In this document: in pieces, positions 1 to 64,000 of the stretch | Layout of the letters: the number at the start of each line of letters is the position of its first letter | Position numbering within the stretch: the stretch's first letter is position 1 | Assembly: GCA_028285755.1 (NCBI GenBank) | Contig: JANQOQ010000008.1 | Coordinates: forward strand, 753,399-817,398 | Length of the DNA stretch: 64,000 nucleotides | Source of the DNA: Puniceicoccaceae bacterium | Lineage (GTDB): Bacteria > Verrucomicrobiota > Verrucomicrobiia > Opitutales > JAFGAQ01 | Direction of reading: 5' to 3' | Translations under genes and position numbers: made by a program | Notes under the pieces: model-generated | What the model was told of the DNA's origin: nothing | Database searches by the model: none | Seen by the model: only the letters and a program-made list of their open reading frames with translations

Positions 1-2
1 CC

Positions 3-767
3 GGAATTGACCGTGTGCGGCTGATGCTCTGGGACAGTGCAAAGCAGAATGTGATCGATCATCTGCTATGTAAACAAGAGGCGACGAAGCGTGGCCTGAC
101 TGTGGATGAAGAGCAGGTGGAACTGCAAATCAGCAATATAGCAGAGCGCAACGGGGGGCTATCGGTGCTTGAGAATTATATAAAATCTCAGGGGCAGACT
201 ATTGAGGATTTAAAACAGGACATGCGCGACCGCATGTTTGTGGATGCTTTGGTAGATGCGGTGTATAATGAGATCAAGGAGCCGAAGGAGCGACATGCGA
301 AACGCTACTACAAGGAGCATCGCGAGCAATACCAAACGCCGGAACAGGTGAAATTGCGGGTCATCGAAAAACGGTTTTCGAATCCATCATTGCGAAGTAA
401 AGCACAGCAGGAGATTACAAAAATTTATGAAGCGTTGACGGGTGGAAAGTCATTTAAACTGATGATCAACCAAAAATCAGATCGCCCTCAAAATGGAGGT
501 TCCCTGGGTTGGGCGCAACGGGGGAATCTGGATGCTAAGGTGGAAGAACGGGTATTTGTAATGGAAGCAGGTCAATTTACTGAGCCACTCGAGGCTCAAA
601 ATAGCTGGCAAATACTGGAAGTTGAGGAAAAGCAGGAAGCTTCGGAAAAGAGTTTTGACGAGGTAAAGGCAGAGATCATACAGATCCTTTGGCAAGAGGA
701 ACGGCAGTCCAAACTCAAACAACTTGTGGACAAATTGCGTAAAGCCGCAGTGATCAAAGAGGACTAA
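3..767 (+). CDS. SurA/parvulin-type peptidylprolyl isomerase, 5' end cut off
   Basis: C-terminal 254 or so residues of a periplasmic folding chaperone. The frame is open to the window edge, so the signal peptide and true start lie upstream; the internal GTG at 15 is not a convincing start. The first half is helical and charged, like the SurA N-terminal chaperone domain. The region around residues 110-210 looks like a parvulin domain, with GGSLGWAQRG followed by a hydrophobic stretch and a LEAQNSWQILEVEE end strand, the usual parvulin ending. Family members help outer-membrane proteins fold, some with weak isomerase activity. The stop overlaps the stop of the convergent ftsK by 4 bp. SurA versus PpiD/PrsA type cannot be decided without the N terminus. 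Confidence 0.8.
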   Translation, partial: GIDRVRLMLWDSAKQNVIDHLLCKQEATKRGLTVDEEQVELQISNIAERNGGLSVLENYIKSQGQTIEDLKQDMRDRMFVDALVDAVYNEIKEPKERHAKRYYKEHREQYQTPEQVKLRVIEKRFSNPSLRSKAQQEITKIYEALTGGKSFKLMINQKSDRPQNGGSLGWAQRGNLDAKVEERVFVMEAGQFTEPLEAQNSWQILEVEEKQEASEKSFDEVKAEIIQILWQEERQSKLKQLVDKLRKAAVIKED

Positions 768-3313
768 AGGCTGTCCAGGTCTTGCAGGATTTCGCGGGGT
801 TGGGAGCCGTTATCCGGGCCAACGAGGCCACGCTCTTCGAGGATCTCCATGATGCGTGCTGCACGGTTGTAACCAATACGTAGCCGCCTTTGCAGCATCG
901 AGGTGGAGGCCCGCTTGCTGGAGCGTATCACCTCGATGGCGTCTGGTACCAGGGAGTCTCCCCAGTCTTCCCCGTCGGGCCCGAAGCTGGCTTCCTCATC
1001 GTCATCCCCGCTTTCGACCTGACGTTGGATCTCTTCGGCGATTTGCGGAGGCCCGTTTACTTTCAGGAACTCAACGATGTCGTTGATTTCATCGTCAGAG
1101 ACAAAAGCGCCCTGCGCTCGAATCAGGTGATGCACCCCGGGCGGGATAAAAAGCATATCGCCTTTACCAATCAGGGTATCCGCGCCCCCACCATCCAGGA
1201 TGGTGCGGCTATCTACTTTGGAAGCTACTTTGAACGAGATACGGCTGGGTAAATTCGCTTTAATGACACCTGTGATTACGTTTACGGAGGGACGTTGGGT
1301 CGCAATGACGAGATGGATGCCCGCAGCACGTGCGAGCTGCGCAAGGCGGGCAACGCAGGTCTCAATATCTGCGGGTGCGACCATCATTAAGTCGGCCAAC
1401 TCGTCGATGATACATACGATGTAGGGAAGTTTTTTTTCCGGGATTTCTAGGACGTTTTCATCACGGGGCACCGCAATGTTGTTAACGGCTGCACGTTCTT
1501 CAGCGGTGAGCTCTTTGTCCAGGTTTTTAGCGAGCTCTTTGGATTCCTGATTGCGCAGAATCTTCGCGTTAAATCCGGCAATATTGCGCACGCCTACCTG
1601 TGCAAATATCTGGTAGCGCCTTTCCATCTCAGAGATGAGCCACTTGAGTGCATTGGGTACTTTTTTGGGGTCGGTCACGACCGGGATCAGCATGTGCGGC
1701 AAGTCGTTAAATATCTGCATTTCGACGATCTTCGGATCCACCATGATGAAGCGCAGGTCATCGGGGCTCGAGTGGTAGAGCAGGGAGCTGATAATTGCAT
1801 TGATACACACGGTCTTACCGGAGCCGGTGGAACCTGCGATTAAGAGGTGTGGCATACGGGTGAGATCGGCTACGAGAGGCTTTCCGCTGACCTCCTTGCC
1901 AAGCACGATGGGGATCTCTGCCTTACTGTCTGCCCAAACATTGGTCTCCAGTATGTCCCTTACCCGGACGGATTGCGGATGTTCGTTAGGGATTTCGATG
2001 CCTACAACCCCTTTTCCGGGTACCGGTGCAAGGATGCGAACGGACTGCGCGCGCAGGGCCATCGTCAGGTTTTTCTCAAGACCCGCAATTTTTTCGACCC
2101 GTACCCCCGGAGCCGGATGCAGATCATAACGGGTAATCACCGGACCAATATGCACCTCACCGACGGATACCTTGATATTAAAATCCTCGAGTGTGGATTT
2201 CAGGCTTTCGGCGATCTGTTGATGATCGGTTGCCCCATGTTGCAGCGATGCGCCTGATTCTTCCAACAGATCAATGGATGGAAATTTGTATTTTCCCTTA
2301 CGTACAGGGGTAGTGCCCGTGTTTTTTTCTACTTTCGCGCTGCTGACGATTTTGACTTGTTCTTTCTTTTCTCCCGCTTTGGGAGTGGGTATTCGTATCT
2401 TCGGAGTGGCTTTGGGCTTAGGTGTTTCTACAACTTCTTCCTGGGGATCAGGTTCCGGGACTTTTATTTTGGGTAAATGGCTTTCAGGGTAGTCCATCTG
2501 GAGTGGCGAAGGTTCCGACTCGTTCTCATTCACACTCTTGCCGAAGAAGGGCTTGAGCGGGCCGCGCTTCAAACGCATGAAGAAAGGCAGTGCAGGTTCT
2601 TCATCCTCGAGCAAAACGGGTTTTTCAATGGGGCTCCTTGGTTTTCTTTCCGGCAACTTGGGAAGACGAATTTTTGAAAATAACCATGCAATGGATCGAA
2701 CGACTTCCTGGAAAACCAGGCCGATACCGAGCAAAAATGAGACCAGCATGATGGTTGCTGAGCCAAAGACTCCCAGGGGGTTTTGAAAATAATTGCCATA
2801 AGCGATTTGCCCTAAAAGCCCCCCCATGTCGTTAGTCAGATATTGTCGGGGAAACCGTTGATCAAATTCCGATAACGAATGCACATTGAGTAGCTCCGCA
2901 AATCCACAACCCCCGATTATCAGCAATACAGCACCCAGTAGGCGCAGTAGCGAGATCTGTTTGGGACGCCTGAAAAAGAGCAGTAATCCGAATTGCAGTA
3001 AGATCAGTCCCACTGCAAAAGCGATGAGTCCCAGGTAGTGAAGCGCCAGAAAACCGAGGTCTGCACCAAATTGACCGACGAGATTCGGATCCCCAAAGCG
3101 GTGGGTCACCCTAGCGATCCCTTCGAACAGGCCTTTTTGGTTAAACCGATAGTCGATCAAAGCGACACTGTACAGGCATGCAAGCAGTATTAAGATACTG
3201 CCTATCAGGGGTTTCGGGTGGCGAAGCCTGGGTCCAAAAGTAGCCTGGATCGGGCGTTTCGTTTCTTTTGGTTTTTTGTCTGCCTTCTTTCGCTTCGTGC
3301 TAACTTTACTCAC
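764..3313 (-). CDS. ftsK: DNA translocase FtsK/SpoIIIE
   Basis: 849-residue septal DNA pump that clears chromosome termini during division and activates XerCD at dif. The N terminus is basic, followed by four hydrophobic segments (about 37-54, 85-113, 122-141 and 181-203). A Pro/Glu/Lys-rich linker (about 215-345) joins them to the motor. Walker A is GSTGSGKT at 494-501 and Walker B is IIDELADLM near 635. A C-terminal winged-helix gamma domain (about 786-845, ending RAARIMEILEERGLVGP) should read KOPS sites. The length is typical of compact FtsK proteins with a short linker. The start is GTG (3313) with AAAAGA just upstream. It is divergent from the isomerase gene at 3463. Confidence 0.97.
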   Translation of the reverse strand: MSKVSTKRKKADKKPKETKRPIQATFGPRLRHPKPLIGSILILLACLYSVALIDYRFNQKGLFEGIARVTHRFGDPNLVGQFGADLGFLALHYLGLIAFAVGLILLQFGLLLFFRRPKQISLLRLLGAVLLIIGGCGFAELLNVHSLSEFDQRFPRQYLTNDMGGLLGQIAYGNYFQNPLGVFGSATIMLVSFLLGIGLVFQEVVRSIAWLFSKIRLPKLPERKPRSPIEKPVLLEDEEPALPFFMRLKRGPLKPFFGKSVNENESEPSPLQMDYPESHLPKIKVPEPDPQEEVVETPKPKATPKIRIPTPKAGEKKEQVKIVSSAKVEKNTGTTPVRKGKYKFPSIDLLEESGASLQHGATDHQQIAESLKSTLEDFNIKVSVGEVHIGPVITRYDLHPAPGVRVEKIAGLEKNLTMALRAQSVRILAPVPGKGVVGIEIPNEHPQSVRVRDILETNVWADSKAEIPIVLGKEVSGKPLVADLTRMPHLLIAGSTGSGKTVCINAIISSLLYHSSPDDLRFIMVDPKIVEMQIFNDLPHMLIPVVTDPKKVPNALKWLISEMERRYQIFAQVGVRNIAGFNAKILRNQESKELAKNLDKELTAEERAAVNNIAVPRDENVLEIPEKKLPYIVCIIDELADLMMVAPADIETCVARLAQLARAAGIHLVIATQRPSVNVITGVIKANLPSRISFKVASKVDSRTILDGGGADTLIGKGDMLFIPPGVHHLIRAQGAFVSDDEINDIVEFLKVNGPPQIAEEIQRQVESGDDDEEASFGPDGEDWGDSLVPDAIEVIRSSKRASTSMLQRRLRIGYNRAARIMEILEERGLVGPDNGSQPREILQDLDSL

Positions 3314-3412
3314 TCTTTTACGATTATGTATATTAATAAAGTAAACTAATCTGGTGTTTTGTTCAATCTTTGCTTTTACGAGATATTCTTAGACGCCGTT
3401 TTGTATAATTTT

Positions 3413-3434
3413 ATTACAAAATTGGTTTTGTAAT
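3413..3434. promoter_or_regulatory. Perfect 9-bp inverted repeat in the ftsK/manA divergent region
   Basis: The arms ATTACAAAA and TTTTGTAAT are separated by TTGG. The element sits 29 bp before the isomerase start and about 100 bp before the ftsK start. A TATAAT hexamer lies just beside it at 3404-3409. The position and symmetry suit a dimeric repressor site, but no matching regulator gene is adjacent. Confidence 0.4.
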
Positions 3435-3462
3435 TCGAAAAAGCATACTTCATAAGCATAGC

Positions 3463-4401
3463 ATGAGCTGGATAAGATTGGAACCTTTGTATCAGGAGCG
3501 AGTCTGGGGTGGGCGCAATTTGGAGAGCTTCCTGAGGCGCAAACTTCCCCAGGATAAAGTGATCGGCGAGAGCTGGGAAATCGTGGATCGGCCGGAAGCC
3601 CAGTCCAAGTTTGAATCCGGCGTAACGCTTCGGACATTGATTGAACGTGAGAGCGCCCATATCATGGGACCGGAGTGGGACCCGCAGCGTCCCTTTCCCA
3701 TTTTGGTGAAATGGCTCGACTGCCAGGCGCGGCTTAGCCTGCAGGTGCATCCGCCGGCCTCGATTGCTCCTGAGCTTGGGGGGGAGCCGAAAACGGAGAA
3801 TTGGTATATCGCCGATGCCAAGGAAGATGCGGCGTTGATCCTGGGGTTGAAGCATGGGGTAACGCAAGATGCCTTTGAAGCGGGTATAGAAACGACGAGC
3901 CTGGAGCCCCTTTTGCACCGTATCCCTTCGAAACCCGGGGATTCGGTATTGGTGGAGAGTGGCCGGCTGCACGCGATTGATGCGGGCAACCTCATCCTCG
4001 AAATTCAGCAAAATTCGGATACGACCTACCGGGTGTATGATTGGGGGCGGGTTGGCCTGGATGGTAAACCCCGCACACTGCATTTGGAGGAATCCATCAA
4101 GAGCATCGACTTCAATGATTTTGAGCCGGATACGCTCAAGCATCGGTCGGGTGACCATGTGTTGGCGGATTGTGCGGAGTTTCGCATTCGCAAATTTGAA
4201 ATGAATGCAGAGAGTGAACCCCTAAACATAGCAGCCAATCAGCAAGCTAGAATGCTCCATGTCGTAGAGGGCGAAGTGATAGACAGTCTTTCAGAGGGTA
4301 TTGCCCGTAAAGGGGATAACTTGATTTTGCCCTATGGGGCCGCATTTGAACTTTCGTCGAAAGGGAATAGTACCTTTTTAATGACAGATAATTTTAGCTA
4401 A
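3463..4401 (+). CDS. manA: Class I mannose-6-phosphate isomerase
   Basis: 312-residue zinc isomerase interconverting fructose-6-phosphate and mannose-6-phosphate in the cytoplasm, feeding GDP-mannose and other sugar nucleotides. The length matches the short Bacillus ManA type rather than the roughly 390-residue enterobacterial type. Visible signatures are VWGG near residue 15, GESWE at 35-39, LQVHP with predicted zinc ligand H96, KTENWY with E112, and RLHAIDAG with H170, followed by LEIQQNSDTTYRVYDW. The C-terminal part (about 235-312) is a second cupin-like half. The ATG at 3463 is the only early start. An unknown membrane-anchored gene follows after 9 bp, probably on the same transcript. 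Confidence 0.93.
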   Translation: MSWIRLEPLYQERVWGGRNLESFLRRKLPQDKVIGESWEIVDRPEAQSKFESGVTLRTLIERESAHIMGPEWDPQRPFPILVKWLDCQARLSLQVHPPASIAPELGGEPKTENWYIADAKEDAALILGLKHGVTQDAFEAGIETTSLEPLLHRIPSKPGDSVLVESGRLHAIDAGNLILEIQQNSDTTYRVYDWGRVGLDGKPRTLHLEESIKSIDFNDFEPDTLKHRSGDHVLADCAEFRIRKFEMNAESEPLNIAANQQARMLHVVEGEVIDSLSEGIARKGDNLILPYGAAFELSSKGNSTFLMTDNFS

Positions 4402-4410
4402 CTCTCTCAA

Positions 4411-5088
4411 ATGGCTACTCCTGACATTCCACCCACTCCTCCGAAAAGCCGACCGCTACTCGTACGCTTTGTGCAGATGGTGTTGATGTTGGTTGTGCTT
4501 ACAGTGTTTGCCGGTGGAGGGGTTTATTTGTTTAAGGAGCGTGTGTTGGAATACTACCTGAGGTTTAAAACGGGTTATCGCACCGATGTTGGCGATATGC
4601 AGCTGGATTTGCTGAATGGTAATCTTCAGGTTTTCGACCTCACCGTTTATAATCCACCCTATTTGCCTATCGAAATACTGGGCGTAATTGAGTATGCCGA
4701 ATTAAGGTGGCAGCCCCGTGATATTCTTCAATTCCCCAAAAAACTGGATTATCTGGAAGCTGAAGTCAGCTCAGTGACGATCATTCGCATGGAGGGGAAT
4801 CGCTTTAACATCCATGATCTGGTAGGGGCCGTTACGCATGCCTGGGCAGGTGCGCAGACGAGTGCAGAATCTTCGATGTTTTTTAAGCAGGCCATCATCC
4901 GCTTTAATTATGTGGTCGCGTATGACCAAAAGTCTGACTACGAGGAGCGTTTTGAGCAGTTGATCGATTATCAGGCTGAGCATCTCAATGTCACCCGGTT
5001 ATCCGAGCTTTACAGACCTGTGATTCGAACGGTGAGAGACGAGATAGACGGCTTCTATTTTATAAATTATCTGCTCGAGAGTTTGTAA
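4411..5088 (+). CDS. Membrane-anchored protein of unknown function
   Basis: 225 residues. A Pro-rich cytoplasmic start is followed by one hydrophobic segment at about 20-45 and a C-terminal domain predicted to be periplasmic. Residues 55-130 (GYRTDVGDMQLDLLNG, then VFDLTVYNPP) resemble the beginning of AsmA/DUF748-type proteins, where a lipid-groove domain follows one membrane anchor, but this protein is far shorter than those families. It lies 9 bp after the isomerase gene, so it is probably cotranscribed. The family is not identified. The AsmA-like reading is a weak inference from the pattern of a membrane helix followed by amphipathic strands. Confidence 0.7.
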   Translation: MATPDIPPTPPKSRPLLVRFVQMVLMLVVLTVFAGGGVYLFKERVLEYYLRFKTGYRTDVGDMQLDLLNGNLQVFDLTVYNPPYLPIEILGVIEYAELRWQPRDILQFPKKLDYLEAEVSSVTIIRMEGNRFNIHDLVGAVTHAWAGAQTSAESSMFFKQAIIRFNYVVAYDQKSDYEERFEQLIDYQAEHLNVTRLSELYRPVIRTVRDEIDGFYFINYLLESL

Positions 5089-5200
5089 TCGACTTTTTAG
5101 TTACTTGCACTTTTGGGCGTTTTCAGTCATTTTAACTACTTTTGTAAGATCAAATGTGGTCTATTTTAGGGTGCTAAAACAAATGTATTTATAGATTTCT

Positions 5201-5851
5201 ATGTCTAGTAAAGATCAACAATCCGTAGAGAAGAAAATCAAGGAAACCTATGGCTCCATCGAGGAAGAGCGGGCTAAAAATGAATCTCAACCTGAAGAGC
5301 AGGGGGAAGCGACTACTGCCGAAAGTGTAGAAAGTCTGGGTGAGCTTTTGGAGAAATATGAAGCGCTCTCTGTGAGCTTAGAGGAGGAGAAAAAGAAAGC
5401 CGAAGATTTTCAGACAAAATATTTGCGTGCGGTTGCAGACCTCGAAAACTTCCGCAAGCGAGCGGTTCGTGAAAAGGAGGAGCTGTATCGACTGGCCCTG
5501 GGCAACTTCGCCGAGGAGTTTTTTCCCGTAATCGACAATTTTAAGCTTGGCATGGCGTCTGCTGAAAATCATCCGGAGGCAAAGGTCGTCAGCGAAGGGT
5601 TTAAAATGGTATATGGTCAAATGCTGGATGTTTTTAAAAACCACAAGATCGAGGAAATCGATCCTGCCGGGCAGGATTTTGACCCTCAGTTTCATGAATC
5701 CGTTGCGCATGAGCCTCATGAATCCATCGAGGAAAATAAGGTAGTCCAAACAGTGAGAGTCGGGTACAAAATCAATGATCGGTTATTAAGGGCTGCGGCT
5801 GTTACTGTATCCAGTGGCCCGCCTGATACAGCTGAAAATGCTGAGGGCTAA
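5201..5851 (+). CDS. grpE: Nucleotide exchange factor GrpE
   Basis: 216-residue cochaperone that releases ADP from DnaK. The N-terminal 60 residues are acidic and disordered-looking. A long coiled coil follows (about 60-130) with the family sequence ADLENFRKRAVREKEE, and then the compact beta domain with EEIDPAGQDFDPQFHESV and a final VRVGY-type strand. The dimer helix plus beta wing is the normal GrpE layout and the length is usual. It is followed by dnaJ after 19 bp. No dnaK is in this operon, so DnaK is encoded elsewhere. No CIRCE inverted repeat is visible in the 112 bp upstream. Confidence 0.97.
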   Translation: MSSKDQQSVEKKIKETYGSIEEERAKNESQPEEQGEATTAESVESLGELLEKYEALSVSLEEEKKKAEDFQTKYLRAVADLENFRKRAVREKEELYRLALGNFAEEFFPVIDNFKLGMASAENHPEAKVVSEGFKMVYGQMLDVFKNHKIEEIDPAGQDFDPQFHESVAHEPHESIEENKVVQTVRVGYKINDRLLRAAAVTVSSGPPDTAENAEG

Positions 5852-5870
5852 CAGAGAGAATTTATAATAC

Positions 5871-7010
5871 ATGGCAAAAGCAGATTATTATGAACTTTTG
5901 GGAGTTGGCAGAGATGCATCCGCTGAGGAGCTGAAGAAGGCTTACCGCAAGCTTGCGGTCAAATACCACCCAGATAAAAACCCCGGTGATGCCAGTGCTG
6001 AAGCCAAATTTAAGGAAATTTCTGAAGCTTACGATGTATTGAAAGACGCGGAGAAACGCTCTGCATACGATCGTTTTGGGCATGCCGCCTTCCAGGGTGC
6101 CGGTGCGGGTGCCGCGCGAGGTGCTGCCGGCGGGGTTGACCCGTTTGATGTATTTCGCGAGGTCTTCGGTGGAGGCCGTGGCGGGGGTATTTTTGATGAG
6201 TTTTTTGGCGGTGCATCCGGGGGATCGACCGGTCAGGAAGGTTCAGATTTGCGCTACGACCTGGAGATCAGTCTGGAAGAGGCCGCCGAGGGTGTGGAGA
6301 AGGAAATTCGCTACCGTCGCGCGGTGGTGTGTGACCACTGCGATGGCTCGGGTGCTGAGCCGGGATCCCGCCGTGTCAAGTGCCCTACATGCGGAGGTTC
6401 CGGGCAGGTCACATCGTCTCGCGGGTTTATCAGTTTCAGGCAGGTTTGTCCCACTTGCCATGGTTCTGGTGTGGTGATTGAGAACAAATGTAAGAAATGT
6501 GGTGGGGAAGGCCGTGTCGAAGAGACGAGCAAGCTCAAGGTGAAAATCCCGGCTGGGGTGGATACCGGTTCGCGCCTGCGATCAGCGGGTAAAGGAGAAG
6601 CGGGAGTGCAGGGAGCGCCGTCCGGAGATCTTTATATCGTACTGCACGTCAAGGAGCATGATATATTTGAGCGTCATGGGGATGACCTCTTTTGCGAAAT
6701 CCCGATTAAGTTCACCTTGGCGACACTCGGTGGCACTTTGAATGTACCCACACTTTTCGGTAAGGCTTCGCTTAAAATACCATCCGGCACCCAGTCGGGC
6801 ACGGTTTTCCGTTTGCGCGGACATGGGATGCCGCGACTACGCGGGGGCAATAAGGGTGATCAACTTGTGAAAGTGATTATCGATGTGCCTAAGAAGCTCA
6901 ATTCGGAGCAGCGCACCAAACTTGAAGAATTTGCCGAAGTGAGTGGAGATCCCGCAAACCCAATGGGAGATAGCTTCTTCGAAAAAGCCAAGCGCTTCTT
7001 TAAAGAATAA
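5871..7010 (+). CDS. dnaJ: Chaperone DnaJ (Hsp40, type I)
   Basis: 379-residue cochaperone that delivers substrates to DnaK and stimulates its ATPase. All type I parts are present: the J domain (1-70) with HPD at 33-35, a Gly/Phe-rich linker (about 72-120) unusually rich in Gly-Gly-Gly and Ala, four CxxCxGxG zinc modules ([32 protein letters not shown], about 155-215), and two beta-barrel substrate domains up to the C terminus. It lies between grpE and prmA in one operon. Confidence 0.98.
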
Positions 7011-7021
7011 GATCGATTGCT

Positions 7022-7909
7022 ATGCTTGAGATATCCCTCCAGGTGGAGCCGGAGTGGGCGGATGTTCTGGAAGCCTATTTCTGTGAAGAACTGCAAAACC
7101 ACTGGTTGCTCTTTCAGAGTCATAAGTCCAAGCCGACTTTTCTAAAAGGGTATTTTGACAGCGTAGAAACTGCACAGACTGAGCTAGATCAGCTACAAAC
7201 CCATACCAGTCTTCCTTATCTGTGGGATGCCTTTACGCAAAATACGCTGCAGGATGAGGATTGGAAGCTCGCTTACCGAAATCACCTCAAACCCTGGAAC
7301 TATGGGCCACTTCACTGGATACCCATTTGGGAAAAAGGAGACCATGTGTTTTCTGCGGAGGACCGGGTTGTGTATCTGGATTCAGGGATGGCCTTTGGGA
7401 CGGGTAGCCATGAAACGACGCGCCTATGCGCACGCGCATTAGTAAATCATTGGCAGGAAGCGGGTGATTTGAATCAGAATGTCATCGATGCAGGCTGTGG
7501 ATCGGGTGTCCTGGGGATGTCAGCAAGCGTCTTGGGTTATAGTAATATATACGCGTTTGACCGTGATCCTGAAGCCGTCAAAGTTACGCAGGAAAACATT
7601 CGGGATAATGATCTGCCTTCGACTATTGAAGTCGCCCATGCAGGGCTTGAGGATGGCCTGAAAGATCGAAAGGCCGGGATTATTCTGGCGAATATCCAGG
7701 CCGATGTGCTTGCGATCTATGCGGAAAACCTGGTTGGCGCCTGGGAGCCCAAGGGTGGAAAGCTCATCTTGAGCGGTATCCTAAACGGAGAAGAGGCGAT
7801 GATTATTGATCAGTTCAAGAAACAGCTGGATACTTTTTATCCAAACCAGCAGTTCGGCTTTCAGGTAAACCCCGATGGCGAATGGGTGGCTGTGATTGTT
7901 GTAAAGTAG
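7022..7909 (+). CDS. prmA: Ribosomal protein L11 methyltransferase
   Basis: 295-residue SAM-dependent enzyme that trimethylates ribosomal protein L11. The N-terminal third is the small L11-recognition domain. The Rossmann methyltransferase domain has DSGMAFGTGSHETTR, then IDAGCGSGVLGM as the SAM-binding glycine loop (near 157-168), and LANIQADVL as the catalytic NxxA/D-type motif. Linkage to dnaJ and grpE recurs in several bacteria and supports the assignment. The gene starts 11 bp after dnaJ and ends convergently with a lipoprotein gene. A 6-bp inverted repeat (TAGGTA/TACCTA, 7907-7924) covers both stop codons but has no T-run, so it is not called a terminator. Confidence 0.93.
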   Translation: MLEISLQVEPEWADVLEAYFCEELQNHWLLFQSHKSKPTFLKGYFDSVETAQTELDQLQTHTSLPYLWDAFTQNTLQDEDWKLAYRNHLKPWNYGPLHWIPIWEKGDHVFSAEDRVVYLDSGMAFGTGSHETTRLCARALVNHWQEAGDLNQNVIDAGCGSGVLGMSASVLGYSNIYAFDRDPEAVKVTQENIRDNDLPSTIEVAHAGLEDGLKDRKAGIILANIQADVLAIYAENLVGAWEPKGGKLILSGILNGEEAMIIDQFKKQLDTFYPNQQFGFQVNPDGEWVAVIVVK

Positions 7910-7917
7910 GTAGTTGT

Positions 7918-8382
7918 TTACCTAATGCTTGATGGAGGTCCTCTTCGTATGGGTTTTTGTTCTTCTTTTGCAGCTTTTCGAACGGCCTCTTCGTTTGCTG
8001 CGGCTTCTTTCATCTGGTTTATTTCATCTAGAAGTTCGTAGCATTCAGCATCGATTGCCGCCTGTTCGAGCGCTTCAAACTGACCTTTTAGATCCGCAAT
8101 TTCTTCTTTTTGATCGTCCCCAATCATAAAGAACAGAGCTGGCCAAAATAGGACCATACCGACTGTAAACGCAGCTGTATCTTTGCGTCTTTCACTCTCT
8201 TGAATACCCATTAATTGATTCATCCTTGAATTCACCCTAAGCATTTCCATACGGAGCTGCTCACAATTATAATCACCATAGTTCTCAGGAGAGACATAGG
8301 TGGGTTGGATTTTATTTGGGTGGGTAGCGCAGCCGGAAATCAGGATAGCAACTACACACATGATAGTGAGTGTTTTTTTCAT
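7918..8382 (-). CDS. Small conserved lipoprotein with internal hydrophobic segment
   Basis: 154 residues. The signal peptide ends in a lipobox (ISGC, Cys18), so the mature protein should be lipid-anchored. The segment YVSPENYGDYNCEQLRMEM, a Trp/Phe-rich membrane-like stretch VGMVLFWPALFF and a closing coiled coil (DLKGQFEALEQAA) form a pattern seen in a small uncharacterised lipoprotein family widespread in Gram-negative bacteria. Its function is unknown. The C terminus is basic and Pro-rich. It lies 38 bp downstream of another lipoprotein gene on the same strand and probably shares its transcript. Confidence 0.8.
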   Translation of the reverse strand: MKKTLTIMCVVAILISGCATHPNKIQPTYVSPENYGDYNCEQLRMEMLRVNSRMNQLMGIQESERRKDTAAFTVGMVLFWPALFFMIGDDQKEEIADLKGQFEALEQAAIDAECYELLDEINQMKEAAANEEAVRKAAKEEQKPIRRGPPSSIR

Positions 8383-8420
8383 AGCTTATTGAAGTTGGAA
8401 AATCGGCTGATGGTTATTAA

Positions 8421-9023
8421 TTAGAGATGCTGCTCTATGTCAGCTGTTGCCTCTAACATTAAGTTGTACATCGCACTGTGCACATTCGAATTAATCTTCT
8501 CCGGAGGATCTAGACTCGCAACATAGGTACCCGTGGATATTAAACCCGAATCATATGTTTTTTCGAGTAAAAGGTTGCCTGAGGAATCAAACAAGGTTAC
8601 GTCAATAACTACCTGTGTTTCTGGAGTAATCGCAAAGCCAAGATTCTTAAGTTGATTGTACTTGTAATCGAAAGAATTAATTTTGGGTTCTATAATGATG
8701 CGATAGTCACTACTTTCTGGGATTTCGGTTGAGTGATCCGCACCTTCCCTAAACATTTGTGATAAGACTTCAACTGCTATGTTCTTTATGTAATTACCGA
8801 GTTTTAGCTGTATTGTATTTGCACTACCGGTAAAGCTGGATGGTTTTTGTGAGTAAATTTTGTTGTCATCTTCAATACTGGTAACAACCAGTGCTTTACC
8901 GTCGTAGACTCCTTCGAAAGTGGGTAAGTCTTGTGTAATGTAGTCGGGATTATAACGCACCATTGTAGTGCATCCGGAAAGTAGCATTAATGTAGTTACA
9001 AAGAAAACACAGTATTTATTCAT
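8421..9023 (-). CDS. Predicted lipoprotein, unknown function
   Basis: 200 residues with a clear lipoprotein signal peptide (LLSGC lipobox, Cys18). The mature part alternates beta-strand-like stretches with a helix near 85-105 (QLKLGNYIKNIAVEVL), followed by DYRIIIEPKINSFDYKY and a long C-terminal helix. This layout is reminiscent of small periplasmic transport-auxiliary lipoproteins, but no family is recognised. The coding sequence looks AT-richer than flanking housekeeping genes. It is first gene of a two-lipoprotein unit, with about 210 bp of AT-rich non-coding DNA before it. Confidence 0.75.
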   Translation of the reverse strand: MNKYCVFFVTTLMLLSGCTTMVRYNPDYITQDLPTFEGVYDGKALVVTSIEDDNKIYSQKPSSFTGSANTIQLKLGNYIKNIAVEVLSQMFREGADHSTEIPESSDYRIIIEPKINSFDYKYNQLKNLGFAITPETQVVIDVTLFDSSGNLLLEKTYDSGLISTGTYVASLDPPEKINSNVHSAMYNLMLEATADIEQHL

Positions 9024-9233
9024 AAAAGGATTGGAGAAGTTAACTATTTACCGAGAGTTGATATTTAAAAGATTTGCTAATGAATAATGTCAATTCATGA
9101 GTAGATAATCTAATTAGGTTATTAGGCTGTGTTATTTAATTACATAGTAATTTTAATAAGTATTTTTAACGACTAGATTAGTCAGTTAACTTAATCTTAG
9201 CTTTATATAATGGGGATTATCCCATTTCGCCAT

Positions 9234-10211
9234 TTAATTGGCTACGTGCCAGTTTTGGCGTTGCCAGGCGTGTTTTTGCAGAGCTACTAAGACCTCTTCG
9301 GATAGTGGTGGTAAATCCGAGACTTTCGTATTCATTTCGACCTGCCGGGTGTTACGCATGCCGGCAATAACGGTGGATACTGCCGGATGAGACATGGCAA
9401 ACTTCAGTGCGAGTTCAGGCATTGAGTATCCACTATCCGCAAATTCATTCTGGATTTTACCAACCCGTGTGACGACGCGTTTCAGACGGTCTCCACGAAA
9501 ATAGTTTTTGCGAAAGTCTCCTTTTTCGAATTGGGTTTGCTCGGTGAATTTTCCGGTCAATGCGCCTTCATCCATGGCCACGCGAATGATGACACCCACG
9601 TTATGCTCCTGAGCAACGGGTAGGATTTCCGCGATCGGTTCTTGCTCAAAGATGTTGTAGATGACCTGTATGGTATCCACCCAGCCATCCCGAATGAGGT
9701 CGATCACGCTGTTTTGATCGTGCTCGGGTGTGGAAATACCGATGGCTGCAATTTTGCCTTCCTGTTTGATTTTCTGAAGGATTTCAAAAGGTCGTGGATC
9801 GCGGTTCCAGGCACGCGTCCAGGTATGTAGTTGCAATAGATCGATGCACTCCACGTCGAGATTGCGAAGTCTTTGTTCGATATTCTCACGCAGGTAGGCC
9901 TCTGAATAGCGATCTTCGACCTTTTCATAAGGGCTTGGTGGCCAAAGGCCTGGCATGGTGGGTGGGGTTTTGGTCGCGACTATGATATCTTCGCTGCGTT
10001 CCTTAAGCATCTTGCCGATAATTCGCTCGCTATGCCCGTCTCCATAAACGGCGGCCGTATCGATGAAGTTCACGCCTCTGTCCAACGCTGCATGCAATGT
10101 GCGAACGGACTCTGCATCGTCCTGGGCACCCCAGCCTCCACCAATCGCCCAGGCGCCAAAGCCAATTTCAGATACGGTATAGCCGGTTTTTCCAAAGGTG
10201 CGGTACTTCAT
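9234..10211 (-). CDS. Aldo/keto reductase
   Basis: 325-residue NADPH-dependent oxidoreductase of the AKR superfamily ((beta/alpha)8 barrel), cytoplasmic. The catalytic tetrad is visible: D51 and Y56 (FIDTAAVYGDGHSE), K81 (VATKTPP) and H119 (LLQLHTW). The C-terminal GMRNTRQVEMN stretch is the usual cofactor phosphate-binding region. The substrate cannot be read from sequence. The ATG at 10211 is chosen because MKYRTFGKTG matches the family N terminus; an upstream in-frame ATG at 10247 would overlap mpl by 14 bp. It lies directly after mpl on the same strand, but a functional link is not evident. Confidence 0.92.
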   Translation of the reverse strand: MKYRTFGKTGYTVSEIGFGAWAIGGGWGAQDDAESVRTLHAALDRGVNFIDTAAVYGDGHSERIIGKMLKERSEDIIVATKTPPTMPGLWPPSPYEKVEDRYSEAYLRENIEQRLRNLDVECIDLLQLHTWTRAWNRDPRPFEILQKIKQEGKIAAIGISTPEHDQNSVIDLIRDGWVDTIQVIYNIFEQEPIAEILPVAQEHNVGVIIRVAMDEGALTGKFTEQTQFEKGDFRKNYFRGDRLKRVVTRVGKIQNEFADSGYSMPELALKFAMSHPAVSTVIAGMRNTRQVEMNTKVSDLPPLSEEVLVALQKHAWQRQNWHVAN

Positions 10212-10233
10212 AGGGGATCGAATTGTTATGGTA

Positions 10234-11649
10234 CTAAATAGACTCAATCGTCTTTTCTATAATGCCGTCGAAAGAACCGTTGGTGAAGAAAATAATCACT
10301 GTTTTCTGTTTCCGCTTTTGAACTTCAGGTTGAAGCGCTGTGCATAGTTCTTCGTTTGTCGAAAATGCTATTGTATCTACGCCTGCCTCATTGAGTGAAG
10401 ATGCCAGCTTTTGAGTATTCAGGCGTTGATTTGGCTGCAGTAGGTGAGGTCGATGGATGCCGCCGATGAATACTTGGTCCGCTGATTTAAAGGCTTCCGG
10501 CCATAAATCCTGAAATGCGGGGGAGCGTGAAGTATTGCTACGTGGTTCAAAACAAGCCCATATTTGGTATTTTGGGAAACGGGATTTCATGCTCTCGAGG
10601 GTTTGCCGCACCGCAGTAGGATGATGCCCGAAATCCTCAAACACGTAGAGGTCAGGTGATTCGTAACGTAGCTCTTGCCTCCGTTTCACACCTCTAAATT
10701 GATTTGCTGCATCCGATTGATATTGGTACGGGTTATCCGGATTTTGCTGTAAGGCACACGCCAGGCTAGCCATCGCGGCGTTGCGTGCATTGTAGAGCGC
10801 AGGTAGCTCCCAATGGATATCTATCCATGCCTGGCCGTTGAGCAAAAGGCTGAACGAGCTTCCGGTGGCTGACTCCTTAAAATATACAATTTGCAGATCG
10901 TTCTGTGCACCTGTCCCGACCCGCCAGACTTTCGAGTGCGCTTCATCTGTAACCCACTGGGTTAGTTTCGGGTCATCCCCATTGATGAGTATGTGCCCGG
11001 ATTTGGGCACCAGCCTGACGACGTGCGAAAAGCTGCGCTGGATATCCTCCAAATCCCGAAAGATGTCCCCATGATCAAACTCCAGGTTGTTGATAATAAG
11101 AACACGCGGGTAATAATGGATGAACTTGCTGCGCTTATCGAAAAACGCACTGTCATACTCATCTCCCTCGATTACGAAGGGCGCGAGCTTACCGCCCAAG
11201 GCTGAAGAGGGCTCCTTGCTTTGAGGGACCCCGGCTATTAGATACCCCGGATTCGCTCCTTCTTGTTTCAGTATATGCGTGATCAGGGCAGTGGTAGTGG
11301 TTTTGCCATGCGTGCCGGTGACTACCAGCGTGTCTCTTGTTCCGATCAGGAGCTTGCCGATTAATTGGGGTAGGGATAGAAAGGTAAGATAACGGTGCTC
11401 GAGTAACCATTCGGCTTCCGGATTTCCGCGCCCGATGACATTACCAACTACGACCAAATCGGGTGCGAGCTTTTCCAGCCTGGATGCGTCGTAGCCACTG
11501 TATGCCTTGATGCCCGCATCGAGTAATCGAGCCGACATGGGGGGGTATAAATTTTGATCAGACCCGGTGATTTTGTGCCCTTCTTGTTTCAACAAAATAG
11601 CGACCGAGCCCATTGCAGTGCCCCCTATGCCCATGAAATAGATATGCAT
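10234..11649 (-). CDS. mpl: UDP-N-acetylmuramate:tripeptide ligase (murein recycling)
   Basis: Mur ligase family enzyme of about 471 residues. It attaches recovered L-Ala-gamma-D-Glu-meso-DAP to UDP-MurNAc, by-passing MurC/D/E. Seen: an N-terminal nucleotide-binding loop FMGIGGTAMGS, the ATP loop VTGTHGKTTTT, NLEFDHGDIF in the central domain, and VFEDFGHHPTAV. The order and the HIYFMGIGGTAMG start fit Mpl better than MurC. The ATG at 11649 begins at the conserved strand; a GTG at 11667 is in frame just upstream. Presence of Mpl implies meso-DAP peptidoglycan and recycling. The 3' end overlaps only an alternative start of the reductase. Confidence 0.9.
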   Translation of the reverse strand: MHIYFMGIGGTAMGSVAILLKQEGHKITGSDQNLYPPMSARLLDAGIKAYSGYDASRLEKLAPDLVVVGNVIGRGNPEAEWLLEHRYLTFLSLPQLIGKLLIGTRDTLVVTGTHGKTTTTALITHILKQEGANPGYLIAGVPQSKEPSSALGGKLAPFVIEGDEYDSAFFDKRSKFIHYYPRVLIINNLEFDHGDIFRDLEDIQRSFSHVVRLVPKSGHILINGDDPKLTQWVTDEAHSKVWRVGTGAQNDLQIVYFKESATGSSFSLLLNGQAWIDIHWELPALYNARNAAMASLACALQQNPDNPYQYQSDAANQFRGVKRRQELRYESPDLYVFEDFGHHPTAVRQTLESMKSRFPKYQIWACFEPRSNTSRSPAFQDLWPEAFKSADQVFIGGIHRPHLLQPNQRLNTQKLASSLNEAGVDTIAFSTNEELCTALQPEVQKRKQKTVIIFFTNGSFDGIIEKTIESI

Positions 11650-11712
11650 ATGATTCTCTATGAGCACTATGCGAAATGAAGCGCGTGGACGGCAACTTCT
11701 AAATAAAGCTAA

Positions 11713-13302
11713 TTAACAAGGCAGTTTTAGTGCAAACACGATATCATCATCTTCATTATTTGCGAGGGTCAGTTCACCGTTGTGCAGCCGTGTGAATTCG
11801 TTGGCAAGCGAGAGCCCCAGACCCAGCCCCCGAATATCGCGGTTCCGGGAGGGGTCCCCCCGGTAGAAGCGGTCAAATATCAGTTCAGCGGCGGCCTGGG
11901 GAATTGCTTTACCGGTATTCTTTAGTTTGAGTTGGATGCTGTTTTCAGAAGCAATTCTTTCGAGGCTGGCAACTACATTCCCTCCTCTGCGATTATACTT
12001 AATTGCGTTTGAGGTGAGGTTGGCGATGATCTGGCGTATGAGTGCCGGGTCTCCCACGACGATCGCTTTCGCATCGCTTTCGATCTCAAAGTTTAAATCA
12101 GGAGCGATGAGTCGGGCATCGTCGAATTGATCCCGGATTAGATGATCAAGATCCACTGGTTTTTGCTCGATCGGGTAGCGGCCACTGTCTACGCGCGATA
12201 AGGTAAGTAGTTTATCTACGATGTTTTGCAGGCGCTGGACTTCCTCGATTAACGAACTCAGCTGCGCTTGTTCCTCAGATCCCGTGGGGCTGTTCTGGAG
12301 TGCCTGATCGAGATTACCATAAAGGATGGTGAGGGGGGTATTTAACTCATGCGCAGCATCTGCGCTAAACCGTCGGGATTGCAGGAAACTTTTTTCGAGG
12401 CGTTCCAGCATTTGGTTATACACTTCGATGAGTTTTGAAAATTCGTTTGCCCCTTTTTCAGGATGGAGGCGTTCACTCAGTCCTGCGGCGGTAACCCCTT
12501 CGGCGGCTCGGGTGAGGCGTTTTACGGGTTGGATGGCTTTGTTTGCAACGACCCACGCGCCCAGAGCAATCAACGCGAGCGCGACAGGTATGGAGGTTAG
12601 AAAGGTTTGATGGAGCTGCCGCATATCCGTCAGAATTTGTGAATTGGATTTTGCGAGGATGGCGACATGACCGGGAGCAGGCAGTATCAATAGGCGCCAT
12701 TTTTGATCATTTGATTCGTCTATCCATTTATATTGCGGTTCGCCAAATTCGAGTGTTTGACGGGGGGGCGGATCCGGGAAAAAGGATCGTGGGTCTGTTG
12801 TGTTATTGGAAGCGGTGGGGGGGAGCTGGCCTGAATCCCGACGGGGAGGCGGTTGCCGCAGGTTGTCTTCACGTCGGGGCGGGGGTCTGCGGTCCGGAGG
12901 TGCCAGATCCGGGTTTCTGCGAAATTGGTCTAAGGGGGTGTCAGTGTCTGCCAAGGCAGGCCATTCATCCGGAATCGGGGAAATCGCCCAACCTCTCGAT
13001 TGGAAAGCTATACTCCCCTCATGCCGGACGACCAGGTATTCCGTTTCATGCCTTTCAAATTCAGCCTGCCACTCGAAGGTGCGATTTCGGCGATTATCGA
13101 TCCTACCGCGAATGACATCCATCACGAGGGGTGTAGCACTTTCGGCAGCCACCCGCTCAAGCTCGATATCCAGGGTTTTATATTTTTCATTGAGCAAGAG
13201 CCAATGCACGGCGAACGCAAATGCGGCCAGTGCCAGACCCGAAGTCAGCAGCGTGATGGCAACCACCTGAAAGCGGTAAGCGTTGAGCCGCAAAAAATTC
13301 AT
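11713..13302 (-). CDS. Sensor histidine kinase with Pro/Arg-rich periplasmic loop
   Basis: 529 residues. Membrane helices at about 13-35 and 233-254 enclose a periplasmic domain of about 195 residues. Within it, 128-182 is a low-complexity stretch with repeated PPPRR and DRRPP units. HAMP follows (about 255-307), then HisKA with the phospho-acceptor H318 (DAAHELNTPL), and HATPase_c with an N box (NLTSNAIKYN) and G boxes (RGLGLGLSLA). It pairs with the OmpR-type regulator upstream through a 4-bp stop/start overlap. The signal is unknown. The basic loop and the divergent EF-hand gene suggest anionic polymers, metals or calcium, which is inference only. Confidence 0.93.
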   Translation of the reverse strand: MNFLRLNAYRFQVVAITLLTSGLALAAFAFAVHWLLLNEKYKTLDIELERVAAESATPLVMDVIRGRIDNRRNRTFEWQAEFERHETEYLVVRHEGSIAFQSRGWAISPIPDEWPALADTDTPLDQFRRNPDLAPPDRRPPPRREDNLRQPPPRRDSGQLPPTASNNTTDPRSFFPDPPPRQTLEFGEPQYKWIDESNDQKWRLLILPAPGHVAILAKSNSQILTDMRQLHQTFLTSIPVALALIALGAWVVANKAIQPVKRLTRAAEGVTAAGLSERLHPEKGANEFSKLIEVYNQMLERLEKSFLQSRRFSADAAHELNTPLTILYGNLDQALQNSPTGSEEQAQLSSLIEEVQRLQNIVDKLLTLSRVDSGRYPIEQKPVDLDHLIRDQFDDARLIAPDLNFEIESDAKAIVVGDPALIRQIIANLTSNAIKYNRRGGNVVASLERIASENSIQLKLKNTGKAIPQAAAELIFDRFYRGDPSRNRDIRGLGLGLSLANEFTRLHNGELTLANNEDDDIVFALKLPC

Positions 13303-13967
13303 GGTTGGCGCATTTTATAGCCCACACCTCGCACGGTCTGGATGAGATGGGGCTCAAGGATGTCCACTTTTTCTCGCACTCGTTTTATGTATACGTCGAC
13401 GAGATTCGTATTGGGGTCAAAATCGTAGCTCCAGACGTATTCGAGTATTTGCATGCGTGAGTAGACGCGTTCCGGTGAGCGCGCCAGCAGCTCAAGCAGT
13501 GCAAATTCACGGGGGGTGAGCTCGATGGCTTCTTCTCCGCGCAGGACTTCACGGGTCATAAGATTGATTTTCAAATCTGCAACCTGCAGGATATTGGTGG
13601 GTTGCCCCTCTGATCTGCGGATGACAGCGCGCAGCCGGGCAATCAGCTCATCTACATGAAAGGGTTTCGGGATGTAGTCGTCTGCGCCGAGATTGAGCCC
13701 TTCGAGGCGATCTTCCAGATCGCCGCGGGCGGTTACCAGGATGACCGGGGTCTGGTCACCGGTTTGTCTGATTTTTTTGAGAACTTTGAGACCGTCCTTA
13801 CCTTTAATCATGATGTCCAAGACGACGGCATCGTAGGGATTATGCTGGATTTGCAGGAGGGCGTCATCACCATTATCCAGGCAGTCCACCACAAATCCCT
13901 CAGCGGTAAGTCCTTTTTTGATAAAGCTTTGTATCTTTATCTCGTCCTCAACAACGAGAATTTTCAT
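13299..13967 (-). CDS. OmpR/PhoB-family response regulator
   Basis: 222 residues from the ATG at 13967 (MKILVVEDE). The receiver domain has the acidic pair E7/D8, phospho-acceptor D51 (VVLDIMI), T79 and K101 (YIPKPF). A winged-helix DNA-binding domain follows at about 125-222 with ELTPREFALLELLA and NLVDVYIKRVREK. It is the transcriptional partner of the adjacent kinase (4-bp overlap). A repeated TTGTCAT motif and inverted repeat upstream (14011-14051) may be its autoregulatory site. An in-frame upstream start at 13994 would add nine residues before the conserved first strand and is less likely. Confidence 0.95.
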   Translation of the reverse strand: MKILVVEDEIKIQSFIKKGLTAEGFVVDCLDNGDDALLQIQHNPYDAVVLDIMIKGKDGLKVLKKIRQTGDQTPVILVTARGDLEDRLEGLNLGADDYIPKPFHVDELIARLRAVIRRSEGQPTNILQVADLKINLMTREVLRGEEAIELTPREFALLELLARSPERVYSRMQILEYVWSYDFDPNTNLVDVYIKRVREKVDILEPHLIQTVRGVGYKMRQP

Positions 13968-14010
13968 AGGGTTTGCATAGCGAATAAATCGCAAAATATC
14001 AAGAAACGTA

Positions 14011-14051
14011 AAATGACAATTTTGTCATTTCGCATAAGAGTATCTTGTCAT
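14011..14051. promoter_or_regulatory. Putative response-regulator binding region
   Basis: AAATGACA and TGTCATTT form an 8-bp inverted repeat (14011-14030) with a 4-base spacer. A further TTGTCAT occurs at 14045, 23 bases (about two helical turns) from the TTGTCAT at 14022. It lies between the regulator start (13967) and the divergent EF-hand gene, where an OmpR-family dimer that reads direct repeats could control both. Binding is inferred. Confidence 0.4.
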
Positions 14052-14068
14052 CTGTATTCGCTAGAGTG

Positions 14069-14509
14069 ATGGGCATGAAATTGCTCATTACGATCATCCA
14101 GATATTACTCCTCGCTGTCGTTTTTGGCATGCTGGGGCTTGCCCTCCAGGCTAAAAAACATCATTCCGCATTTTTACCCCCTTCTGCCGAGCTGATTGCC
14201 GATGAGCTCTTATCTTCCTACGATACCGATGAAAACGGTTTTATTTCGACCCAGGAGCTTCTTGTCGGGCTGAAGGCGATTCACGAAAAACATTTTAATG
14301 ACAGACCCCCCAGGCCCACGAGTAATCGTCCTGACGATCGGGGTCCGCAAAAATGGTTGAATACGCTGAGCGCTGAATTCGATGCAAATGAAGATGGGCA
14401 GCTTTCCAAGGAGGAGTTAATCCCGCTTCTCAAGGAACTGCGAGAGCACGCTCCCCACCGTCATCATGGCTTTGAAGGTCAAAAATCTGAATCTATTTCA
14501 CCTTACTAA
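14069..14509 (+). CDS. Membrane-anchored or secreted EF-hand protein
   Basis: About 146 residues. The N-terminal hydrophobic helix (about 4-27) is a signal peptide or anchor. Two canonical 12-residue EF-hand loops follow: D52-D54-N56-F58-S60-E63 (DTDENGFISTQE) and D105-N107-D109-Q111-S113-E116 (DANEDGQLSKEE). All side-chain ligands expected for calcium are present. The linker is rich in Pro, Arg and Asp (DRPPRP...RPDDRGP), echoing the sensor loop of the neighbouring kinase. ATGs at 14069 and 14075 are equally plausible starts; an upstream in-frame TTG at 14045 overlaps the putative operator. It is transcribed divergently from the two-component system. Confidence 0.82.
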   Translation: MGMKLLITIIQILLLAVVFGMLGLALQAKKHHSAFLPPSAELIADELLSSYDTDENGFISTQELLVGLKAIHEKHFNDRPPRPTSNRPDDRGPQKWLNTLSAEFDANEDGQLSKEELIPLLKELREHAPHRHHGFEGQKSESISPY

Positions 14510-14542
14510 TTATTAACGAAAATAGTGTATCCCTGAATAAAT

Positions 14543-15925
14543 ATGAAGAAAATCTCAGCTTTGTTAATACTCGTTAGCGTATTGAAGATTGCTGCACAAC
14601 CGGGGCCACAGGCACCCGCACCTGCATTGGATGCTACCAATGGGGTCGATATAGAAAGAACGCTCATGATCACCGATTTACGGGTGATCGAAGACCGACG
14701 CCGCACAAATCCCAATAACCGTAATGCTCCCTGGACGTTCCGAAACCTGATGGAGCAAATGGCCGGTGAGCACGATCCGGCTGACTTTACGCTGGCATGG
14801 CTACGGTTGTGGGAGCAGGATCAGACGATTAACGATACCACTTCAGCTGCACGCAGCGCAATCCGCGAGCAGATCATTGATCCCTGGATGGCTGCAAGCG
14901 GAGGGGAGCGTCTGGATTTATCCATCGCGCCGTTTAAGCTCCTGGCGATTGTGAACCGCATGGATTTGCGTGAGCATGATGGGGATGGTCGGGTGGAAAG
15001 CGCGGGAGAAGGACGCTTTGTATTTGGAGCGTTGACTCCAGATGGGCTACCACTGCCACCCATGGCCGGCACTGCACCCGGTGGATTTATGGTGATCTTT
15101 GAGTATGGGCTATTGGCGGATAACATGCAGTCCCTGCGTGACTGGACTTTGCTTTGGAATGAACTGGGGAGCCTTCCTTTAGGGAGCGAGGTCTACAATG
15201 CCCACCTGGAAGCGATTACCCGACGATTCAGTGATCGCCGCAATAACATCCGCCGCCTGAATAACAACGCCATTAATCAGATTCGCACGAATGAGGTGGC
15301 GCTCGCGCTGCCGTGGGAGTTGCGGGAGTTTGTAATTTCCCGCCGGAGTGGATTACTCGAGCAACAGGGAGTGAATGATACGCCTGATACCTTTACAGTG
15401 AACGGAACCCGGGAGCTTGCGAACCTCATCAATCGCAATGAAGCGGAGATTCTTGCAGGTACCTTTGATTTGCGCCGCAATCGCTATGGAGCTTCTTCGA
15501 TGTCGGGGCCGTTTCAGGCGACGGATATACAGGGGTTTGATCAGCGTAGGTTCCAGGTGAATGTATTTTTCGATCCGTTTCTCAATATCCCTTGGAGTGA
15601 TACCCGGATTAACAGTAATGAAGCACGGCATCTTTTTGCTTTGAATACTTGTAACGGATGCCATCGGGATGAAACGGGCACTGAATTCCTGCAGATAGGA
15701 TTCCCGGAATTTCATGGATTGCCTGAGTCACTCAATGTGCCTGCACATCTCGCAGAATTTCTAACCGGCGTGTTGGTGGAAGATCCGGTGGATCCCAATA
15801 TTCAACGGCAATTTAACGATTTACAAAGGCGGCAGCAGGACTTTGCAACCTTGGTTGAGAGCTTTAACACTACGGAGGAAGTCGGGGGGCCGAGGGTGGC
15901 CAACGCACCCCGGTTTGCTCACTGA
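14543..15925 (+). CDS. Secreted protein with a single heme-c-type CxxCH motif
   Basis: 460 residues with a signal peptide (about 1-19, ending IAAQ). One CNGCH motif at 370-374, preceded by HLFALNT and followed by RDETGTEF, is a typical covalent heme c site. The rest is rich in Asn and Arg and holds no family that can be named; FKLLAIVNRMDLRE and EYGLLADNM are recognisable conserved-looking blocks. The size and layout recall large uncharacterised exported proteins of Verrucomicrobiota, Planctomycetes and myxobacteria that carry one heme site. A periplasmic redox or binding role is an inference. A strong terminator follows. Confidence 0.75.
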   Translation: MKKISALLILVSVLKIAAQPGPQAPAPALDATNGVDIERTLMITDLRVIEDRRRTNPNNRNAPWTFRNLMEQMAGEHDPADFTLAWLRLWEQDQTINDTTSAARSAIREQIIDPWMAASGGERLDLSIAPFKLLAIVNRMDLREHDGDGRVESAGEGRFVFGALTPDGLPLPPMAGTAPGGFMVIFEYGLLADNMQSLRDWTLLWNELGSLPLGSEVYNAHLEAITRRFSDRRNNIRRLNNNAINQIRTNEVALALPWELREFVISRRSGLLEQQGVNDTPDTFTVNGTRELANLINRNEAEILAGTFDLRRNRYGASSMSGPFQATDIQGFDQRRFQVNVFFDPFLNIPWSDTRINSNEARHLFALNTCNGCHRDETGTEFLQIGFPEFHGLPESLNVPAHLAEFLTGVLVEDPVDPNIQRQFNDLQRRQQDFATLVESFNTTEEVGGPRVANAPRFAH

Positions 15926-15957
15926 CGTGGTGTTCTATGATAGGATAAAGATAATGG

Positions 15958-15979
15958 GCGGCCCTTTGGGGCCGCTTTT
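15958..15979 (+). terminator. Rho-independent terminator
   Basis: A perfect 7-bp GC-rich stem, GCGGCCC (15958-15964) with GGGCCGC (15969-15975), has a TTTG loop and is followed at once by TTTT and then CTGCTTTT. It lies 33 bp after the stop of the heme-c-type gene and separates it from aroA. Confidence 0.88.
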
Positions 15980-16000
15980 CTGCTTTTATCGACAGGGTGA

Positions 16001-17407
16001 ATGTGTTTAAAGCTTAACGCTTTGAACATGAATCAACCTGCACTGCCAGAATCACTGACTTTGACCCCCTTTGTGAAGCCCTTATCCGGGCAAAAGGTGT
16101 ATCTCCCTGGTTCGAAGAGTATCACAAACCGGACTTTGTTGCTGGCAGCGTTAAATGCAAAGCCCATTACACTGCAGGGAGTGCTGATCAGTGAAGATAC
16201 TGAGCTTATGCTCGAGTGTCTAGGGCACTTGGGCGTGAAAATCGAAACACTGGGGGACGATACTGTCAGGGTGCATGGGGTAGGCGGTGTGTTCCCTGTG
16301 AAAGCTGCAGAGCTTTATGTGGGCACGGCGGGGACGGTTGCGCGGTTGCTTATCAGTGTTCTGGGAGTAATGCCTGATGGCTGCTATTCGATCGATGGTT
16401 CGGAAGTAATGCACGGCAGGCCGATGAAGGGTCTCACGGACATGCTGCAATCGCTCGGTTGCGAGATTGACTTTCATGCTACTGAGGGAAGCCTGCCATT
16501 TACGCTTAAACCCGTTGGATTTAAAGCACATGAAGTTATGCTGGATGCCTCGCAAAGCAGCCAGGTGCTCTCTGGGGCATTGATGGCTGCCCCTTTGGCT
16601 AAAGCAGACTTGTCGATTAGTCTATCCAACGATAAAGTGCGCAAGCCCTACGTGGTTATGACGCAGCGCTTAATTCGTAATTTTGGGGGTCCGGAAATTC
16701 AAGTATCGGATGCATTTAATCATTTCGAGGTGAAAGCTTCTGAGGGGTATAGGATGCAAGGCGATGATTACCGGGTCGAATCGGATGCGAGTGCGGCAAG
16801 CTATTTTCTGGCGTTGCCCCGTGTGGTTGGCGGTGCACTGGATGTTTTTCATTTCAATGAGCGTGGATTGCAGGGAGATGCTGCCTTTATTGAGATTTGC
16901 AGAACCCTGGGTGCTCAAGCTGAGGTAATTAAAGATGAGGGCAATAAAGGGGTAACCATTTCTTACACTGGTACCTTAGGACATCCGCTGGATGCTGATT
17001 TTTACCCGATATCAGACACATTTATGACGTTGGCTGCGATTTCTCCGTTGCTCGGAAAACCGGTAAAGATTCGGGGATTGGCACATACGCGCAAGCAGGA
17101 GAGTGATCGGGTTTCCGCGATGACGGCTGAGCTCGAAAAACTGGGGCAGGAAGTGGAAGAGCAGGAAGACAGCCTGCACATTTTCCCCGATATCAAGGCA
17201 TTGCGCGAAGTCGCGCGTGAGGGCATATCGATTAAAACCTACAAGGATCACCGGATTGCCATGTCTTTTGCAATACTAGGCAGTTTGGATGTACTGGGGG
17301 ATGGAATGCCCTGGATGACCATTCGTAATCCGGCATGTGTAGAGAAGACGTTTCCCCGTTTTTTTGAAGTGCTGGAAACTCTGAGACTCGAAACCCTGAA
17401 TGGATGA
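16001..17407 (+). CDS. aroA: 3-phosphoshikimate 1-carboxyvinyltransferase (EPSP synthase)
   Basis: 468 residues (459 if the ATG at 16028 is used). It is the sixth step of the shikimate pathway, joining PEP to shikimate-3-phosphate. Seen: LPGSKSITNRTLLLAAL at the N terminus, GTAGTVARLL (PEP-loop equivalent of the enterobacterial NAGTAMRPL), RPMKGLTDML, SSQVLSGAL, KQESDRVSAM and KTYKDHRIAMSF. The two-domain length is normal. The ATG at 16001 has AGGG three bases upstream; 16028 has no clear ribosome site. The 3' end overlaps cmk. Confidence 0.95.
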   Translation: MCLKLNALNMNQPALPESLTLTPFVKPLSGQKVYLPGSKSITNRTLLLAALNAKPITLQGVLISEDTELMLECLGHLGVKIETLGDDTVRVHGVGGVFPVKAAELYVGTAGTVARLLISVLGVMPDGCYSIDGSEVMHGRPMKGLTDMLQSLGCEIDFHATEGSLPFTLKPVGFKAHEVMLDASQSSQVLSGALMAAPLAKADLSISLSNDKVRKPYVVMTQRLIRNFGGPEIQVSDAFNHFEVKASEGYRMQGDDYRVESDASAASYFLALPRVVGGALDVFHFNERGLQGDAAFIEICRTLGAQAEVIKDEGNKGVTISYTGTLGHPLDADFYPISDTFMTLAAISPLLGKPVKIRGLAHTRKQESDRVSAMTAELEKLGQEVEEQEDSLHIFPDIKALREVAREGISIKTYKDHRIAMSFAILGSLDVLGDGMPWMTIRNPACVEKTFPRFFEVLETLRLETLNG

Positions 17408-18059
17408 AATGAACCAGGATATAATAATAACGATTGATGGTGGGGCGGCATCCGGTAAATCCTCAACCTCGCGATTGCTCGCCGAAAAGCTGAATTTACT
17501 GCATGTGGATACAGGTTCCCACTATCGAAGCATTACCTGCTACCTTCTTCAAACGGGCTGTGAGGCGAGTGATCTGGCAAAGATAGAAAAAGAACTCAAG
17601 GCTTTAACGCTAAATACTGAAATTCAAGAGAGGAACTCTTTGCTGTTGCTCAACGATCAGCGCTACGAAGCAAGTGAACTGCGATCCGATGCGGTGAATG
17701 CGCAAGTCTCTCACTTTGCGGCTATACCGGCAGTACGTGAAAAGTTGCTGATGTATCAGCGCAGTCAGGTGCAGGTTGCTATTGATAGAGGATTTAGCGG
17801 GCTCGTGATGGAGGGTCGGGATATCGGTTCGGTGGTATTACCGGACGCTCCTTATCGTTTTTATTTGGAGGCGGATGCAGCAACCCGCCAGGCGAGGCGT
17901 GCCAAAGAGGGGCAACAGGATACTGTTTTAAAGAGAGATCAATTGGATTCCAGCCGCAAACAGGCTCCTATGAAAATACCGGAGGGGGCGATACGTATAG
18001 ATACTTCTCGAATGACTTTAGAAGCAGTTGTCGAATTAATTTTTAGCAGAATTAAGTAG
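17400..18059 (+). CDS. cmk: Cytidylate kinase
   Basis: 219 residues. It phosphorylates CMP and dCMP in pyrimidine nucleotide metabolism. The P-loop is GGAASGKSST (about 14-23). Next come HVDTGSHYR, the CMP-domain region, LVMEGRDIGSVVLPDAPYRFYL and QARRA near the lid. The start overlaps aroA by 8 bases (ATG 17400); an ATG at 17409 would remove the overlap and keep the conserved strand. The aroA-cmk linkage is common in bacteria and suggests one transcript. The next gene begins 1 base after the stop. Confidence 0.94.
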   Translation: MDEMNQDIIITIDGGAASGKSSTSRLLAEKLNLLHVDTGSHYRSITCYLLQTGCEASDLAKIEKELKALTLNTEIQERNSLLLLNDQRYEASELRSDAVNAQVSHFAAIPAVREKLLMYQRSQVQVAIDRGFSGLVMEGRDIGSVVLPDAPYRFYLEADAATRQARRAKEGQQDTVLKRDQLDSSRKQAPMKIPEGAIRIDTSRMTLEAVVELIFSRIK

Positions 18060-18060
18060 T

Positions 18061-18669
18061 ATGGAAGATATCTCTGAAATTTTGCCTATCACTGCATTTA
18101 TTGCGATTATTATATTTGTAATAAAAGAAGTATTGGAAACTTCACGCCGGTCTAATGGCACAAAACGATCAGTTTCCGCGATTAAAGAACTCCTAAAAGA
18201 TGAACTGAATGAAAACATAACCGCTTTTCACAATCTATTCGCATGCATAAATGAGGATCAGGATGACGATATATACCCAGGTGCATTAGAAGAGTTAAAA
18301 ACTATGCATGAAGGAGAGTTTTATTATAATAGAAGCTATCAAGATGGACGCTTAATTTCTGGCAGACCATTACCCGCTTTTCAATTTGGTAAGTTTACTA
18401 AATTTGCACCTTATCTAGCCGAGAATAGTCGTAAATTTTATAAAAAGTTGAAGTCTTCATACGAAGGTATATATACTTGCAGGCATTTACGTGATTCTTT
18501 TATAAATTATGTGCTTTTTGATGCGGAAAAGATTGAAGGAGAATTTAGTGTTTTTCGTGAATATGCAAGAAGCCAAAGGCAAGATATAATAGCTGATCTT
18601 GATACGCTATCATACTTAGTAGTTGGTAAGGCAATAAATGAAAAACCTCCTCCAATAATTAATAAATAG
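18061..18669 (+). CDS. Membrane-anchored protein of unknown function, AT-rich
   Basis: 202 residues. One hydrophobic helix at about 9-26 (LPITAFIAIIIFVIKEVL) follows a short acidic start; the remainder is hydrophilic and mostly helical (KELLKDELNENITAFHNLF, LPAFQFGKFTKFAPYLAE). No family is recognised. Codon use and base composition are clearly AT-richer than aroA-cmk just upstream, which suggests recent acquisition. The start codon is 1 base after the cmk stop, so it is probably translated from the same message. The C terminus is Pro/Asn/Lys-rich. Confidence 0.65.
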   Translation: MEDISEILPITAFIAIIIFVIKEVLETSRRSNGTKRSVSAIKELLKDELNENITAFHNLFACINEDQDDDIYPGALEELKTMHEGEFYYNRSYQDGRLISGRPLPAFQFGKFTKFAPYLAENSRKFYKKLKSSYEGIYTCRHLRDSFINYVLFDAEKIEGEFSVFREYARSQRQDIIADLDTLSYLVVGKAINEKPPPIINK

Positions 18670-18705
18670 AATGTCCTTTTTTAAAAAATCGCTGTTTGAA
18701 TTAAC

Positions 18706-18746
18706 AAAAAAAGCCCAATCCTATGGGTGCTACATAGGCTGAGCTT
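18706..18746 (-). terminator. Rho-independent terminator of the small minus-strand gene
   Basis: On the minus strand AAGCTCAG-CCTATG pairs with CATAGG-(A)-TTGGGCTT. This gives 14 pairs including two G-T wobbles and one bulged A, with a 7-base loop. Seven T residues follow immediately (the A-run at 18706-18712 on the plus strand). It begins about 30 bases beyond the stop of the 44-codon gene. A TTTTT on the other side could also let it act for the plus strand. Confidence 0.8.
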
Positions 18747-18776
18747 GTAAATTTTTAATTTCGGATGACTTAAGGT

Positions 18777-18911
18777 TTAGAAAGGATACTCAAGTGGCAC
18801 TAGCTTTTGGAAGGCAATAAAGGCTGCAAACACTACGAATCCCGCAATCAGTGCTGCTTCCAAATATTTTTCCCACTTGTTTTCCATTTCATATATTTTT
18901 GTTTTTTTCAT
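18777..18911 (-). CDS. 44-residue single-pass membrane protein
   Basis: An ATG at 18911 (alternative in-frame ATG 18887, giving 36 residues) opens a frame with a charged, amphipathic start (MENKWEKYLEAA), one hydrophobic helix of about 18 residues (LIAGFVVFAAFIAF) and a short tail ending QKLVPLEYPF. Support for a real gene: an extended -10 (TGATATACT on the minus strand, 18940-18948) places transcription about 20 bases upstream of the ATG, and a strong terminator sits about 30 bases after the stop. No family is recognised. Small subunits of respiratory or transport complexes and type I toxins have this shape, but neither role is supported here. Confidence 0.6.
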   Translation of the reverse strand: MKKTKIYEMENKWEKYLEAALIAGFVVFAAFIAFQKLVPLEYPF

Positions 18912-18939
18912 TGGTATCTATTAATTAGGATGTAAATTG

Positions 18940-18948
18940 AGTATATCA
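18940..18948 (-). promoter_or_regulatory. Extended -10 promoter element for the 44-codon gene
   Basis: Read on the minus strand, TGATATACT fits the TGnTATAAT extended -10. It ends 28 bases before the ATG at 18911. The -35 region (GTGGTT at 17-base spacing) is weak, as is usual for extended -10 promoters. Confidence 0.4.
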
Positions 18949-19148
18949 TGTAATACGTTTAAAACCACGGTGAAGTTACATAAAAATTAATTTAAACAAT
19001 TTTTTTAACACCCCTATTAACTGAGCTTATTCCGGGCTTTATTGTTAATTTTAAATAAATTTGGAATTTTTCTGGATTCTCTAAAAAAAGCACGGTGTTT
19101 ATTCGATTAAAGCTTTGTAAATGCTTATAGATCTAATGAATTTTGTTT

Positions 19149-19763
19149 ATGAAGAGTCCGATCATCGAAGTAATTGATATTTTAGCTGAAACGACGGCCA
19201 TGAATTACTCGCAAAGGAAAGACTCGGACTTGGTAAAGGACTTTAGACGGGGCCAAACCGAGGCATTCCGGGAACTTGTACTGCGCTATCAGACTCCGCT
19301 TATCCGTTATTTGAATGGTTGGGTGCATGACAAAGCTTTTGCAAAGGACCTTTGCCAGGATGTTTTCATCATTCTCCTGGAGAAACCTCCGCAGACCCCT
19401 TTTTTGAATAACTCAATACGTTCCTGGCTATTTCGCATCGCCCGGAACAAAGCGATCGATTATAGGCGCAGGCAAGCACGTGTGGAACCTCTGATCAATG
19501 AAAGCCGGGATGCCTCTAAGTGGTTGTTAGAATCAAAAATAGTGAACGATGTTTATACTGAGGACGCCCTGAACCAGTCCCTGGAAAAGCTTCCTGAAGA
19601 GCTGAGGGACATTATCCAACTGCGCTACTTCGGCGGATTTAGCTTTCGGGAAATCGCTAAAATGAACCGGGTATCTGTCGGGGTAATTAACGGCAAAGTG
19701 AGAAAAGGCCTGGGCATGCTCAGGGCTGAGCTGAATTTATTAATTAAGGAGACCACCCAATGA
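19149..19763 (+). CDS. ECF-family RNA polymerase sigma factor
   Basis: 204 residues (187 if the ATG at 19200 is used; MNYSQRKDSDLVKDF is a typical ECF start). Region 2 is at about 45-115 with FRELVLRYQTPLIRYLNG, DLCQDVFIILLE and FRIARNKAIDYRRRQ for -10 recognition. Region 4 is at about 145-200 with LPEELRDIIQLRYFGGFSFREIAKMNRVS for -35 recognition. The next gene, overlapping by 4 bases, encodes a one-helix membrane protein placed like an anti-sigma factor. The sigma factor probably drives this operon, including the DUF1800/DUF1501 genes. Confidence 0.92.
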   Translation: MKSPIIEVIDILAETTAMNYSQRKDSDLVKDFRRGQTEAFRELVLRYQTPLIRYLNGWVHDKAFAKDLCQDVFIILLEKPPQTPFLNNSIRSWLFRIARNKAIDYRRRQARVEPLINESRDASKWLLESKIVNDVYTEDALNQSLEKLPEELRDIIQLRYFGGFSFREIAKMNRVSVGVINGKVRKGLGMLRAELNLLIKETTQ

Positions 19764-20242
19764 ATGATAAAAAGGATCTTACGAAGGATAATCCTCTAAT
19801 GAAGGCATTGGATCATTATAAGGCCGATGAAGCGGAATTAGATGTTTATCAAATGGGTATGCTTACCCGCAAACATCAGGAGTTGTATCCGGTGCGTAAA
19901 GCGCATTCGTTTACGATGATCGCCATAGGCTCTGTATTTGCTGCAGGTCTCGCGGCTATGGGCATGGTAGCCCTGGTAATGTGGCTGGGAAGTCCAGAGG
20001 AGGTGCACCCATCGCCAGAGATAGCTTTAGAAGATACATGGATCCCCCTGTCGGCGTTCTCCCTGAATGCGGAACCGGGCGAGTTGAACAATGAACCCTT
20101 TTCCGATCTGCATGCGCGGATCAGCAATTACCGGATGGTCGATCAATATAGTGGCCATCAATTTCTTATGAACCGTAATGAATCACTCAATGAGCGTCTC
20201 GGCGCGATGAAATTAAATATGTTTAGCGATGAAACCCTTTAA
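19760..20242 (+). CDS. Putative membrane anti-sigma factor
   Basis: 160 residues. The cytoplasmic N terminus (about 1-50) is helical and charged; one membrane helix at about 51-76 (TMIAIGSVFAAGLAAMGMVALVMWLG) is followed by an 84-residue extracytoplasmic tail. No zinc-finger (HxxxCxxC) anti-sigma motif is present and no family is recognised. The call rests on topology and on the 4-base overlap with the ECF sigma gene, the usual arrangement for sigma/anti-sigma pairs. It also overlaps the next gene by 14 bases, so translation is coupled through the operon. Confidence 0.65.
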   Translation: MNDKKDLTKDNPLMKALDHYKADEAELDVYQMGMLTRKHQELYPVRKAHSFTMIAIGSVFAAGLAAMGMVALVMWLGSPEEVHPSPEIALEDTWIPLSAFSLNAEPGELNNEPFSDLHARISNYRMVDQYSGHQFLMNRNESLNERLGAMKLNMFSDETL

Positions 20243-20891
20243 ACAGAAAATCAACTTAGCGTTCGTTTTGCTCTGCGTGCTCCCATTGCCAATGTTCGGC
20301 AATGACGTGCATGTCGATGTAGATGCGGATCCCAATCCGTTGCCAAATCCCCAAGTTTTCATAAATGAGGCATTTAAAAATAGGGATTGGCAAAAGAGGT
20401 TTACTGAAATGATGGAAAACCCTCGTATTCAGCAGGCACTTATTCCCTCGATCACAGAAAAAATCCCGGAGGCGAATCAGTACTTAGAGTATTTGAGGGA
20501 AAACGATATCCTCAAAGCGCGGGAATTCACACAAGAGTTGATGAAATTTCACCGCAACTATAACAATATGCTGCGCCGCAATCAGGAGCTTGCCGAGTTA
20601 CACCTTGAGGTGGAGCGCATGGAGCTATCCGTGCTCTTGAAAGGGCTTGAAATCCAAAATTTGGAAGGAGAGGAACTCAATGATAAATCCAGACTGCTGG
20701 AAGAGCTCTCTGAGCAGCTGGAAACCTTGTTCGACAAGAAGATGGAGTTACGGGAAAATGAGATATCTGCGATGGAAGAAGAGCTTGCAGATTTGCAAAC
20801 TTTGTTAGAAGATCGTAAGCAGAACAGGGAAACGATCATATCCCGTTATTTGCAGGAGATAACCGGGAATTCGGAAACCCTGGAATGGTAA
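20229..20891 (+). CDS. Exported coiled-coil protein
   Basis: 220 residues. The signal peptide is about 1-24 (FVLLCVLPLPMFG), followed by DVHVDVDADPNPLPNP and then an almost wholly helical protein. A long Glu/Leu-rich coiled coil runs from about 100 to 210 (heptads such as LEEQLADLQ-type repeats, LLEELSEQLETLFDKK). No domain is recognised. Overlap with the anti-sigma-like gene and 7 bases to the DUF1800 gene place it firmly in the operon. It may be a periplasmic partner of the anti-sigma factor or of the DUF1800/DUF1501 pair; this is inference. Confidence 0.75.
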   Translation: MKPFKQKINLAFVLLCVLPLPMFGNDVHVDVDADPNPLPNPQVFINEAFKNRDWQKRFTEMMENPRIQQALIPSITEKIPEANQYLEYLRENDILKAREFTQELMKFHRNYNNMLRRNQELAELHLEVERMELSVLLKGLEIQNLEGEELNDKSRLLEELSEQLETLFDKKMELRENEISAMEEELADLQTLLEDRKQNRETIISRYLQEITGNSETLEW

Positions 20892-20898
20892 GCGCCCT

Positions 20899-22605
20899 AT
20901 GAAGATTCTATTTACCCCCCGCGTATGGTTGCCGCTGATGATATCGGCGGTTCTCCCCCTAATATCTTTCAGCCAAACCACGGACGTAGAGGCTTCCCGT
21001 TTCCTCAGTCAGGCGACCCTTGGTGCCGATATTGAGACGATCAACGAGGTTGCCCAGATGGGTATCCACGACTGGATACTCCAGCAGTATCAGCAGCCGG
21101 TATATCCGATACGCCCCATGGTTGAGAGCCTGATTGGGGATAATGAGGATCTTTTTACCCAGCAATATATGTTTCGCTATGCGCTTTCAGATTATTTTCT
21201 GAGCAAACCGGATTTATTACGCCAGCGTGTGGTGCTGGCACTGAGCGAAATTTTTGTGATTTCTGATCGTACGGCGCCGATTCGCAGATCTCCCATTGGC
21301 ATGGCGGATTGGCACGATATGCTTGCGCGCAATGCATTCGGGAATTTCAGGGACCTGATCGAGGAGATCACTTATCACCCGATTATGGGTTTTTACCTGA
21401 GCCATGCAGCGAATCGCAAAGCAGACCCTGAGACCGGTCGCTTCCCGGATGAGAATTACGCCCGTGAGCTCATGCAGCTTTTCACGATTGGGCTCTTTGA
21501 ACTCAATAAGAATGGTACTCCCAGGCTGGATGCAAATGGTGAGGCCATTCCCACCTATACCAATACCGAAACTGCCAGTTACGCCCGGGTGTTTACAGGT
21601 ATCATTTATGATTACGATGGGGTGCTTTCCACGCGCAACGGTTTGCGCAATCGCACCGCGGATCAGCTCTACGAGGTTATAATCGACCGGAATATCCGCT
21701 ACTTTCTATCGCCCATGCAGACCGTGGACAGCCAGCACGATATGGATGCGAAGGTATTGCTCAATGGCGTTACCCTACCCGCAGGGCAGACTACCGAGCA
21801 GGATGTGGATGGTGCGTTGGACAGCCTCTTTAATCATCCCAATGTGGGGCCGTTTATCGGGCATTTATTGATCCAACGGTTAACCAAATCCAACCCCAGC
21901 CCGGACTATGTGGAACGCGTCGCTCACGCCTTTGAGGATAATGGTCACGGCGTACGGGGCGATATGATGGCGGTGATTTATGCTGTATTGATGGATCCTG
22001 AGGTGAGAACGGTTGTTGACGGTCCGGCTGAAGGCAAAATGCGTGAGCCTTGGGTGCGTATGATGAATCTGCTCAAGGCATTTAATGCAACCAATCTGGA
22101 TGGCACCTATTGGGATGTGGGTACCGAGCTGAATTCGCTGCAGCAGCGCCCGTATTCCTCGCCCAGTGTGTTTAATTTCTTCTCCCCGTTTTTTGCGCCC
22201 AAAGGGCCGGTTACCGATGCGGGGTTGCGTGCGCCGGAGTTTCAGATCACCACCACACAGACGGTACCCGACACGATCAACTTTTTTGCCGATATCATTT
22301 ATTATGAGATGGGCATCGATAACATCCGGCGACGGATCGAAAATCGAAATCGTGTGAATGATCCCTACAATGCGGTCATCAGCAAGCCGTGGCTGATGGA
22401 CCTGGATGATGAGCGTGCGATTGCCGCAATCAGCGACGAAGCGCTGGTGAATCACTTGAATCTGATTCTCACGGCGGGTCGTCTGAAGACGCAAGCCCGT
22501 GAGAAAATCCTCAATTCCATTGCACCGATTCAGGACCCCGATCTGAAAGTGCGCCTGGCACTCTACCTTTTCACTTTAAGCCCTGACTTCGTAATCCAAA
22601 GATAA
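20899..22605 (+). CDS. DUF1800 family exported protein
   Basis: 568 residues with a signal peptide (about 1-25, ending SFSQ). Family landmarks: ASRFLSQATLGAD near 32-45, RQRVVLALSEIFVIS, a histidine-containing WHDMLARNAFGNFRDLI block, and PDENYARELMQLFTIGLFEL (about 182-201), the hallmark of DUF1800. It occurs next to DUF1501 genes across Planctomycetes, Verrucomicrobiota and many marine proteobacteria, with no established biochemical role. Here the two are separated by 2 bases and controlled, by position, by an ECF sigma factor. The length is slightly longer than the family core. Confidence 0.92.
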   Translation: MKILFTPRVWLPLMISAVLPLISFSQTTDVEASRFLSQATLGADIETINEVAQMGIHDWILQQYQQPVYPIRPMVESLIGDNEDLFTQQYMFRYALSDYFLSKPDLLRQRVVLALSEIFVISDRTAPIRRSPIGMADWHDMLARNAFGNFRDLIEEITYHPIMGFYLSHAANRKADPETGRFPDENYARELMQLFTIGLFELNKNGTPRLDANGEAIPTYTNTETASYARVFTGIIYDYDGVLSTRNGLRNRTADQLYEVIIDRNIRYFLSPMQTVDSQHDMDAKVLLNGVTLPAGQTTEQDVDGALDSLFNHPNVGPFIGHLLIQRLTKSNPSPDYVERVAHAFEDNGHGVRGDMMAVIYAVLMDPEVRTVVDGPAEGKMREPWVRMMNLLKAFNATNLDGTYWDVGTELNSLQQRPYSSPSVFNFFSPFFAPKGPVTDAGLRAPEFQITTTQTVPDTINFFADIIYYEMGIDNIRRRIENRNRVNDPYNAVISKPWLMDLDDERAIAAISDEALVNHLNLILTAGRLKTQAREKILNSIAPIQDPDLKVRLALYLFTLSPDFVIQR

Positions 22606-22607
22606 CC

Positions 22608-24005
22608 ATGAACGAGCCACGCAATATAACCAGAAGACAATTTATCGGTGAAGCCAGTTGCAAGGCAGTTGGGGCAACCGCTTTATTTTCCACACTATTC
22701 AACCTGAAATTTGCCAATACACTTGCAGCGCAATCAGCACCGAATGACTACCGGGCGCTCGTTTGCCTGTTTCTTGCGGGCGGTAACGATTCATACAATA
22801 TGCTCGTGCCCAGTGGACCGGATGAATACTTGCAGTATCAGTCAATCCGTGCGGATCTGGCATTGCCGCAGGCGGATTTGTTGGCGCTCAATGGAGCATT
22901 GCCGGATGGCCGCACCCTGGGGGTTCACCCCGGGATGCCGGAAGTGCAGGCGCTCTATAATTCGGGTGAGCTGGCATTTGTATCCAATGTAGGCACCCTC
23001 GTGGAACCAACGACGCTGGAGACATATCGAAGTGGGGCAGCGGATTTACCGCTGGGACTATTTTCGCATTCCGACCAGATCGCCCATTGGCAGACCTCGG
23101 TGCCGGATACGCGCTCCACCACGGGTTGGGCCGGGCGTATGGCAGATATGCTGCAGGCGAGTAATGCCCAGCAGAATGTATCGATGAATATTTCGCTCTC
23201 CGGTAATAACCTGTTTCAAACGGGTAATCAGGTAACGACTTTTGCGGTGCCCCGGACGAATAATGGGGTATGGGGGATCGAAGGGTATGGGGAATCCGGT
23301 GCTTACGAACAGCTCATCACCAATGCGATTGATGATATGCTGGATCATACCTACCTCAATCTTTTCGAGGAGTCTTACAAAGACATTGTGCAAAACAGCA
23401 TTGACGCGAATCAGGAGATTCAGGCAGCGCTGGGTGCAGTGCCTGAGCCGGTTACTGTGTTTTCGGATAATAATGTGTCTGCGAGTTTTCGCATGGTGGC
23501 CAATATCATAGCTGCCCGCAATGAGTTGGGGATGAGCCGGCAGACCTTCTTTATTCTCTTTGGCGGTTGGGATCATCATGATGAAGTGTTGGACAATCAG
23601 GGCGGTATGCTTCCGGTCGTGAGTTCGGCACTCAATGAATTTCACGATGAGATGGTGCTGCAGGGCCTTAATGATCAGGTGACTACGTTTACGTCTTCCG
23701 ACTTTGGGCGCACGCTGACTTCGAATGGGCGGGGCTCGGATCATGCCTGGGGTGGCAACCACATGGTGATGGGCGGTGCTGTAAATGGAAACTGGACCTA
23801 TGGAAGTTATCCGGAGCTCTACGCGAATAATCCTTTGGATACCGGGCGCGGCCGATTAATTCCAACCACTTCGGTAGATGAATATTTTGCTGAACTGGCG
23901 ATGTGGTTTGGAGTTCCTGTTTCCCAGCTGGATCAGGTATTGCCCAATATTAATCGCTTTTACACGCCGGATGCCAATAACAAGCCCATTGGCTTTATGA
24001 GTTGA
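22608..24005 (+). CDS. DUF1501 family exported protein (Tat signal)
   Basis: 465 residues. The N terminus has a twin-arginine signal (TRRQFIGEA) and a hydrophobic stretch, so it is exported folded, often with a metal cofactor. Family blocks: LVCLFLAGGNDSYNMLVP (51-68), ILFGGWDHHDEV, and TSSDFGRTLTSNGRGSDHAWGGNHMVMGG (about 363-391). DUF1501 belongs to the alkaline-phosphatase/sulfatase-like fold, and the Asp/His residues in these blocks suggest a metal site. No enzymatic activity is established for the family. The genetic partner is the DUF1800 gene 2 bases upstream. Confidence 0.93.
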   Translation: MNEPRNITRRQFIGEASCKAVGATALFSTLFNLKFANTLAAQSAPNDYRALVCLFLAGGNDSYNMLVPSGPDEYLQYQSIRADLALPQADLLALNGALPDGRTLGVHPGMPEVQALYNSGELAFVSNVGTLVEPTTLETYRSGAADLPLGLFSHSDQIAHWQTSVPDTRSTTGWAGRMADMLQASNAQQNVSMNISLSGNNLFQTGNQVTTFAVPRTNNGVWGIEGYGESGAYEQLITNAIDDMLDHTYLNLFEESYKDIVQNSIDANQEIQAALGAVPEPVTVFSDNNVSASFRMVANIIAARNELGMSRQTFFILFGGWDHHDEVLDNQGGMLPVVSSALNEFHDEMVLQGLNDQVTTFTSSDFGRTLTSNGRGSDHAWGGNHMVMGGAVNGNWTYGSYPELYANNPLDTGRGRLIPTTSVDEYFAELAMWFGVPVSQLDQVLPNINRFYTPDANNKPIGFMS

Positions 24006-24048
24006 TAGAGTCTTGTCGTCACTCGGTTAGGATGCTTAGGTGTAAAGT

Positions 24049-24960
24049 ATGTCTAAGTATTTTCGGCAAATTCAATGGGCGGATCTGGATGAAGCCTACC
24101 TTCGGGCTGCTGTACTGAGGGCCAGGGATGAGGATCTTCAGGGGGCTGGACTGCTAAATAAACCCACGCATGAAAAAGATCTGACGACAGATGCTATTGG
24201 ATTCGACCGGGAAACGGGCTCAGCAGTGTTAAAAGCACGGCAGCCGATGGTTGTTTGTGGGCTCAACCTTATTCCGCTTATTTTGGGTGCGTATGGTGGA
24301 CCTTTGGAGGTAAATTTAAAAACGCAGGATGGTGTCTATCTCCATAAAGACACTGAACTAGGAACACTCACGGGGAGTATAAGTCAAATTCTCCAGGCTG
24401 AGCGGATCATTCTGAATTTCCTGCAATACCTTTCAGGCATAGCTACGAACACCTATGAGTATTGCCAAATGCTGGCAGATAGCCCGACCCGTTTATTGGA
24501 TACCCGTAAAACAACCCCCGGTTATCGTATGCTTGAAAAATACGCGGTTGCGTGTGGGGGCGGCTGGAATCATCGGTTAGGCCTGTTTGACTGGATATTG
24601 ATTAAGGATAATCACCTAAGTGGCGCAGGAGCAGCTTCCGGCCAGTCACTCAAGGAAAGGGTGTTGAGGGCAAAACAACTCTATCCGGATGTGGCACTCG
24701 AGGTGGAAGTCGATGAGTTAGCCCAAATCGAACCTGCATTGGATGGAGGTGCAGATATAATAATGTTGGATAATTTTGATGATATTGATTTAGCGAAAGC
24801 CGTTTCGCTAATTAAAAATCGGGCAATAACCGAAGCAAGTGGCGGGATAAACCTGCAAAGATTGCAAAATATTCGTTCTCTCGGACTTGATTATATCTCA
24901 ATTGGGGCTCTTATACATCAAAGCCAGTGGGTAGATATGGGTCTCGACTGGCTGTATTGA
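24049..24960 (+). CDS. nadC: Nicotinate-nucleotide pyrophosphorylase (carboxylating)
   Basis: 303 residues. Quinolinate phosphoribosyltransferase, which makes nicotinate mononucleotide from quinolinate and PRPP in de novo NAD synthesis. Seen: AERIILNFLQYLSGIAT, LLDTRKTTPGYR, CGGGWNHRLGLFDWILIKDNHL (substrate and phosphate contacts), LEVEVDEL, IIMLDNF and EASGGINLQRL. The two-domain length is normal. The birA gene starts 13 bases after its stop, forming the start of a cofactor operon. Confidence 0.95.
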   Translation: MSKYFRQIQWADLDEAYLRAAVLRARDEDLQGAGLLNKPTHEKDLTTDAIGFDRETGSAVLKARQPMVVCGLNLIPLILGAYGGPLEVNLKTQDGVYLHKDTELGTLTGSISQILQAERIILNFLQYLSGIATNTYEYCQMLADSPTRLLDTRKTTPGYRMLEKYAVACGGGWNHRLGLFDWILIKDNHLSGAGAASGQSLKERVLRAKQLYPDVALEVEVDELAQIEPALDGGADIIMLDNFDDIDLAKAVSLIKNRAITEASGGINLQRLQNIRSLGLDYISIGALIHQSQWVDMGLDWLY

Positions 24961-24973
24961 TCACCAGCTATGT

Positions 24974-25957
24974 ATGCTTGAGCCAAAAACAGAAATCATT
25001 TACCAGTTACTCAATAAGCCTGCAGATTTTCTCTCAGGACGTAAGCTTGCCGAAGATCTCGGAGTATCTCGGGTGAGTGTATGGAAACATGTTGAATCCC
25101 TCGTTAACGACGGCTTTAAAATCCAGGCCGTGCGCAATCGGGGATATCAGCTTGAAAAATTTCCGGAGACCATTCACGAAGTCGCGCTCCGAGGGCTCGC
25201 ACTCAGTTTGGGCTTCAATAAGAAGTTATATTTTTACGATAGTATAGATAGCACGAGTTCGGAAGTGGAACGCCAGTTGACCGAAGACGGGAATACATCT
25301 ATCGCCGTTATCGCCAACCGCCAGACCAATGGTCGCGGCCGTAGAGGAAATCACTGGTTTAGCGAAGTTCCAGGAAACATTGCACTCAGCATAGGCATCA
25401 AGTCAAATATCGATTTGTCACGGATGGGGCTCTATACCCTTTGGATTGGAATACGCATTGTCGAATATTTACGCGAGTATACTGAATCTGATTTTACGTT
25501 GAAATGGCCTAACGATATCTACTTTGAGGATCGCAAACTTGCAGGTATCTTAACTGAGGCTAAGATTGAAATGGATCAGGTCCAGAGCCTGATTACGGGG
25601 CTCGGCGTGAATGTAAATGCATCCATTGACAGTTATCCGGATTCGCTAAAAGAAATTGTGGCTACAGTCCATCAAATCACGGGAGTTCCCGTAAATCTGA
25701 ATGATTTTGCTGCGCGTTTGCTGGTAGTCGTATGGCAAGCGGCGAATGAATACATCACGCAGGATCTCACAGAGCGCGTTTTAGCACTGTGGCCTCGATA
25801 TGACTACCTTATGGGCAGTCGGGTGCGTGCGAAAGCCTCAAACGAAATGATCGAGGGAGTTGCCATGGGAATCGATGAAAAGGGGCAGTTGAGCATCCAG
25901 CTGGATGATGGGGAAACGCGCAAGGTGCATTCCGGCGAAGTTACGCTGATGCGTTGA
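24974..25957 (+). CDS. birA: Biotin--protein ligase / biotin operon repressor
   Basis: 327 residues. The N-terminal winged helix (about 1-62; SGRKLAEDLGVSRVSVWKHVESL) marks it as the bifunctional, DNA-binding type. The ligase domain has GRGRRGNHWFSEVPGN as the biotinyl-AMP loop (about 115-130), LKWPNDIYFEDRKLAGIL (about 175-192) and ITGLGVNVNA. A C-terminal SH3-like domain closes the protein. It charges the biotin carrier protein of acetyl-CoA carboxylase and can repress bio genes, none of which lie in this window. Confidence 0.95.
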   Translation: MLEPKTEIIYQLLNKPADFLSGRKLAEDLGVSRVSVWKHVESLVNDGFKIQAVRNRGYQLEKFPETIHEVALRGLALSLGFNKKLYFYDSIDSTSSEVERQLTEDGNTSIAVIANRQTNGRGRRGNHWFSEVPGNIALSIGIKSNIDLSRMGLYTLWIGIRIVEYLREYTESDFTLKWPNDIYFEDRKLAGILTEAKIEMDQVQSLITGLGVNVNASIDSYPDSLKEIVATVHQITGVPVNLNDFAARLLVVVWQAANEYITQDLTERVLALWPRYDYLMGSRVRAKASNEMIEGVAMGIDEKGQLSIQLDDGETRKVHSGEVTLMR

Positions 25958-26042
25958 TTTTCAGTATCTTCTATAGGGTTGCAATCTCTCCATTTTTTCT
26001 CTGCATAATGCTTGGTGATCTTTGATCATCGATAGCAAATCC

Positions 26043-26849
26043 ATGGAAGTCTTATGCATAGATGTGGGGAATACGAATACCCATCTCGCGATCGTTGGCA
26101 ATGCAGGCGTCGTAAAAAGTGAGAAAATCGAAACTGAGAGTATCGCCAGGGGCAATCTCATGGGATCTCTGGTCGATAAGATGATTGCCGGTTCTCAAGT
26201 GAGTGGAGTTTCATTTTGCTCGGTGGTGCCCGGGATATACCCCCACCTGCTTAAGCACCTGAGAATTTTTACCACGAATCTCTTTAATTTAACTGCCAAG
26301 ACCTGCCGGGGATTGCGTATCGATTATCCAAACCCCTCTGAAATCGGGCAGGATCGTCTTGCGAATGCGGTGGGTGCTCAGGCTATTTATGGTGTGCCGT
26401 CGATAGTGATTGATATGGGAACCGCCATCACTCTGGACGTTATCTCGCCGGATCGTGGATATGAAGGCGGGGTGATCGCCCCAGGGCTTAAGGTCATGTC
26501 GAAATATTTGAATGAGAAAACGGCTTTACTGCCGGAGGTGAATCCCGATGACTGGACTGATGTGCCTGTGCTGGGTCGCTCCACAAAGGAGGCCATGGGG
26601 ATCGGTTGTAAACGTGGGTTTGCGGGGATGCTTAGGGCCCTGGTAGAGCCTATTTATTTAGATCTCAAAGAGCGTGCAGGCAATGATCCGGAGATCATAC
26701 TGGCGGGCGGGGATGCCCGACATTTTCCGAAGGATTTGTTTAAAGATTTGCAAATTAATGAGGATATTACCCTGATCGGACTGTTCGTTGCCTATGGGCG
26801 CTTTTATTCGGATGTTGCCAATACTCAATCCTCTGTGGGGAGCTCTTAA
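26043..26849 (+). CDS. coaX: Type III pantothenate kinase
   Basis: 268 residues, ASKHA fold; first step of coenzyme A synthesis. Phosphate-1 loop DVGNTNTHLA (about 5-14), the dimer-site stretch NPSEIGQDRLANAVGA, DMGTAITLDV with the catalytic aspartate, GGVIAPGLKVM, and an adenosine loop ILAGGDA near the C terminus. The ATG at 26043 starts at the first strand; the in-frame TTG at 26022 adds seven unsupported residues. coaD, a later CoA enzyme, lies less than 2 kb away on the other strand. Confidence 0.93.
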   Translation: MEVLCIDVGNTNTHLAIVGNAGVVKSEKIETESIARGNLMGSLVDKMIAGSQVSGVSFCSVVPGIYPHLLKHLRIFTTNLFNLTAKTCRGLRIDYPNPSEIGQDRLANAVGAQAIYGVPSIVIDMGTAITLDVISPDRGYEGGVIAPGLKVMSKYLNEKTALLPEVNPDDWTDVPVLGRSTKEAMGIGCKRGFAGMLRALVEPIYLDLKERAGNDPEIILAGGDARHFPKDLFKDLQINEDITLIGLFVAYGRFYSDVANTQSSVGSS

Positions 26850-26852
26850 TCG

Positions 26853-27965
26853 ATGATCAAGCGCTACATATGGAATGAATGGCTGAAGGTATTCGGCATC
26901 ATTCTGGTTCTGATTGTGAGCCTGGTGATTGTGCAGGGGATTTATACCAAGCTGAATAGTTATCTTGAGCGCGGGGCTTCTGCCCTGGAAGTAGTTCAGC
27001 TTTTTTTACTGACGGTCCCGGGGTTTTTGCCGGCAGTGATTCCATTGATTCTATTGTTATCCGTCTTGTTCAGTGTGGGGGCGCTCCATCGTAAAAATGA
27101 GATTGTCGCGATGAAAGCAGCCGGGATTAATCTGTTTACGGTCAGTCAGCCGCTCATGTTGGGTGCGTTACTGTGCGCGCTATCTATTCTGGGCTTGAAT
27201 GCCAGCGTGATTCCCTGGTCAGTGGAGCAAACTGCCAAGATTCAAAAAAAGCTTTATGAACAATCGGCTAATGAAGCGGTGGTTGATAGTGAACAGTCCG
27301 AACGCAGGTTGGGGAATCTAGGGTTTTTGAACACGCAGCATGGGCGGTTATGGTTGATGAGTGAATATTATCCACTTCAACGTTCCGGCGAAAATGTGGC
27401 TGTGTATGAGATGGGACCCAATGGGCAGGAGGTCTATCGCATACAGGCGCGGGTGGCCCGCTACATCGAGGCAGAGGGGTATTGGGTATTTGAGCAGGGC
27501 CGTGAGTTATTTTATGATGGAAAAACCGAGGAGCCCTTTCGGAATCTTAAATTTGAACGCCTGGAGAAACCCGCTTTTCAGGATGATCCCGACATCATGG
27601 AGGCTCTCCGTGAAAAACCCCAGAGTTTATCTCTGGAGAAGCTCAGCCAAATCCTTGAACTTTACGAAGGTGATGATCTGGAAGAGATTGTGCCTTATCG
27701 CGTGCGATATTATCGCATGCTTGCTTCCCCCATCAGCTGTTTTCTGGTAGTCGGCTTTGCGGTGCCGTTTGCGGCTTCGGGCGTGAGAACGAATCCGATG
27801 ATCGGAATATCCAAGGCATTTGGTATGTTTATGGTCTACTTTATCGTGTCCAACTTCGCGATTGTAATCGGTGAACGTGAGTGGACCAGTCCGCTGGTTG
27901 CAGCCCTCATTCCGTTGGGCTTTATCGGGCTGTTGGCTTCCTGGGTGTTTTACCGAGCGCGCTAG
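26853..27965 (+). CDS. LptF/LptG (YjgP/YjgQ) family permease
   Basis: 370 residues. An inner-membrane permease of the kind that, with LptB, extracts lipopolysaccharide for transport to the outer membrane. About three membrane helices in the first 130 residues ([51 protein letters not shown]) and three at 280-370 flank a periplasmic beta-jellyroll domain (about 130-275). Whether it is LptF or LptG cannot be told from one copy. It starts 3 bases after coaX, and its last 4 bases overlap the convergent coaD. Confidence 0.9.
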
Positions 27966-28453
27966 ATATTTTGCCCGCCGTTAGTCTCTCTCATTAATGC
28001 TTCGTAAACATTGGGGGGGACCAGGCCCGTATCGCGATCCGCATAGAGGCTGACTTGCTTTACGAGTGTTGAGCTCGTGAAAAAGTACTTTTCATTGGGC
28101 ATCAGGAATATGGTCTCGATACCCTCAGCCAGTAAGCGATTCATTTGCGCCATTTGGAACTCATAATCAAAGTCAGAAACGGCGCGCAAACCCCGGATCA
28201 GCGCATGGGCATTTTTTTTAACCGCAAAATCGACTACGAGGCCAGAGAATGACTCAACACTGACGTTCGGATAATCCGCGACATTCGGTAGTATCAAATT
28301 GATACGCTCCTCAAGATCGAACATCGGGCTTTTCGTTAGGGTGTCAGTGACAGCAACGGTGACATGGTCGAATATTTTCGAAGCGCGGATGATCACATCG
28401 AGGTGCCCGTAGGTCATTGGGTCGAAGGTGCCTGGGTAGACTGCGGATTTCAT
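27962..28453 (-). CDS. coaD: Phosphopantetheine adenylyltransferase
   Basis: 163 residues, normal length. Penultimate step of CoA synthesis: 4'-phosphopantetheine plus ATP gives dephospho-CoA. The nucleotidyltransferase motif is [10 protein letters not shown] (about 8-17), with [21 protein letters not shown] and the ISSTLVK-equivalent TSSTLVKQ near residue 125. The ATG at 28453 ([12 protein letters not shown]) is preferred over the in-frame start 12 bases upstream. It follows uvrA by about 40 bases on the same strand. Confidence 0.95.
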
Positions 28454-28492
28454 AGCTGAAACCATTGGGTGTAGAAAGATTTATGCAAACTG

Positions 28493-31366
28493 TCAAAGGC
28501 TATTCGCGTGGAGGCTATGCTCATAATCGCGCAGGCTCATCTGTGTGAGAGTTTCGGGTTTCTCTGCCTTAAAGGATTGAATGGAGCCGCTATAGAGCAA
28601 CTGCCCGCCCTCGGTGCCCCCGGTAGGCCCGAGCTCGATAATCCAGTCCGCGAGGCGGATGACATCCAGATTATGCTCAATAATGATGATCGTATTACCC
28701 TGGTCACGGAGTTTGAAGAGCAAATCCATGAGGTTTTGAATATCGTGCCAGTGCAGGCCGGTGGTGGGTTCATCCAGCAGGTAGAGCGTTTTGCCTGCCT
28801 GACGTTTGCTGAGCTCCAGGGAGAGTTTTACACGCTGGGCTTCCCCGCCTGAAAGGGTGTTTGCAGGCTGGCCGATTTTGATGTAGCCGAGCCCAACCGC
28901 GCAGAGTGTGTCCAGTTTTTCGGCAATGCGGGGCTGCTTTGCAAATAGTTCTCGCGCCTGATCCACGGTCATGTCGAGCACATCGGCAATATTATGGCCC
29001 CGGAATCGGATCTCCAGGGTTTCCCGATTGTAGCGTTTGCCGTGGCAACTGGGGCAAGTGATATAGACATCGCTCAGAAATTGCATATCCATTTTGATCA
29101 TGCCGTCCCCCTTACACTTCTCACAGCGACCGCCACTGGTGTTAAAGCTGAAGCGGCTCGACTTATATCCCCGGACTTTGGCGAGTGCGGTCTTGGAAAA
29201 CAGGTCCCGGAGTTGGTCAAAGAGCTTGGTGTAGGTGCCCGGGTTAGAGCGTGGCGATTTTCCAATGGGACTTTGGTCAATGCGGATGACACGCTCGAAG
29301 TAGTCGAGGCCCTGGATTTCGCGATGTCTGCCGGGGATTTGGCGCGCGCCATTCAGCTTAAATGCTGCGTAGGTAGCGAGGATGTCGTTGACTAGGGTGC
29401 TTTTGCCGGAGCCGGATACTCCCGCGACAACGGTCATCAGGCCTACAGGAAAATCCACGTCGATATTCTTTAAGTTGTTTTCAACGGCGCCGAGGATTCG
29501 GAGTTGGTAGCCTTGTTCCCAGGTTTTGGGAGGTTCGGCTGCATCTACTTGCATATTGCCGCTCAGGTATGAGCCACTCAGGCTTTGCTTGCGTGTGAAG
29601 CTTTCTAGTGGGCTGCCGTCGAAAATCAGGTGACCGCCGCGTTCGCCGGCGTAGGGTCCCAGCTCCACGAGTTGATCGGCCTCACGCATGATCTCGCTAT
29701 CGTGCTCGACAACTACTACCGTATTCCCCTTGTCGCGCAGTTTGAGCAGGATGTCGATGAGTTTGCGGTTATCAGCAGGGTGGAGGCCAATGCTGGGTTC
29801 ATCCAACACATAAATCACACCCACTAGGCCCATGCCGAGCTGGGTGGCCAGCCGCACACGCTGCGTTTCTCCCCCACTAAGGGTTTGATAGAGACGATCC
29901 AGGGTTAAATAGCCGATACCTACCTCATTCAAGAAATAGAGACGCGAACTGAGCCCATGAACCGCATCATGTATACTGTCAAATCTAGTGTTTCCGACGA
30001 TGGATTCCTGCACCCATTGGTTTGCTTCGCTGATGCTCATTTGCATAAAATCGGCGAAGGATTGGCCCTCTATATAAACGCTCAGGCTTTCGGGTCGCAG
30101 GCGTTTGCCGTTGCAGGTGCTGCAGATGCTGCTCGTTTGATAGGCTACCAGGCGTGCTTTGAGGCCATCGCTGCTGGAGTTCAGTTGGGTATCGATGAGA
30201 TCGGCGATCACCCCTTCAAAAGGCATGCTCTCGGGTTTGCGGTTGCCCGGCTTGAGTTTGAATTCAAATTCACGACCTTTCACTCCGTGAAGGATTGCCT
30301 CTTTCACCTCAGGGCTAAGGTCCTGCCAGGGGGTGTTTGGGTCGAACGGGAGTTGCTCGGCGAGTTGTTTGAGGATTGCGTTGCGTTTGATGATCATCGC
30401 TTTTGATCCGAGTCGCCAAGGCTTAACGGCTCCTTTCTTAACGCTCAGCGAGGGGTTGGGCACAATGAGCTCATCGCGAAACTGCAAGGTGTACCCAGTA
30501 CCTCCGCACGTGGGGCAAGCCCCTTCCGGGTGATTCCAGGAGAAGGATTTGGGGCTCAGCTTTTGGTAAACGATACCTGTCTTCTCAGATGCCAGGTGTT
30601 GACTGAGGGGTAGTTCCTGCCAATCGCTCTCGCGATCTTTCTGATAGAGTACCAGACAACGATTTTTGCCTTCCTGCATTGCGAGCTCCATGGAGTCTGC
30701 AATGCGGCTGCGCTGATCTTCGCGTACAACCACGCGGTCGATCACGATATCGACCTGAATTTCTTCTTTACCGGAAGGTATTAGCCGTGGTTCGTCAATA
30801 TCGCGAATCTCCCCCAGGATACGGATACGTTGATAGCCCTTTTGGCTGAGTCTGGGTATTTCTTCACGGAGAATGGCGGGTTTGGCAGTAATATAGGGCG
30901 CGAGCAGCATCGCTCGGCAGTCTTTCGCCTGAGCAAACAAATCATGTATGCAATCGTCCAGAGTGCGTTGTATGATGCGGCTGCCATCCTCCGGTGAATA
31001 TCGCTCACCCATGAGCGACCAGATCAACCGTGCATAGTCTGCTATCTCTGTGCTTGTAGCGACTGTGCTGCGTGGGTTGGAGCCGCCGGCAGTCCGCTGC
31101 TCAATCGCGATGACGGGAGACAGGCCCTCGATGTAGTCCACATTCGGGCGATCTATCTGGTCGAGCAGTTGTCGTGCTCTTGAGGACAGGCTCTCAATGT
31201 ATTTGCGATAGCCCTCGGCATAGAGGGTATCAAATGCCAGGGATGATTTTCCCGAGCCACTGACCCCTGTAATGACCACGAGCCGGTTGCGGCCAATGTC
31301 GAGGTCGATGTTTTTGAGATTGTGCTCACGCGCTCCCTTGATGCGAATGGCTTCTTGATCTGCCAT
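28493..31366 (-). CDS. uvrA: UvrABC excinuclease subunit A
   Basis: About 957 residues. The damage-recognition ATPase of nucleotide excision repair, acting as a dimer with UvrB. Two ABC modules: Walker [13 protein letters not shown] at 34-45 and [13 protein letters not shown] near 650, each with an LSGGE(T/A)QRV signature and a LDEPS/LDEPT Walker B. Zinc sites include CPTCGGTG (first finger region), CSTCNGKRL and the pair CEKCKGDG...CPSCHGKR. The start at 31366 ([20 protein letters not shown]) matches the family; an in-frame ATG at 31405 would extend it by 13 residues. The upstream sulfatase ends 45 bases before it. Confidence 0.97.
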
Positions 31367-31410
31367 CCCACCAAGAGAATCGCTATCGATCCCGGTATCA
31401 AGCAAATTGG

Positions 31411-32856
31411 CTAAAAAGGGCCGGGTTCGTTAACATTGATCGCGTAATTAAGAAAGCCGGGAGTGACTCCACGAGGCATTCTACTTCCGCGTTGGCCTCC
31501 TTCCACCAGCTCCTGACGATCGCGGTAGAAGCCATCGGGTGTCAAATCATCCGGGGTATCATCCCCCGTAGCATCGCGCCATTCAGTCATGATTGCTCTC
31601 ATGTGATGAAGGATATCCTGGTATTCAGGGTTGGAAGCAACATTGTTGAACTGATAGGGGTCGCTAATACAGTTAAAGAGCTCCTCGCGCGGGCGCGGGG
31701 TTATAAAGATATCCGCCTGTGCATGAGTGAGGGTGCCTGCTTCTTTTGCAGCCAATAAGGATTTAAAGGAATCGCTTGCCAATGAATCTGCAGGTCCGGG
31801 ATTCGAGAGGTTCGGCCTGCTGTTGAGTACATACATGTGGGTCAGTGTGCGCACCATGCGTTCGTGGGCTTCGTGGTCGTGCCAGTTATGTTCCGCAAAG
31901 ACGTAATTACGGAATGGGAGCTCGGGCTGACTCAGGAGTTTTGCGAAACTGACCCCCTGAATGCTTTCGATGGGATCAATACCAGTAACTTCTAAAACCG
32001 TGGGAGCGATATCAATCGCGCTTAGCAGACTGTTGCTTTCGCTTCCCGGTTTTTCAATACCCTTAGGCCAATGCATGACCAGAAAGGATTTCATACCGCT
32101 ATCGTAGACCCGGGTTTTTGCGCGCGGAAATGCCATTCCGTTGTCACTCATAACGATGATTAGGGTGTTATCCAGGACGCCTTGGGCTTCGAGCTCATCC
32201 TTTACCAGGCCGATGTAATAATCAAAACGAGCGATTTCATCGTAATAAAGGGTAATATCTTTGCGGGTTGCCGTATCATCCACGAGAAAAGGGGGTACTA
32301 CTACGTCGTGAGGATTGTGAGTGCCCTCAAATTCGCCCGCATCCCAAATGCGGTGTGCATCCCGTGAGGCAAGCCACATAAAAAAAGGTTTATCTTTATC
32401 TCTTGTCTGAAGGGCTTCTATCCATCGTTCGGACCCGCTACTGCCGACATCTTCAGTGTAAACGACATCAAATGCTCTTTTGGCAGCGTCTCCCATATGC
32501 CATTTACCGGATGCTGCCGTGTAGTAACCCGCTTCCTTCAAAAGCAATGGATAAGGGGTAAGGTAGCCGGGTAGCGCCATATGAAGCTCCGGCGCACCGG
32601 TGTTGTGAGGATAACGCCCAGTTACAATACTATTACGGCTGGGACTGCAGGAACTGGCTGTCAGGTAAAATTGATTAAACTGCAGACCGTTCGCGGCCAG
32701 CTCGTCGATAACCGGGGTTTGCACTACGGAGTTGCCATAGGTGCCCAAATCATCCCAGCCGATATCATCCCCGATGATATACACAATATTGGGGCGTTCT
32801 GTCTGGGCTTGAGCGAAACAGAGTAATAGAATTGAGAGGGTAATGAGAATTTTCAT
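31411..32856 (-). CDS. Exported sulfatase (formylglycine type)
   Basis: 481 residues with a signal peptide (about 1-18). Type I sulfatase: C70-S-P-S-R74 with the flanking GRYPHNTG supplies the cysteine converted to formylglycine. D30-D31 ([13 protein letters not shown]) are metal ligands, and [15 protein letters not shown] near 290 holds the second D/N pair. The C-terminal end resembles heparan-N-sulfatase-like enzymes of Verrucomicrobiota. Its substrate is probably a sulfated polysaccharide. No formylglycine-generating enzyme is in the window. The in-frame frame extends to 32982, but 32856 begins at the signal peptide and is chosen. Confidence 0.92.
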
Positions 32857-32987
32857 AATATTCAGTGTATTTTCTAAACGCTCATACAGGAGAAATCCAC
32901 CAAAACTCTTTGTTAACCGTTTGACACCCCGCATCAGGAACGTCTTTTGATTGAAATTGGCTCTAAACACTTTAATCTGCATTTATT

Positions 32988-33260
32988 ATGAAACCCATAC
33001 TTTATATTAAATCCGGTTGCCCCTGGTGCAGATCCGCCCGGTCTTTTTTTGAGCAACATGGCGTGGATCTGGATATACGAGATGTCCTGGACAATAAGAA
33101 AGACATGGATCAGATGGTTGAGATCAGCGGACAAACCTACACCCCAACGTTTCAATATGGAGATATGGTGGTTGCGGATTTCAGTGTTGATGAGTTTTTG
33201 ACTGAGCTGGAGGAGTTTCCTGAGGTGAAACGCGAACTCGGTATCGACGATGAAGCGTAA
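32988..33260 (+). CDS. Glutaredoxin
   Basis: 90 residues. Thioredoxin-fold dithiol oxidoreductase with active site C11-P-W-C14 after the first strand, and the cis-proline loop TYTPTFQYGD near 57-66. It probably uses glutathione or a related thiol to reduce disulfides in the cytoplasm. CPWC is less common than CPYC. It is followed after 17 bases by a Dabb-domain gene and is divergent from the sulfatase. Confidence 0.92.
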   Translation: MKPILYIKSGCPWCRSARSFFEQHGVDLDIRDVLDNKKDMDQMVEISGQTYTPTFQYGDMVVADFSVDEFLTELEEFPEVKRELGIDDEA

Positions 33261-33277
33261 GGTAGCTTTAACGATTT

Positions 33278-33580
33278 ATGATTAAACACTTAGTATTTTG
33301 GCGACTTAAGGAAGAAGCGCTGGGAAAATCCGGAGAGGAAAATGCGAAGGAAATCGCACGATTGCTGAATGCACTGCCGGCGGAAATCCCTGAACTGAAA
33401 AAGCTGGAATTCGGGATGAATTTTGTGGATGCACCTGCTGCGTTCGATTGCGCACTTTACACTGAGTTTGACAGTAAGGAGGCGTTGGATATTTACCAAA
33501 ATCATCCTCTGCATGTTGAGGCCAAGAATTTTATCGTGCAGGTGGTATCGGATCGGGCTTTTGTCGACTACGAGCTCTAG
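33278..33580 (+). CDS. Dabb (stress-responsive A/B barrel) domain protein
   Basis: 100 residues, the full length of one Dabb dimeric ferredoxin-like domain. MIKHLVFWRLKEEA at the start, LEFGMNF, YTEFDSKEALDIYQNHPLHVEAKNF in the middle and a final VVSDRAFVDYEL strand are typical. Family members include stress proteins and a few cyclases or monooxygenases; the role here is not known. It lies between glutaredoxin and the NYN gene, 2 bases before the latter. Confidence 0.9.
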   Translation: MIKHLVFWRLKEEALGKSGEENAKEIARLLNALPAEIPELKKLEFGMNFVDAPAAFDCALYTEFDSKEALDIYQNHPLHVEAKNFIVQVVSDRAFVDYEL

Positions 33581-33582
33581 CG

Positions 33583-34056
33583 ATGCCGAAGCACTTAATC
33601 ATCGATGGTCACAATACCCTGTTGGGGATCGACTCATTGAGAAAGTGCTTTAATATAAATCCGGAAAAAGCGATCGAAACACTTACAAACTGGGCGCGAG
33701 CCATCCACGATATCGAAGCGTATCAGGTTACCTTGGTTTTTGATGGACGCAGAAATGAGATGACGATCGAACACCCGGGAGGTAGCGATAGCTTTACGGT
33801 CATTTACAGCAGTCATGAATTGTCTGCAGACGGGGTGATCGAACGTATGATCAGCCGCAGCAATCAACCAAAATCACTGATGATTGCCACGAATGATCGC
33901 ATGGTCCGGGATGTGGGTATCGGCCGGGGGTGTGATGTAATGGGCATAAAAACGCTCGAGAGCATGCATGAGGCGGCTGAAAAAAAGAGTGCTCAAATCA
34001 TGCAAAACCGGAGTCGCAGCAGCGATAAGGAGTGGGGTAATCGCATACCGCTTTGA
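33583..34056 (+). CDS. YacP-like NYN-domain ribonuclease
   Basis: 157 residues. PIN/NYN fold: HLIIDGHNTLL (first Asp near residue 8), VTLVFDGRRNEMT, SSHELSADGVIERMI and MIATNDRMVRDVG supply the four conserved acidic positions. Bacillus YacP (Rae1) cleaves mRNA in the ribosomal A site; the same activity here is an inference. It is the last gene of a three-gene unit. An IS3-type remnant follows. Confidence 0.88.
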   Translation: MPKHLIIDGHNTLLGIDSLRKCFNINPEKAIETLTNWARAIHDIEAYQVTLVFDGRRNEMTIEHPGGSDSFTVIYSSHELSADGVIERMISRSNQPKSLMIATNDRMVRDVGIGRGCDVMGIKTLESMHEAAEKKSAQIMQNRSRSSDKEWGNRIPL

Positions 34057-34141
34057 GTGGTAAACTCCCTGAAGCTGGTTTGCCAAGCCCATAACAGTGC
34101 ATTTTTTAAAGCAGCTTATTATCTATGGCTTTCTACTAGTC

Positions 34142-34201
34142 ATGAAAAAAGAGGGAAAGCGCTTCAAGAGGGAGCAGATCATCTACGCGCTCAGACATGT
34201 A
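34142..34201 (+). mobile_element. Remnant of an IS3-family OrfA start
   Basis: The frame opens with MKKEGKRFKREQIIYALRH. RFxxEQIIYALR is the hallmark start of IS3-family OrfA (helix-turn-helix subunit). Similarity stops after about 20 residues; the frame runs on into DNA that is the 3' end of the pump gene on the other strand. No OrfB, no inverted repeats and no target duplication were identified in the 162-base gap. This is probably a small scar of an old insertion. Confidence 0.45.
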
Positions 34202-34218
34202 TTCCCTACCAGCAGAAC

Positions 34219-36561
34219 TTATCTCTCCTCTCTTCCGAAGGGTTTGGTCAGCATGATGACTGCCGGGGTTACAAAGTAATCAGCCAGCATGGCACTTAAG
34301 ACTGCGATGATGGTATAGAGGCCTACATGATGATAGGCGAGTAACTGACTGGGCAGGAAGGCGGCGAACCCTAAACAAATGATGGCTGAGGTCAAAAGCA
34401 CCGCTTTACCCACGGTTATGAAAGTGATCCTGTTTGCCTGTATATAGGAACCTGTCAGGTGATATTCATAACGATAATGGTTGATGAAGTGGATAGTGTC
34501 ATCCACAGCGATGCCTATGATCATCGGTGCGACCATCATGGTCATCATATGCAGTGGCGTATCCAGCAATGCCATGACTCCCAATGAAATGACCACGGGA
34601 GTAATATTGGGGATCATTCCGATCAGGCCAAGGCGCACATTTCCGAAGACGATCATCATCACGCCGGCAATCACAACCAGAGCGAGCAGAATACTCAATA
34701 TTTGGCCGGAAACGATGAAATTGGCCACCTTTGCAAAAACGGGCGCGATGCCTGATATTAATACCTCTCCTTCAGGGAACAGTTCGCGGGCGCGCTTCTG
34801 GATGAAATTAACCTGATCCTCGATATCCTGGCTGGTGAAACTGCCCAGCTCCACCTGCATGCGGGCGCGCTGGTATTCATAGTCGACCCAGTTTGCGGTT
34901 TCCGTGCCCCCGCTCATTTCATAAAGCAGGAAAAGCTGCGAAAGGAGTGCCGGGTCGTCCGGAATCTGATACTCACTTGTATCCCCTTCGTTTATAACTT
35001 TATTGAGGTCTTTTATAATTCCGATAACCGAGTTTGAGCGTTTGAAGGTTTCAAATTGGTGCAGCTCTTGATCCAGTTGCTCCATGGCTTTGAGATTTTC
35101 AGGTATTTTTGCTGCATCCATCTCACCAAAATCGACTGACAATTCGTAGCTGTAGAGCGAGCCGATGCTGCGGGATATATGAAGGCCATCTGCAATGTAG
35201 GGAACCTTCTCACCAAATGTGCGCGTATAATCGGTATTAACCTCGATGGAAGGGATGAGGCATGCAAACAGAGTAGTTATTGCGGCATAAGCGACAACGA
35301 TGGTGATCTTTTTGGAAGCCACGAAACGACTCAGCTTTTCTAATCCATCCTCAATACGATGATTTTTTTGAATCGCTTTGCCGGGTTGTCTGTCTTTACC
35401 GAATGATAGTAATGCTGGGGTGAGCAATACCACTAAGGGATAGCAGACCAACAACAGGCCTGCTGAGGTCAGACCGACGGTACGAATAGATATTATCGGC
35501 ACAAATACAAATGAGAGTAGGCCAATAGCGGTCGTGATAGCGGTGAACAGTATCGGCCAGGCGGCTTGCTCCATGGCGTGTTGTATTGCCAACTGTCTCG
35601 AACCGCTAGTCAGAAATTTCTGCCGAAAGAACGAAAGGATGTGGACGTTGTAACCAATACTCAGAACCAGTGCGAGCAACAGCGGGATAATCAGCATGAG
35701 TTCCTGCACGGCGATACCCACCCAGCCATAAAAGCCTAAGACAATGAGCATTGAAATGGTTGCGGTTAGAAGGGGTGCAATAACTCCCACAATCGAGCGA
35801 AAGAAGACTGCCAGTAGAATCATCATCAAGAGTATGGTGGTGCTCATGATGTGTTCCATCTCAGCTGAGGCCCAGCGCATTTCACCTTCCATTAATACGG
35901 GTGTGCCGCCCATGGTGAGCTTGAAATCGGCATATTCAGGCCGGGAGATGATTTCTCTCAGTTTTTCAGTGATTTTGATTTGATATTCAAGGTCAAGGGT
36001 CTCCTCGGTTCCCTCAGCCATCGGGTAGGGCTTAAGCTCGAGGGCAATAATAGTTGCTCTAAAATCCTTTGAGAACAAACGATCCACGAGGCTGGGATTG
36101 GACAAAGCGCTTTGGCGAATTTCGTTGAGGGTTTGGGAATTCTGCGGAATAGGATCAGGAACCAGATCATTAATTTCAATTCCTGCCTCCGTGCCTCGTG
36201 TGAATTCAAGATCAGTCAGCGAAAAGATGTCATCCGCCAGAGGAATTTCGCGCAACAAAGCATCCCCTAATGAGCGATTGGCTTCAAGAGCAGCGTGACT
36301 GAAAACATCGTCGGCTTCCAGCAGGACAACCACAAACTCATCGTTACCGAATATCTCTTCAAATTCATATTTGGCGAGTCGAAGCGGATCATTCTCGAGC
36401 AGCAAGGAATCGTTTGAGGTTTCGAGTTTTAATTTGCTGACTCCCGCCGCCATCACTGCTGTAACCACGAAGGTAGCAGCAATAATGTACCAACGCATCC
36501 GGATGATGTGTGGAGTGAGCGATGCGAACCATTGATTTATTTTTTCCAGTTTGTCTGACAT
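34219..36561 (-). CDS. RND/MMPL family transporter
   Basis: 780 residues with about twelve membrane helices in two RND halves. Each half has one helix, a large periplasmic domain, then five helices (first half helices near 235-410, second near 630-770). The second half includes MVAPMIIGIAVDDTIHFINHYRYE, the conserved acidic helix of proton-driven Patched/MMPL/HpnN-like exporters. These often move lipids or other hydrophobic molecules between membranes. It is the last gene of a four-gene TetR-linked cluster, 9 bases after the DUF1302-like gene. Confidence 0.92.
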   Translation of the reverse strand: MSDKLEKINQWFASLTPHIIRMRWYIIAATFVVTAVMAAGVSKLKLETSNDSLLLENDPLRLAKYEFEEIFGNDEFVVVLLEADDVFSHAALEANRSLGDALLREIPLADDIFSLTDLEFTRGTEAGIEINDLVPDPIPQNSQTLNEIRQSALSNPSLVDRLFSKDFRATIIALELKPYPMAEGTEETLDLEYQIKITEKLREIISRPEYADFKLTMGGTPVLMEGEMRWASAEMEHIMSTTILLMMILLAVFFRSIVGVIAPLLTATISMLIVLGFYGWVGIAVQELMLIIPLLLALVLSIGYNVHILSFFRQKFLTSGSRQLAIQHAMEQAAWPILFTAITTAIGLLSFVFVPIISIRTVGLTSAGLLLVCYPLVVLLTPALLSFGKDRQPGKAIQKNHRIEDGLEKLSRFVASKKITIVVAYAAITTLFACLIPSIEVNTDYTRTFGEKVPYIADGLHISRSIGSLYSYELSVDFGEMDAAKIPENLKAMEQLDQELHQFETFKRSNSVIGIIKDLNKVINEGDTSEYQIPDDPALLSQLFLLYEMSGGTETANWVDYEYQRARMQVELGSFTSQDIEDQVNFIQKRARELFPEGEVLISGIAPVFAKVANFIVSGQILSILLALVVIAGVMMIVFGNVRLGLIGMIPNITPVVISLGVMALLDTPLHMMTMMVAPMIIGIAVDDTIHFINHYRYEYHLTGSYIQANRITFITVGKAVLLTSAIICLGFAAFLPSQLLAYHHVGLYTIIAVLSAMLADYFVTPAVIMLTKPFGREER

Positions 36562-36570
36562 GTTATTAAT

Positions 36571-37779
36571 CTAAAAATTGTATTTGAGTTTTAGCCAAAG
36601 TTGGTCGTTTTCGGAGAATGCGGAGAGATAGCCCTCTTCCCCGGTAAATATATCGATTCCCAGTAGCAAGTGGGTGGCATCATTGAGCGCATAATCGAGG
36701 CTGGCACGCGTGAAGGTGTCGCCTTCTTCAAGACCGATGAAGGAGAAGCTGCTTAGTCTCAGGGTTTCGCGAAACAGGGTTTTTTCGAGGCTGAGAGTCA
36801 TCATACGGTTGTGTCTGGGGAGCGGAATACCCGGACGATAATCGAGGACTTGTGAATCGGTCATCTGAACGGCTGCGGTGAGCCCGGTATCTACATTCCA
36901 CTCAAGGCCTGCTACCCATTTCAACTGGGCATTTTCTGATTTTTCGATACCGGACTCAGATATCCATTCGAACCTGCTGCCGGAGTAAACGGCTAACTCT
37001 CCGCGAAAAATGAAATCTCCTTTAGGAATGGAAAGGCCCGTTCCATAAATGGTCTGGCGCTGATACTCGAGCAACGGCACAGGCAAGTTTGCCCCTTGTG
37101 TGGTGTAGGTCCGAACGGGCTCATCCGTCCAGGTTCTCAAAGCTACGAACGACAGATCGCCCCAACTGAGATAGTAATTCAGGCGTGCACCATATTCAGC
37201 GTTCTCAAGCGTGTTTTCAGGTTCTATGACGGCGGGCTCATATTGTCCTGTTGTTGAGGGAAACGCCCAGGGAGAGTCCGCCGCAGCAAAGCTTGCGGGC
37301 TCAAAGTCGGGCATGGCTATCAACTCCAGATTCCAGTTGTCCTGTAACCAGCGCCAGCGAATCGCTTCTACGCCCTTACGTAAGTCATCAAAGTCACGTG
37401 CGAGGAATTCACGATAATCCCAGGGGCTGACTGCGTCGAGTATCTGCAATCCTTCGGTTTCACCCCAGATGATGATCTGTTTACCCACGCGAAAGTCCCA
37501 GCTATGACTGAGATAGTCGAAGTAGATTTCGCGAAGATTCAGCTCATCATAATCATCCAAGACGCCATTGTGCTCCAGATCGATGGAGGCAAAGCCGGTG
37601 GCATGCTCGCCATACCAGGTGCCTTCCAGTCGGAGTCGAGTCCAGGAACTCAGGAAATCATGAGGCTCGTTAATCCTTGCAGCGTGATAGCTGTCGATAA
37701 AGCCGTGAATTTCCAGATCATCCCGGGCGATTGTTGCTGAGGTGATTAGCAACAGAATGAAGAACGACGGAGTTTTCAT
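36571..37779 (-). CDS. DUF1302-like outer-membrane beta-barrel protein
   Basis: 402 residues with a signal peptide (about 1-18). Strands alternate throughout, the FRVGKQIIIWGETEG motif matches the (R/K)xGxQxxxWG block of DUF1302 proteins, and the chain ends in an aromatic (LWLKLKYNF), the usual barrel-insertion signal. It may serve as the outer-membrane part of the export system with the RND pump downstream and the LolA-like protein upstream. Its start overlaps the stop of the LolA-like gene by 4 bases. Confidence 0.82.
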   Translation of the reverse strand: MKTPSFFILLLITSATIARDDLEIHGFIDSYHAARINEPHDFLSSWTRLRLEGTWYGEHATGFASIDLEHNGVLDDYDELNLREIYFDYLSHSWDFRVGKQIIIWGETEGLQILDAVSPWDYREFLARDFDDLRKGVEAIRWRWLQDNWNLELIAMPDFEPASFAAADSPWAFPSTTGQYEPAVIEPENTLENAEYGARLNYYLSWGDLSFVALRTWTDEPVRTYTTQGANLPVPLLEYQRQTIYGTGLSIPKGDFIFRGELAVYSGSRFEWISESGIEKSENAQLKWVAGLEWNVDTGLTAAVQMTDSQVLDYRPGIPLPRHNRMMTLSLEKTLFRETLRLSSFSFIGLEEGDTFTRASLDYALNDATHLLLGIDIFTGEEGYLSAFSENDQLWLKLKYNF

Positions 37780-38567
37780 CGGATTCTCCCGCGCTCCAGA
37801 CTGCTGACCCTGAAGAGGTTGTCATCAAGTCCCTGATCATAGCTAATGTCGAGTTGCTCAATGACGGTCTGGTGGTCGTCCTGGACATTTTTCATGGTCA
37901 TCTTAAAAATGGTCCAGTAGCCATCAACTTGGCGTACGTCCGCGACATTCAGTACTTTAAGCAGTTCACCTGAACGGTCGTAATACTCGGCTTTTATCTC
38001 AACATAGGTATCCTTGCGAACCCAGGTAATGAAGCGGCTGTAGGGGTCGTCGTCGTTGACTGGTTTGCTCTCGATCACCCAAACTGCATGTCCGTCCAAT
38101 AACTCCTCGCGTAAAAGCGTGTGGGTGTCGTCCTCAAGTTCCCGTCCGCCCCAATCGTCATAGGTAAAATCTGAGCCCATGAAGCTGTCGCTGTCGGAAG
38201 ATCCACTGATGCGTTTACTTTTCTTCAGGGCGGGAAGGTAGAGCCAACGGTCATCTTCCTTGCCGGAATTGTCATACTCATACTGTAGAAAACCAGTGCC
38301 GCGTACATCTGCAGGAGCCTGGAAGAACGTGAGTGCACGGGTGTCATCCAAATAATCCTTGCTGTAGACAGCCATCTCACGCACCCGCCGGCTACCCCGA
38401 TGATTGATGAGAGTCATGCGCATGGTGCCCTGAAAATCATCACCATCCGGGCGATTGTAGACTTTGTGCATGATCTCGGTGGAGTCCTGCGCGTGAATAA
38501 ACATGGGTGCTGAGGTGATCCAAATCAGGAGCATCAGCAGGTATATCAATTTTTTTCTTCTTTTCAT
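37776..38567 (-). CDS. LolA-like outer-membrane lipoprotein-sorting protein
   Basis: 263 residues with a signal peptide (about 1-26). The mature protein belongs to the LolA/LppX-type fold group: DFQGTMRMTLINHRGSRRVREM, then WLYLPALKKSKRISGSSDSDSFMGSDFTYDD, the characteristic block of COG2834-like proteins paired with MMPL pumps. It is predicted to be a periplasmic carrier of a lipid-like ligand to the barrel protein. An operator copy for the TetR regulator sits 5 bases before its start. Confidence 0.88.
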   Translation of the reverse strand: MKRRKKLIYLLMLLIWITSAPMFIHAQDSTEIMHKVYNRPDGDDFQGTMRMTLINHRGSRRVREMAVYSKDYLDDTRALTFFQAPADVRGTGFLQYEYDNSGKEDDRWLYLPALKKSKRISGSSDSDSFMGSDFTYDDWGGRELEDDTHTLLREELLDGHAVWVIESKPVNDDDPYSRFITWVRKDTYVEIKAEYYDRSGELLKVLNVADVRQVDGYWTIFKMTMKNVQDDHQTVIEQLDISYDQGLDDNLFRVSSLERGRIR

Positions 38568-38571
38568 AAAT

Positions 38572-38581
38572 GAACAATGTT
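38572..38581. promoter_or_regulatory. TetR operator, copy 1
   Basis: GAACAATGTT here is the reverse complement of AACATTGTTC found twice upstream of tetR. It extends to GAACA-A-TGTTC, an 11-base odd palindrome, and shares the flank RTT. It sits between tetR and the export genes, 5 bases from the start codon of the LolA-like gene. Confidence 0.65.
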
Positions 38582-38602
38582 CGTTTTTGTTAATAAAAAA
38601 AT

Positions 38603-39226
38603 TTAGTGTTCCCGGCTCATTAATGCCATGACCCCATTATAATAGAAAATCAGCATTTCATCGATGTAAGCGAGCATTTCGTCGTATTTCATTTCCTGGC
38701 GCAGCATTTCCAGCATACTATCCAGGAAGTAGCGATTCACTGAGCCGAAAAAGAATTCGGTAGGGGTGTAAGAGTATTTGCCTGCTGAATATTTGACTAC
38801 TTCACTGATTTTACCTGCGAACAATCGCTTTGTCTCAGTAATCAGTTCTTCTTTCAGATATGCCAGGCTTGAACCCTGAGCTTTGAAGGCGATAAGATAG
38901 ACATCATCACGGTTTTTATCTATAAAATCTATAATCATCAGGAGCGTTTGCCGTTCCTCTTCAATTGAATAAACCGGCTGAGAGTCTGAGGGGTGCCAGC
39001 CCTTGATAAACTTCATTCCGGTTTCGATTGCTTCCAGTGTTTCGGCAACTACACCCTGGAACAAATCGTCCTTGTTCTTGAAGTAGTTATATATATTTGC
39101 TGGCTTCTGTTCAGCACGTTTGGCAATATCTCGCAAGTTGGCACCCTGAAATCCATAAAGACTGAATTCCTTTCTCGCTGACTGAAGAATTGCCTGCCTG
39201 ACTTCGTCTTTTTTAAATTGTGTCAT
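38603..39226 (-). CDS. TetR-family transcriptional regulator
   Basis: 207 residues. The N-terminal helix-turn-helix (about 5-60; ILQSARKEFSLYGFQGANLRDIAKRAE, then IYNYFKNKDDLF) is a clear TetR domain. The C-terminal ligand/dimer domain is helical and rich in aromatic residues and ends with EMLIFYYNGVMAL. Three identical AACATTGTTC motifs surround the gene (two upstream of it, one before the next gene), so it probably represses itself and the downstream export cluster. The inducer is unknown; a lipid or other hydrophobic pump substrate is a guess. Confidence 0.93.
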   Translation of the reverse strand: MTQFKKDEVRQAILQSARKEFSLYGFQGANLRDIAKRAEQKPANIYNYFKNKDDLFQGVVAETLEAIETGMKFIKGWHPSDSQPVYSIEEERQTLLMIIDFIDKNRDDVYLIAFKAQGSSLAYLKEELITETKRLFAGKISEVVKYSAGKYSYTPTEFFFGSVNRYFLDSMLEMLRQEMKYDEMLAYIDEMLIFYYNGVMALMSREH

Positions 39227-39238
39227 TTCTTATTTATT

Positions 39239-39248
39239 AACATTGTTC
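39239..39248. promoter_or_regulatory. TetR operator, copy 2
   Basis: AACATTGTTC followed by GTT, 13 bases before the tetR start. The copy is identical to copy 3 in the core. Binding by the adjacent TetR protein is inferred from repetition and position. Confidence 0.65.
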
Positions 39249-39292
39249 GTTATTAAACAATAATTAAATGATGAGGTGTCAATATAAAAATT

Positions 39293-39302
39293 AACATTGT
39301 TC
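39293..39302. promoter_or_regulatory. TetR operator, copy 3
   Basis: AACATTGTTC followed by ATT, 54 bases (about five helical turns) from copy 2. The spacing on one face of the helix would allow cooperative binding. Confidence 0.65.
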
Positions 39303-39413
39303 ATTTTTTTGATTTGGCTTACTCAGGATTCATATAAGTAGAGCACAATAGTCCTGCGAAATTATACTTTTTGGTCCCTAAGCGTAAGGTGTTGATAATA
39401 TCGACGCCGCTAT

Positions 39414-39815
39414 TTAGCCATACGCTTCAAATATGCAGAAATCGATTTTGTTGAAGATTTTGCGTAGCTTTAGTTTAACATCTGCCACTTCTTCAGTTTT
39501 CAGCAAATAACCTTTAGCACCATGTTTAATACACTGGATGACGGAGTCTTTATTTGAGTTTGCCGTCAATACTACGATGTTTGCATTGGAATCCACACTC
39601 CTGAAATCTTTCAAAAGCTCGACACCGCTTTTGCCCGGTAAGCCGAGGTCCAGTAATATGAAGGAGTGGCGATCCGTTAGGAATTTTTTATAGGCTTCCG
39701 TGGCATAGGAAGCAGTATCAATTTTTGGGATACCCAGGCTTTTGAGGACCTGGGTGTAGAGGTTGCGGATCATGAGTTGATCATCGACTATGAGGGCTGA
39801 TTCCGGTGTTGGCAT
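39414..39815 (-). CDS. Stand-alone receiver-domain response regulator
   Basis: 133 residues, a receiver domain only. Acidic pair D11/D12 (ALIVDDQ), phospho-acceptor D56 (FILLDLGLP), T84 (VVLTANS) and K106 (YLLKTEE). The lysine is followed by Thr instead of the usual Pro. No output domain is present, so it acts through protein contacts or as a phosphorelay step. No kinase is adjacent; the nearest unpaired kinase in the window is the hybrid at 47.3-49.1 kb. It is divergent from the M20 peptidase gene. Confidence 0.9.
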   Translation of the reverse strand: MPTPESALIVDDQLMIRNLYTQVLKSLGIPKIDTASYATEAYKKFLTDRHSFILLDLGLPGKSGVELLKDFRSVDSNANIVVLTANSNKDSVIQCIKHGAKGYLLKTEEVADVKLKLRKIFNKIDFCIFEAYG

Positions 39816-39959
39816 TGGCTTGGTTGGAAGGTTGGAGAATTAAATGTTAATGGCGATTATCGTTCGTTTTTCTGGGCGCTTAAGTGACATTCTTATAAAA
39901 CAAAAAATAATTTTTGGGGTTGGTTTATTGGGGAATCCTAATTTGATAGCATATTAGTT

Positions 39960-41324
39960 ATGCAGAGCATTGATATACTGCGAAAATTAGTGAGCTTTCC
40001 TTCCGTTTCGGCGGATTCATCGTATGCGGAGGGTATCTCACAGGCACGGGATTATTTGAGTGATCAACTCGAGCGAATTGGCTTTGAGGTGGAGGTTATT
40101 CCAACGGAAGGTCAGGACGTGATCATTGCGGAGAAATGCAACCATCCGGATGCGCAGAAGGTCGTCATTTATGGGCATTACGATGTGCAGCCGGTAGATC
40201 CATTGGAGCTTTGGGAGACCGACCCATTCGAGCTTGTGCAAAAAGGGGAGCGCGTCTATGGCCGGGGTTCTGCAGATAACAAGGGGCCTTTATCCGTTTA
40301 TCTAACGGCCGTGGAAAAACTTTTTAAAGAGGATCCGGATGCAAGGCTAAACGTTACTTTTTTGCTGGAGGGCGAAGAGGAAATCGGGAGCCCGAGTTTT
40401 GGTGCAGTGCTTAAAAAGCACTCGGAGCGTCTGCGTGGTGATTTTGTGCTGGCCTGCGATACGGGCTCGCAGAAAGCGGATCAACTGGTCGTCACATGCG
40501 GCCTTCGGGGAATCAGCTGCCTGGAGGTTATAGCGACCGGACCGCAGATGGATCTCCACAGCGGGGTTTACGGGGGATCAGTGATGAATCCCATACAGGC
40601 TTTGACCGATGTTTGCAGCTCGTTACATTTGCCCGATGGTTCGGTGAATGTGCCGGATTTTTACGACGCAGTCGAACCGGTGCATGACTGGGAGCGGGAT
40701 GAGTTGAAAAAGCTCGGCATCGTGGAAAACGAGTATAAATCTCACCTCGGTGTGGATGCCCTGTATGAGCAACCGAATTATGACCCGCAGGAGGCAATTC
40801 GTTTTGCGCCTACACTGGAATTTAATGGAATCTCCGGGGGCTATCAGGGGGAAGGCCCGAAAACCGTCATCCCCAGCAAGGCTTCGGTGAAGATCAGCTG
40901 CAGACTGGTGCCGAATCAGGATCCGGATCTAATCCAACAGCAATTGATCGATGCCATAAAAGATCGTTGCCCGCCAGGGATAAGCCTTGAGTTTTTGCGC
41001 GAACACAATGGGGCGGCTTACAAGGTGGTGCCACCCGGTAAGCCGAATACTCCTGCGGATCAGAATCCAACCTTGGCCCGCGCGTTTGAGATTACTCAAA
41101 AAGTCGGCGCGGATATATTCGGAAAAGCCCCTGCCTTTATCCGTGAGGGTGGGAGTATCCCAATCATCAACGACATTCGCGATATTCTGGGTATGGACTC
41201 ACTTCTCCCCGGCATTTATCTGCCGGAGGATGGGATGCATGCCCCCAATGAGAGCTTTAGCCTCGATATGATGGCTAAAGGTGAGCGACTGATCTATGCC
41301 TTACTCCGCGGATTGGCTGAGTAG
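39960..41324 (+). CDS. M20-family metallopeptidase (dipeptidase type)
   Basis: 454 residues. Zinc-binding residues are visible in order: H73 (YGHYDVQPVDP, with D75), bridging D106 (GRGSADNKGP), E139-E141 (EGEEEIGSP, base and ligand), D in FVLACDTG, and a C-terminal His in DGMHAPNES. A lid/dimerisation domain lies at about 175-340. The sequence matches the long-chain CNDP-like dipeptidase branch of M20. It is cytoplasmic with no signal peptide, and hydrolyses dipeptides or related amide-linked substrates. Confidence 0.92.
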   Translation: MQSIDILRKLVSFPSVSADSSYAEGISQARDYLSDQLERIGFEVEVIPTEGQDVIIAEKCNHPDAQKVVIYGHYDVQPVDPLELWETDPFELVQKGERVYGRGSADNKGPLSVYLTAVEKLFKEDPDARLNVTFLLEGEEEIGSPSFGAVLKKHSERLRGDFVLACDTGSQKADQLVVTCGLRGISCLEVIATGPQMDLHSGVYGGSVMNPIQALTDVCSSLHLPDGSVNVPDFYDAVEPVHDWERDELKKLGIVENEYKSHLGVDALYEQPNYDPQEAIRFAPTLEFNGISGGYQGEGPKTVIPSKASVKISCRLVPNQDPDLIQQQLIDAIKDRCPPGISLEFLREHNGAAYKVVPPGKPNTPADQNPTLARAFEITQKVGADIFGKAPAFIREGGSIPIINDIRDILGMDSLLPGIYLPEDGMHAPNESFSLDMMAKGERLIYALLRGLAE

Positions 41325-41365
41325 AGGGCATCTCATAAATAAAAATGAAACATGGCAAAGAAGAT

Positions 41366-41554
41366 TTTACGCTTTTTGAGCGGGCGGTCTAGGCAACGCT
41401 GGGCTACAGCCCCCGCGTTACCTAGGCTAACGTGCTCAAAACCGTAAAGGGCTTTGTCGCAAAGGGATGCGGCAAACAGTGAAAGCCCACAGCGTTTGCT
41501 TGCCTCTCATGGGCGTTCGCACACTACGAGACAAGCCGCCGTGCGTAGCTTTCA
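41366..41554. ncRNA. Highly structured intergenic segment, candidate RNA or palindromic repeat
   Basis: The 259-base gap between the peptidase and hslO genes contains nested inverted repeats. The first is an 83-base imperfect hairpin (41366-41448): TTTACG/CGTAAA, TTTTGAGC/GCTCAAAA, an 11-bp arm CTAGG-c-AACGC/GCGTT-a-CCTAG, and a GGGC/GCCC tip with TACA loop. The second part has CTTTG/CAAAG, GCGGC/GCCGC (41469, 41535), GCAAAC/GTTTGC, TCTC/GAGA and GAAAGC/GCTTTC. Such density is unusual for a spacer. No open frame of note exists here. It could be a non-coding RNA, a dispersed palindromic element or an attenuator; strand is unknown. Confidence 0.45.
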
Positions 41555-41583
41555 TATTTGCCAGCACCATGTCCATTTCGTAT

Positions 41584-42381
41584 TTAAGAGATACCCTCTA
41601 GCTCTTCCATTTCATTGCGGCTTATCACATAAGTCGCCGCGCAACGTGGGCAGTTTACGGTGATTTCACTTTCACCGCGGAAGAGGTTTTCTGGATCCTC
41701 CTGCATCATGGGCAAAAGCATTTCGCAAATCTTTGCTTTACTGCATCCGCAAAACCATCGGTAGATACGTGTCTCCAGGAGGTTAGTTTCCTCCTGTTCC
41801 TGAATATTACGCATCGTGTCGAGATCAAGCGTCGTAAACCAGCCCTCATCGTAGTCTGGATGAGCGGTCATGAGGCTGTAATTGCCATCACCCATATCAA
41901 AGAATTTCCCGGGTCGTTGCTCACTTTGCTCGTAAAAACGTTCCACAGCTGCTGAAGCATCGGTGCCGTCGAAGTCCACCATACTACGGTGCAACGGTTT
42001 CCCAGGCCGCTTGAGTTCCTGATACATTTCGTTTTTACCGCCTTGCCTGATGTTATCGGTGAAAAAGCGCCCGGTGACGGTTCCCAGCTCTGTGTCCCCT
42101 CCGAAAAAGAAACTGCAGAGTGGGTCATTGAATCGGATCGTCCAGGCAAGCACTTCGTTGCGTGGCCTGGAGGCGCAATGCAATGTAAATGCCGCCAGCA
42201 AACCTTTGAATATGGGCGAGATTTCATCCGGCACCTCTATGTTATATTGCTGTTGGTGCTTTTGGAGTTCATTAAAAAGCGGTTCCCCCTGTATTTCGGA
42301 TAGCAGAATATTACGGCCGCGTACAAAGCGGTTGAATATTGCGAATCCGGGAACTGCGATTTCTTGCTCTTGTATGTTCAT
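41584..42381 (-). CDS. hslO: Redox-regulated chaperone Hsp33
   Basis: 265 residues. A cytoplasmic holdase switched on by oxidation. Zinc-binding cysteines are in two pairs near the C terminus: C211-x-C213 (CGCSKAKI) and C244-xx-C247 (CPRC), the Hsp33 CxC/CxxC redox switch. The N-terminal chaperone body (about 1-190) has LLAAFTLHCASR and TVTGRFFTDN. The length is slightly shorter than the E. coli protein but complete. It is divergent from the DinB-like gene. Confidence 0.93.
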   Translation of the reverse strand: MNIQEQEIAVPGFAIFNRFVRGRNILLSEIQGEPLFNELQKHQQQYNIEVPDEISPIFKGLLAAFTLHCASRPRNEVLAWTIRFNDPLCSFFFGGDTELGTVTGRFFTDNIRQGGKNEMYQELKRPGKPLHRSMVDFDGTDASAAVERFYEQSEQRPGKFFDMGDGNYSLMTAHPDYDEGWFTTLDLDTMRNIQEQEETNLLETRIYRWFCGCSKAKICEMLLPMMQEDPENLFRGESEITVNCPRCAATYVISRNEMEELEGIS

Positions 42382-42485
42382 TTTAATAACTAATGCAAAA
42401 GTGTATAGACTTCAAGTAGTTGGAGAAACCCTAAATTTATCGAAATCAACGCTCGCTTGACTCCGTTTGTCCCTAAAGCTAGGAG

Positions 42486-43052
42486 TTGTCTAGACTCACT
42501 AAATCCTATCCCACGGTGTATTACTTATTTAAAGACAATATTTCATTTTTGCAGCAAGCAATTGACTTGCTCGGACAGTTGGATGATTCCGCGTTCAGTG
42601 AAGGCATGCCACCGCTCTCGGGTTCCGGTATAGGTCCGCATCTAAGGCACTGTCTTGATCATTATGAGTGCTTTCTGAATGGAGTCAGCGAGGGTTATAT
42701 CAATTACGATCAACGTTCGCGGGATCCGGATGTAGAAAGCTCGGTCACAAAGGCACTCAAATATTTAAAGGAATTACAGCATCGCCTGAGTGATGTATCC
42801 CGGATTCATCCGGATACCTCGTTGCGGATTCATATGGACTGTGGCACTCAGGATACCGCTGCTGCCGAAAAGGGAACGGGAACCACGGTTGCCCGTGAGT
42901 TGCAATTCTTGGTCAGCCACACGGTGCATCATTATGCGATCATCAGTATGCTCTGCCGTCATAAGTCCATTCCCCTGCCGGACGGTTTTGGGGTGGCGCC
43001 TTCGACTTTAAAGTACGAGCAGCAACAACAGAGCACCCAATGTGCACAGTAA
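42486..43052 (+). CDS. DinB-like putative metal-dependent protein
   Basis: 188 residues. A four-helix protein with GPHLRHCLDHYECFL (first His group, about 55-70) and LVSHTVHHYAIISML (second His group, about 139-153). This is the three-His pattern of the DinB/YfiT superfamily of metal-dependent thiol transferases and hydrolases. The only start in frame is TTG at 42486, just after an in-frame TAG and directly abutted by AGGAG. It is first gene of a five-gene overlapping operon, and its 3' end overlaps the NRDE gene by 13 bases. Confidence 0.82.
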   Translation: MSRLTKSYPTVYYLFKDNISFLQQAIDLLGQLDDSAFSEGMPPLSGSGIGPHLRHCLDHYECFLNGVSEGYINYDQRSRDPDVESSVTKALKYLKELQHRLSDVSRIHPDTSLRIHMDCGTQDTAAAEKGTGTTVARELQFLVSHTVHHYAIISMLCRHKSIPLPDGFGVAPSTLKYEQQQQSTQCAQ

Positions 43053-43768
43053 GCTGGTTACTCGAGCCCGATGCTTATACCCTGTTTTTTAGTCGGGATG
43101 AGCTCAAGATACGTCCCCGGGCAATTCCGCCGCGCATTCAGGAAATTAACCGGGTAAAGGTGATTGCACCGCAGGATCCCCAGGGTGGGGGGAGTTGGAT
43201 CGCAGTCAACGAGTTTGGAACGACGATTTGTCTGCTCAATCACTATGGTGCCTACGCGAGTATAGAAGCGGCTAAAAAATATAGAACCCGGGGAGAAATT
43301 GTGATGAATCTTTCTGCCTTAAAAGATGCTGCAGAAATTGAATCGGCACTAAGGCATATTGCAATGAATGATTACCCGCCTTTTCGGCTGCTCTGGCTCA
43401 CGGCAAATGAGGGTATTCGCAGTTGCATTTGGGACGGAAAAAATTGCATCTGGGTGACCCCCGATAAGTTGCTTGCCCCGCTTTCCGGTTCCTCATTTGA
43501 AAATGATCAGGTCGTATTTGAAAGAGCAGCGGCATTTCGGCAAATCGTGAAATCTGAAATTTCGACAGAATCTTTAATAAAGTTTCATGAGAGTTATGAT
43601 ACTCTTCGGGGCCCCTATTCAGTGAATATGCATCGTGAGGATGCGCAGACGATGAGTATGAGTGTAGTAACGGTTACCCAGGAGCAAGTTCACTTTGAGT
43701 ATCGCGATAAACCAGGATATGGCTTTGATTTTGGGGCTACTCATGAGCTGGATATACCACGCGGATAA
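43040..43768 (+). CDS. NRDE-family protein (Tango2-like)
   Basis: 242 residues. It starts MCTVSWLL with a cysteine at position 2, followed by FFSRDELKIRPRA, the variant of the NRDE motif that names the family, then GGSWIAVNEFGTTICLLN. The fold is related to Ntn-hydrolases, where Cys2 would be the exposed nucleophile after Met removal. The eukaryotic relative TANGO2 affects Golgi and heme handling; a bacterial role is not established. It overlaps the DinB-like gene and ends 2 bases before the DedA/ATP-grasp fusion. Confidence 0.85.
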   Translation: MCTVSWLLEPDAYTLFFSRDELKIRPRAIPPRIQEINRVKVIAPQDPQGGGSWIAVNEFGTTICLLNHYGAYASIEAAKKYRTRGEIVMNLSALKDAAEIESALRHIAMNDYPPFRLLWLTANEGIRSCIWDGKNCIWVTPDKLLAPLSGSSFENDQVVFERAAAFRQIVKSEISTESLIKFHESYDTLRGPYSVNMHREDAQTMSMSVVTVTQEQVHFEYRDKPGYGFDFGATHELDIPRG

Positions 43769-43770
43769 CT

Positions 43771-45501
43771 ATGGGGGTATTCAGAAAAAAGCGCTTTTGG
43801 ATCATGCTTGCGTTAATCGCTGGGGGGTTGGTTATCTGGCGGCTAAGTATGTCTGGTATCATGCCGATTGAGGACATTACCGATCTCAAATTCATGGATT
43901 TGACCGAATGGCCGAAGTACCTGCTGTTGACCATTGTTTTTTTCGGCACCTTCGGTAGTGAAGACCTTGCCTGTATAACGGCCGGTATTTTGGTAGCCAA
44001 GGGGGGGCTGTCGTTTTACGAGGCCTGCATGGCATGTTTCGGTGGGATTTTTCTGGGAGATCTGGGTATATATTGGTTGGGGAGGCTCTTTGGCGAGCAT
44101 CTTCTGGATCGTGCACCTTTCCGCTGGTTCATATCGCGGAGCGCTGTACGTGCCAGTGAGCACTGGTATCAGCATCGGGGTGTCTGGGTGATTATTGCCA
44201 GTCGCTTCATGCCGGGGACACGCGTACCGATCTTCTTTGCATCCGGTGTATTGAAGGCGGATTCGCTGAAAGTGGCGCTTGTCCTAGGGATAGCAGGTAT
44301 CATGTGGGTGCCGCTATTGGTCAGCCTGGCATTTTTCTTTGGGGAGTCGATGCAGATGTGGTTTGAAGCGCACCAATATTGGGCCGTGGGCGGCGTGCTC
44401 ATGGTGATCGTGGCGAGCCTTTTCGTGATCAATGGGATCTTGCCACTATTCAGCTACCGGGGCCGCCGGTTGATGTATGGCCGCTGGAAACGATGGACAC
44501 GCTGGGAATTCTGGCCGGCGAAGATGGTGTATCCCCCGGTTGTTATGCACATTGTATATCTCGCATTTAAGTATCGCAGCTTCTCACTGCCAACACTCGC
44601 GAACCCGATGGAAAAAATGGGCGGGCTGATCAATGAATCCAAGATAGATATCCTGAGCCAGTTAAAGGATTCCGGTTTGCCGGTAGCCGATTTCAGCGAA
44701 ATCCGAGAGACGTTTTCCAAGCCAGCACGATTCAGGCTCGCGCGAAAGTTTGTGGATTCGAAGGGCGGATATCCGGTTGTTTTAAAACCCGAGCAAGGGG
44801 AACGCGGCAAAGGTGTGGTGATCGTTAAAAATGAAGTGGAGCTGCAATCAAACGTAGATAGCCAGTCTGGAAATCTGATCATCCAGGAATTTATCGATGG
44901 CAACGAGTATGGTGTGTTCTATGTTAAATTCCCCAATGAAAAGGAGGGGCGCATAACCTCACTTACCCACAAGAGCTACACCTATGTGACGGGAGACGGT
45001 ATTCATGATTTGGAACATTTGATTCTCGAGAATGAGCGGACCGTTTGCTACGCAAAGAGACTATTTGAAGCGCATGAAGAGCGGTTGTATGATGTTCCGG
45101 AGAAAGGGGAACGTATCCAAATGGTGGAGTTGGGTACTCACTCGAGGGGCTGTCTTTTTCTGGATCGTAACGACCTGATTACCGAGGCTCTGCAAAAGAC
45201 GCTCAATGACTGGAATCAACGGGTAGAAGGTTTTGCCTTCGGGCGTTTTGATATTAAGGTGCCCAGTGAAGATGCCCTAAAGGGGGGTGAATCGATGCAG
45301 ATTCTTGAACTCAATCTCCTGACTTCAGAACCGACCCACATTTACGACCCGCGGCATAAACTGTCGTACGCGCGCGACTGTTTGAAAAGACATTGGGAAA
45401 TGGCATTTGAAATTGGAAAACAATATCGTCAGCTTGGCTATTCAGCCATTTCGAATATGAGTATTATAGGTGCGATATTGAATTATTACCTGAGTGAATG
45501 A
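43771..45501 (+). CDS. DedA-like membrane domain fused to an ATP-grasp domain
   Basis: 576 residues in two parts. Residues 1-225 form a DedA/VTT-type membrane domain: helices near 9-30, 50-75, 80-102, 137-160, 166-190 and 204-226, with GTFGSEDLA, GGIFLGDLGIYWLG and the diagnostic ASRFMPGTRVP (143-153). A basic hinge (229-245) follows. Residues about 290-540 form an ATP-grasp ligase: YPVVLKPEQGERGKGVVIV (334-352, nucleotide Lys and Gly loop), IIQEFIDGNEYGVFYV (370-385), FGRFDIKV with D494, and ILELN with E513 and N515 as metal ligands. DedA proteins recycle undecaprenyl phosphate or flip phospholipids; ATP-grasp enzymes join a carboxylate to an amine or thiol. The gene sits mid-operon and overlaps the next by 4 bases. 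Confidence 0.88.
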   Translation: MGVFRKKRFWIMLALIAGGLVIWRLSMSGIMPIEDITDLKFMDLTEWPKYLLLTIVFFGTFGSEDLACITAGILVAKGGLSFYEACMACFGGIFLGDLGIYWLGRLFGEHLLDRAPFRWFISRSAVRASEHWYQHRGVWVIIASRFMPGTRVPIFFASGVLKADSLKVALVLGIAGIMWVPLLVSLAFFFGESMQMWFEAHQYWAVGGVLMVIVASLFVINGILPLFSYRGRRLMYGRWKRWTRWEFWPAKMVYPPVVMHIVYLAFKYRSFSLPTLANPMEKMGGLINESKIDILSQLKDSGLPVADFSEIRETFSKPARFRLARKFVDSKGGYPVVLKPEQGERGKGVVIVKNEVELQSNVDSQSGNLIIQEFIDGNEYGVFYVKFPNEKEGRITSLTHKSYTYVTGDGIHDLEHLILENERTVCYAKRLFEAHEERLYDVPEKGERIQMVELGTHSRGCLFLDRNDLITEALQKTLNDWNQRVEGFAFGRFDIKVPSEDALKGGESMQILELNLLTSEPTHIYDPRHKLSYARDCLKRHWEMAFEIGKQYRQLGYSAISNMSIIGAILNYYLSE

Positions 45502-45965
45502 TGGGGGAATTGAAGCAGTTGGAGTATGTGTTGATGTATGACGGCGATTGCCTGTTTTGCAACGCGTCCGTACGCAGCATCGTCAGGCGGCTCAAAAAAA
45601 CTCGAATGGCCATTATACCGCTTCAATCGGCCACTGCAAAAAAACTGCTCGATGAACGCTTTAAGGGTCAACCCGTTCCTGACTCGAACATACTGCTCAC
45701 CCGGGATCAAACGTTTGTGAAAAGCACCGGTTCTCTAAAACTATTTAAACATTTTGCATGGTACTGGCAGCCGTTTCGTATTTTTGAGTGGATTCCGAGG
45801 GCTTTCAGAGATTGGGTGTATGATCTGATTGCGACCAATCGGCACCGTTTAGCCAAAAAGAATATGTGCATGCTCAACCCTCAGGATAACCGGGATACTG
45901 TCGAGATCTTTGATGAGCGAGAAGCGGTCATAGAAACGGTTTATCGTGCATTTACATCGAAATGA
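45498..45965 (+). CDS. DCC1-like thiol-disulfide oxidoreductase
   Basis: 155 residues. MYDGDCLFCNASVRSIVRRL near the N terminus holds C18-L-F-C21, the DxxCxxC signature that names the DCC (DUF393) family, a thioredoxin-like group. It has no signal peptide or clear membrane helix. It overlaps both neighbours by 4 bases, so translation is coupled with the fusion protein upstream and the membrane protease downstream. Confidence 0.88.
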   Translation: MMGELKQLEYVLMYDGDCLFCNASVRSIVRRLKKTRMAIIPLQSATAKKLLDERFKGQPVPDSNILLTRDQTFVKSTGSLKLFKHFAWYWQPFRIFEWIPRAFRDWVYDLIATNRHRLAKKNMCMLNPQDNRDTVEIFDEREAVIETVYRAFTSK

Positions 45966-46801
45966 GTGATTTTGAACATACTTCCACGGGGGTGCTGGCC
46001 CTGGTTTTGATGGGGCTGATTTTCGGGGGCAGCATCGTTATCTGGATTAAAAACCGGCCGCTTTGGTTGAAGGGGCAATCCCTGCACCTGATGCCTCTGG
46101 ACCTGCGCTTCCTGGATTTTTCAATAATTGTTTGGGCAGTTGTGATGATCTACAGCCTGCTGCTATTGTTGCTTCCGGGTTGGCTTAACATAACGGAGGC
46201 TGACTTCGAGGGTGGTATCAGTGCTCCGGTGATGATTTTTCAGATCACCCTGCAATTATCGGTCTTTGCGACGCTGGTCGCTTTCCGTACCTTTGCAAAA
46301 TCCACCTATCATGATATATTCGGGCCCTACAGTGGAGGCTGGTCGCACTCCATCAAGCTCGCTGTGCTGCGCTTGGTTCAGTTTTGGCCTGTCATTTGGC
46401 TTGGCAATGCTGCCAGTTATTGGCTCTTTGACCTCTTTGGGATCGATGCGGATTTGCAGCAGGCGATAGAATTGATCTACGCAATCGAAAGCCCCTACGT
46501 GTTCTTTGCGGCAATCGCATCTGCTGCATTAGTGGCCCCTTTCGTGGAGGAGTTACTGTTTCGCGGAGTTATTTATCGCTACCTGAAACGAAAAATGGTG
46601 ATTACGCACGCCATCGTACTTTCCTCGATAATATTTTCCCTGCTACACCTACACCCGCTTTCGTTTTTTGCGATTTTCCTGCTCGGGATAATCCTGGCAC
46701 TCGTATACGAGGAAGCTCAGGATATACGAGCACCCATTATCATGCACTTATTGCACAATACCTTTACCGTAATTCTGATCGCATTCGATAAGCTACAATA
46801 G
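45962..46801 (+). CDS. CPBP/CAAX-type intramembrane metalloprotease
   Basis: 279 residues with about seven membrane helices. Motif 1 is E196-E197-LLFR201 (VEELLFRGVIYR); motif 2 includes FSLLHLHP (H229/H231), and MHLLHN (H262, H265) gives the final histidine. This matches the Abi/CPBP glutamic intramembrane protease family, which matures prenylated or small membrane peptides and sometimes bacteriocin-related products. It is the last gene of the operon, convergent with the RRM gene, with 4 bases between the stops. Confidence 0.88.
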   Translation: MSDFEHTSTGVLALVLMGLIFGGSIVIWIKNRPLWLKGQSLHLMPLDLRFLDFSIIVWAVVMIYSLLLLLLPGWLNITEADFEGGISAPVMIFQITLQLSVFATLVAFRTFAKSTYHDIFGPYSGGWSHSIKLAVLRLVQFWPVIWLGNAASYWLFDLFGIDADLQQAIELIYAIESPYVFFAAIASAALVAPFVEELLFRGVIYRYLKRKMVITHAIVLSSIIFSLLHLHPLSFFAIFLLGIILALVYEEAQDIRAPIIMHLLHNTFTVILIAFDKLQ

Positions 46802-46805
46802 CCTA

Positions 46806-47123
46806 TCAGTCATTATCCCAGCGCTTGCGTGGAGGCTTGCCGCCGCGATTTTGAAATTGCTTCTGAGGACGAGGATTATCGCTTTTGGGCCGCGCTTCAT
46901 TCACTTTTACGTTACGGCCGTTAATCGGGCTGCCATCAAGCCCTTCTATTGCACTTCTGCCTTCATCATCGTTTTCCATTTCGACAAAGGCGAAACCTTT
47001 TGATCGGCCGGAGTCCCGGTCCATGATGATCTTAGCACTTTTCACAGCACCATAGGCGCCGAAATGCTGCCTGAGCTCATCTTCTGTAGCATCATAGGAC
47101 AAATTGCCCACATATATATTCAT
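46806..47123 (-). CDS. RRM-type RNA-binding protein
   Basis: 105 residues. A single RNA recognition motif: RNP2 IYVGNL (3-8) and RNP1 KGFAFVEM (42-49), then GSPINGRNVKVNEARPK. A basic, Gly/Pro/Asn-rich tail (about 80-105) could strengthen RNA binding. Similar short proteins in cyanobacteria and Verrucomicrobiota are often cold-inducible. The 171-base region upstream contains GTTGTT/AACAAC and TTACC/GGTAA inverted repeats that could fold in the 5' leader. Confidence 0.93.
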   Translation of the reverse strand: MNIYVGNLSYDATEDELRQHFGAYGAVKSAKIIMDRDSGRSKGFAFVEMENDDEGRSAIEGLDGSPINGRNVKVNEARPKSDNPRPQKQFQNRGGKPPRKRWDND

Positions 47124-47294
47124 CTAGTATCCTTGTTAATGTGCTCTGTAGGAAGAGAACCATTAACCAACCAGGCACGGACATTAGCTAATAGTTGTTA
47201 CCAAACAACGGTAATTTGTTAAACTTTATAGAAACTAGCTTTATAATTTCATAAAGCAATAGTCTTTTTTAGGTAACGTTGATTCCGTTTCCTA

Positions 47295-49079
47295 TCAGGA
47301 ATTGGCATCTGCAGTCCTGTGATTTTCAAGGATTTCCTGTATGTCCTGCAACTTTATGGGCTTACTGATGTAGCCATTCATGCCCGCTTGTTGGCATGCC
47401 GTCCGGTCCTGACTGGTTGCATAGGCAGTAACGGCATATATGGGGATGTCGTTGCCATTTTCGCGGATAATCTCAGTTGCCTGCAGGCCGTCCATCTCCG
47501 GCATGTTTAAGTCCATAAGCACTAAATTAAAATCATGATCGGGCTGCATTAATAGACTTATGGCTGCCTTTCCATCATATACTACCGTGCTTTTAACGCC
47601 AAAGCGTTTCAGTATCGCCTGAAGGATGCGAATGTTTACGGGGTTATCCTCGGCTATGAGTACATGTGTGTCGTTAAACAAAGGGATCTCTGCCTCCGGA
47701 GATTTCGATAGGGTATCATCAATACCCGTTGTAGCTTCTTCATCCGCATCTGGAAATTCGGGGCCAAAACCTGCTTTCAGCGGTAGCACGATTTTGAATT
47801 CGCTGCCGACACCTAATACACTGTTTACCGTAACAGTACCACTCATGGCCTCAACGAGTTTTTTAACGATACTTAATCCGAGGCCGCTGCCCAGTACTTT
47901 GGGATCGGAAAGTTGTTTAATCTGGCGGAATGGTTCAAATATGAGCTCCTTGTCCTCATCTGCGATACCATGACCGGTGTCGACGATCATGAGTTCCAGG
48001 TTTTGGGAGCTTTCTTGCCAGTTTACCTTAAATTCAATGCTACCGACTTCAGTATACTTAATGGCATTGCTCAGTAGATTAAGGATTACCTGGCGCATTC
48101 TTACGGTGTCCCCGATCAGCCAAATCGGTAAGTTCTTGTAGGATTTGGTGTATTCCAATCCTTTGTTTTTTGCCGAAAACACAAAGCTCTGATAACATTC
48201 ATCCAAAAAGGGTTGAACCAGGAATGAGTGCGGCTCGATGAACAGGAGCTCTTGCTCGAGTTTATTAAAATCAAGTATATCCGATATCTGCGCTTCGAGG
48301 CCTTTGCCGCAGGCTTCGAGAGTCCGTATATGCTCTAATTCGGATGGTGGCATTTTCGTGCGATCGATAAGCTGAATCGAGCCTAGAATCCCATTGAGGG
48401 GGGTTCTTAGCTCATGGCTGACATTGGCCAGAAAATCTGATTTTACGACGTTGGCCTCACGTGCACTGCGCAGTAATTTGGCATTTCTACGTACTTCCGT
48501 GTACAATATGATTGAGTAAAAGAGTACTACCAGCACCAAGGATATCAGAATAAGATCATTGCGGCGGTAAGTTTCGATAAACCGAGAATGAAAATATCGG
48601 TAATTGCTCAGATTGAGTTGGGTAAAACTGTGATGAGGTTCAAAATACTTATCTCTAAGACTTCTTAAATCCTTTATAGTCTGTAGGACAGTTTCAGGAG
48701 TAGGTTCTAAAATACTTTGTTCGTTTGCTTCCAGGTATTCCCCCAAATCATCCGCGTAATTAAGTATTTCCGGTATATTGTCCTGCAGTAAAGGTCGATT
48801 ATAACCTTCGGTTAAAACGTCTACCCGCACCCATAGAAAATCCAGGGCTTTTTCAATTCTGCTCAACTTATCTTCTGAGGGTTCGGAAGCATATAGCAGC
48901 AGATACTCCAATAGTTTGGCTTGTTCATGTGCCAGGTGATCGACATGCCAGAAACGATCACTTCGCATTAAGACTTGTATATCCTTAAGCTCCTGGCGGG
49001 TGTTAAATAGAAAAGACAATAAAATAGCTCCGATGAGTATGCCACTTATAATCGATAGGATGGTGAATCGGTTACTCAT
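47295..49079 (-). CDS. Hybrid sensor histidine kinase with receiver domain
   Basis: 594 residues. Membrane helices at about 7-26 and 175-195 bracket a helical periplasmic sensor (about 30-172). HisKA has H222 (NVSHELRTPLNG), HATPase_c has NLLSNAIKY (334-342), DTGHG and GSGLGLSIVKKL (398-409). A receiver at about 471-585 has D478/E477 (IAEDN), D523 (VLMDLNMP), T551 and K573 (ISKPI). No Hpt domain is attached, so phosphotransfer may go to a separate protein. Its start overlaps by 4 bases the stop of the periplasmic protein gene upstream, which may be its sensory partner. Confidence 0.94.
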   Translation of the reverse strand: MSNRFTILSIISGILIGAILLSFLFNTRQELKDIQVLMRSDRFWHVDHLAHEQAKLLEYLLLYASEPSEDKLSRIEKALDFLWVRVDVLTEGYNRPLLQDNIPEILNYADDLGEYLEANEQSILEPTPETVLQTIKDLRSLRDKYFEPHHSFTQLNLSNYRYFHSRFIETYRRNDLILISLVLVVLFYSIILYTEVRRNAKLLRSAREANVVKSDFLANVSHELRTPLNGILGSIQLIDRTKMPPSELEHIRTLEACGKGLEAQISDILDFNKLEQELLFIEPHSFLVQPFLDECYQSFVFSAKNKGLEYTKSYKNLPIWLIGDTVRMRQVILNLLSNAIKYTEVGSIEFKVNWQESSQNLELMIVDTGHGIADEDKELIFEPFRQIKQLSDPKVLGSGLGLSIVKKLVEAMSGTVTVNSVLGVGSEFKIVLPLKAGFGPEFPDADEEATTGIDDTLSKSPEAEIPLFNDTHVLIAEDNPVNIRILQAILKRFGVKSTVVYDGKAAISLLMQPDHDFNLVLMDLNMPEMDGLQATEIIRENGNDIPIYAVTAYATSQDRTACQQAGMNGYISKPIKLQDIQEILENHRTADANS

Positions 49080-49552
49080 TTATTATAGGCGTTTACTTCA
49101 TAGAGCATCCATACTGCGACTTGATTATGGAATGCATCGTCGAGCTTGGGTCTTTGCGAATAAGGGAATAACAACCAAACAGGCCCTTTGTCTCTCAAGC
49201 GCATGAATTGGCCATTTTTTTTAAATGCCAGAAATGCGTCTGCATCCAATAAAAACCGGATATTCTCATGCACCTCAAAGCCATTCTCCGCTTTAAGATG
49301 AAGTGTGTCGTATTTATTTATAATTGAGCCCAATATGGACTTTAGTGGGATGGCCTTGTATTGATCCACAGCATTGGTCCAGGGAGTCATGGTACTCAGC
49401 GAAAAACTTTCAGGATGCACATCCAGCATCTTCTGCGAATACTTCTGCAGGGGTTCACCTTCCTCAAATATGGTAAGCACCACTTCATCAGTAATGGCCA
49501 AAGATACTGTTGAGAAACTTAGTGCTAGTATGAAAGTAATTAAATGACTCAT
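49076..49552 (-). CDS. Periplasmic protein with molybdopterin-domain-like fold
   Basis: 158 residues with a signal peptide (about 1-19). DVHPESFSLSTMTPWTNAVDQYKAIPLKSILGSI, then RFLLDADAFLAFKKNGQFMRLRDKGPVWLLFPYSQRP, resembles the core of the sulfite-oxidase-type oxidoreductase molybdopterin-binding domain (the GVPL-like and GPLW(L/I)xxP-like blocks). The domain is half the usual length and the cysteine that ligates molybdenum in true enzymes is not visible, so it is more likely a ligand or redox sensor than an enzyme. The 4-base overlap with the hybrid kinase supports a sensing role. Confidence 0.7.
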   Translation of the reverse strand: MSHLITFILALSFSTVSLAITDEVVLTIFEEGEPLQKYSQKMLDVHPESFSLSTMTPWTNAVDQYKAIPLKSILGSIINKYDTLHLKAENGFEVHENIRFLLDADAFLAFKKNGQFMRLRDKGPVWLLFPYSQRPKLDDAFHNQVAVWMLYEVNAYNK

Positions 49553-49823
49553 TCAAAAAATTGCGGAATATGAGTAATTTAACTGAGTAAGAATTTTCCG
49601 TGTCTGCCAATCTTTCACAACATCAATTAGAATAAGAGATTAGTCTATCAATTATTTTATTAATAATATATTTAATATGCGTTTATTTAGGGTTTCGAAT
49701 ATATGTGGCAAAATGATTGACGATTCACACAATCCGCTAACGCCACAAAATATTCAAAAAAGGTTTGGCTACAGGGATTTAATGATTTGACCAATGGCAT
49801 CTTCTTGGTATTCATACTGATAT

Positions 49824-50408
49824 ATGCTTAAGTATTTGAGGAGTTTATCTCTATTTTCGTTTCTTTTACTTCTCGTTTCCTGTGGTGGTGATAAAAGTGC
49901 AGTAGGTCCCAATCCTGAAGATACCGTATTGGTAAATACATCAGAAGTCAGGCCGGATTGGATTGATGAGCTGGATATCGATGAGCAGGCAACGGTGATT
50001 GCCGAATTGGTTGAAGAGGATTTAGAACCCCGATCCACGATTCTGAATATGGATGCCTCGGTGTGGGGTGATCTGGATGCCCCTAAAGCAACCGTTTATT
50101 TTGATCTGGACCAGGCAACGGTGCGTCCGGCAGACTTTCCGATATTGGATTCGGTGGCAAACACGCTTCTGGATAATCCGGAGATGCAGGTTCTGCTAAC
50201 CGGGTTTTGCGATTGGCGGGGAACTACCGATTACAATCTGGCACTCGGTGAAAAGCGTGCAAGCAATGTCATGGATTATCTGACACAGCTTGGTGTGAAC
50301 GGTGCAAATGTATCTATTCTTTCACGGGGTGATCTGGATGCAGTCGTTCAGGCAACGCCGGATCAAATGGCCCAGGACCGACGCGTTGAGATTATAATCA
50401 CGCAGTAA
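49824..50408 (+). CDS. OmpA-family (Pal-like) outer-membrane lipoprotein
   Basis: 194 residues. A lipoprotein signal (LLLLVSC, Cys20) is followed by an acidic linker and an OmpA C-terminal peptidoglycan-binding domain (about 85-194): VYFDLDQATVRP, LTGFCDWRGTTDYNLALGEKRASNV and QDRRVEIII. The size and layout match Pal, which ties the outer membrane to peptidoglycan with TolB. The tolB gene lies 12 kb away on the other strand, so it is not a normal tol-pal operon. The Asp and Arg that contact DAP are present. Confidence 0.88.
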   Translation: MLKYLRSLSLFSFLLLLVSCGGDKSAVGPNPEDTVLVNTSEVRPDWIDELDIDEQATVIAELVEEDLEPRSTILNMDASVWGDLDAPKATVYFDLDQATVRPADFPILDSVANTLLDNPEMQVLLTGFCDWRGTTDYNLALGEKRASNVMDYLTQLGVNGANVSILSRGDLDAVVQATPDQMAQDRRVEIIITQ

Positions 50409-50416
50409 TCTTTTGA

Positions 50417-51964
50417 CTAGTGCTTGAAGTGGCGCTTGCCGGTAAACACCATGGTCATCCGGTGCTCATTGGCGGCTTTGATAACTTCTTCATCCCGCAC
50501 TGAACCGCCCGTTTGAATACATGCCGTAGCACCCGCTTCGGCTGCAGCAATAAGTCCGTCTGGGAATGGGATCAACGCATCTGAAGCCATCGTGGAGCCT
50601 TGGAGGCTAAGGCCTGCATCTGCCGCCTTCCAAACAGCTACCTTGGATGAATCCACCCGGGACATCTGCCCGGCTCCAATACCCAGCGTGCGGGTGCCCT
50701 GGGTGTAAACGATCGCATTCGATTTTACGTGTTTCACCACTTTCCATCCAAAAAGCATTGAAGCCATTTCTTCATCACTGGGTTGCCGCTCGGTGACCAC
50801 TTCAAATTGCATGGGGTTGTCACTGCGGTAATCGGCATCTTGCACCAGATAACCCCCGGCAACGGAGCGTATGTCCTGAATGGCAGTTGCATCGGGCACC
50901 TGATTGGCCACGAGCAGGCGCAGGTTCTTCTTTTTTGAAAAAGCCTCGGTCGCCTCATCGGTAAAATTGGGGGCGATGATGATCTCGCACCATATCTGGC
51001 TGATACGTTCATAAAGCTCGCGGTCCACCGTGCGATTGACAATGATGATGCCGCCAAAAGGAGCCTGCTTATCCGTTTCGTAGGCAAGATCCCAGGCGGT
51101 CGGTAAGTCTTCCGCACTGGCAACACCACACGGATTGGTATGCTTCAGGATTGCCAGTGTCGGTTCCTGGAATTCTCCCATAAGATTGGCTGCCGCGCTG
51201 ATATCTAATATGTTGCAATAGCTGAGTTGCTTGCCTTGCAGTTGCTTGAATCGCTCAAAGAAATTGCCATAGAGCGCTGCCTGCTGGTGGGGATTTTCCC
51301 CGTAGCGCAGGATGCTGGCCCGTTGCGACGAAAGCTGAAAGTCCTCGGGATAGCCTGATAACTCTTCCAGATTGGGCTCCTCTCCTGATCCTTCCATGTA
51401 TTTCGCAATCAGCCCATCGTAGCGGGACGTATGGGCATAGACCTTTTGTGCCAGCCTGCGCCGCAGCGGAAGTGCATCGGATCCGGCACGCAAGGAATCG
51501 ATATACGATTCATAGTCATCCGGATCGACGATCACGGTGACATGCTTATGATTTTTAGCAGCAGCCCGAATCAAAGTGGGCCCGCCTATATCGATATTTT
51601 CGATGGCTTCAGTATCGGTTACACCTGGCTTTTGAATGGTTTGCTCAAAGGGGTATAGGTTAACCACTACCAAATCGATCATGGGAATGTCATGCTCCTC
51701 TGCGGACTGGGTATGCTCCGGCTTATCGCGGTCACAAAGGATACCGCCATGTATCTTAGGGTGTAGAGTTTTCAGACGCCCCTCCATCATTTCGGGGAAT
51801 CCGGTGTGCGCCTCCACGAGTGTGACGGCTATTCCCGCTTCCAGTAGGGCTTTAGCAGTACCGCCGGTTGACAGTATTCGGTAGCCAAATTCGTTTACGA
51901 GGGTATTGGCAAATTCAACAATACCGGCTTTATCGCTTACTGATATGAGCGCTAATTTTTCCAT
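50417..51964 (-). CDS. purH: Bifunctional AICAR transformylase / IMP cyclohydrolase
   Basis: 515 residues, normal length. Last two steps of purine synthesis. The N-terminal cyclohydrolase domain (about 1-190) starts [16 protein letters not shown] and has [15 protein letters not shown]. The transformylase domain has [27 protein letters not shown] (catalytic Lys-His) and EVVxxP-type end FTGKRHFKH. It converges with the OmpA-like gene with 8 bases between stops. The upstream gene on the opposite strand (DUF3016-like) starts 125 bases away. Confidence 0.97.
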
Positions 51965-52088
51965 GGATCGAGTAGGTAATCTTAGAGTTTGGGCTTGTAT
52001 TCAGGTTAGAGTTCACGAAAATGAATCTAAAACGACGAGTAGAGCATATACTGTTATGTAAATCCAGTATAATTACAGGTAAGAAACT

Positions 52089-52604
52089 ATGAACAGGCTG
52101 ACAACAATTCTCACTTTACTACTCGCAACCACTTTCAGTGTGCACGGTGCACAATTTGAGGTTGAATGGGTGTCACCTGAAGATTTTCGGGACGCTCATT
52201 ATTACGACTATAACAGCAAAAAGAGCAGAAGCATCGTACTCAACGATCTGCAACGTTTCTTTGAGCGTCGTGCAAAGAGCACCCTTCCCGAAGGCGGCAT
52301 GCTCAAAATGAGTGTAACGCAATTGGACCTCGCAGGTGAGTTTGAACCCTGGTTGCGCCACAATCTGGACGATGTCCGTATCGTAAAGAGTATTTACCCG
52401 GCATTTATCGAGTTTGACTATCAGTATATGGATGCCAATGGTACTGTAATCGCCGAAGGCAATGAGCGTCTCAGGGATAACATCATCTATCCCAATGTGC
52501 GCGTTCGCTTTATGCGAAATTCGGAGAACTACCCATATATCAAATCACTCGTAATCGATTGGATGCGTGAGCTCGATAAAGAGGTGAGTCCTGACTCTGA
52601 GTAA
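52089..52604 (+). CDS. DUF3016-like exported protein
   Basis: 171 residues with a signal peptide (about 1-21, cleavage after HGA). The mature start FEVEWVSPEDFRDAHYYDYNSKKSR, with a pattern VxWxxPExFxD, matches DUF3016. The central block LKMSVTQLDLAGEFEPW and the end IVKSIYPAFIEFDYQYMD are also typical. The family is periplasmic with unknown function. It is followed by thiG after 79 bases in the same direction; the gap contains no recognisable TPP riboswitch. Confidence 0.82.
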   Translation: MNRLTTILTLLLATTFSVHGAQFEVEWVSPEDFRDAHYYDYNSKKSRSIVLNDLQRFFERRAKSTLPEGGMLKMSVTQLDLAGEFEPWLRHNLDDVRIVKSIYPAFIEFDYQYMDANGTVIAEGNERLRDNIIYPNVRVRFMRNSENYPYIKSLVIDWMRELDKEVSPDSE

Positions 52605-52683
52605 GGGCTCACTGTACTGAATTCGGCTGACTTTTCGCTGGAAAGTTTGACTTACCCTCAATCAATCCTGCAAATGGCTTAGC

Positions 52684-53481
52684 ATGAATAAGGCGAGCCT
52701 TTCAGACTCTCTGGTCATTGGAGGTAGAGAGTTTAAATCCAGATTGCTTTTAGGGACGGGGAAGTTTCCATCGAATCAGGCGATGAGCGATGCGATTGGC
52801 GCAAGCGGCACTGAGTTGGTGACCGTTGCGCTTAAACGCGCCAGCCTGAATCCCGAGCAAAAAGACCCCTATGCGGATATTCTGGACTTTATCGATACAC
52901 AAAAGGTTCAGCTGCTGCCCAATACTGCAGGTGCTATGAATGCAGAGGAGGCCGTGCGTATTGCCCGTCTCTCTGTCGCTGCGGGCTTACCGAAATGGGT
53001 GAAACTGGAGATTCATCCAGACCCTAACTACCTTTTACCGGATCATTTGGAGACCTTTGAGGCTGCCAAAATCCTCGTCGAAGAAGGATTTACCGTGCTC
53101 CCCTACATCAATGCCGACCCTGTCTTCGCATTGCGCCTTCAGGAAATTGGCTGTGCAACCGTGATGCCCCTGGGGGCACCGATCGGCAGCAATCAGGGCC
53201 TCGAAACCCGCAGGCAGATCGAAATCATCATCGAGCAGGCTCAGGTGCCCGTTGTTGTAGACGCAGGGATAGGCGCACCTTCGCATGCTGCTGAGGCGAT
53301 GGAGATGGGTGCCGATGCCGTTCTGGTGAATACTGCCATTGCGGTAGCCAGTGATCCTATTGCGATGGCGCGATCATTTGCCATGGTGACCGAAGCCGGG
53401 CGCACTGCACTTGTAAGTGGCTTGCCTGCTAAATCGACGGGCGCATCTGCCAGCAGCCCCTTGACTGCTTTCCTGGATTAA
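52684..53481 (+). CDS. thiG: Thiazole synthase ThiG
   Basis: 265 residues. A (beta/alpha)8 enzyme that forms the thiazole phosphate of thiamine from DXP, the ThiH product and ThiS thiocarboxylate. Seen: [12 protein letters not shown] at the start, [26 protein letters not shown] with the Schiff-base lysine near residue 108, and [13 protein letters not shown]. It begins a thiG-thiH-thiS unit; no thiF, thiO or thiE is present here. The length is normal. Confidence 0.96.
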
Positions 53482-53498
53482 TTACTTTTACCCAAGAT

Positions 53499-54647
53499 AT
53501 GGCATATTCAGACAGGGTAAGCGATCAGGAGATCGCAGCAATTTGGCAATACGCTAACAACTGCTCCGCACAGGAAGTAGAGCGGGTTTTGGGCCAGGGT
53601 GCTGCGCGATCGATTGCGGATTTTGCAGCACTGATCAGTCCAGCGGCTGAGAGCTACGTGGAACCTCTTGCTCAGTCATCACGTTCTATCACTCAGCGTC
53701 ATTTTGGCAAAGCCATCCGCTTTTTTGCACCGTTATACTTGTCCAACGAATGCGTGAATATCTGCAAATACTGCGGATTTTCCCGCAATAACGATATCCC
53801 AAGGATCACGATCCCTGTCAGCCAGGTAGTCAATGAGACCCGTAAACTGGCTCAACAGGGTATGAGATCCCTACTATTGGTCGCGGGTGAGCATCCGAAA
53901 TATGTATCCAACGGCTATGTGGAAGATTGTATTCAGCAATGCCTCGAAATTATGCCGAGCATCGTGCTTGAGCTGGGCCCACTGGAAACTGAGCCCTATC
54001 GTCCTATGGTTCAGGCAGGCGCGGAGGGTTTGGTGGTTTATCAGGAGACCTACCACCGGGAGTCTTATAAAGCACTTCACGTTGCAGGACCAAAAAAGAA
54101 GTATGATTGGCGGCTGGATACCCCCGAGCGTGCTTACGAGGCAGGCTTCCGACGCCTGGGTATTGGTGCGTTGCTGGGCTTGTATGACTGGCGCTATGAG
54201 GCGATTGCTCTGGCAGCACACGCACAATACCTGACCCAAAAATGCTGGCGAGCCCAAATAACCATCAGCCTGCCCAGGATGCGCCCGGCAAATGGAGGCT
54301 TTGCTCTCAACCCCGAGTATCAAACATCGGACCGTGAATTTGTCCAACTGATCACCGCATTGCGCCATTTGCTCCCACATGCCGGATTTGTGCTTTCTAC
54401 CCGTGAATCCCCTGCGCTGAGGGATGGTCTGGTCGGCCTCGGTATTACGCAGATGAGTGCGGGTGCCAGTACAGAACCCGGAGGTTATAGCACCTTTGAT
54501 GAAAACCAGTGGGTGCGCACTGAAGATCAACCCGGTGAACAGTTTCACATTGCAGATGAGCGCCCTCCTGCGGAGGTAGCTGCAATGATACGATCCAAAG
54601 GGTATGAAGTCGTTTGGAAAGATTTTGATCAATCCCTGGTTGCCTAG
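53499..54647 (+). CDS. thiH: Tyrosine lyase ThiH (radical SAM)
   Basis: 382 residues. It cleaves tyrosine to dehydroglycine, which supplies the C2-N3 unit of thiazole under anaerobic or low-oxygen conditions. The radical-SAM cluster motif is C85-x3-C89-x2-C92 (CVNICKYCGF). SLLLVAGEHPKYV, LVVYQETYHRESY and MSAGASTEPGG are typical ThiH blocks. Using ThiH rather than ThiO (glycine oxidase) fits the absence of thiO nearby. It lies 17 bases after thiG and 2 bases before thiS. Confidence 0.95.
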   Translation: MAYSDRVSDQEIAAIWQYANNCSAQEVERVLGQGAARSIADFAALISPAAESYVEPLAQSSRSITQRHFGKAIRFFAPLYLSNECVNICKYCGFSRNNDIPRITIPVSQVVNETRKLAQQGMRSLLLVAGEHPKYVSNGYVEDCIQQCLEIMPSIVLELGPLETEPYRPMVQAGAEGLVVYQETYHRESYKALHVAGPKKKYDWRLDTPERAYEAGFRRLGIGALLGLYDWRYEAIALAAHAQYLTQKCWRAQITISLPRMRPANGGFALNPEYQTSDREFVQLITALRHLLPHAGFVLSTRESPALRDGLVGLGITQMSAGASTEPGGYSTFDENQWVRTEDQPGEQFHIADERPPAEVAAMIRSKGYEVVWKDFDQSLVA

Positions 54648-54649
54648 TT

Positions 54650-54859
54650 ATGAATGAGATTACCATTACCGCAAATGGCGAGCGCTACAAATTGCCCGAA
54701 AGCACTCCCATTCAGGATTTTCTGAAAACGCTGGAGCTTACATTGGATCAGGTGGTTGTCGAATATAACGGGCAGGCACATACCCGTGAGCAAACCTCCC
54801 GGATTTCCCTTGTCGAAGGGGATAAACTCGAAATCGTTCGAATCGTTGCCGGTGGATAA
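54650..54859 (+). CDS. thiS: Sulfur carrier protein ThiS
   Basis: 69 residues, a ubiquitin-like fold with the C-terminal VAGG that is adenylated and thiocarboxylated to carry sulfur into thiazole. MNEITITANGERYKLPE and LDQVVVEYNG are typical. The Gly-Gly is at the very end, as required. It is placed last in the unit rather than first, as in many genomes. The next gene (apaG) follows 10 bases later. Confidence 0.93.
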   Translation: MNEITITANGERYKLPESTPIQDFLKTLELTLDQVVVEYNGQAHTREQTSRISLVEGDKLEIVRIVAGG

Positions 54860-54869
54860 AGCGATTAAA

Positions 54870-55238
54870 ATGGAAGGCGTCGAGGTGAGCCTCTTGCAAT
54901 TGGCTTACTCCAATGACCCGCAGCTCTGTCACTCGCCAGAGCAGCATGCATTCATCTACTTCTTGCGCATATCCAATAATACTGATGAGGAAGTGATACT
55001 CGACGGGCGGAAGTGGATTTTGCGTTATGAGAGTGGGCACCATGAGGTATTTGAAGGGGATCGTATTGTAGGTCAGATCGTTGAATTGCAGCCCGGCGAA
55101 GATTTTGAGTATAACAGCTACCACCTGGTAAGCCGCAATTGTGTAGTAACGGGCTCATACCATGGGAACCTGCCGAATGGACAAAAAATATGGGTCGAAA
55201 TCCCCCCGTTTGAGCTGGAAATACCCCAGAACCCCTAA
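54870..55238 (+). CDS. apaG: ApaG-domain protein
   Basis: 122 residues from the ATG at 54870 (MEGVEVSLLQLAY). An immunoglobulin-like fold: AFIYFLRISNNTDEEVILDGRKWIL, VGQIVELQPGEDFEYNSYHLV and GSYHGNL are the family blocks. The family affects Mg2+/Co2+ resistance or polyphosphate-related functions in some bacteria, but its molecular job is not settled. An open frame upstream overlaps thiS and is not part of the gene. Confidence 0.9.
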   Translation: MEGVEVSLLQLAYSNDPQLCHSPEQHAFIYFLRISNNTDEEVILDGRKWILRYESGHHEVFEGDRIVGQIVELQPGEDFEYNSYHLVSRNCVVTGSYHGNLPNGQKIWVEIPPFELEIPQNP

Positions 55239-55304
55239 AACGAGTTAACATCTTGCTTGATTGTCTAGGCGGCAATGCCTAAACCTAGGGCGATTATTAT
55301 TTGA

Positions 55305-56654
55305 ATGAAGTATACGGATCTTAACAGGTTGGGAGGCATTGGTGCCAACTCCAGCCTGGTGGAAATTGGTCAATTTAAATATTTGGTGGATGCAGGGCTG
55401 CACCCCAAGGAAGTTGGCAATGAGGCACTTCCGGCTTTGGAGTTTGCGAAGGATCTTGATTTTATCATACTGACGCATTGCCACCTCGATCACCTGGGTT
55501 CGCTCCCGATTGTCGCACGGCGTTTCCCTGGGGTTCCCATTTATACGAGCCAACCCAATAAAACACTTGCTCCCAGAATGTTGCGCAATTCGGTCAATGT
55601 GATGAAGCGGCAACGTAAGGAGCTGGGCATTGCTGAGTATCCGCTCTTTACCTATTCGGATATTGATCGCCTGCGTAATCAACTGCGCCCTTTGCGGTTC
55701 GAGAGGCCGGAAACGATTCACAAGAATGGCGACGAGATCGAGATCACTCTTTACCCCTCCGGTCATGTCGCGGGGGCAGCTTCCATACTCGTAGATCATG
55801 CCGATGCATCGACCTTTTTTACGGGGGATATTCTCTTTGATGATCTGACGACCCTTTCCGGTGCATCCATTCCCAATATGGAGGTAGATATAGTCGTGAC
55901 TGAGACGACCCGGGGGCGAACGGATCGTCCGGCCAGTCAGCAACGTGCTGCCGAGTGGGAGCGTCTGCTCAATAGTGTTTACAAAACGGTCGAAAATGGC
56001 GGTACATGTGTTTTACCGGTCTTCGCATTGGGGCGCATGCAGGAGCTGCTCGCAGTTTTGCATAAGGAGCGAAAACAGGGTCGGTTGCCCCGAGTGCCCA
56101 TTTTTTGTGGGGGCCTCGGTATGGATATTGTTGATTATTTCGACCAGATCAGCCGCGAAACCGGCCTCATTCGTTTCCGCAAAAAAATTATCAAAGAGTT
56201 GAACGTGCAACCTGCACGCCTGCCACAAAGGCCCGGTAAAGACAAAGTAGCACCCGGTATTTATGTATTGAGCAGCGGAATGATGGTAGAGCATACCCCT
56301 TCTTATCAGGTGGCAGCTTCGATTCTCGGCTCAGAGAAAAACAGTATCTATTTCCTGGGCTATTGCGATCCGGATACCCCCGGAGGTAAACTCAAAGCCT
56401 GCGAAAAAGGGGATGAGTTTCTCTTTGAGCCCTATGACTATATGGCTGAGATCAAGGCGGAGATTTTGTCTTTTGATCTCAGCGGTCACGCAGATCGCGA
56501 TGAGATCGTAAATCTTGTCGAACGCATGAACCCTTATCACGTTATCCTTACGCATGGGGATGCAGATGCACGCACCTGGTTTACCGAAACGCTTGCGAAA
56601 TTCGAATCCTTCAAGATAGTTAACCCTGAACCCCAGCAGACTTTCCTCATCTAA
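55305..56654 (+). CDS. Beta-CASP metallo-beta-lactamase-fold nuclease (YSH1/CPSF-like)
   Basis: 449 residues. Metallo-beta-lactamase motifs: HCHLDHLGS (about 59-67), SGHVAGAAS (about 156-164), TGDILFDD (about 175-182). The beta-CASP part adds RGRTDRPASQQRAA, LPVFALGRMQELL, LSFDLSGHADRDE and LTHGDADA. COG1236-type, without an N-terminal KH domain. These proteins cleave or trim RNA. The gene is 12 bases before rnr, so the two are probably made together as RNA-processing partners. No signal peptide. Confidence 0.92.
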   Translation: MKYTDLNRLGGIGANSSLVEIGQFKYLVDAGLHPKEVGNEALPALEFAKDLDFIILTHCHLDHLGSLPIVARRFPGVPIYTSQPNKTLAPRMLRNSVNVMKRQRKELGIAEYPLFTYSDIDRLRNQLRPLRFERPETIHKNGDEIEITLYPSGHVAGAASILVDHADASTFFTGDILFDDLTTLSGASIPNMEVDIVVTETTRGRTDRPASQQRAAEWERLLNSVYKTVENGGTCVLPVFALGRMQELLAVLHKERKQGRLPRVPIFCGGLGMDIVDYFDQISRETGLIRFRKKIIKELNVQPARLPQRPGKDKVAPGIYVLSSGMMVEHTPSYQVAASILGSEKNSIYFLGYCDPDTPGGKLKACEKGDEFLFEPYDYMAEIKAEILSFDLSGHADRDEIVNLVERMNPYHVILTHGDADARTWFTETLAKFESFKIVNPEPQQTFLI

Positions 56655-56666
56655 CCGAAAAACCGT

Positions 56667-58988
56667 ATGGAACAGAAACTGATTGAACTGATGCAAAGTC
56701 CGGACTTCGTGCCGCTGACCATTGATGACATTGCAGCTAAGTTTAATCTCAGTGGTGGCCAACGGGCAGAACTTGAAACCGTCATTAAGGATAGTCTGGC
56801 GAATGGCGTCATCGTAAAAGTGAAGAAGGAGCGGTATTGCCTTCCCCGTGATGCAGATCTGGTTACGGGAGTTATTCGCTTCAAGCAATCCGGAACCGCG
56901 CTTATTTATCCGGAGAACACTCCCGGGCAGCCCCTCCAGGATCCTATATTTGTGAAGGCGGAAGATACCTGGGTGGCCATGCACGATGACAAGGTAGTCG
57001 CACGTATCATGTACCCGCCGAAGCGGGGTCGCTACAGCAAGCAGCGGGGCAAAGGCAGGAGCTTTGATGAGGATCGCAAAACGGCCAGAGTCATACGTAT
57101 CCTAAAAAGGGCACGCGAAACCCTCACGGGTACCCTTGCGAGCACTAAGTTCTTTTATTACGTTATCCCGGATGATCCCCGTATCATAAATGATATCCTG
57201 GTTGCGGATCCCAAAGAGCAAACCTGGGAGAAGTTTCCTGAAGTTAATGACAAGGTAGTCGTCAAGCTGCATGAATGGAAGCAGCGCCACGTCAATCCCG
57301 AGGGGGAGATCATTGAGGTCTTGGGTAAAACCCATACCCCCCAGGCTGAGTACGCTTCCATTCTTCACAAATATGAGCTCGATACCGTTTTTCCTGAATG
57401 TGTGGAATTTGAGGTCTCTAAAATACCGGACAAGATTGACCCGGAAGCGATCAAGGGACGGCGGGACTATCGACAGACCTTTACGATCACCATCGATCCG
57501 GACGATGCAAAGGATTTTGATGATGCTCTCAGCTACGAGGAACTATCCAACGGGGATGTAAAGGTCGCTGTACACATCGCCGATGTTTCCCATTACGTAA
57601 AGCCCAATTCAGCCTTGGATAAGGAAGCAAAGAATCGCGGGAATTCGACCTACCTCGTAGGCACCGTGATCCCCATGCTGCCGGAAAAGCTTTCCAATGG
57701 CCTCTGCAGTTTGGTTGAAGATCAGGATCGCCTCGTGAAAACGGTTGAATTCCATTTTACCAAGCAGGGCAAATTTAAGCCGCCTCGTTTTTATAACTCA
57801 GTGATTCGTAGCCGTAAGCGTTTAACCTACGGGCAGGCGCTCGCTTTCCTGCGGGATAAATCCAACCAGGATATCTGGGACATGCCGCTACCCCCCTCGC
57901 ACCAGACAGGCAATACAGGCAAAGCACTCACCGAGCTCAATGATGCACAAATGGATGAGATCCGCAAGGTGTTGAAAAAGCTCTGGACTCTCGCGAAGCG
58001 TCAACGCGAACGGCGTATGAAGAAGGGTAGCCTGGAACTCGATATGCCTGAAATCAAAATTTACGTGGATGAGCAGGGATACGCGGATCGCATCGTTAAA
58101 AACGAGACGGACGAAAGCCACCAACTCATCGAAGAGTGGATGTTGCTGGCGAATGATACCGTTGGCCAATCGCTGACTGAAGATAAACTCGCAACTATTT
58201 ACCGCGTCCACGATGAGCCGGACGAGGACAAGCTCATCGAATTGGCTGATCATATGGCGACATTCGGAATCGAGACAGGCGACCTGACCATTAAGAAGGA
58301 AATTAACCGCTTGTTGGCCCGCATTGCTCAGCACCCCCAGGGCTACATGCTCAAAATCCAGGTGCTTCGCAGTTTAAAAGCCGCTTGCTATCGCTCGACA
58401 CCGGATGGCCACTACGGGCTATCGATGAAGCATTATACTCACTTCACGTCACCGATTCGCAGGTATGCGGACTTGATCGTGCATCGTGTGTTTGATGTCT
58501 ACCTGCGCAAACGGGGTTTTTCCACAGCGCCTCTTGATTCGGAGATTCATTACTCTGCCAGTCAGGTCGCCAGTATTGCTGAGCACCTGAGTATCACGGA
58601 AGGTCGCAGTGCCGAGGCGGAACGTGAAACGGTGAAGACCAAACTCATGGAGTTTTTTGAACGCGAGCTGGATAGCAGCAGCCGTACCGCCTTTACTGCG
58701 ATTGTCACTGAGGTCAAAAACCACGGCATGTTTGTAGAGCTCACCGATTCGATGGCCTACGGACTCATTCATATATCGACAATGCTCGATGATCACTATT
58801 ACCTGACCAATGATGACACCGAACTGGTCGGCCGTCGCAACCGCCGCCGTTTCCGTGTAGGCGATAAAATACAGGTGATGGTGGAGCGCGTGGACCGTTT
58901 CAAACGGCAAATCGATTTCAGCCTGGCCGACCTAAGCCCCGTAGACGTGAAACCTAAAGTAAATCGAAAAAGACGCCGTCGCGCTTGA
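56667..58988 (+). CDS. rnr: Exoribonuclease R
   Basis: 773 residues, the usual length. It degrades structured RNA from the 3' end. An N-terminal winged helix (about 1-65; TIDDIAAKFNLSGGQRAEL) is followed by two cold-shock domains, the RNB catalytic domain with TITIDPDDAKDFDDAL (Asp cluster near 271-286) and HIADVSHYV, then HYTHFTSPIRRYADLIVHR, and a C-terminal S1 domain (about 665-760, with FVELTDSMAYGLIH). A basic end (KVNRKRRRRA) may contact RNA. It follows the beta-CASP nuclease in the same operon. Confidence 0.96.
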   Translation: MEQKLIELMQSPDFVPLTIDDIAAKFNLSGGQRAELETVIKDSLANGVIVKVKKERYCLPRDADLVTGVIRFKQSGTALIYPENTPGQPLQDPIFVKAEDTWVAMHDDKVVARIMYPPKRGRYSKQRGKGRSFDEDRKTARVIRILKRARETLTGTLASTKFFYYVIPDDPRIINDILVADPKEQTWEKFPEVNDKVVVKLHEWKQRHVNPEGEIIEVLGKTHTPQAEYASILHKYELDTVFPECVEFEVSKIPDKIDPEAIKGRRDYRQTFTITIDPDDAKDFDDALSYEELSNGDVKVAVHIADVSHYVKPNSALDKEAKNRGNSTYLVGTVIPMLPEKLSNGLCSLVEDQDRLVKTVEFHFTKQGKFKPPRFYNSVIRSRKRLTYGQALAFLRDKSNQDIWDMPLPPSHQTGNTGKALTELNDAQMDEIRKVLKKLWTLAKRQRERRMKKGSLELDMPEIKIYVDEQGYADRIVKNETDESHQLIEEWMLLANDTVGQSLTEDKLATIYRVHDEPDEDKLIELADHMATFGIETGDLTIKKEINRLLARIAQHPQGYMLKIQVLRSLKAACYRSTPDGHYGLSMKHYTHFTSPIRRYADLIVHRVFDVYLRKRGFSTAPLDSEIHYSASQVASIAEHLSITEGRSAEAERETVKTKLMEFFERELDSSSRTAFTAIVTEVKNHGMFVELTDSMAYGLIHISTMLDDHYYLTNDDTELVGRRNRRRFRVGDKIQVMVERVDRFKRQIDFSLADLSPVDVKPKVNRKRRRRA

Positions 58989-59019
58989 TTCCTGTTTGCC
59001 GGTATGGCAGTTTCCCTGC

Positions 59020-59544
59020 ATGAACAACTACGAATATCCAAACCAATTTAAAGCACTTTGGGAACATGCCGTTGCCGAATATGGCAAGGGTAACCGGGAG
59101 CCCGGAACCTACTTTAACCCGGAGCAGTTCGAATATATGGCAAATAACGGCCTGAAGGTCATGGACCTGTACGACTTTGCCGAAGATTTTGTGAGCGGGG
59201 GCGAGCCTGATTTTGAGACTTTCCTGCTGATTCATGCCGCACGCAGAGACTACTTCCTGGCCGAGCAAAAGGGCGTAGCCAGCGATGTGGAAATTGATAT
59301 GGATACCCTTCCCCAAAAATCCGAAGCCGTCGATGGAATTGTCTGGCTACCCCGTATCCTGCCGAAAGCCAAGGCCAAGCTTAAAGGGGAACTCTCAGCG
59401 GACATTATGTATTCCTGTGGAGGGGATCGCCGTTTCTTTAAACAGAATAACGTGAATGCGGCTGATTTTCTGAGAGTGGTCTGGGCAAATATGGATGACG
59501 ATGCGAAAACAGTAGAATGGGTAAAGCAACAGGCCGAAAGCTAA
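59020..59544 (+). CDS. DUF5069 domain protein
   Basis: 174 residues from the ATG at 59020; a TTG at 58996 is in frame but unsupported. The block DGIVWLPRILPKAKAKLKGEL, followed by DIMYSCGGDRRFF and a closing VEWVKQQ, is the pattern of DUF5069, a family common in Verrucomicrobiota. The first 80 residues are acidic and unusual. Function unknown. It follows rnr closely. A 10-bp AT-rich stem (59544-59570) begins at its stop codon. Confidence 0.78.
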   Translation: MNNYEYPNQFKALWEHAVAEYGKGNREPGTYFNPEQFEYMANNGLKVMDLYDFAEDFVSGGEPDFETFLLIHAARRDYFLAEQKGVASDVEIDMDTLPQKSEAVDGIVWLPRILPKAKAKLKGELSADIMYSCGGDRRFFKQNNVNAADFLRVVWANMDDDAKTVEWVKQQAES

Positions 59545-59587
59545 ATTATTACTTGGAATTAGTGATAATTTGTGCAATAGTGTTTGC

Positions 59588-60925
59588 GTGTCACTCGAAC
59601 AGCAGAGCATCTTTGGAGAGGAAACTGCACCCGTAAATCCAGTACAACTCCCACTCGCGGCCCGCATGCGGCCTCGGCGTTTGGAGGATCTTGTGGGGCA
59701 GTCCCACATTACGGACGATGGCAGCCCTCTGCGCATGATGCTTGCGAATGGTAGAGCTCCGAATCTCATTGTATATGGCTCCCCGGGCACGGGAAAAACG
59801 ACACTTGCGACCATCATTACCCAGATGACCGGCAGCTTCTGCTTTAAGCTCAATGCAGTCTCCTCCAATGTAGCTGAGCTGCGGGAAACTCTTCAGAAAG
59901 CGAAACTTCGTCAGCAAAACGGGCAGCAGTGTATCCTCTTTATCGATGAGATCCATCGTTTCAATAAATCTCAGCAGGATCTGCTGTTGCCGGACGTGGA
60001 AGAAGGGGTCGTAACCTTAATTGGTGCGACTACGCATAACCCAGGCTTTTACGTTATCCCGCCCTTAATCAGCCGATCCCATTTGATTCGCCTCGAGCCC
60101 CTTTCGCTGGAGGCAATCTTGGAGGTCTTACGGCGTGCTTTGACTGATGTCGAGCACGGTCTGGGCGCTAAGCAGCTCACCGCAAATGATGAGCGTTTGA
60201 TGGATATCGCCCATATTTCCAATGGAGATTTGCGCCATGCGCTCAACATACTGGAGGTGCTGTCGGAGATGGTTGCTGAGGGGCAGGAAATCTCCGTAGA
60301 GCTCATCGAAGGGTTCGCCAAAGAGCGTAAAATCCGTTATGATGCCAATGAAGATGAGCACTACGATACCATTTCTGCCTATATTAAGAGTATGCGCGGG
60401 AGTGACCCGGATGCAGCGCTCTATTGGCTTGCCAAGATGCTCGAAGGCGGAGAAGATCCGCGTTACGTTGCTCGCAGGCTCGTCATCTTTGCATCCGAGG
60501 ATGTTGGTATGGCAGACTCACGTGCACTGCCCTTGGCGACTGCGACCTACGAGGCATGCGACTTTGTCGGATTGCCGGAGTGCCAGATCAATCTCGCCCA
60601 TGCGACGGTATTTATGGCGTGTTCGCCCAAGAGCAACCATGCCTATATGGGGCTCAACAATGCAAAGGCTCTGATCCGCAAAGAGGGTGTTCAGCAAGTC
60701 CCCGTTTGGCTACGTGATAAGCACGGGGCTGCCAATAAGCAGCAGGGCAACTCCAAAGATTATCAATACAGTCACGATTACCAGGCAGGTATTTCCGGAC
60801 AGGACTACATGCTGGAGCCCCATCAATTTTACTTCCCCGGCGAAAACGGGGCCGAGGCGGCCGTTGCAGAACGCCTCGAAAAGTGGAAAAATATAAAAAA
60901 GCGTGTAAAATCAGAGAAGGGTTGA
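59588..60925 (+). CDS. rarA: Replication-associated recombination protein RarA (MgsA)
   Basis: About 445 residues. A clamp-loader-like AAA+ ATPase acting at stalled replication forks. ARMRPRRLEDLVGQ at the start, Walker A YGSPGTGKTTLA (about 62-72), Walker B LFIDEIHRFNKSQQD (about 116-130), SNGDLRHALNILE sensor 2, and the C-terminal tetramerisation part with ALYWLAKMLEGGEDPRYVARRLVIFASED. No ATG lies before the conserved domain; GTG 59588 is the best start, TTG 59570 the alternative, which sits inside the AT-rich stem. Confidence 0.93.
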   Translation: MSLEQQSIFGEETAPVNPVQLPLAARMRPRRLEDLVGQSHITDDGSPLRMMLANGRAPNLIVYGSPGTGKTTLATIITQMTGSFCFKLNAVSSNVAELRETLQKAKLRQQNGQQCILFIDEIHRFNKSQQDLLLPDVEEGVVTLIGATTHNPGFYVIPPLISRSHLIRLEPLSLEAILEVLRRALTDVEHGLGAKQLTANDERLMDIAHISNGDLRHALNILEVLSEMVAEGQEISVELIEGFAKERKIRYDANEDEHYDTISAYIKSMRGSDPDAALYWLAKMLEGGEDPRYVARRLVIFASEDVGMADSRALPLATATYEACDFVGLPECQINLAHATVFMACSPKSNHAYMGLNNAKALIRKEGVQQVPVWLRDKHGAANKQQGNSKDYQYSHDYQAGISGQDYMLEPHQFYFPGENGAEAAVAERLEKWKNIKKRVKSEKG

Positions 60926-61011
60926 CCGAGTCGACGAGATATTCACAGCTTACTCATTGGGATTGTCATTCCCAAAAGTTATCCGCAATATAATCTTTTT
61001 TTTATCGTTAT

Positions 61012-62409
61012 ATGGAATCAGCAAATAAATACGATCTTGCAGTGCTTGGCGGTGGTCCCGCAGGTTATGCAGCAGCAATTCGGGCCGGTCAGCTCGGTAA
61101 AAAAGTCGTGTGCATCGAGATGGAGCGCGCGGGGGGAACTTGCCTGAACTGGGGCTGCATCCCGTCCAAGGCTCTATTAAAGAGTGCTGAAATTTATAGC
61201 GCCATGGCCCATGCTGAAGATTACGGCCTGAGTGTCGAGGGGGCATCCTTCGATTTTGACAAGATCATCACCCGTTCCCGGGGCGTTTCCGATAAAATGG
61301 CCAAGGGGGTCGAATTTCTTTTTAAGAAAAACAAGGTCGACCAGATCGTGGGTAAGGGGCAGCTCATCGCAGCAGGGATGATCGAAATCATCGAAGGTGC
61401 GGATAAGGGTAAAGTCGTATCCGCCGATAAAGTGCTGCTGGCGACCGGTTGTTTGCCTCGCAGAATCCCCAATGTAGAAGTGGATGGTAAAGTGATCATG
61501 ACCTCCCGCGAGATCCTGGAAAATCGTAAGTTCCCCAAGTCGTTGGTCGTGGTGGGTGCGGGTGCGATTGGGGTTGAGTTTGCGTATTTCTTTAATGCCC
61601 TGGGCTCTGAAGTGACTGTCGTTGAAATGATGGACCAGATCGTTCCCGTAGAGGACGCTGAGGTTTCGCAGGCCCTTGCACGTTCCTTTAAGAAACAGGG
61701 CATCAAAATCCATACCGGCACCAAGGTTGAAAATATCAAAAAGCTGAAAACTTCGGTTTCGATGGATTTGGTCAAAGGTGAAAAGACAGAAAAATTAAAA
61801 GCGGATATGATGCTTTTGGCCATTGGAGTGGTTCCGAATCTGGACGGAGCACTTTCATCCCGGGTGAAACTGGATCTGGATCGTGGCTACTTAAAAGTGG
61901 ATGACCGCTACGAAACGTCAATGAAGGGCGTATTCGCTGCGGGTGATATTATAGGGCCGCCCTGGCTTGCGCACGTGGGCACCTACGAGGCAGTCCAGGC
62001 AGTCAACGGCATGTTTACAGATCAGACTCCCCAGCGGGTGACTCTATTCCCAGGTTGCACTTACTGCAACCCACAGGTGGCGAGTGTCGGCATGACCGAG
62101 GCGAAAGCCAAGGAAGAAGGGCTCGATTATCTGGTGGGTAAATTCCCTTACACAGCGAACGGGCGGGCAGTCGCCTCCGAGCAGAGTGAGGGTTTTGTGA
62201 AATTGATTACCGGCAAACAGCACGGGGAGGTATTGGGCGCGCATATAGTAGGCTATGATGCCACGGAGCTTATTGCCGAATACGTGTTGGCAATGAAAAT
62301 GGAAGGCACGATCGATGAGATCCATGATACCATCCATGCACACCCGACTTTGACAGAGATGCTCGGTGAAGCCGCCGCTGCCGTTCACGGCGAAGCCATT
62401 CACATCTAA
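61012..62409 (+). CDS. lpdA: Dihydrolipoyl dehydrogenase (E3)
   Basis: 465 residues. A flavoprotein that reoxidises lipoyl groups of pyruvate and oxoglutarate dehydrogenases or the glycine cleavage system. FAD site GGGPAGYAAA (13-22), redox disulfide C44-x4-C49 (GGTCLNWGCIPSK), NAD site VVGAGAIGVEFA, GVFAAGDI and the catalytic H444-P...E449 (HPTLTE). The length is normal. No E1 or E2 genes are nearby, so which complex it serves is unknown. It is convergent with tolB. Confidence 0.96.
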   Translation: MESANKYDLAVLGGGPAGYAAAIRAGQLGKKVVCIEMERAGGTCLNWGCIPSKALLKSAEIYSAMAHAEDYGLSVEGASFDFDKIITRSRGVSDKMAKGVEFLFKKNKVDQIVGKGQLIAAGMIEIIEGADKGKVVSADKVLLATGCLPRRIPNVEVDGKVIMTSREILENRKFPKSLVVVGAGAIGVEFAYFFNALGSEVTVVEMMDQIVPVEDAEVSQALARSFKKQGIKIHTGTKVENIKKLKTSVSMDLVKGEKTEKLKADMMLLAIGVVPNLDGALSSRVKLDLDRGYLKVDDRYETSMKGVFAAGDIIGPPWLAHVGTYEAVQAVNGMFTDQTPQRVTLFPGCTYCNPQVASVGMTEAKAKEEGLDYLVGKFPYTANGRAVASEQSEGFVKLITGKQHGEVLGAHIVGYDATELIAEYVLAMKMEGTIDEIHDTIHAHPTLTEMLGEAAAAVHGEAIHI

Positions 62410-62426
62410 GAAATCGTTAACACTCC

Positions 62427-63656
62427 CTAATAAGGATAGACGAAGCTCGCTTCTGAAGCATCTCCGAACCGGGCGGAATGCAGCGCGGTCGATTTACCGG
62501 TAACGGTATCGATCAGCTGCAGACGCTTGGTGCTTCCATCCCTTACAGTGTAAATAAGGTGCCGACCGTCATTGGTCCACTCGGGCTCTACACCATCTCC
62601 CGAATGCTGGGTGACCAATTGGGATTCTCCCGTACTCATGTCGTGAATGGCAATTTGGAATAAACCTTCAACGCCTACGGTTACGGCCAGAATATTGGGG
62701 TTGACCGGATTCCATGCAGGCTCTGCACAGTACCTTGAGAGTGTAATGTTCACCCGCTCCATATTGCCGCTAAAGCGGTCCAGCAGGAAAATCTGTGGAC
62801 TGCCCAGACGATCAGAGGTGATCAGCAGTTGATCGCCCTTGGCCGACCACGACGGGGAAGTCTCGGAGCTGCGGTTGTTCGTAATGCGTTTGGGCCTTCG
62901 GCCTTCATTATCAGAAATATAGATTTCGGTGGACGTACTGGAAGAGAGCACCATCGCCACCTCTGTTCCCTGGGTGCTGTAGGCTGCACCTGTATTTGAG
63001 CCCTTGTAAGTGGCAAACATACTGCGCTGCCCCGTAAGGATATTAATCTTAAAGATATCCGGAAAACCGGTGCGAAAGTAGCCCGTATAGAGAATGTTCA
63101 GTGCATCTGGAGACCATTCCGGGCTCAATGAGTAGGATTGATCTCGCGTCAGTTGATCCACCTTTTGAAAAAACAGATCACTCACATAGATCTCACGATG
63201 CCCGTCCCGGCGACCTACAAATGCCAGCTTGCCTGCAAAAAACCCTCTCAGGTCAGTCGTTTTTTCGACAATGATATCACAAATGCGTAAGGTGGCTACA
63301 TCCCAGCGATTGCTCTTAATGGAACCCTTGGCTACGTCCGACACCGGAGAATTGCGCTGCAATATGTAGGAAACGCGATTTTCTTCATCCAGATCCAACT
63401 TAAGTATATAAACGGGTGCACCATCCGCTGATGCATTAAATACGCCATGCGAATTAAAGGCTTTGGTCGCCAGTGCTTGAATGGATTCGTTATTGGAAAT
63501 GATCCGGATATTAATCGTTTGCACTTGTCCGGTTCTGGAAATTTCGGGAATCAGAATGCTGTTTTGAGCGATGGCTGAAGCACTTATTGCGAAAAGAGAA
63601 AGGGTGACTAGCCCGACGGAGATCAGTGATTGAACAGAAGTGTTTCTAAAAAGCAT
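62427..63656 (-). CDS. tolB: Tol-Pal system protein TolB
   Basis: 409 residues from the ATG at 63656 with a signal peptide (about 1-30). An N-terminal domain (about 30-150) precedes a six-bladed propeller made of WD40-like PD40 repeats: FVGRRDGHREIYVSD, LSPEWSPDALNILYTGY, TSPSWSAKGDQLLITSDR, PEWTNDGRHLIYTVRD. It links outer-membrane division machinery to Pal. The in-frame extension upstream to 63794 lacks a signal peptide and is rejected. No other tol genes are adjacent; the Pal-like protein is 12 kb away. Confidence 0.9.
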   Translation of the reverse strand: MLFRNTSVQSLISVGLVTLSLFAISASAIAQNSILIPEISRTGQVQTINIRIISNNESIQALATKAFNSHGVFNASADGAPVYILKLDLDEENRVSYILQRNSPVSDVAKGSIKSNRWDVATLRICDIIVEKTTDLRGFFAGKLAFVGRRDGHREIYVSDLFFQKVDQLTRDQSYSLSPEWSPDALNILYTGYFRTGFPDIFKINILTGQRSMFATYKGSNTGAAYSTQGTEVAMVLSSSTSTEIYISDNEGRRPKRITNNRSSETSPSWSAKGDQLLITSDRLGSPQIFLLDRFSGNMERVNITLSRYCAEPAWNPVNPNILAVTVGVEGLFQIAIHDMSTGESQLVTQHSGDGVEPEWTNDGRHLIYTVRDGSTKRLQLIDTVTGKSTALHSARFGDASEASFVYPY

Positions 63657-63826
63657 AACCCATTGTGTATGATTCTCATGCAAATGAAAAGATGATTTTA
63701 CAATATCTCTTATATAGATATCTGCATTGGGGAGTATCGGGTAAAAAAACGCATTTCGGTTGATAATTATTTTAAATAGATGAGATTTAATCACTTTGCT
63801 CCTTTAAGGATACAAGCAACTGCCCT

Positions 63827-64000
63827 ATGATTACTGAAGAATCGGTTTTAGAAGTTTTAAAACAGGTCGCATATCCCGGCTTTAGCAGAGACATTGTCTC
63901 TTTTGGTCTGGTGCGTGAGTGCCGTGTGGAAAATAGTGACATCCATGTGCGGCTTGAAGTTACGAGCGGGGATGCAAAGATTCCTGGTCAAATCAAGAAA
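63827..64000 (+). CDS. Mrp/MIP18-type Fe-S cluster protein, 3' end cut off
   Basis: First 58 codons only (MITEESVLEVLKQVAYPGFSRDIVSFGLV, then VRLEVTSGDAK). This is the DUF59/MIP18 start used both by small SufT-like proteins and by Mrp/ApbC P-loop ATPases that assemble iron-sulfur clusters. The P-loop would lie beyond the window, so the two cannot be separated; the ERGCVE-like spacing suits the Mrp N-terminal domain. It is divergent from tolB across 170 AT-rich bases. Confidence 0.75.
   Translation, partial: MITEESVLEVLKQVAYPGFSRDIVSFGLVRECRVENSDIHVRLEVTSGDAKIPGQIKK

Follow-up and report, generated by a model that had tools for sequence, protein, structure and literature searches.

What does a bacterium do with a single protein that joins a DedA-type membrane domain to an ATP-grasp ligase? 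The question is raised by a gene of a Puniceicoccaceae bacterium, a member of the Verrucomicrobiota, that lies in the window analysed here, a stretch of 64,000 nucleotides of its genome. An initial annotation, made from the sequence alone, proposed that the protein might make or modify a lipid-linked compound at the inner face of the membrane and then expose it. Our analysis favours, at slightly better than even odds (a probability of roughly 0.55), a more specific reading: we take the protein for an ATP-grasp amide ligase, embedded in the membrane and joined to its own DedA-type lipid transporter, that acts on lipids which contain an amino acid (the ornithine type). The features on which the argument draws are collected in Table 1.

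Table 1. The fusion gene, the parts of its product and the neighbouring genes in the window
Feature	Position in the window	Strand	Evidence
Hsp33-like protein, PF01430 match in C-terminal part only	41584-42381	-	Pfam
DinB-superfamily-like protein, recurrent partner (58/86 loci)	42486..43052	+	Pfam, profile counts
NRDE/TANGO2-family protein, N-terminal MCT and SRDE motifs, recurrent partner (44/86 loci)	43040..43768	+	Pfam, profile counts
Fusion protein, 576 aa: anchor helix, DedA/VTT domain and ATP-grasp ligase	43771..45501	+	ORF, Pfam, AlphaFold2, VIA
N-terminal helix, aa 4-27, positively charged start	43780..43851	+	AlphaFold2 helix, low pLDDT; same position in three-domain relatives
VTT/DedA domain, aa 71-186 (Pfam)	43981..44328	+	PF09335; E64, D65, D97, R145, R151 conserved
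Juxtamembrane helices, basic and aromatic, aa 229-290, WEFWPxxxYPPVV...NP...GG...GESK	44455..44640	+	Alignment, AlphaFold2
ATP-grasp ligase domain, aa 291-557	44641..45441	+	Pfam, AlphaFold2, fold matches, conserved residues
DCC1-like thiol-disulfide oxidoreductase, not a recurrent partner	45498..45965	+	ORF, Pfam
CPBP/Rce1-like membrane protease, overlaps DCC1 gene, not a recurrent partner	45962..46801	+	ORF, Pfam

Both halves of the protein are intact. The reading frame opens with an ATG and holds zero internal stops, and in the whole genome the gene match falls within a stop-free open frame of 584 codons. The membrane half matches the VTT domain with 46.3 bits against a Pfam cut-off of 33.9 (E 7e-12), and carries the ASRFMPGTR motif at residues 143-151. 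Five of its charged residues (E64, D65, D97, R145 and R151) are each conserved in 61-62 of the roughly 62 alignment rows that have letters there. The VTT domain, the E/D pair and the SRFxPGxR motif are held in common with the DedA family (UptA, YqjA and others), whose members, as far as we know, stand alone. In the ligase half the Pfam matches are weak yet above cut-off from residue 324 on (ATP-grasp_3 25.8 bits, cut-off 23.2; RimK 24.6, cut-off 21). The nucleotide and magnesium set of the ATP-grasp superfamily (Lys, Lys, Glu, Arg, Asp, Glu, Asn) is present, and K291, K339, R345, E379, K401, R492, D494, E513 and N515 are identical in 71/71 aligned homologues. Thus the DedA-type domain with its motif, the junction free of stops and frameshifts, and the D494, E513 and N515 that had been called intact are all upheld. 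We also note two diverged ligases, one (L017, genome G040) in which the equivalents of R492, E513 and N515 are replaced and another (L018, genome G022) that is without N515.

The fold supports a ligase. An AlphaFold2 model built with the homologue alignment has a mean pLDDT of 90.7 and a pTM of 0.82, with pLDDT mostly above 90 in the ATP-grasp part. Residues 247-557 superpose on ATP-grasp enzymes with VIA Z scores of up to 16.8, so the fold that the initial annotation expected of this half is there. The best match is cyanophycin synthetase 1 (7wae_A; residues 251-547, Z 16.8, rmsd 4.5 over 270 residues); next come GshAB, LysX/ArgX, RimK and Ddl, and sequence identity over the fold is at most about 22%. 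Because the VIA rows from about Z 13 to 17 are largely one superfamily, the fold speaks for an amide or other C-N ligase and not for a substrate. An identity as cyanophycin synthetase itself was rejected, with an NCBIfam score of 39.5 bits against an equivalog cut-off of 850.

Fold and catalytic residues are thus common to the C-terminal domain and to cyanophycin synthetase 1, LysX/ArgX, RimK and D-Ala-D-Ala ligase, which are soluble enzymes. Where these C-N ligases would lead one to expect a pre-ATP-grasp domain, however, the fusion protein appears to have helices joined to a membrane transporter; residues 229-300 come out as helices in the model. The juxtamembrane block (WEFWPxxxYPPVV...NP...GESK) is largely retained in stand-alone ligases without a DedA domain, and its retention suggests that the ligase itself may touch the membrane.

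How common is this arrangement? A profile scan of 84,980 species genomes returned 80 loci in the Verrucomicrobiota, Acidobacteriota, Planctomycetota, Balneolota/Rhodothermota, Calditrichota, Desulfobacterota, Spirochaetota and Pseudomonadota; the profile was built without the members that diverge most, so these loci lean towards relatives of the window. Cultured carriers of the ligase include Pelagicoccus, Balneola and Salinivibrio. Among order-level relatives a clear homologue (E 1e-40 or better) is found in 19/52 genomes. Most of these frames are 850-890 aa long and hold an extra N-terminal alpha/beta hydrolase, which had escaped the initial annotation, as had the DinB and NRDE/TANGO2 genes just upstream and the link to aminolipids. 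We counted architectures by ORF in 81 homologues, plasmid loci included, with some ORF ends in GC-rich contigs uncertain. The commonest form is alpha/beta-hydrolase, DedA and ATP-grasp (49/81), followed by DedA and ATP-grasp (17/81, including the protein of the window) and by ATP-grasp alone (15/81). The question of whether the two domains always occur together therefore has a mixed answer: they are fused in 66/81 homologues, and the ligase is on its own in the remainder.

Only in distant lineages are the parts found as separate genes side by side. In Paracoccus, P. denitrificans included, the ligase, the hydrolase and the VTT protein are each encoded by a gene of their own within one neighbourhood, and in Salinivibrio and Vibrio the VTT and ligase genes are adjacent and are followed by DinB-like and NRDE genes. 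Such adjacency points, independently of the fusions, to a joint function of the parts. These separate genes are also what could be cited for a fusion that is an artefact of sequencing or assembly, or for a ligase in decay. We regard this explanation as vanishingly improbable. In close relatives the fusion is either the same or larger, and the catalytic residues are invariant in the 71 homologues. An artefactual joining in particular is ruled out by the intact frame in the whole genome and by the many phyla in which the fused homologues occur.

The hydrolase, in turn, has decayed in part of the family. The ligase tree contains many changes of architecture, and on it the protein of the window groups with L034/L035, which retain the hydrolase with a Gly (AQGLGA) and not a Ser at the nucleophile position. 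The catalytic triad is intact in 38/53 three-domain proteins. From this it is likely that, in the lineage of the window, the hydrolase first lost its Ser and was then deleted, and the N-terminal helix of the fusion protein is likely to be a remnant of the anchor that carries a periplasmic hydrolase in the three-domain relatives. As a separate observation, Balneolaceae loci (L041, L050, L071, L078, L091 and L094) have a fused hydrolase with Gly for the nucleophile Ser, and another hydrolase-like gene about 2-3 kb upstream on the opposite strand. A three-domain protein from Calditrichia (L059) was modelled with AlphaFold2 (pLDDT 87.4, pTM 0.67). The best fold matches of its hydrolase part are esterases and lipases, the first being the monoacylglycerol lipase ABHD6, which is consistent with a lipid substrate. 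We infer a topology with the hydrolase outside and the ligase inside. By the positive-inside rule, the positively charged N-terminus ahead of the anchor helix would place the hydrolase outside, and the ligase should be inside because it needs ATP and is preceded by a strongly basic segment.

The neighbouring genes are the main source of evidence on the pathway. When ORFs were clustered with no families preset, the neighbours of widest occurrence proved to be DinB-like, PF13444 GNAT, NRDE/TANGO2 and PlsC acyltransferase proteins, most of them encoded within 2 kb of the ligase and on its strand. Counted as six-frame profile matches within 6 kb of the ligase in 86 loci, they amount to 58/86 for DinB, 44/86 for NRDE, 40/86 for GNAT and 27/86 for PlsC, with DoxX at 16/86; where the full flanks are available, an OlsB-type GNAT is found within 6 kb in 31/56 loci. 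With phyla assigned from record titles, a GNAT lies near the ligase in 11/33 loci of Verrucomicrobiota, 9/19 of Acidobacteriota, 5/5 of Planctomycetota, 9/11 of Balneolota/Rhodothermota/Bacteroidota and 2/3 of Calditrichota, so that OlsB-type GNAT and OlsA-type PlsC genes are each found near the ligase in several phyla. The best NCBIfam models of these neighbours are those of ornithine-lipid synthesis (OlsB for the GNAT, OlsA for the PlsC and OlsF for a 600-aa form), all with scores below the equivalog cut-offs, so the amino acid used by the acyltransferases is not certain. On Komagataeibacter plasmids the genes near the ligase encode an acyltransferase, a methyltransferase and a protein like haem oxygenase; a GNAT was not detected near these plasmid loci.

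The association extends to whole genomes. Of 46 genomes picked because the locus lacked a GNAT in the first count or the contig was cut, 42 have PF13444 somewhere; it was not found in the other 4, the completeness of which is not given. Among the 52 order relatives, 17/19 genomes with the ligase have PF13444, vs 9/33 without (Fisher p 3e-5). The same holds for 119 genomes drawn evenly from the Acidobacteriota, with the ligase counted at E <1e-100: 14/15 genomes with it and 14/104 without it have PF13444 (Fisher p 9e-10), and in 11/15 ligase genomes the gene is on the same contig within about 5 kb. These p values ignore kinship and genome size, and a stronger case is made by the physical clustering, which is seen in separate phyla. 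Many genomes that lack the ligase have PF13444 too, which makes the ligase an add-on. The genome of the window has one PF13444 gene (G000:C2), which encodes an OlsF-like protein of 612 aa that scores 411 bits against an equivalog cut-off of 620; it lies about 160 kb from the fusion gene, outside its operon. A single case is suggestive: in genome G040 PF13444 was not found, and there the ligase is the one with the replaced catalytic residues.

Some further features of these loci deserve mention. In an alignment of 37 DinB-like proteins the pattern RH...HxHHxA is invariant; the Pfam scores are only marginal, and the proteins may form a new DinB subfamily. The N-terminal MCT and [NS]RDE motifs are also conserved in the NRDE/TANGO2 proteins encoded at L059:7699-8445 and L031:9615-10361. 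In the window the start of the DCC1 gene overlaps the stop of the fusion gene, so the two are probably on one transcript. Three loci (L040:4486-6295, L054:4923-6904 and L092:4456-6397) encode a fusion of a ferric-reductase-like membrane part with a Rieske part, the Pfam assignment being that of L040. In several phyla this protein is encoded directly upstream of the OlsB gene together with an unannotated protein of 250 aa that has no Pfam match (cluster C8); perhaps the two are a lipid-modifying redox pair.

What might the protein do in such a pathway? ATP-grasp enzymes convert a carboxylate into an acyl phosphate, which is passed to an amine or thiol, and the products of OlsB and OlsF have a free alpha-carboxylate. 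Together these two facts lead to the ligation that we propose. OlsB and OlsA, or OlsF, would make an N-acyl, O-acylated amino-acid lipid. At the cytoplasmic face the ATP-grasp domain would turn the alpha-carboxylate of this lipid into an acyl phosphate, and link it to a second amine, such as taurine or an amino acid, to give a lipodipeptide-type head group. The DedA domain would then move the ligated lipid across the inner membrane, and in most relatives the periplasmic hydrolase on the same chain may trim or edit lipids. The proposal that a lipid-linked compound is made or modified at the inner face and then exposed is in part supported, and the OlsB, OlsA and OlsF partners make it more specific; the carboxylate, the amine and the flipping, together with whatever DinB and NRDE contribute, are inferred. 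It counts against our reading that soluble substrates are usual for many ATP-grasp enzymes. The full scheme would be a widespread lipid system not described before: a single polypeptide that links a second amino acid or an amine to ornithine-type lipids inside the cell, exports the product via DedA and edits it outside via the hydrolase. We hold it more tentatively, at somewhat under even odds.

The genomic association with OlsB, OlsA and OlsF would fit equally well if the ligase acted in the aminolipid pathway on the head group or tail and not on the alpha-carboxylate. It might, for instance, join an acid onto the amine that ornithine lipid has free, or make an unusual amino acid for OlsB to acylate. 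LysX/ArgX and RimK are close fold matches that could be read this way: the amino acids that they add go onto a carboxylate of a carrier, either terminal or in a side chain. The membrane domain and juxtamembrane helices, however, speak for a lipid rather than a soluble amino acid as substrate, and we consider such a role unlikely, if less so than the alternatives that follow. The initial annotation named undecaprenyl phosphate and phospholipid flipping as tasks of DedA relatives, and a protein that recycles these lipids while its ligase serves cell-envelope peptides or polymers, independent of aminolipids, could explain why the VTT part finds its best NCBIfam match in UptA (E 7.6e-13) and why D-Ala-D-Ala ligases are among the fold matches. 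The UptA score of 49 bits is nevertheless far from the equivalog cut-off of 250, and an assignment as UptA was rejected on this ground; undecaprenyl and peptidoglycan genes are absent among the recurrent neighbours, and the Ols association would be left unexplained. We therefore do not favour undecaprenyl phosphate as the DedA substrate, and think the whole idea improbable.

We give similarly little credence to an operon for thiol, redox or heme handling, in which a glutathione-synthetase-like ligase makes a membrane-anchored thiol. The frequency of DinB-like partners (a superfamily with a thiol enzyme), of NRDE and of DoxX could be seen in this light, as could the DCC1 gene that adjoins the fusion gene in the window and the Rieske/ferric-reductase protein upstream of the GNAT in some loci. 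The bacterial TANGO2 homologue HtpA binds heme (PMC10470608). Human TANGO2 is itself reported as heme-binding and also as a likely N-terminal-nucleophile hydrolase; yet it is further reported to bind acyl-CoA (PMC11867700), so its presence need not mean heme. Moreover, the Ols acyltransferases are equally embedded in these loci, and thiol-synthesis genes are not recurrent among the neighbour clusters seen.

The preferred reading, a ligase of ornithine-type lipids with its own transporter, has no described counterpart that we could find. The protein belongs to two known families, while its architecture and pathway association appear new. To our knowledge, the known ornithine-lipid pathways end at two acylations plus head-group or tail modifications. 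The literature searched held no description of an ATP-grasp or DedA step in ornithine-lipid synthesis and no function for DedA/VTT paired with ATP-grasp, in line with the initial annotation; searches for olsB with taurine or dipeptide gave only unrelated papers. MprF, the lysyl-phosphatidylglycerol synthase/flippase, would be alike in having a lipid-modifying enzyme and a flippase on one chain, if the fusion acts as we propose. MprF uses aminoacyl-tRNA and phosphatidylglycerol, and its lysyl-PG synthetase domain is absent among the Pfam and NCBIfam matches listed for the fusion protein.

There are lipids that would need such an enzyme. In cerilipin and in the serine-glycine lipodipeptides (flavolipin, lipid 654 and the doreamides) the second amide bond would need a ligase that acts on an OlsB/GlsB-type lipid. 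Cerilipin is an ornithine-taurine lipid of Gluconobacter cerinus, and no ligase for it is named in the portions of the source used here (PMC4484230). The one tie between the present family and cerilipin producers is that of the Komagataeibacter plasmids described above, from within the Acetobacteraceae. As for the lipids of Bacteroidota that contain serine and glycine, the authors state that they have not identified the gene for Ser ligation, which they mark '??', and in Bacteroides dorei their search of peptide-bond Pfam families gave no candidate ligase (PMC12746155). We do not claim that the present family makes either; it is a candidate for the type of ligase that such lipids require.

If true, the proposal would supply the missing ligase type for lipodipeptide-type bacterial membrane lipids and a new substrate class for DedA. 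Lipids of the ornithine kind and their relatives occur commonly among bacteria, and those of lipodipeptide form act on host immunity through TLR2. The family offers a concrete candidate type of ligase for the addition of a second amino acid, with co-localised partners in cultured organisms, and a new ligase-plus-transporter fusion to set beside MprF. It would also tie two poorly understood families, the DedA transporters and TANGO2/NRDE, to one lipid pathway, and the bacterial lipid-operon context may help to settle the function of TANGO2.
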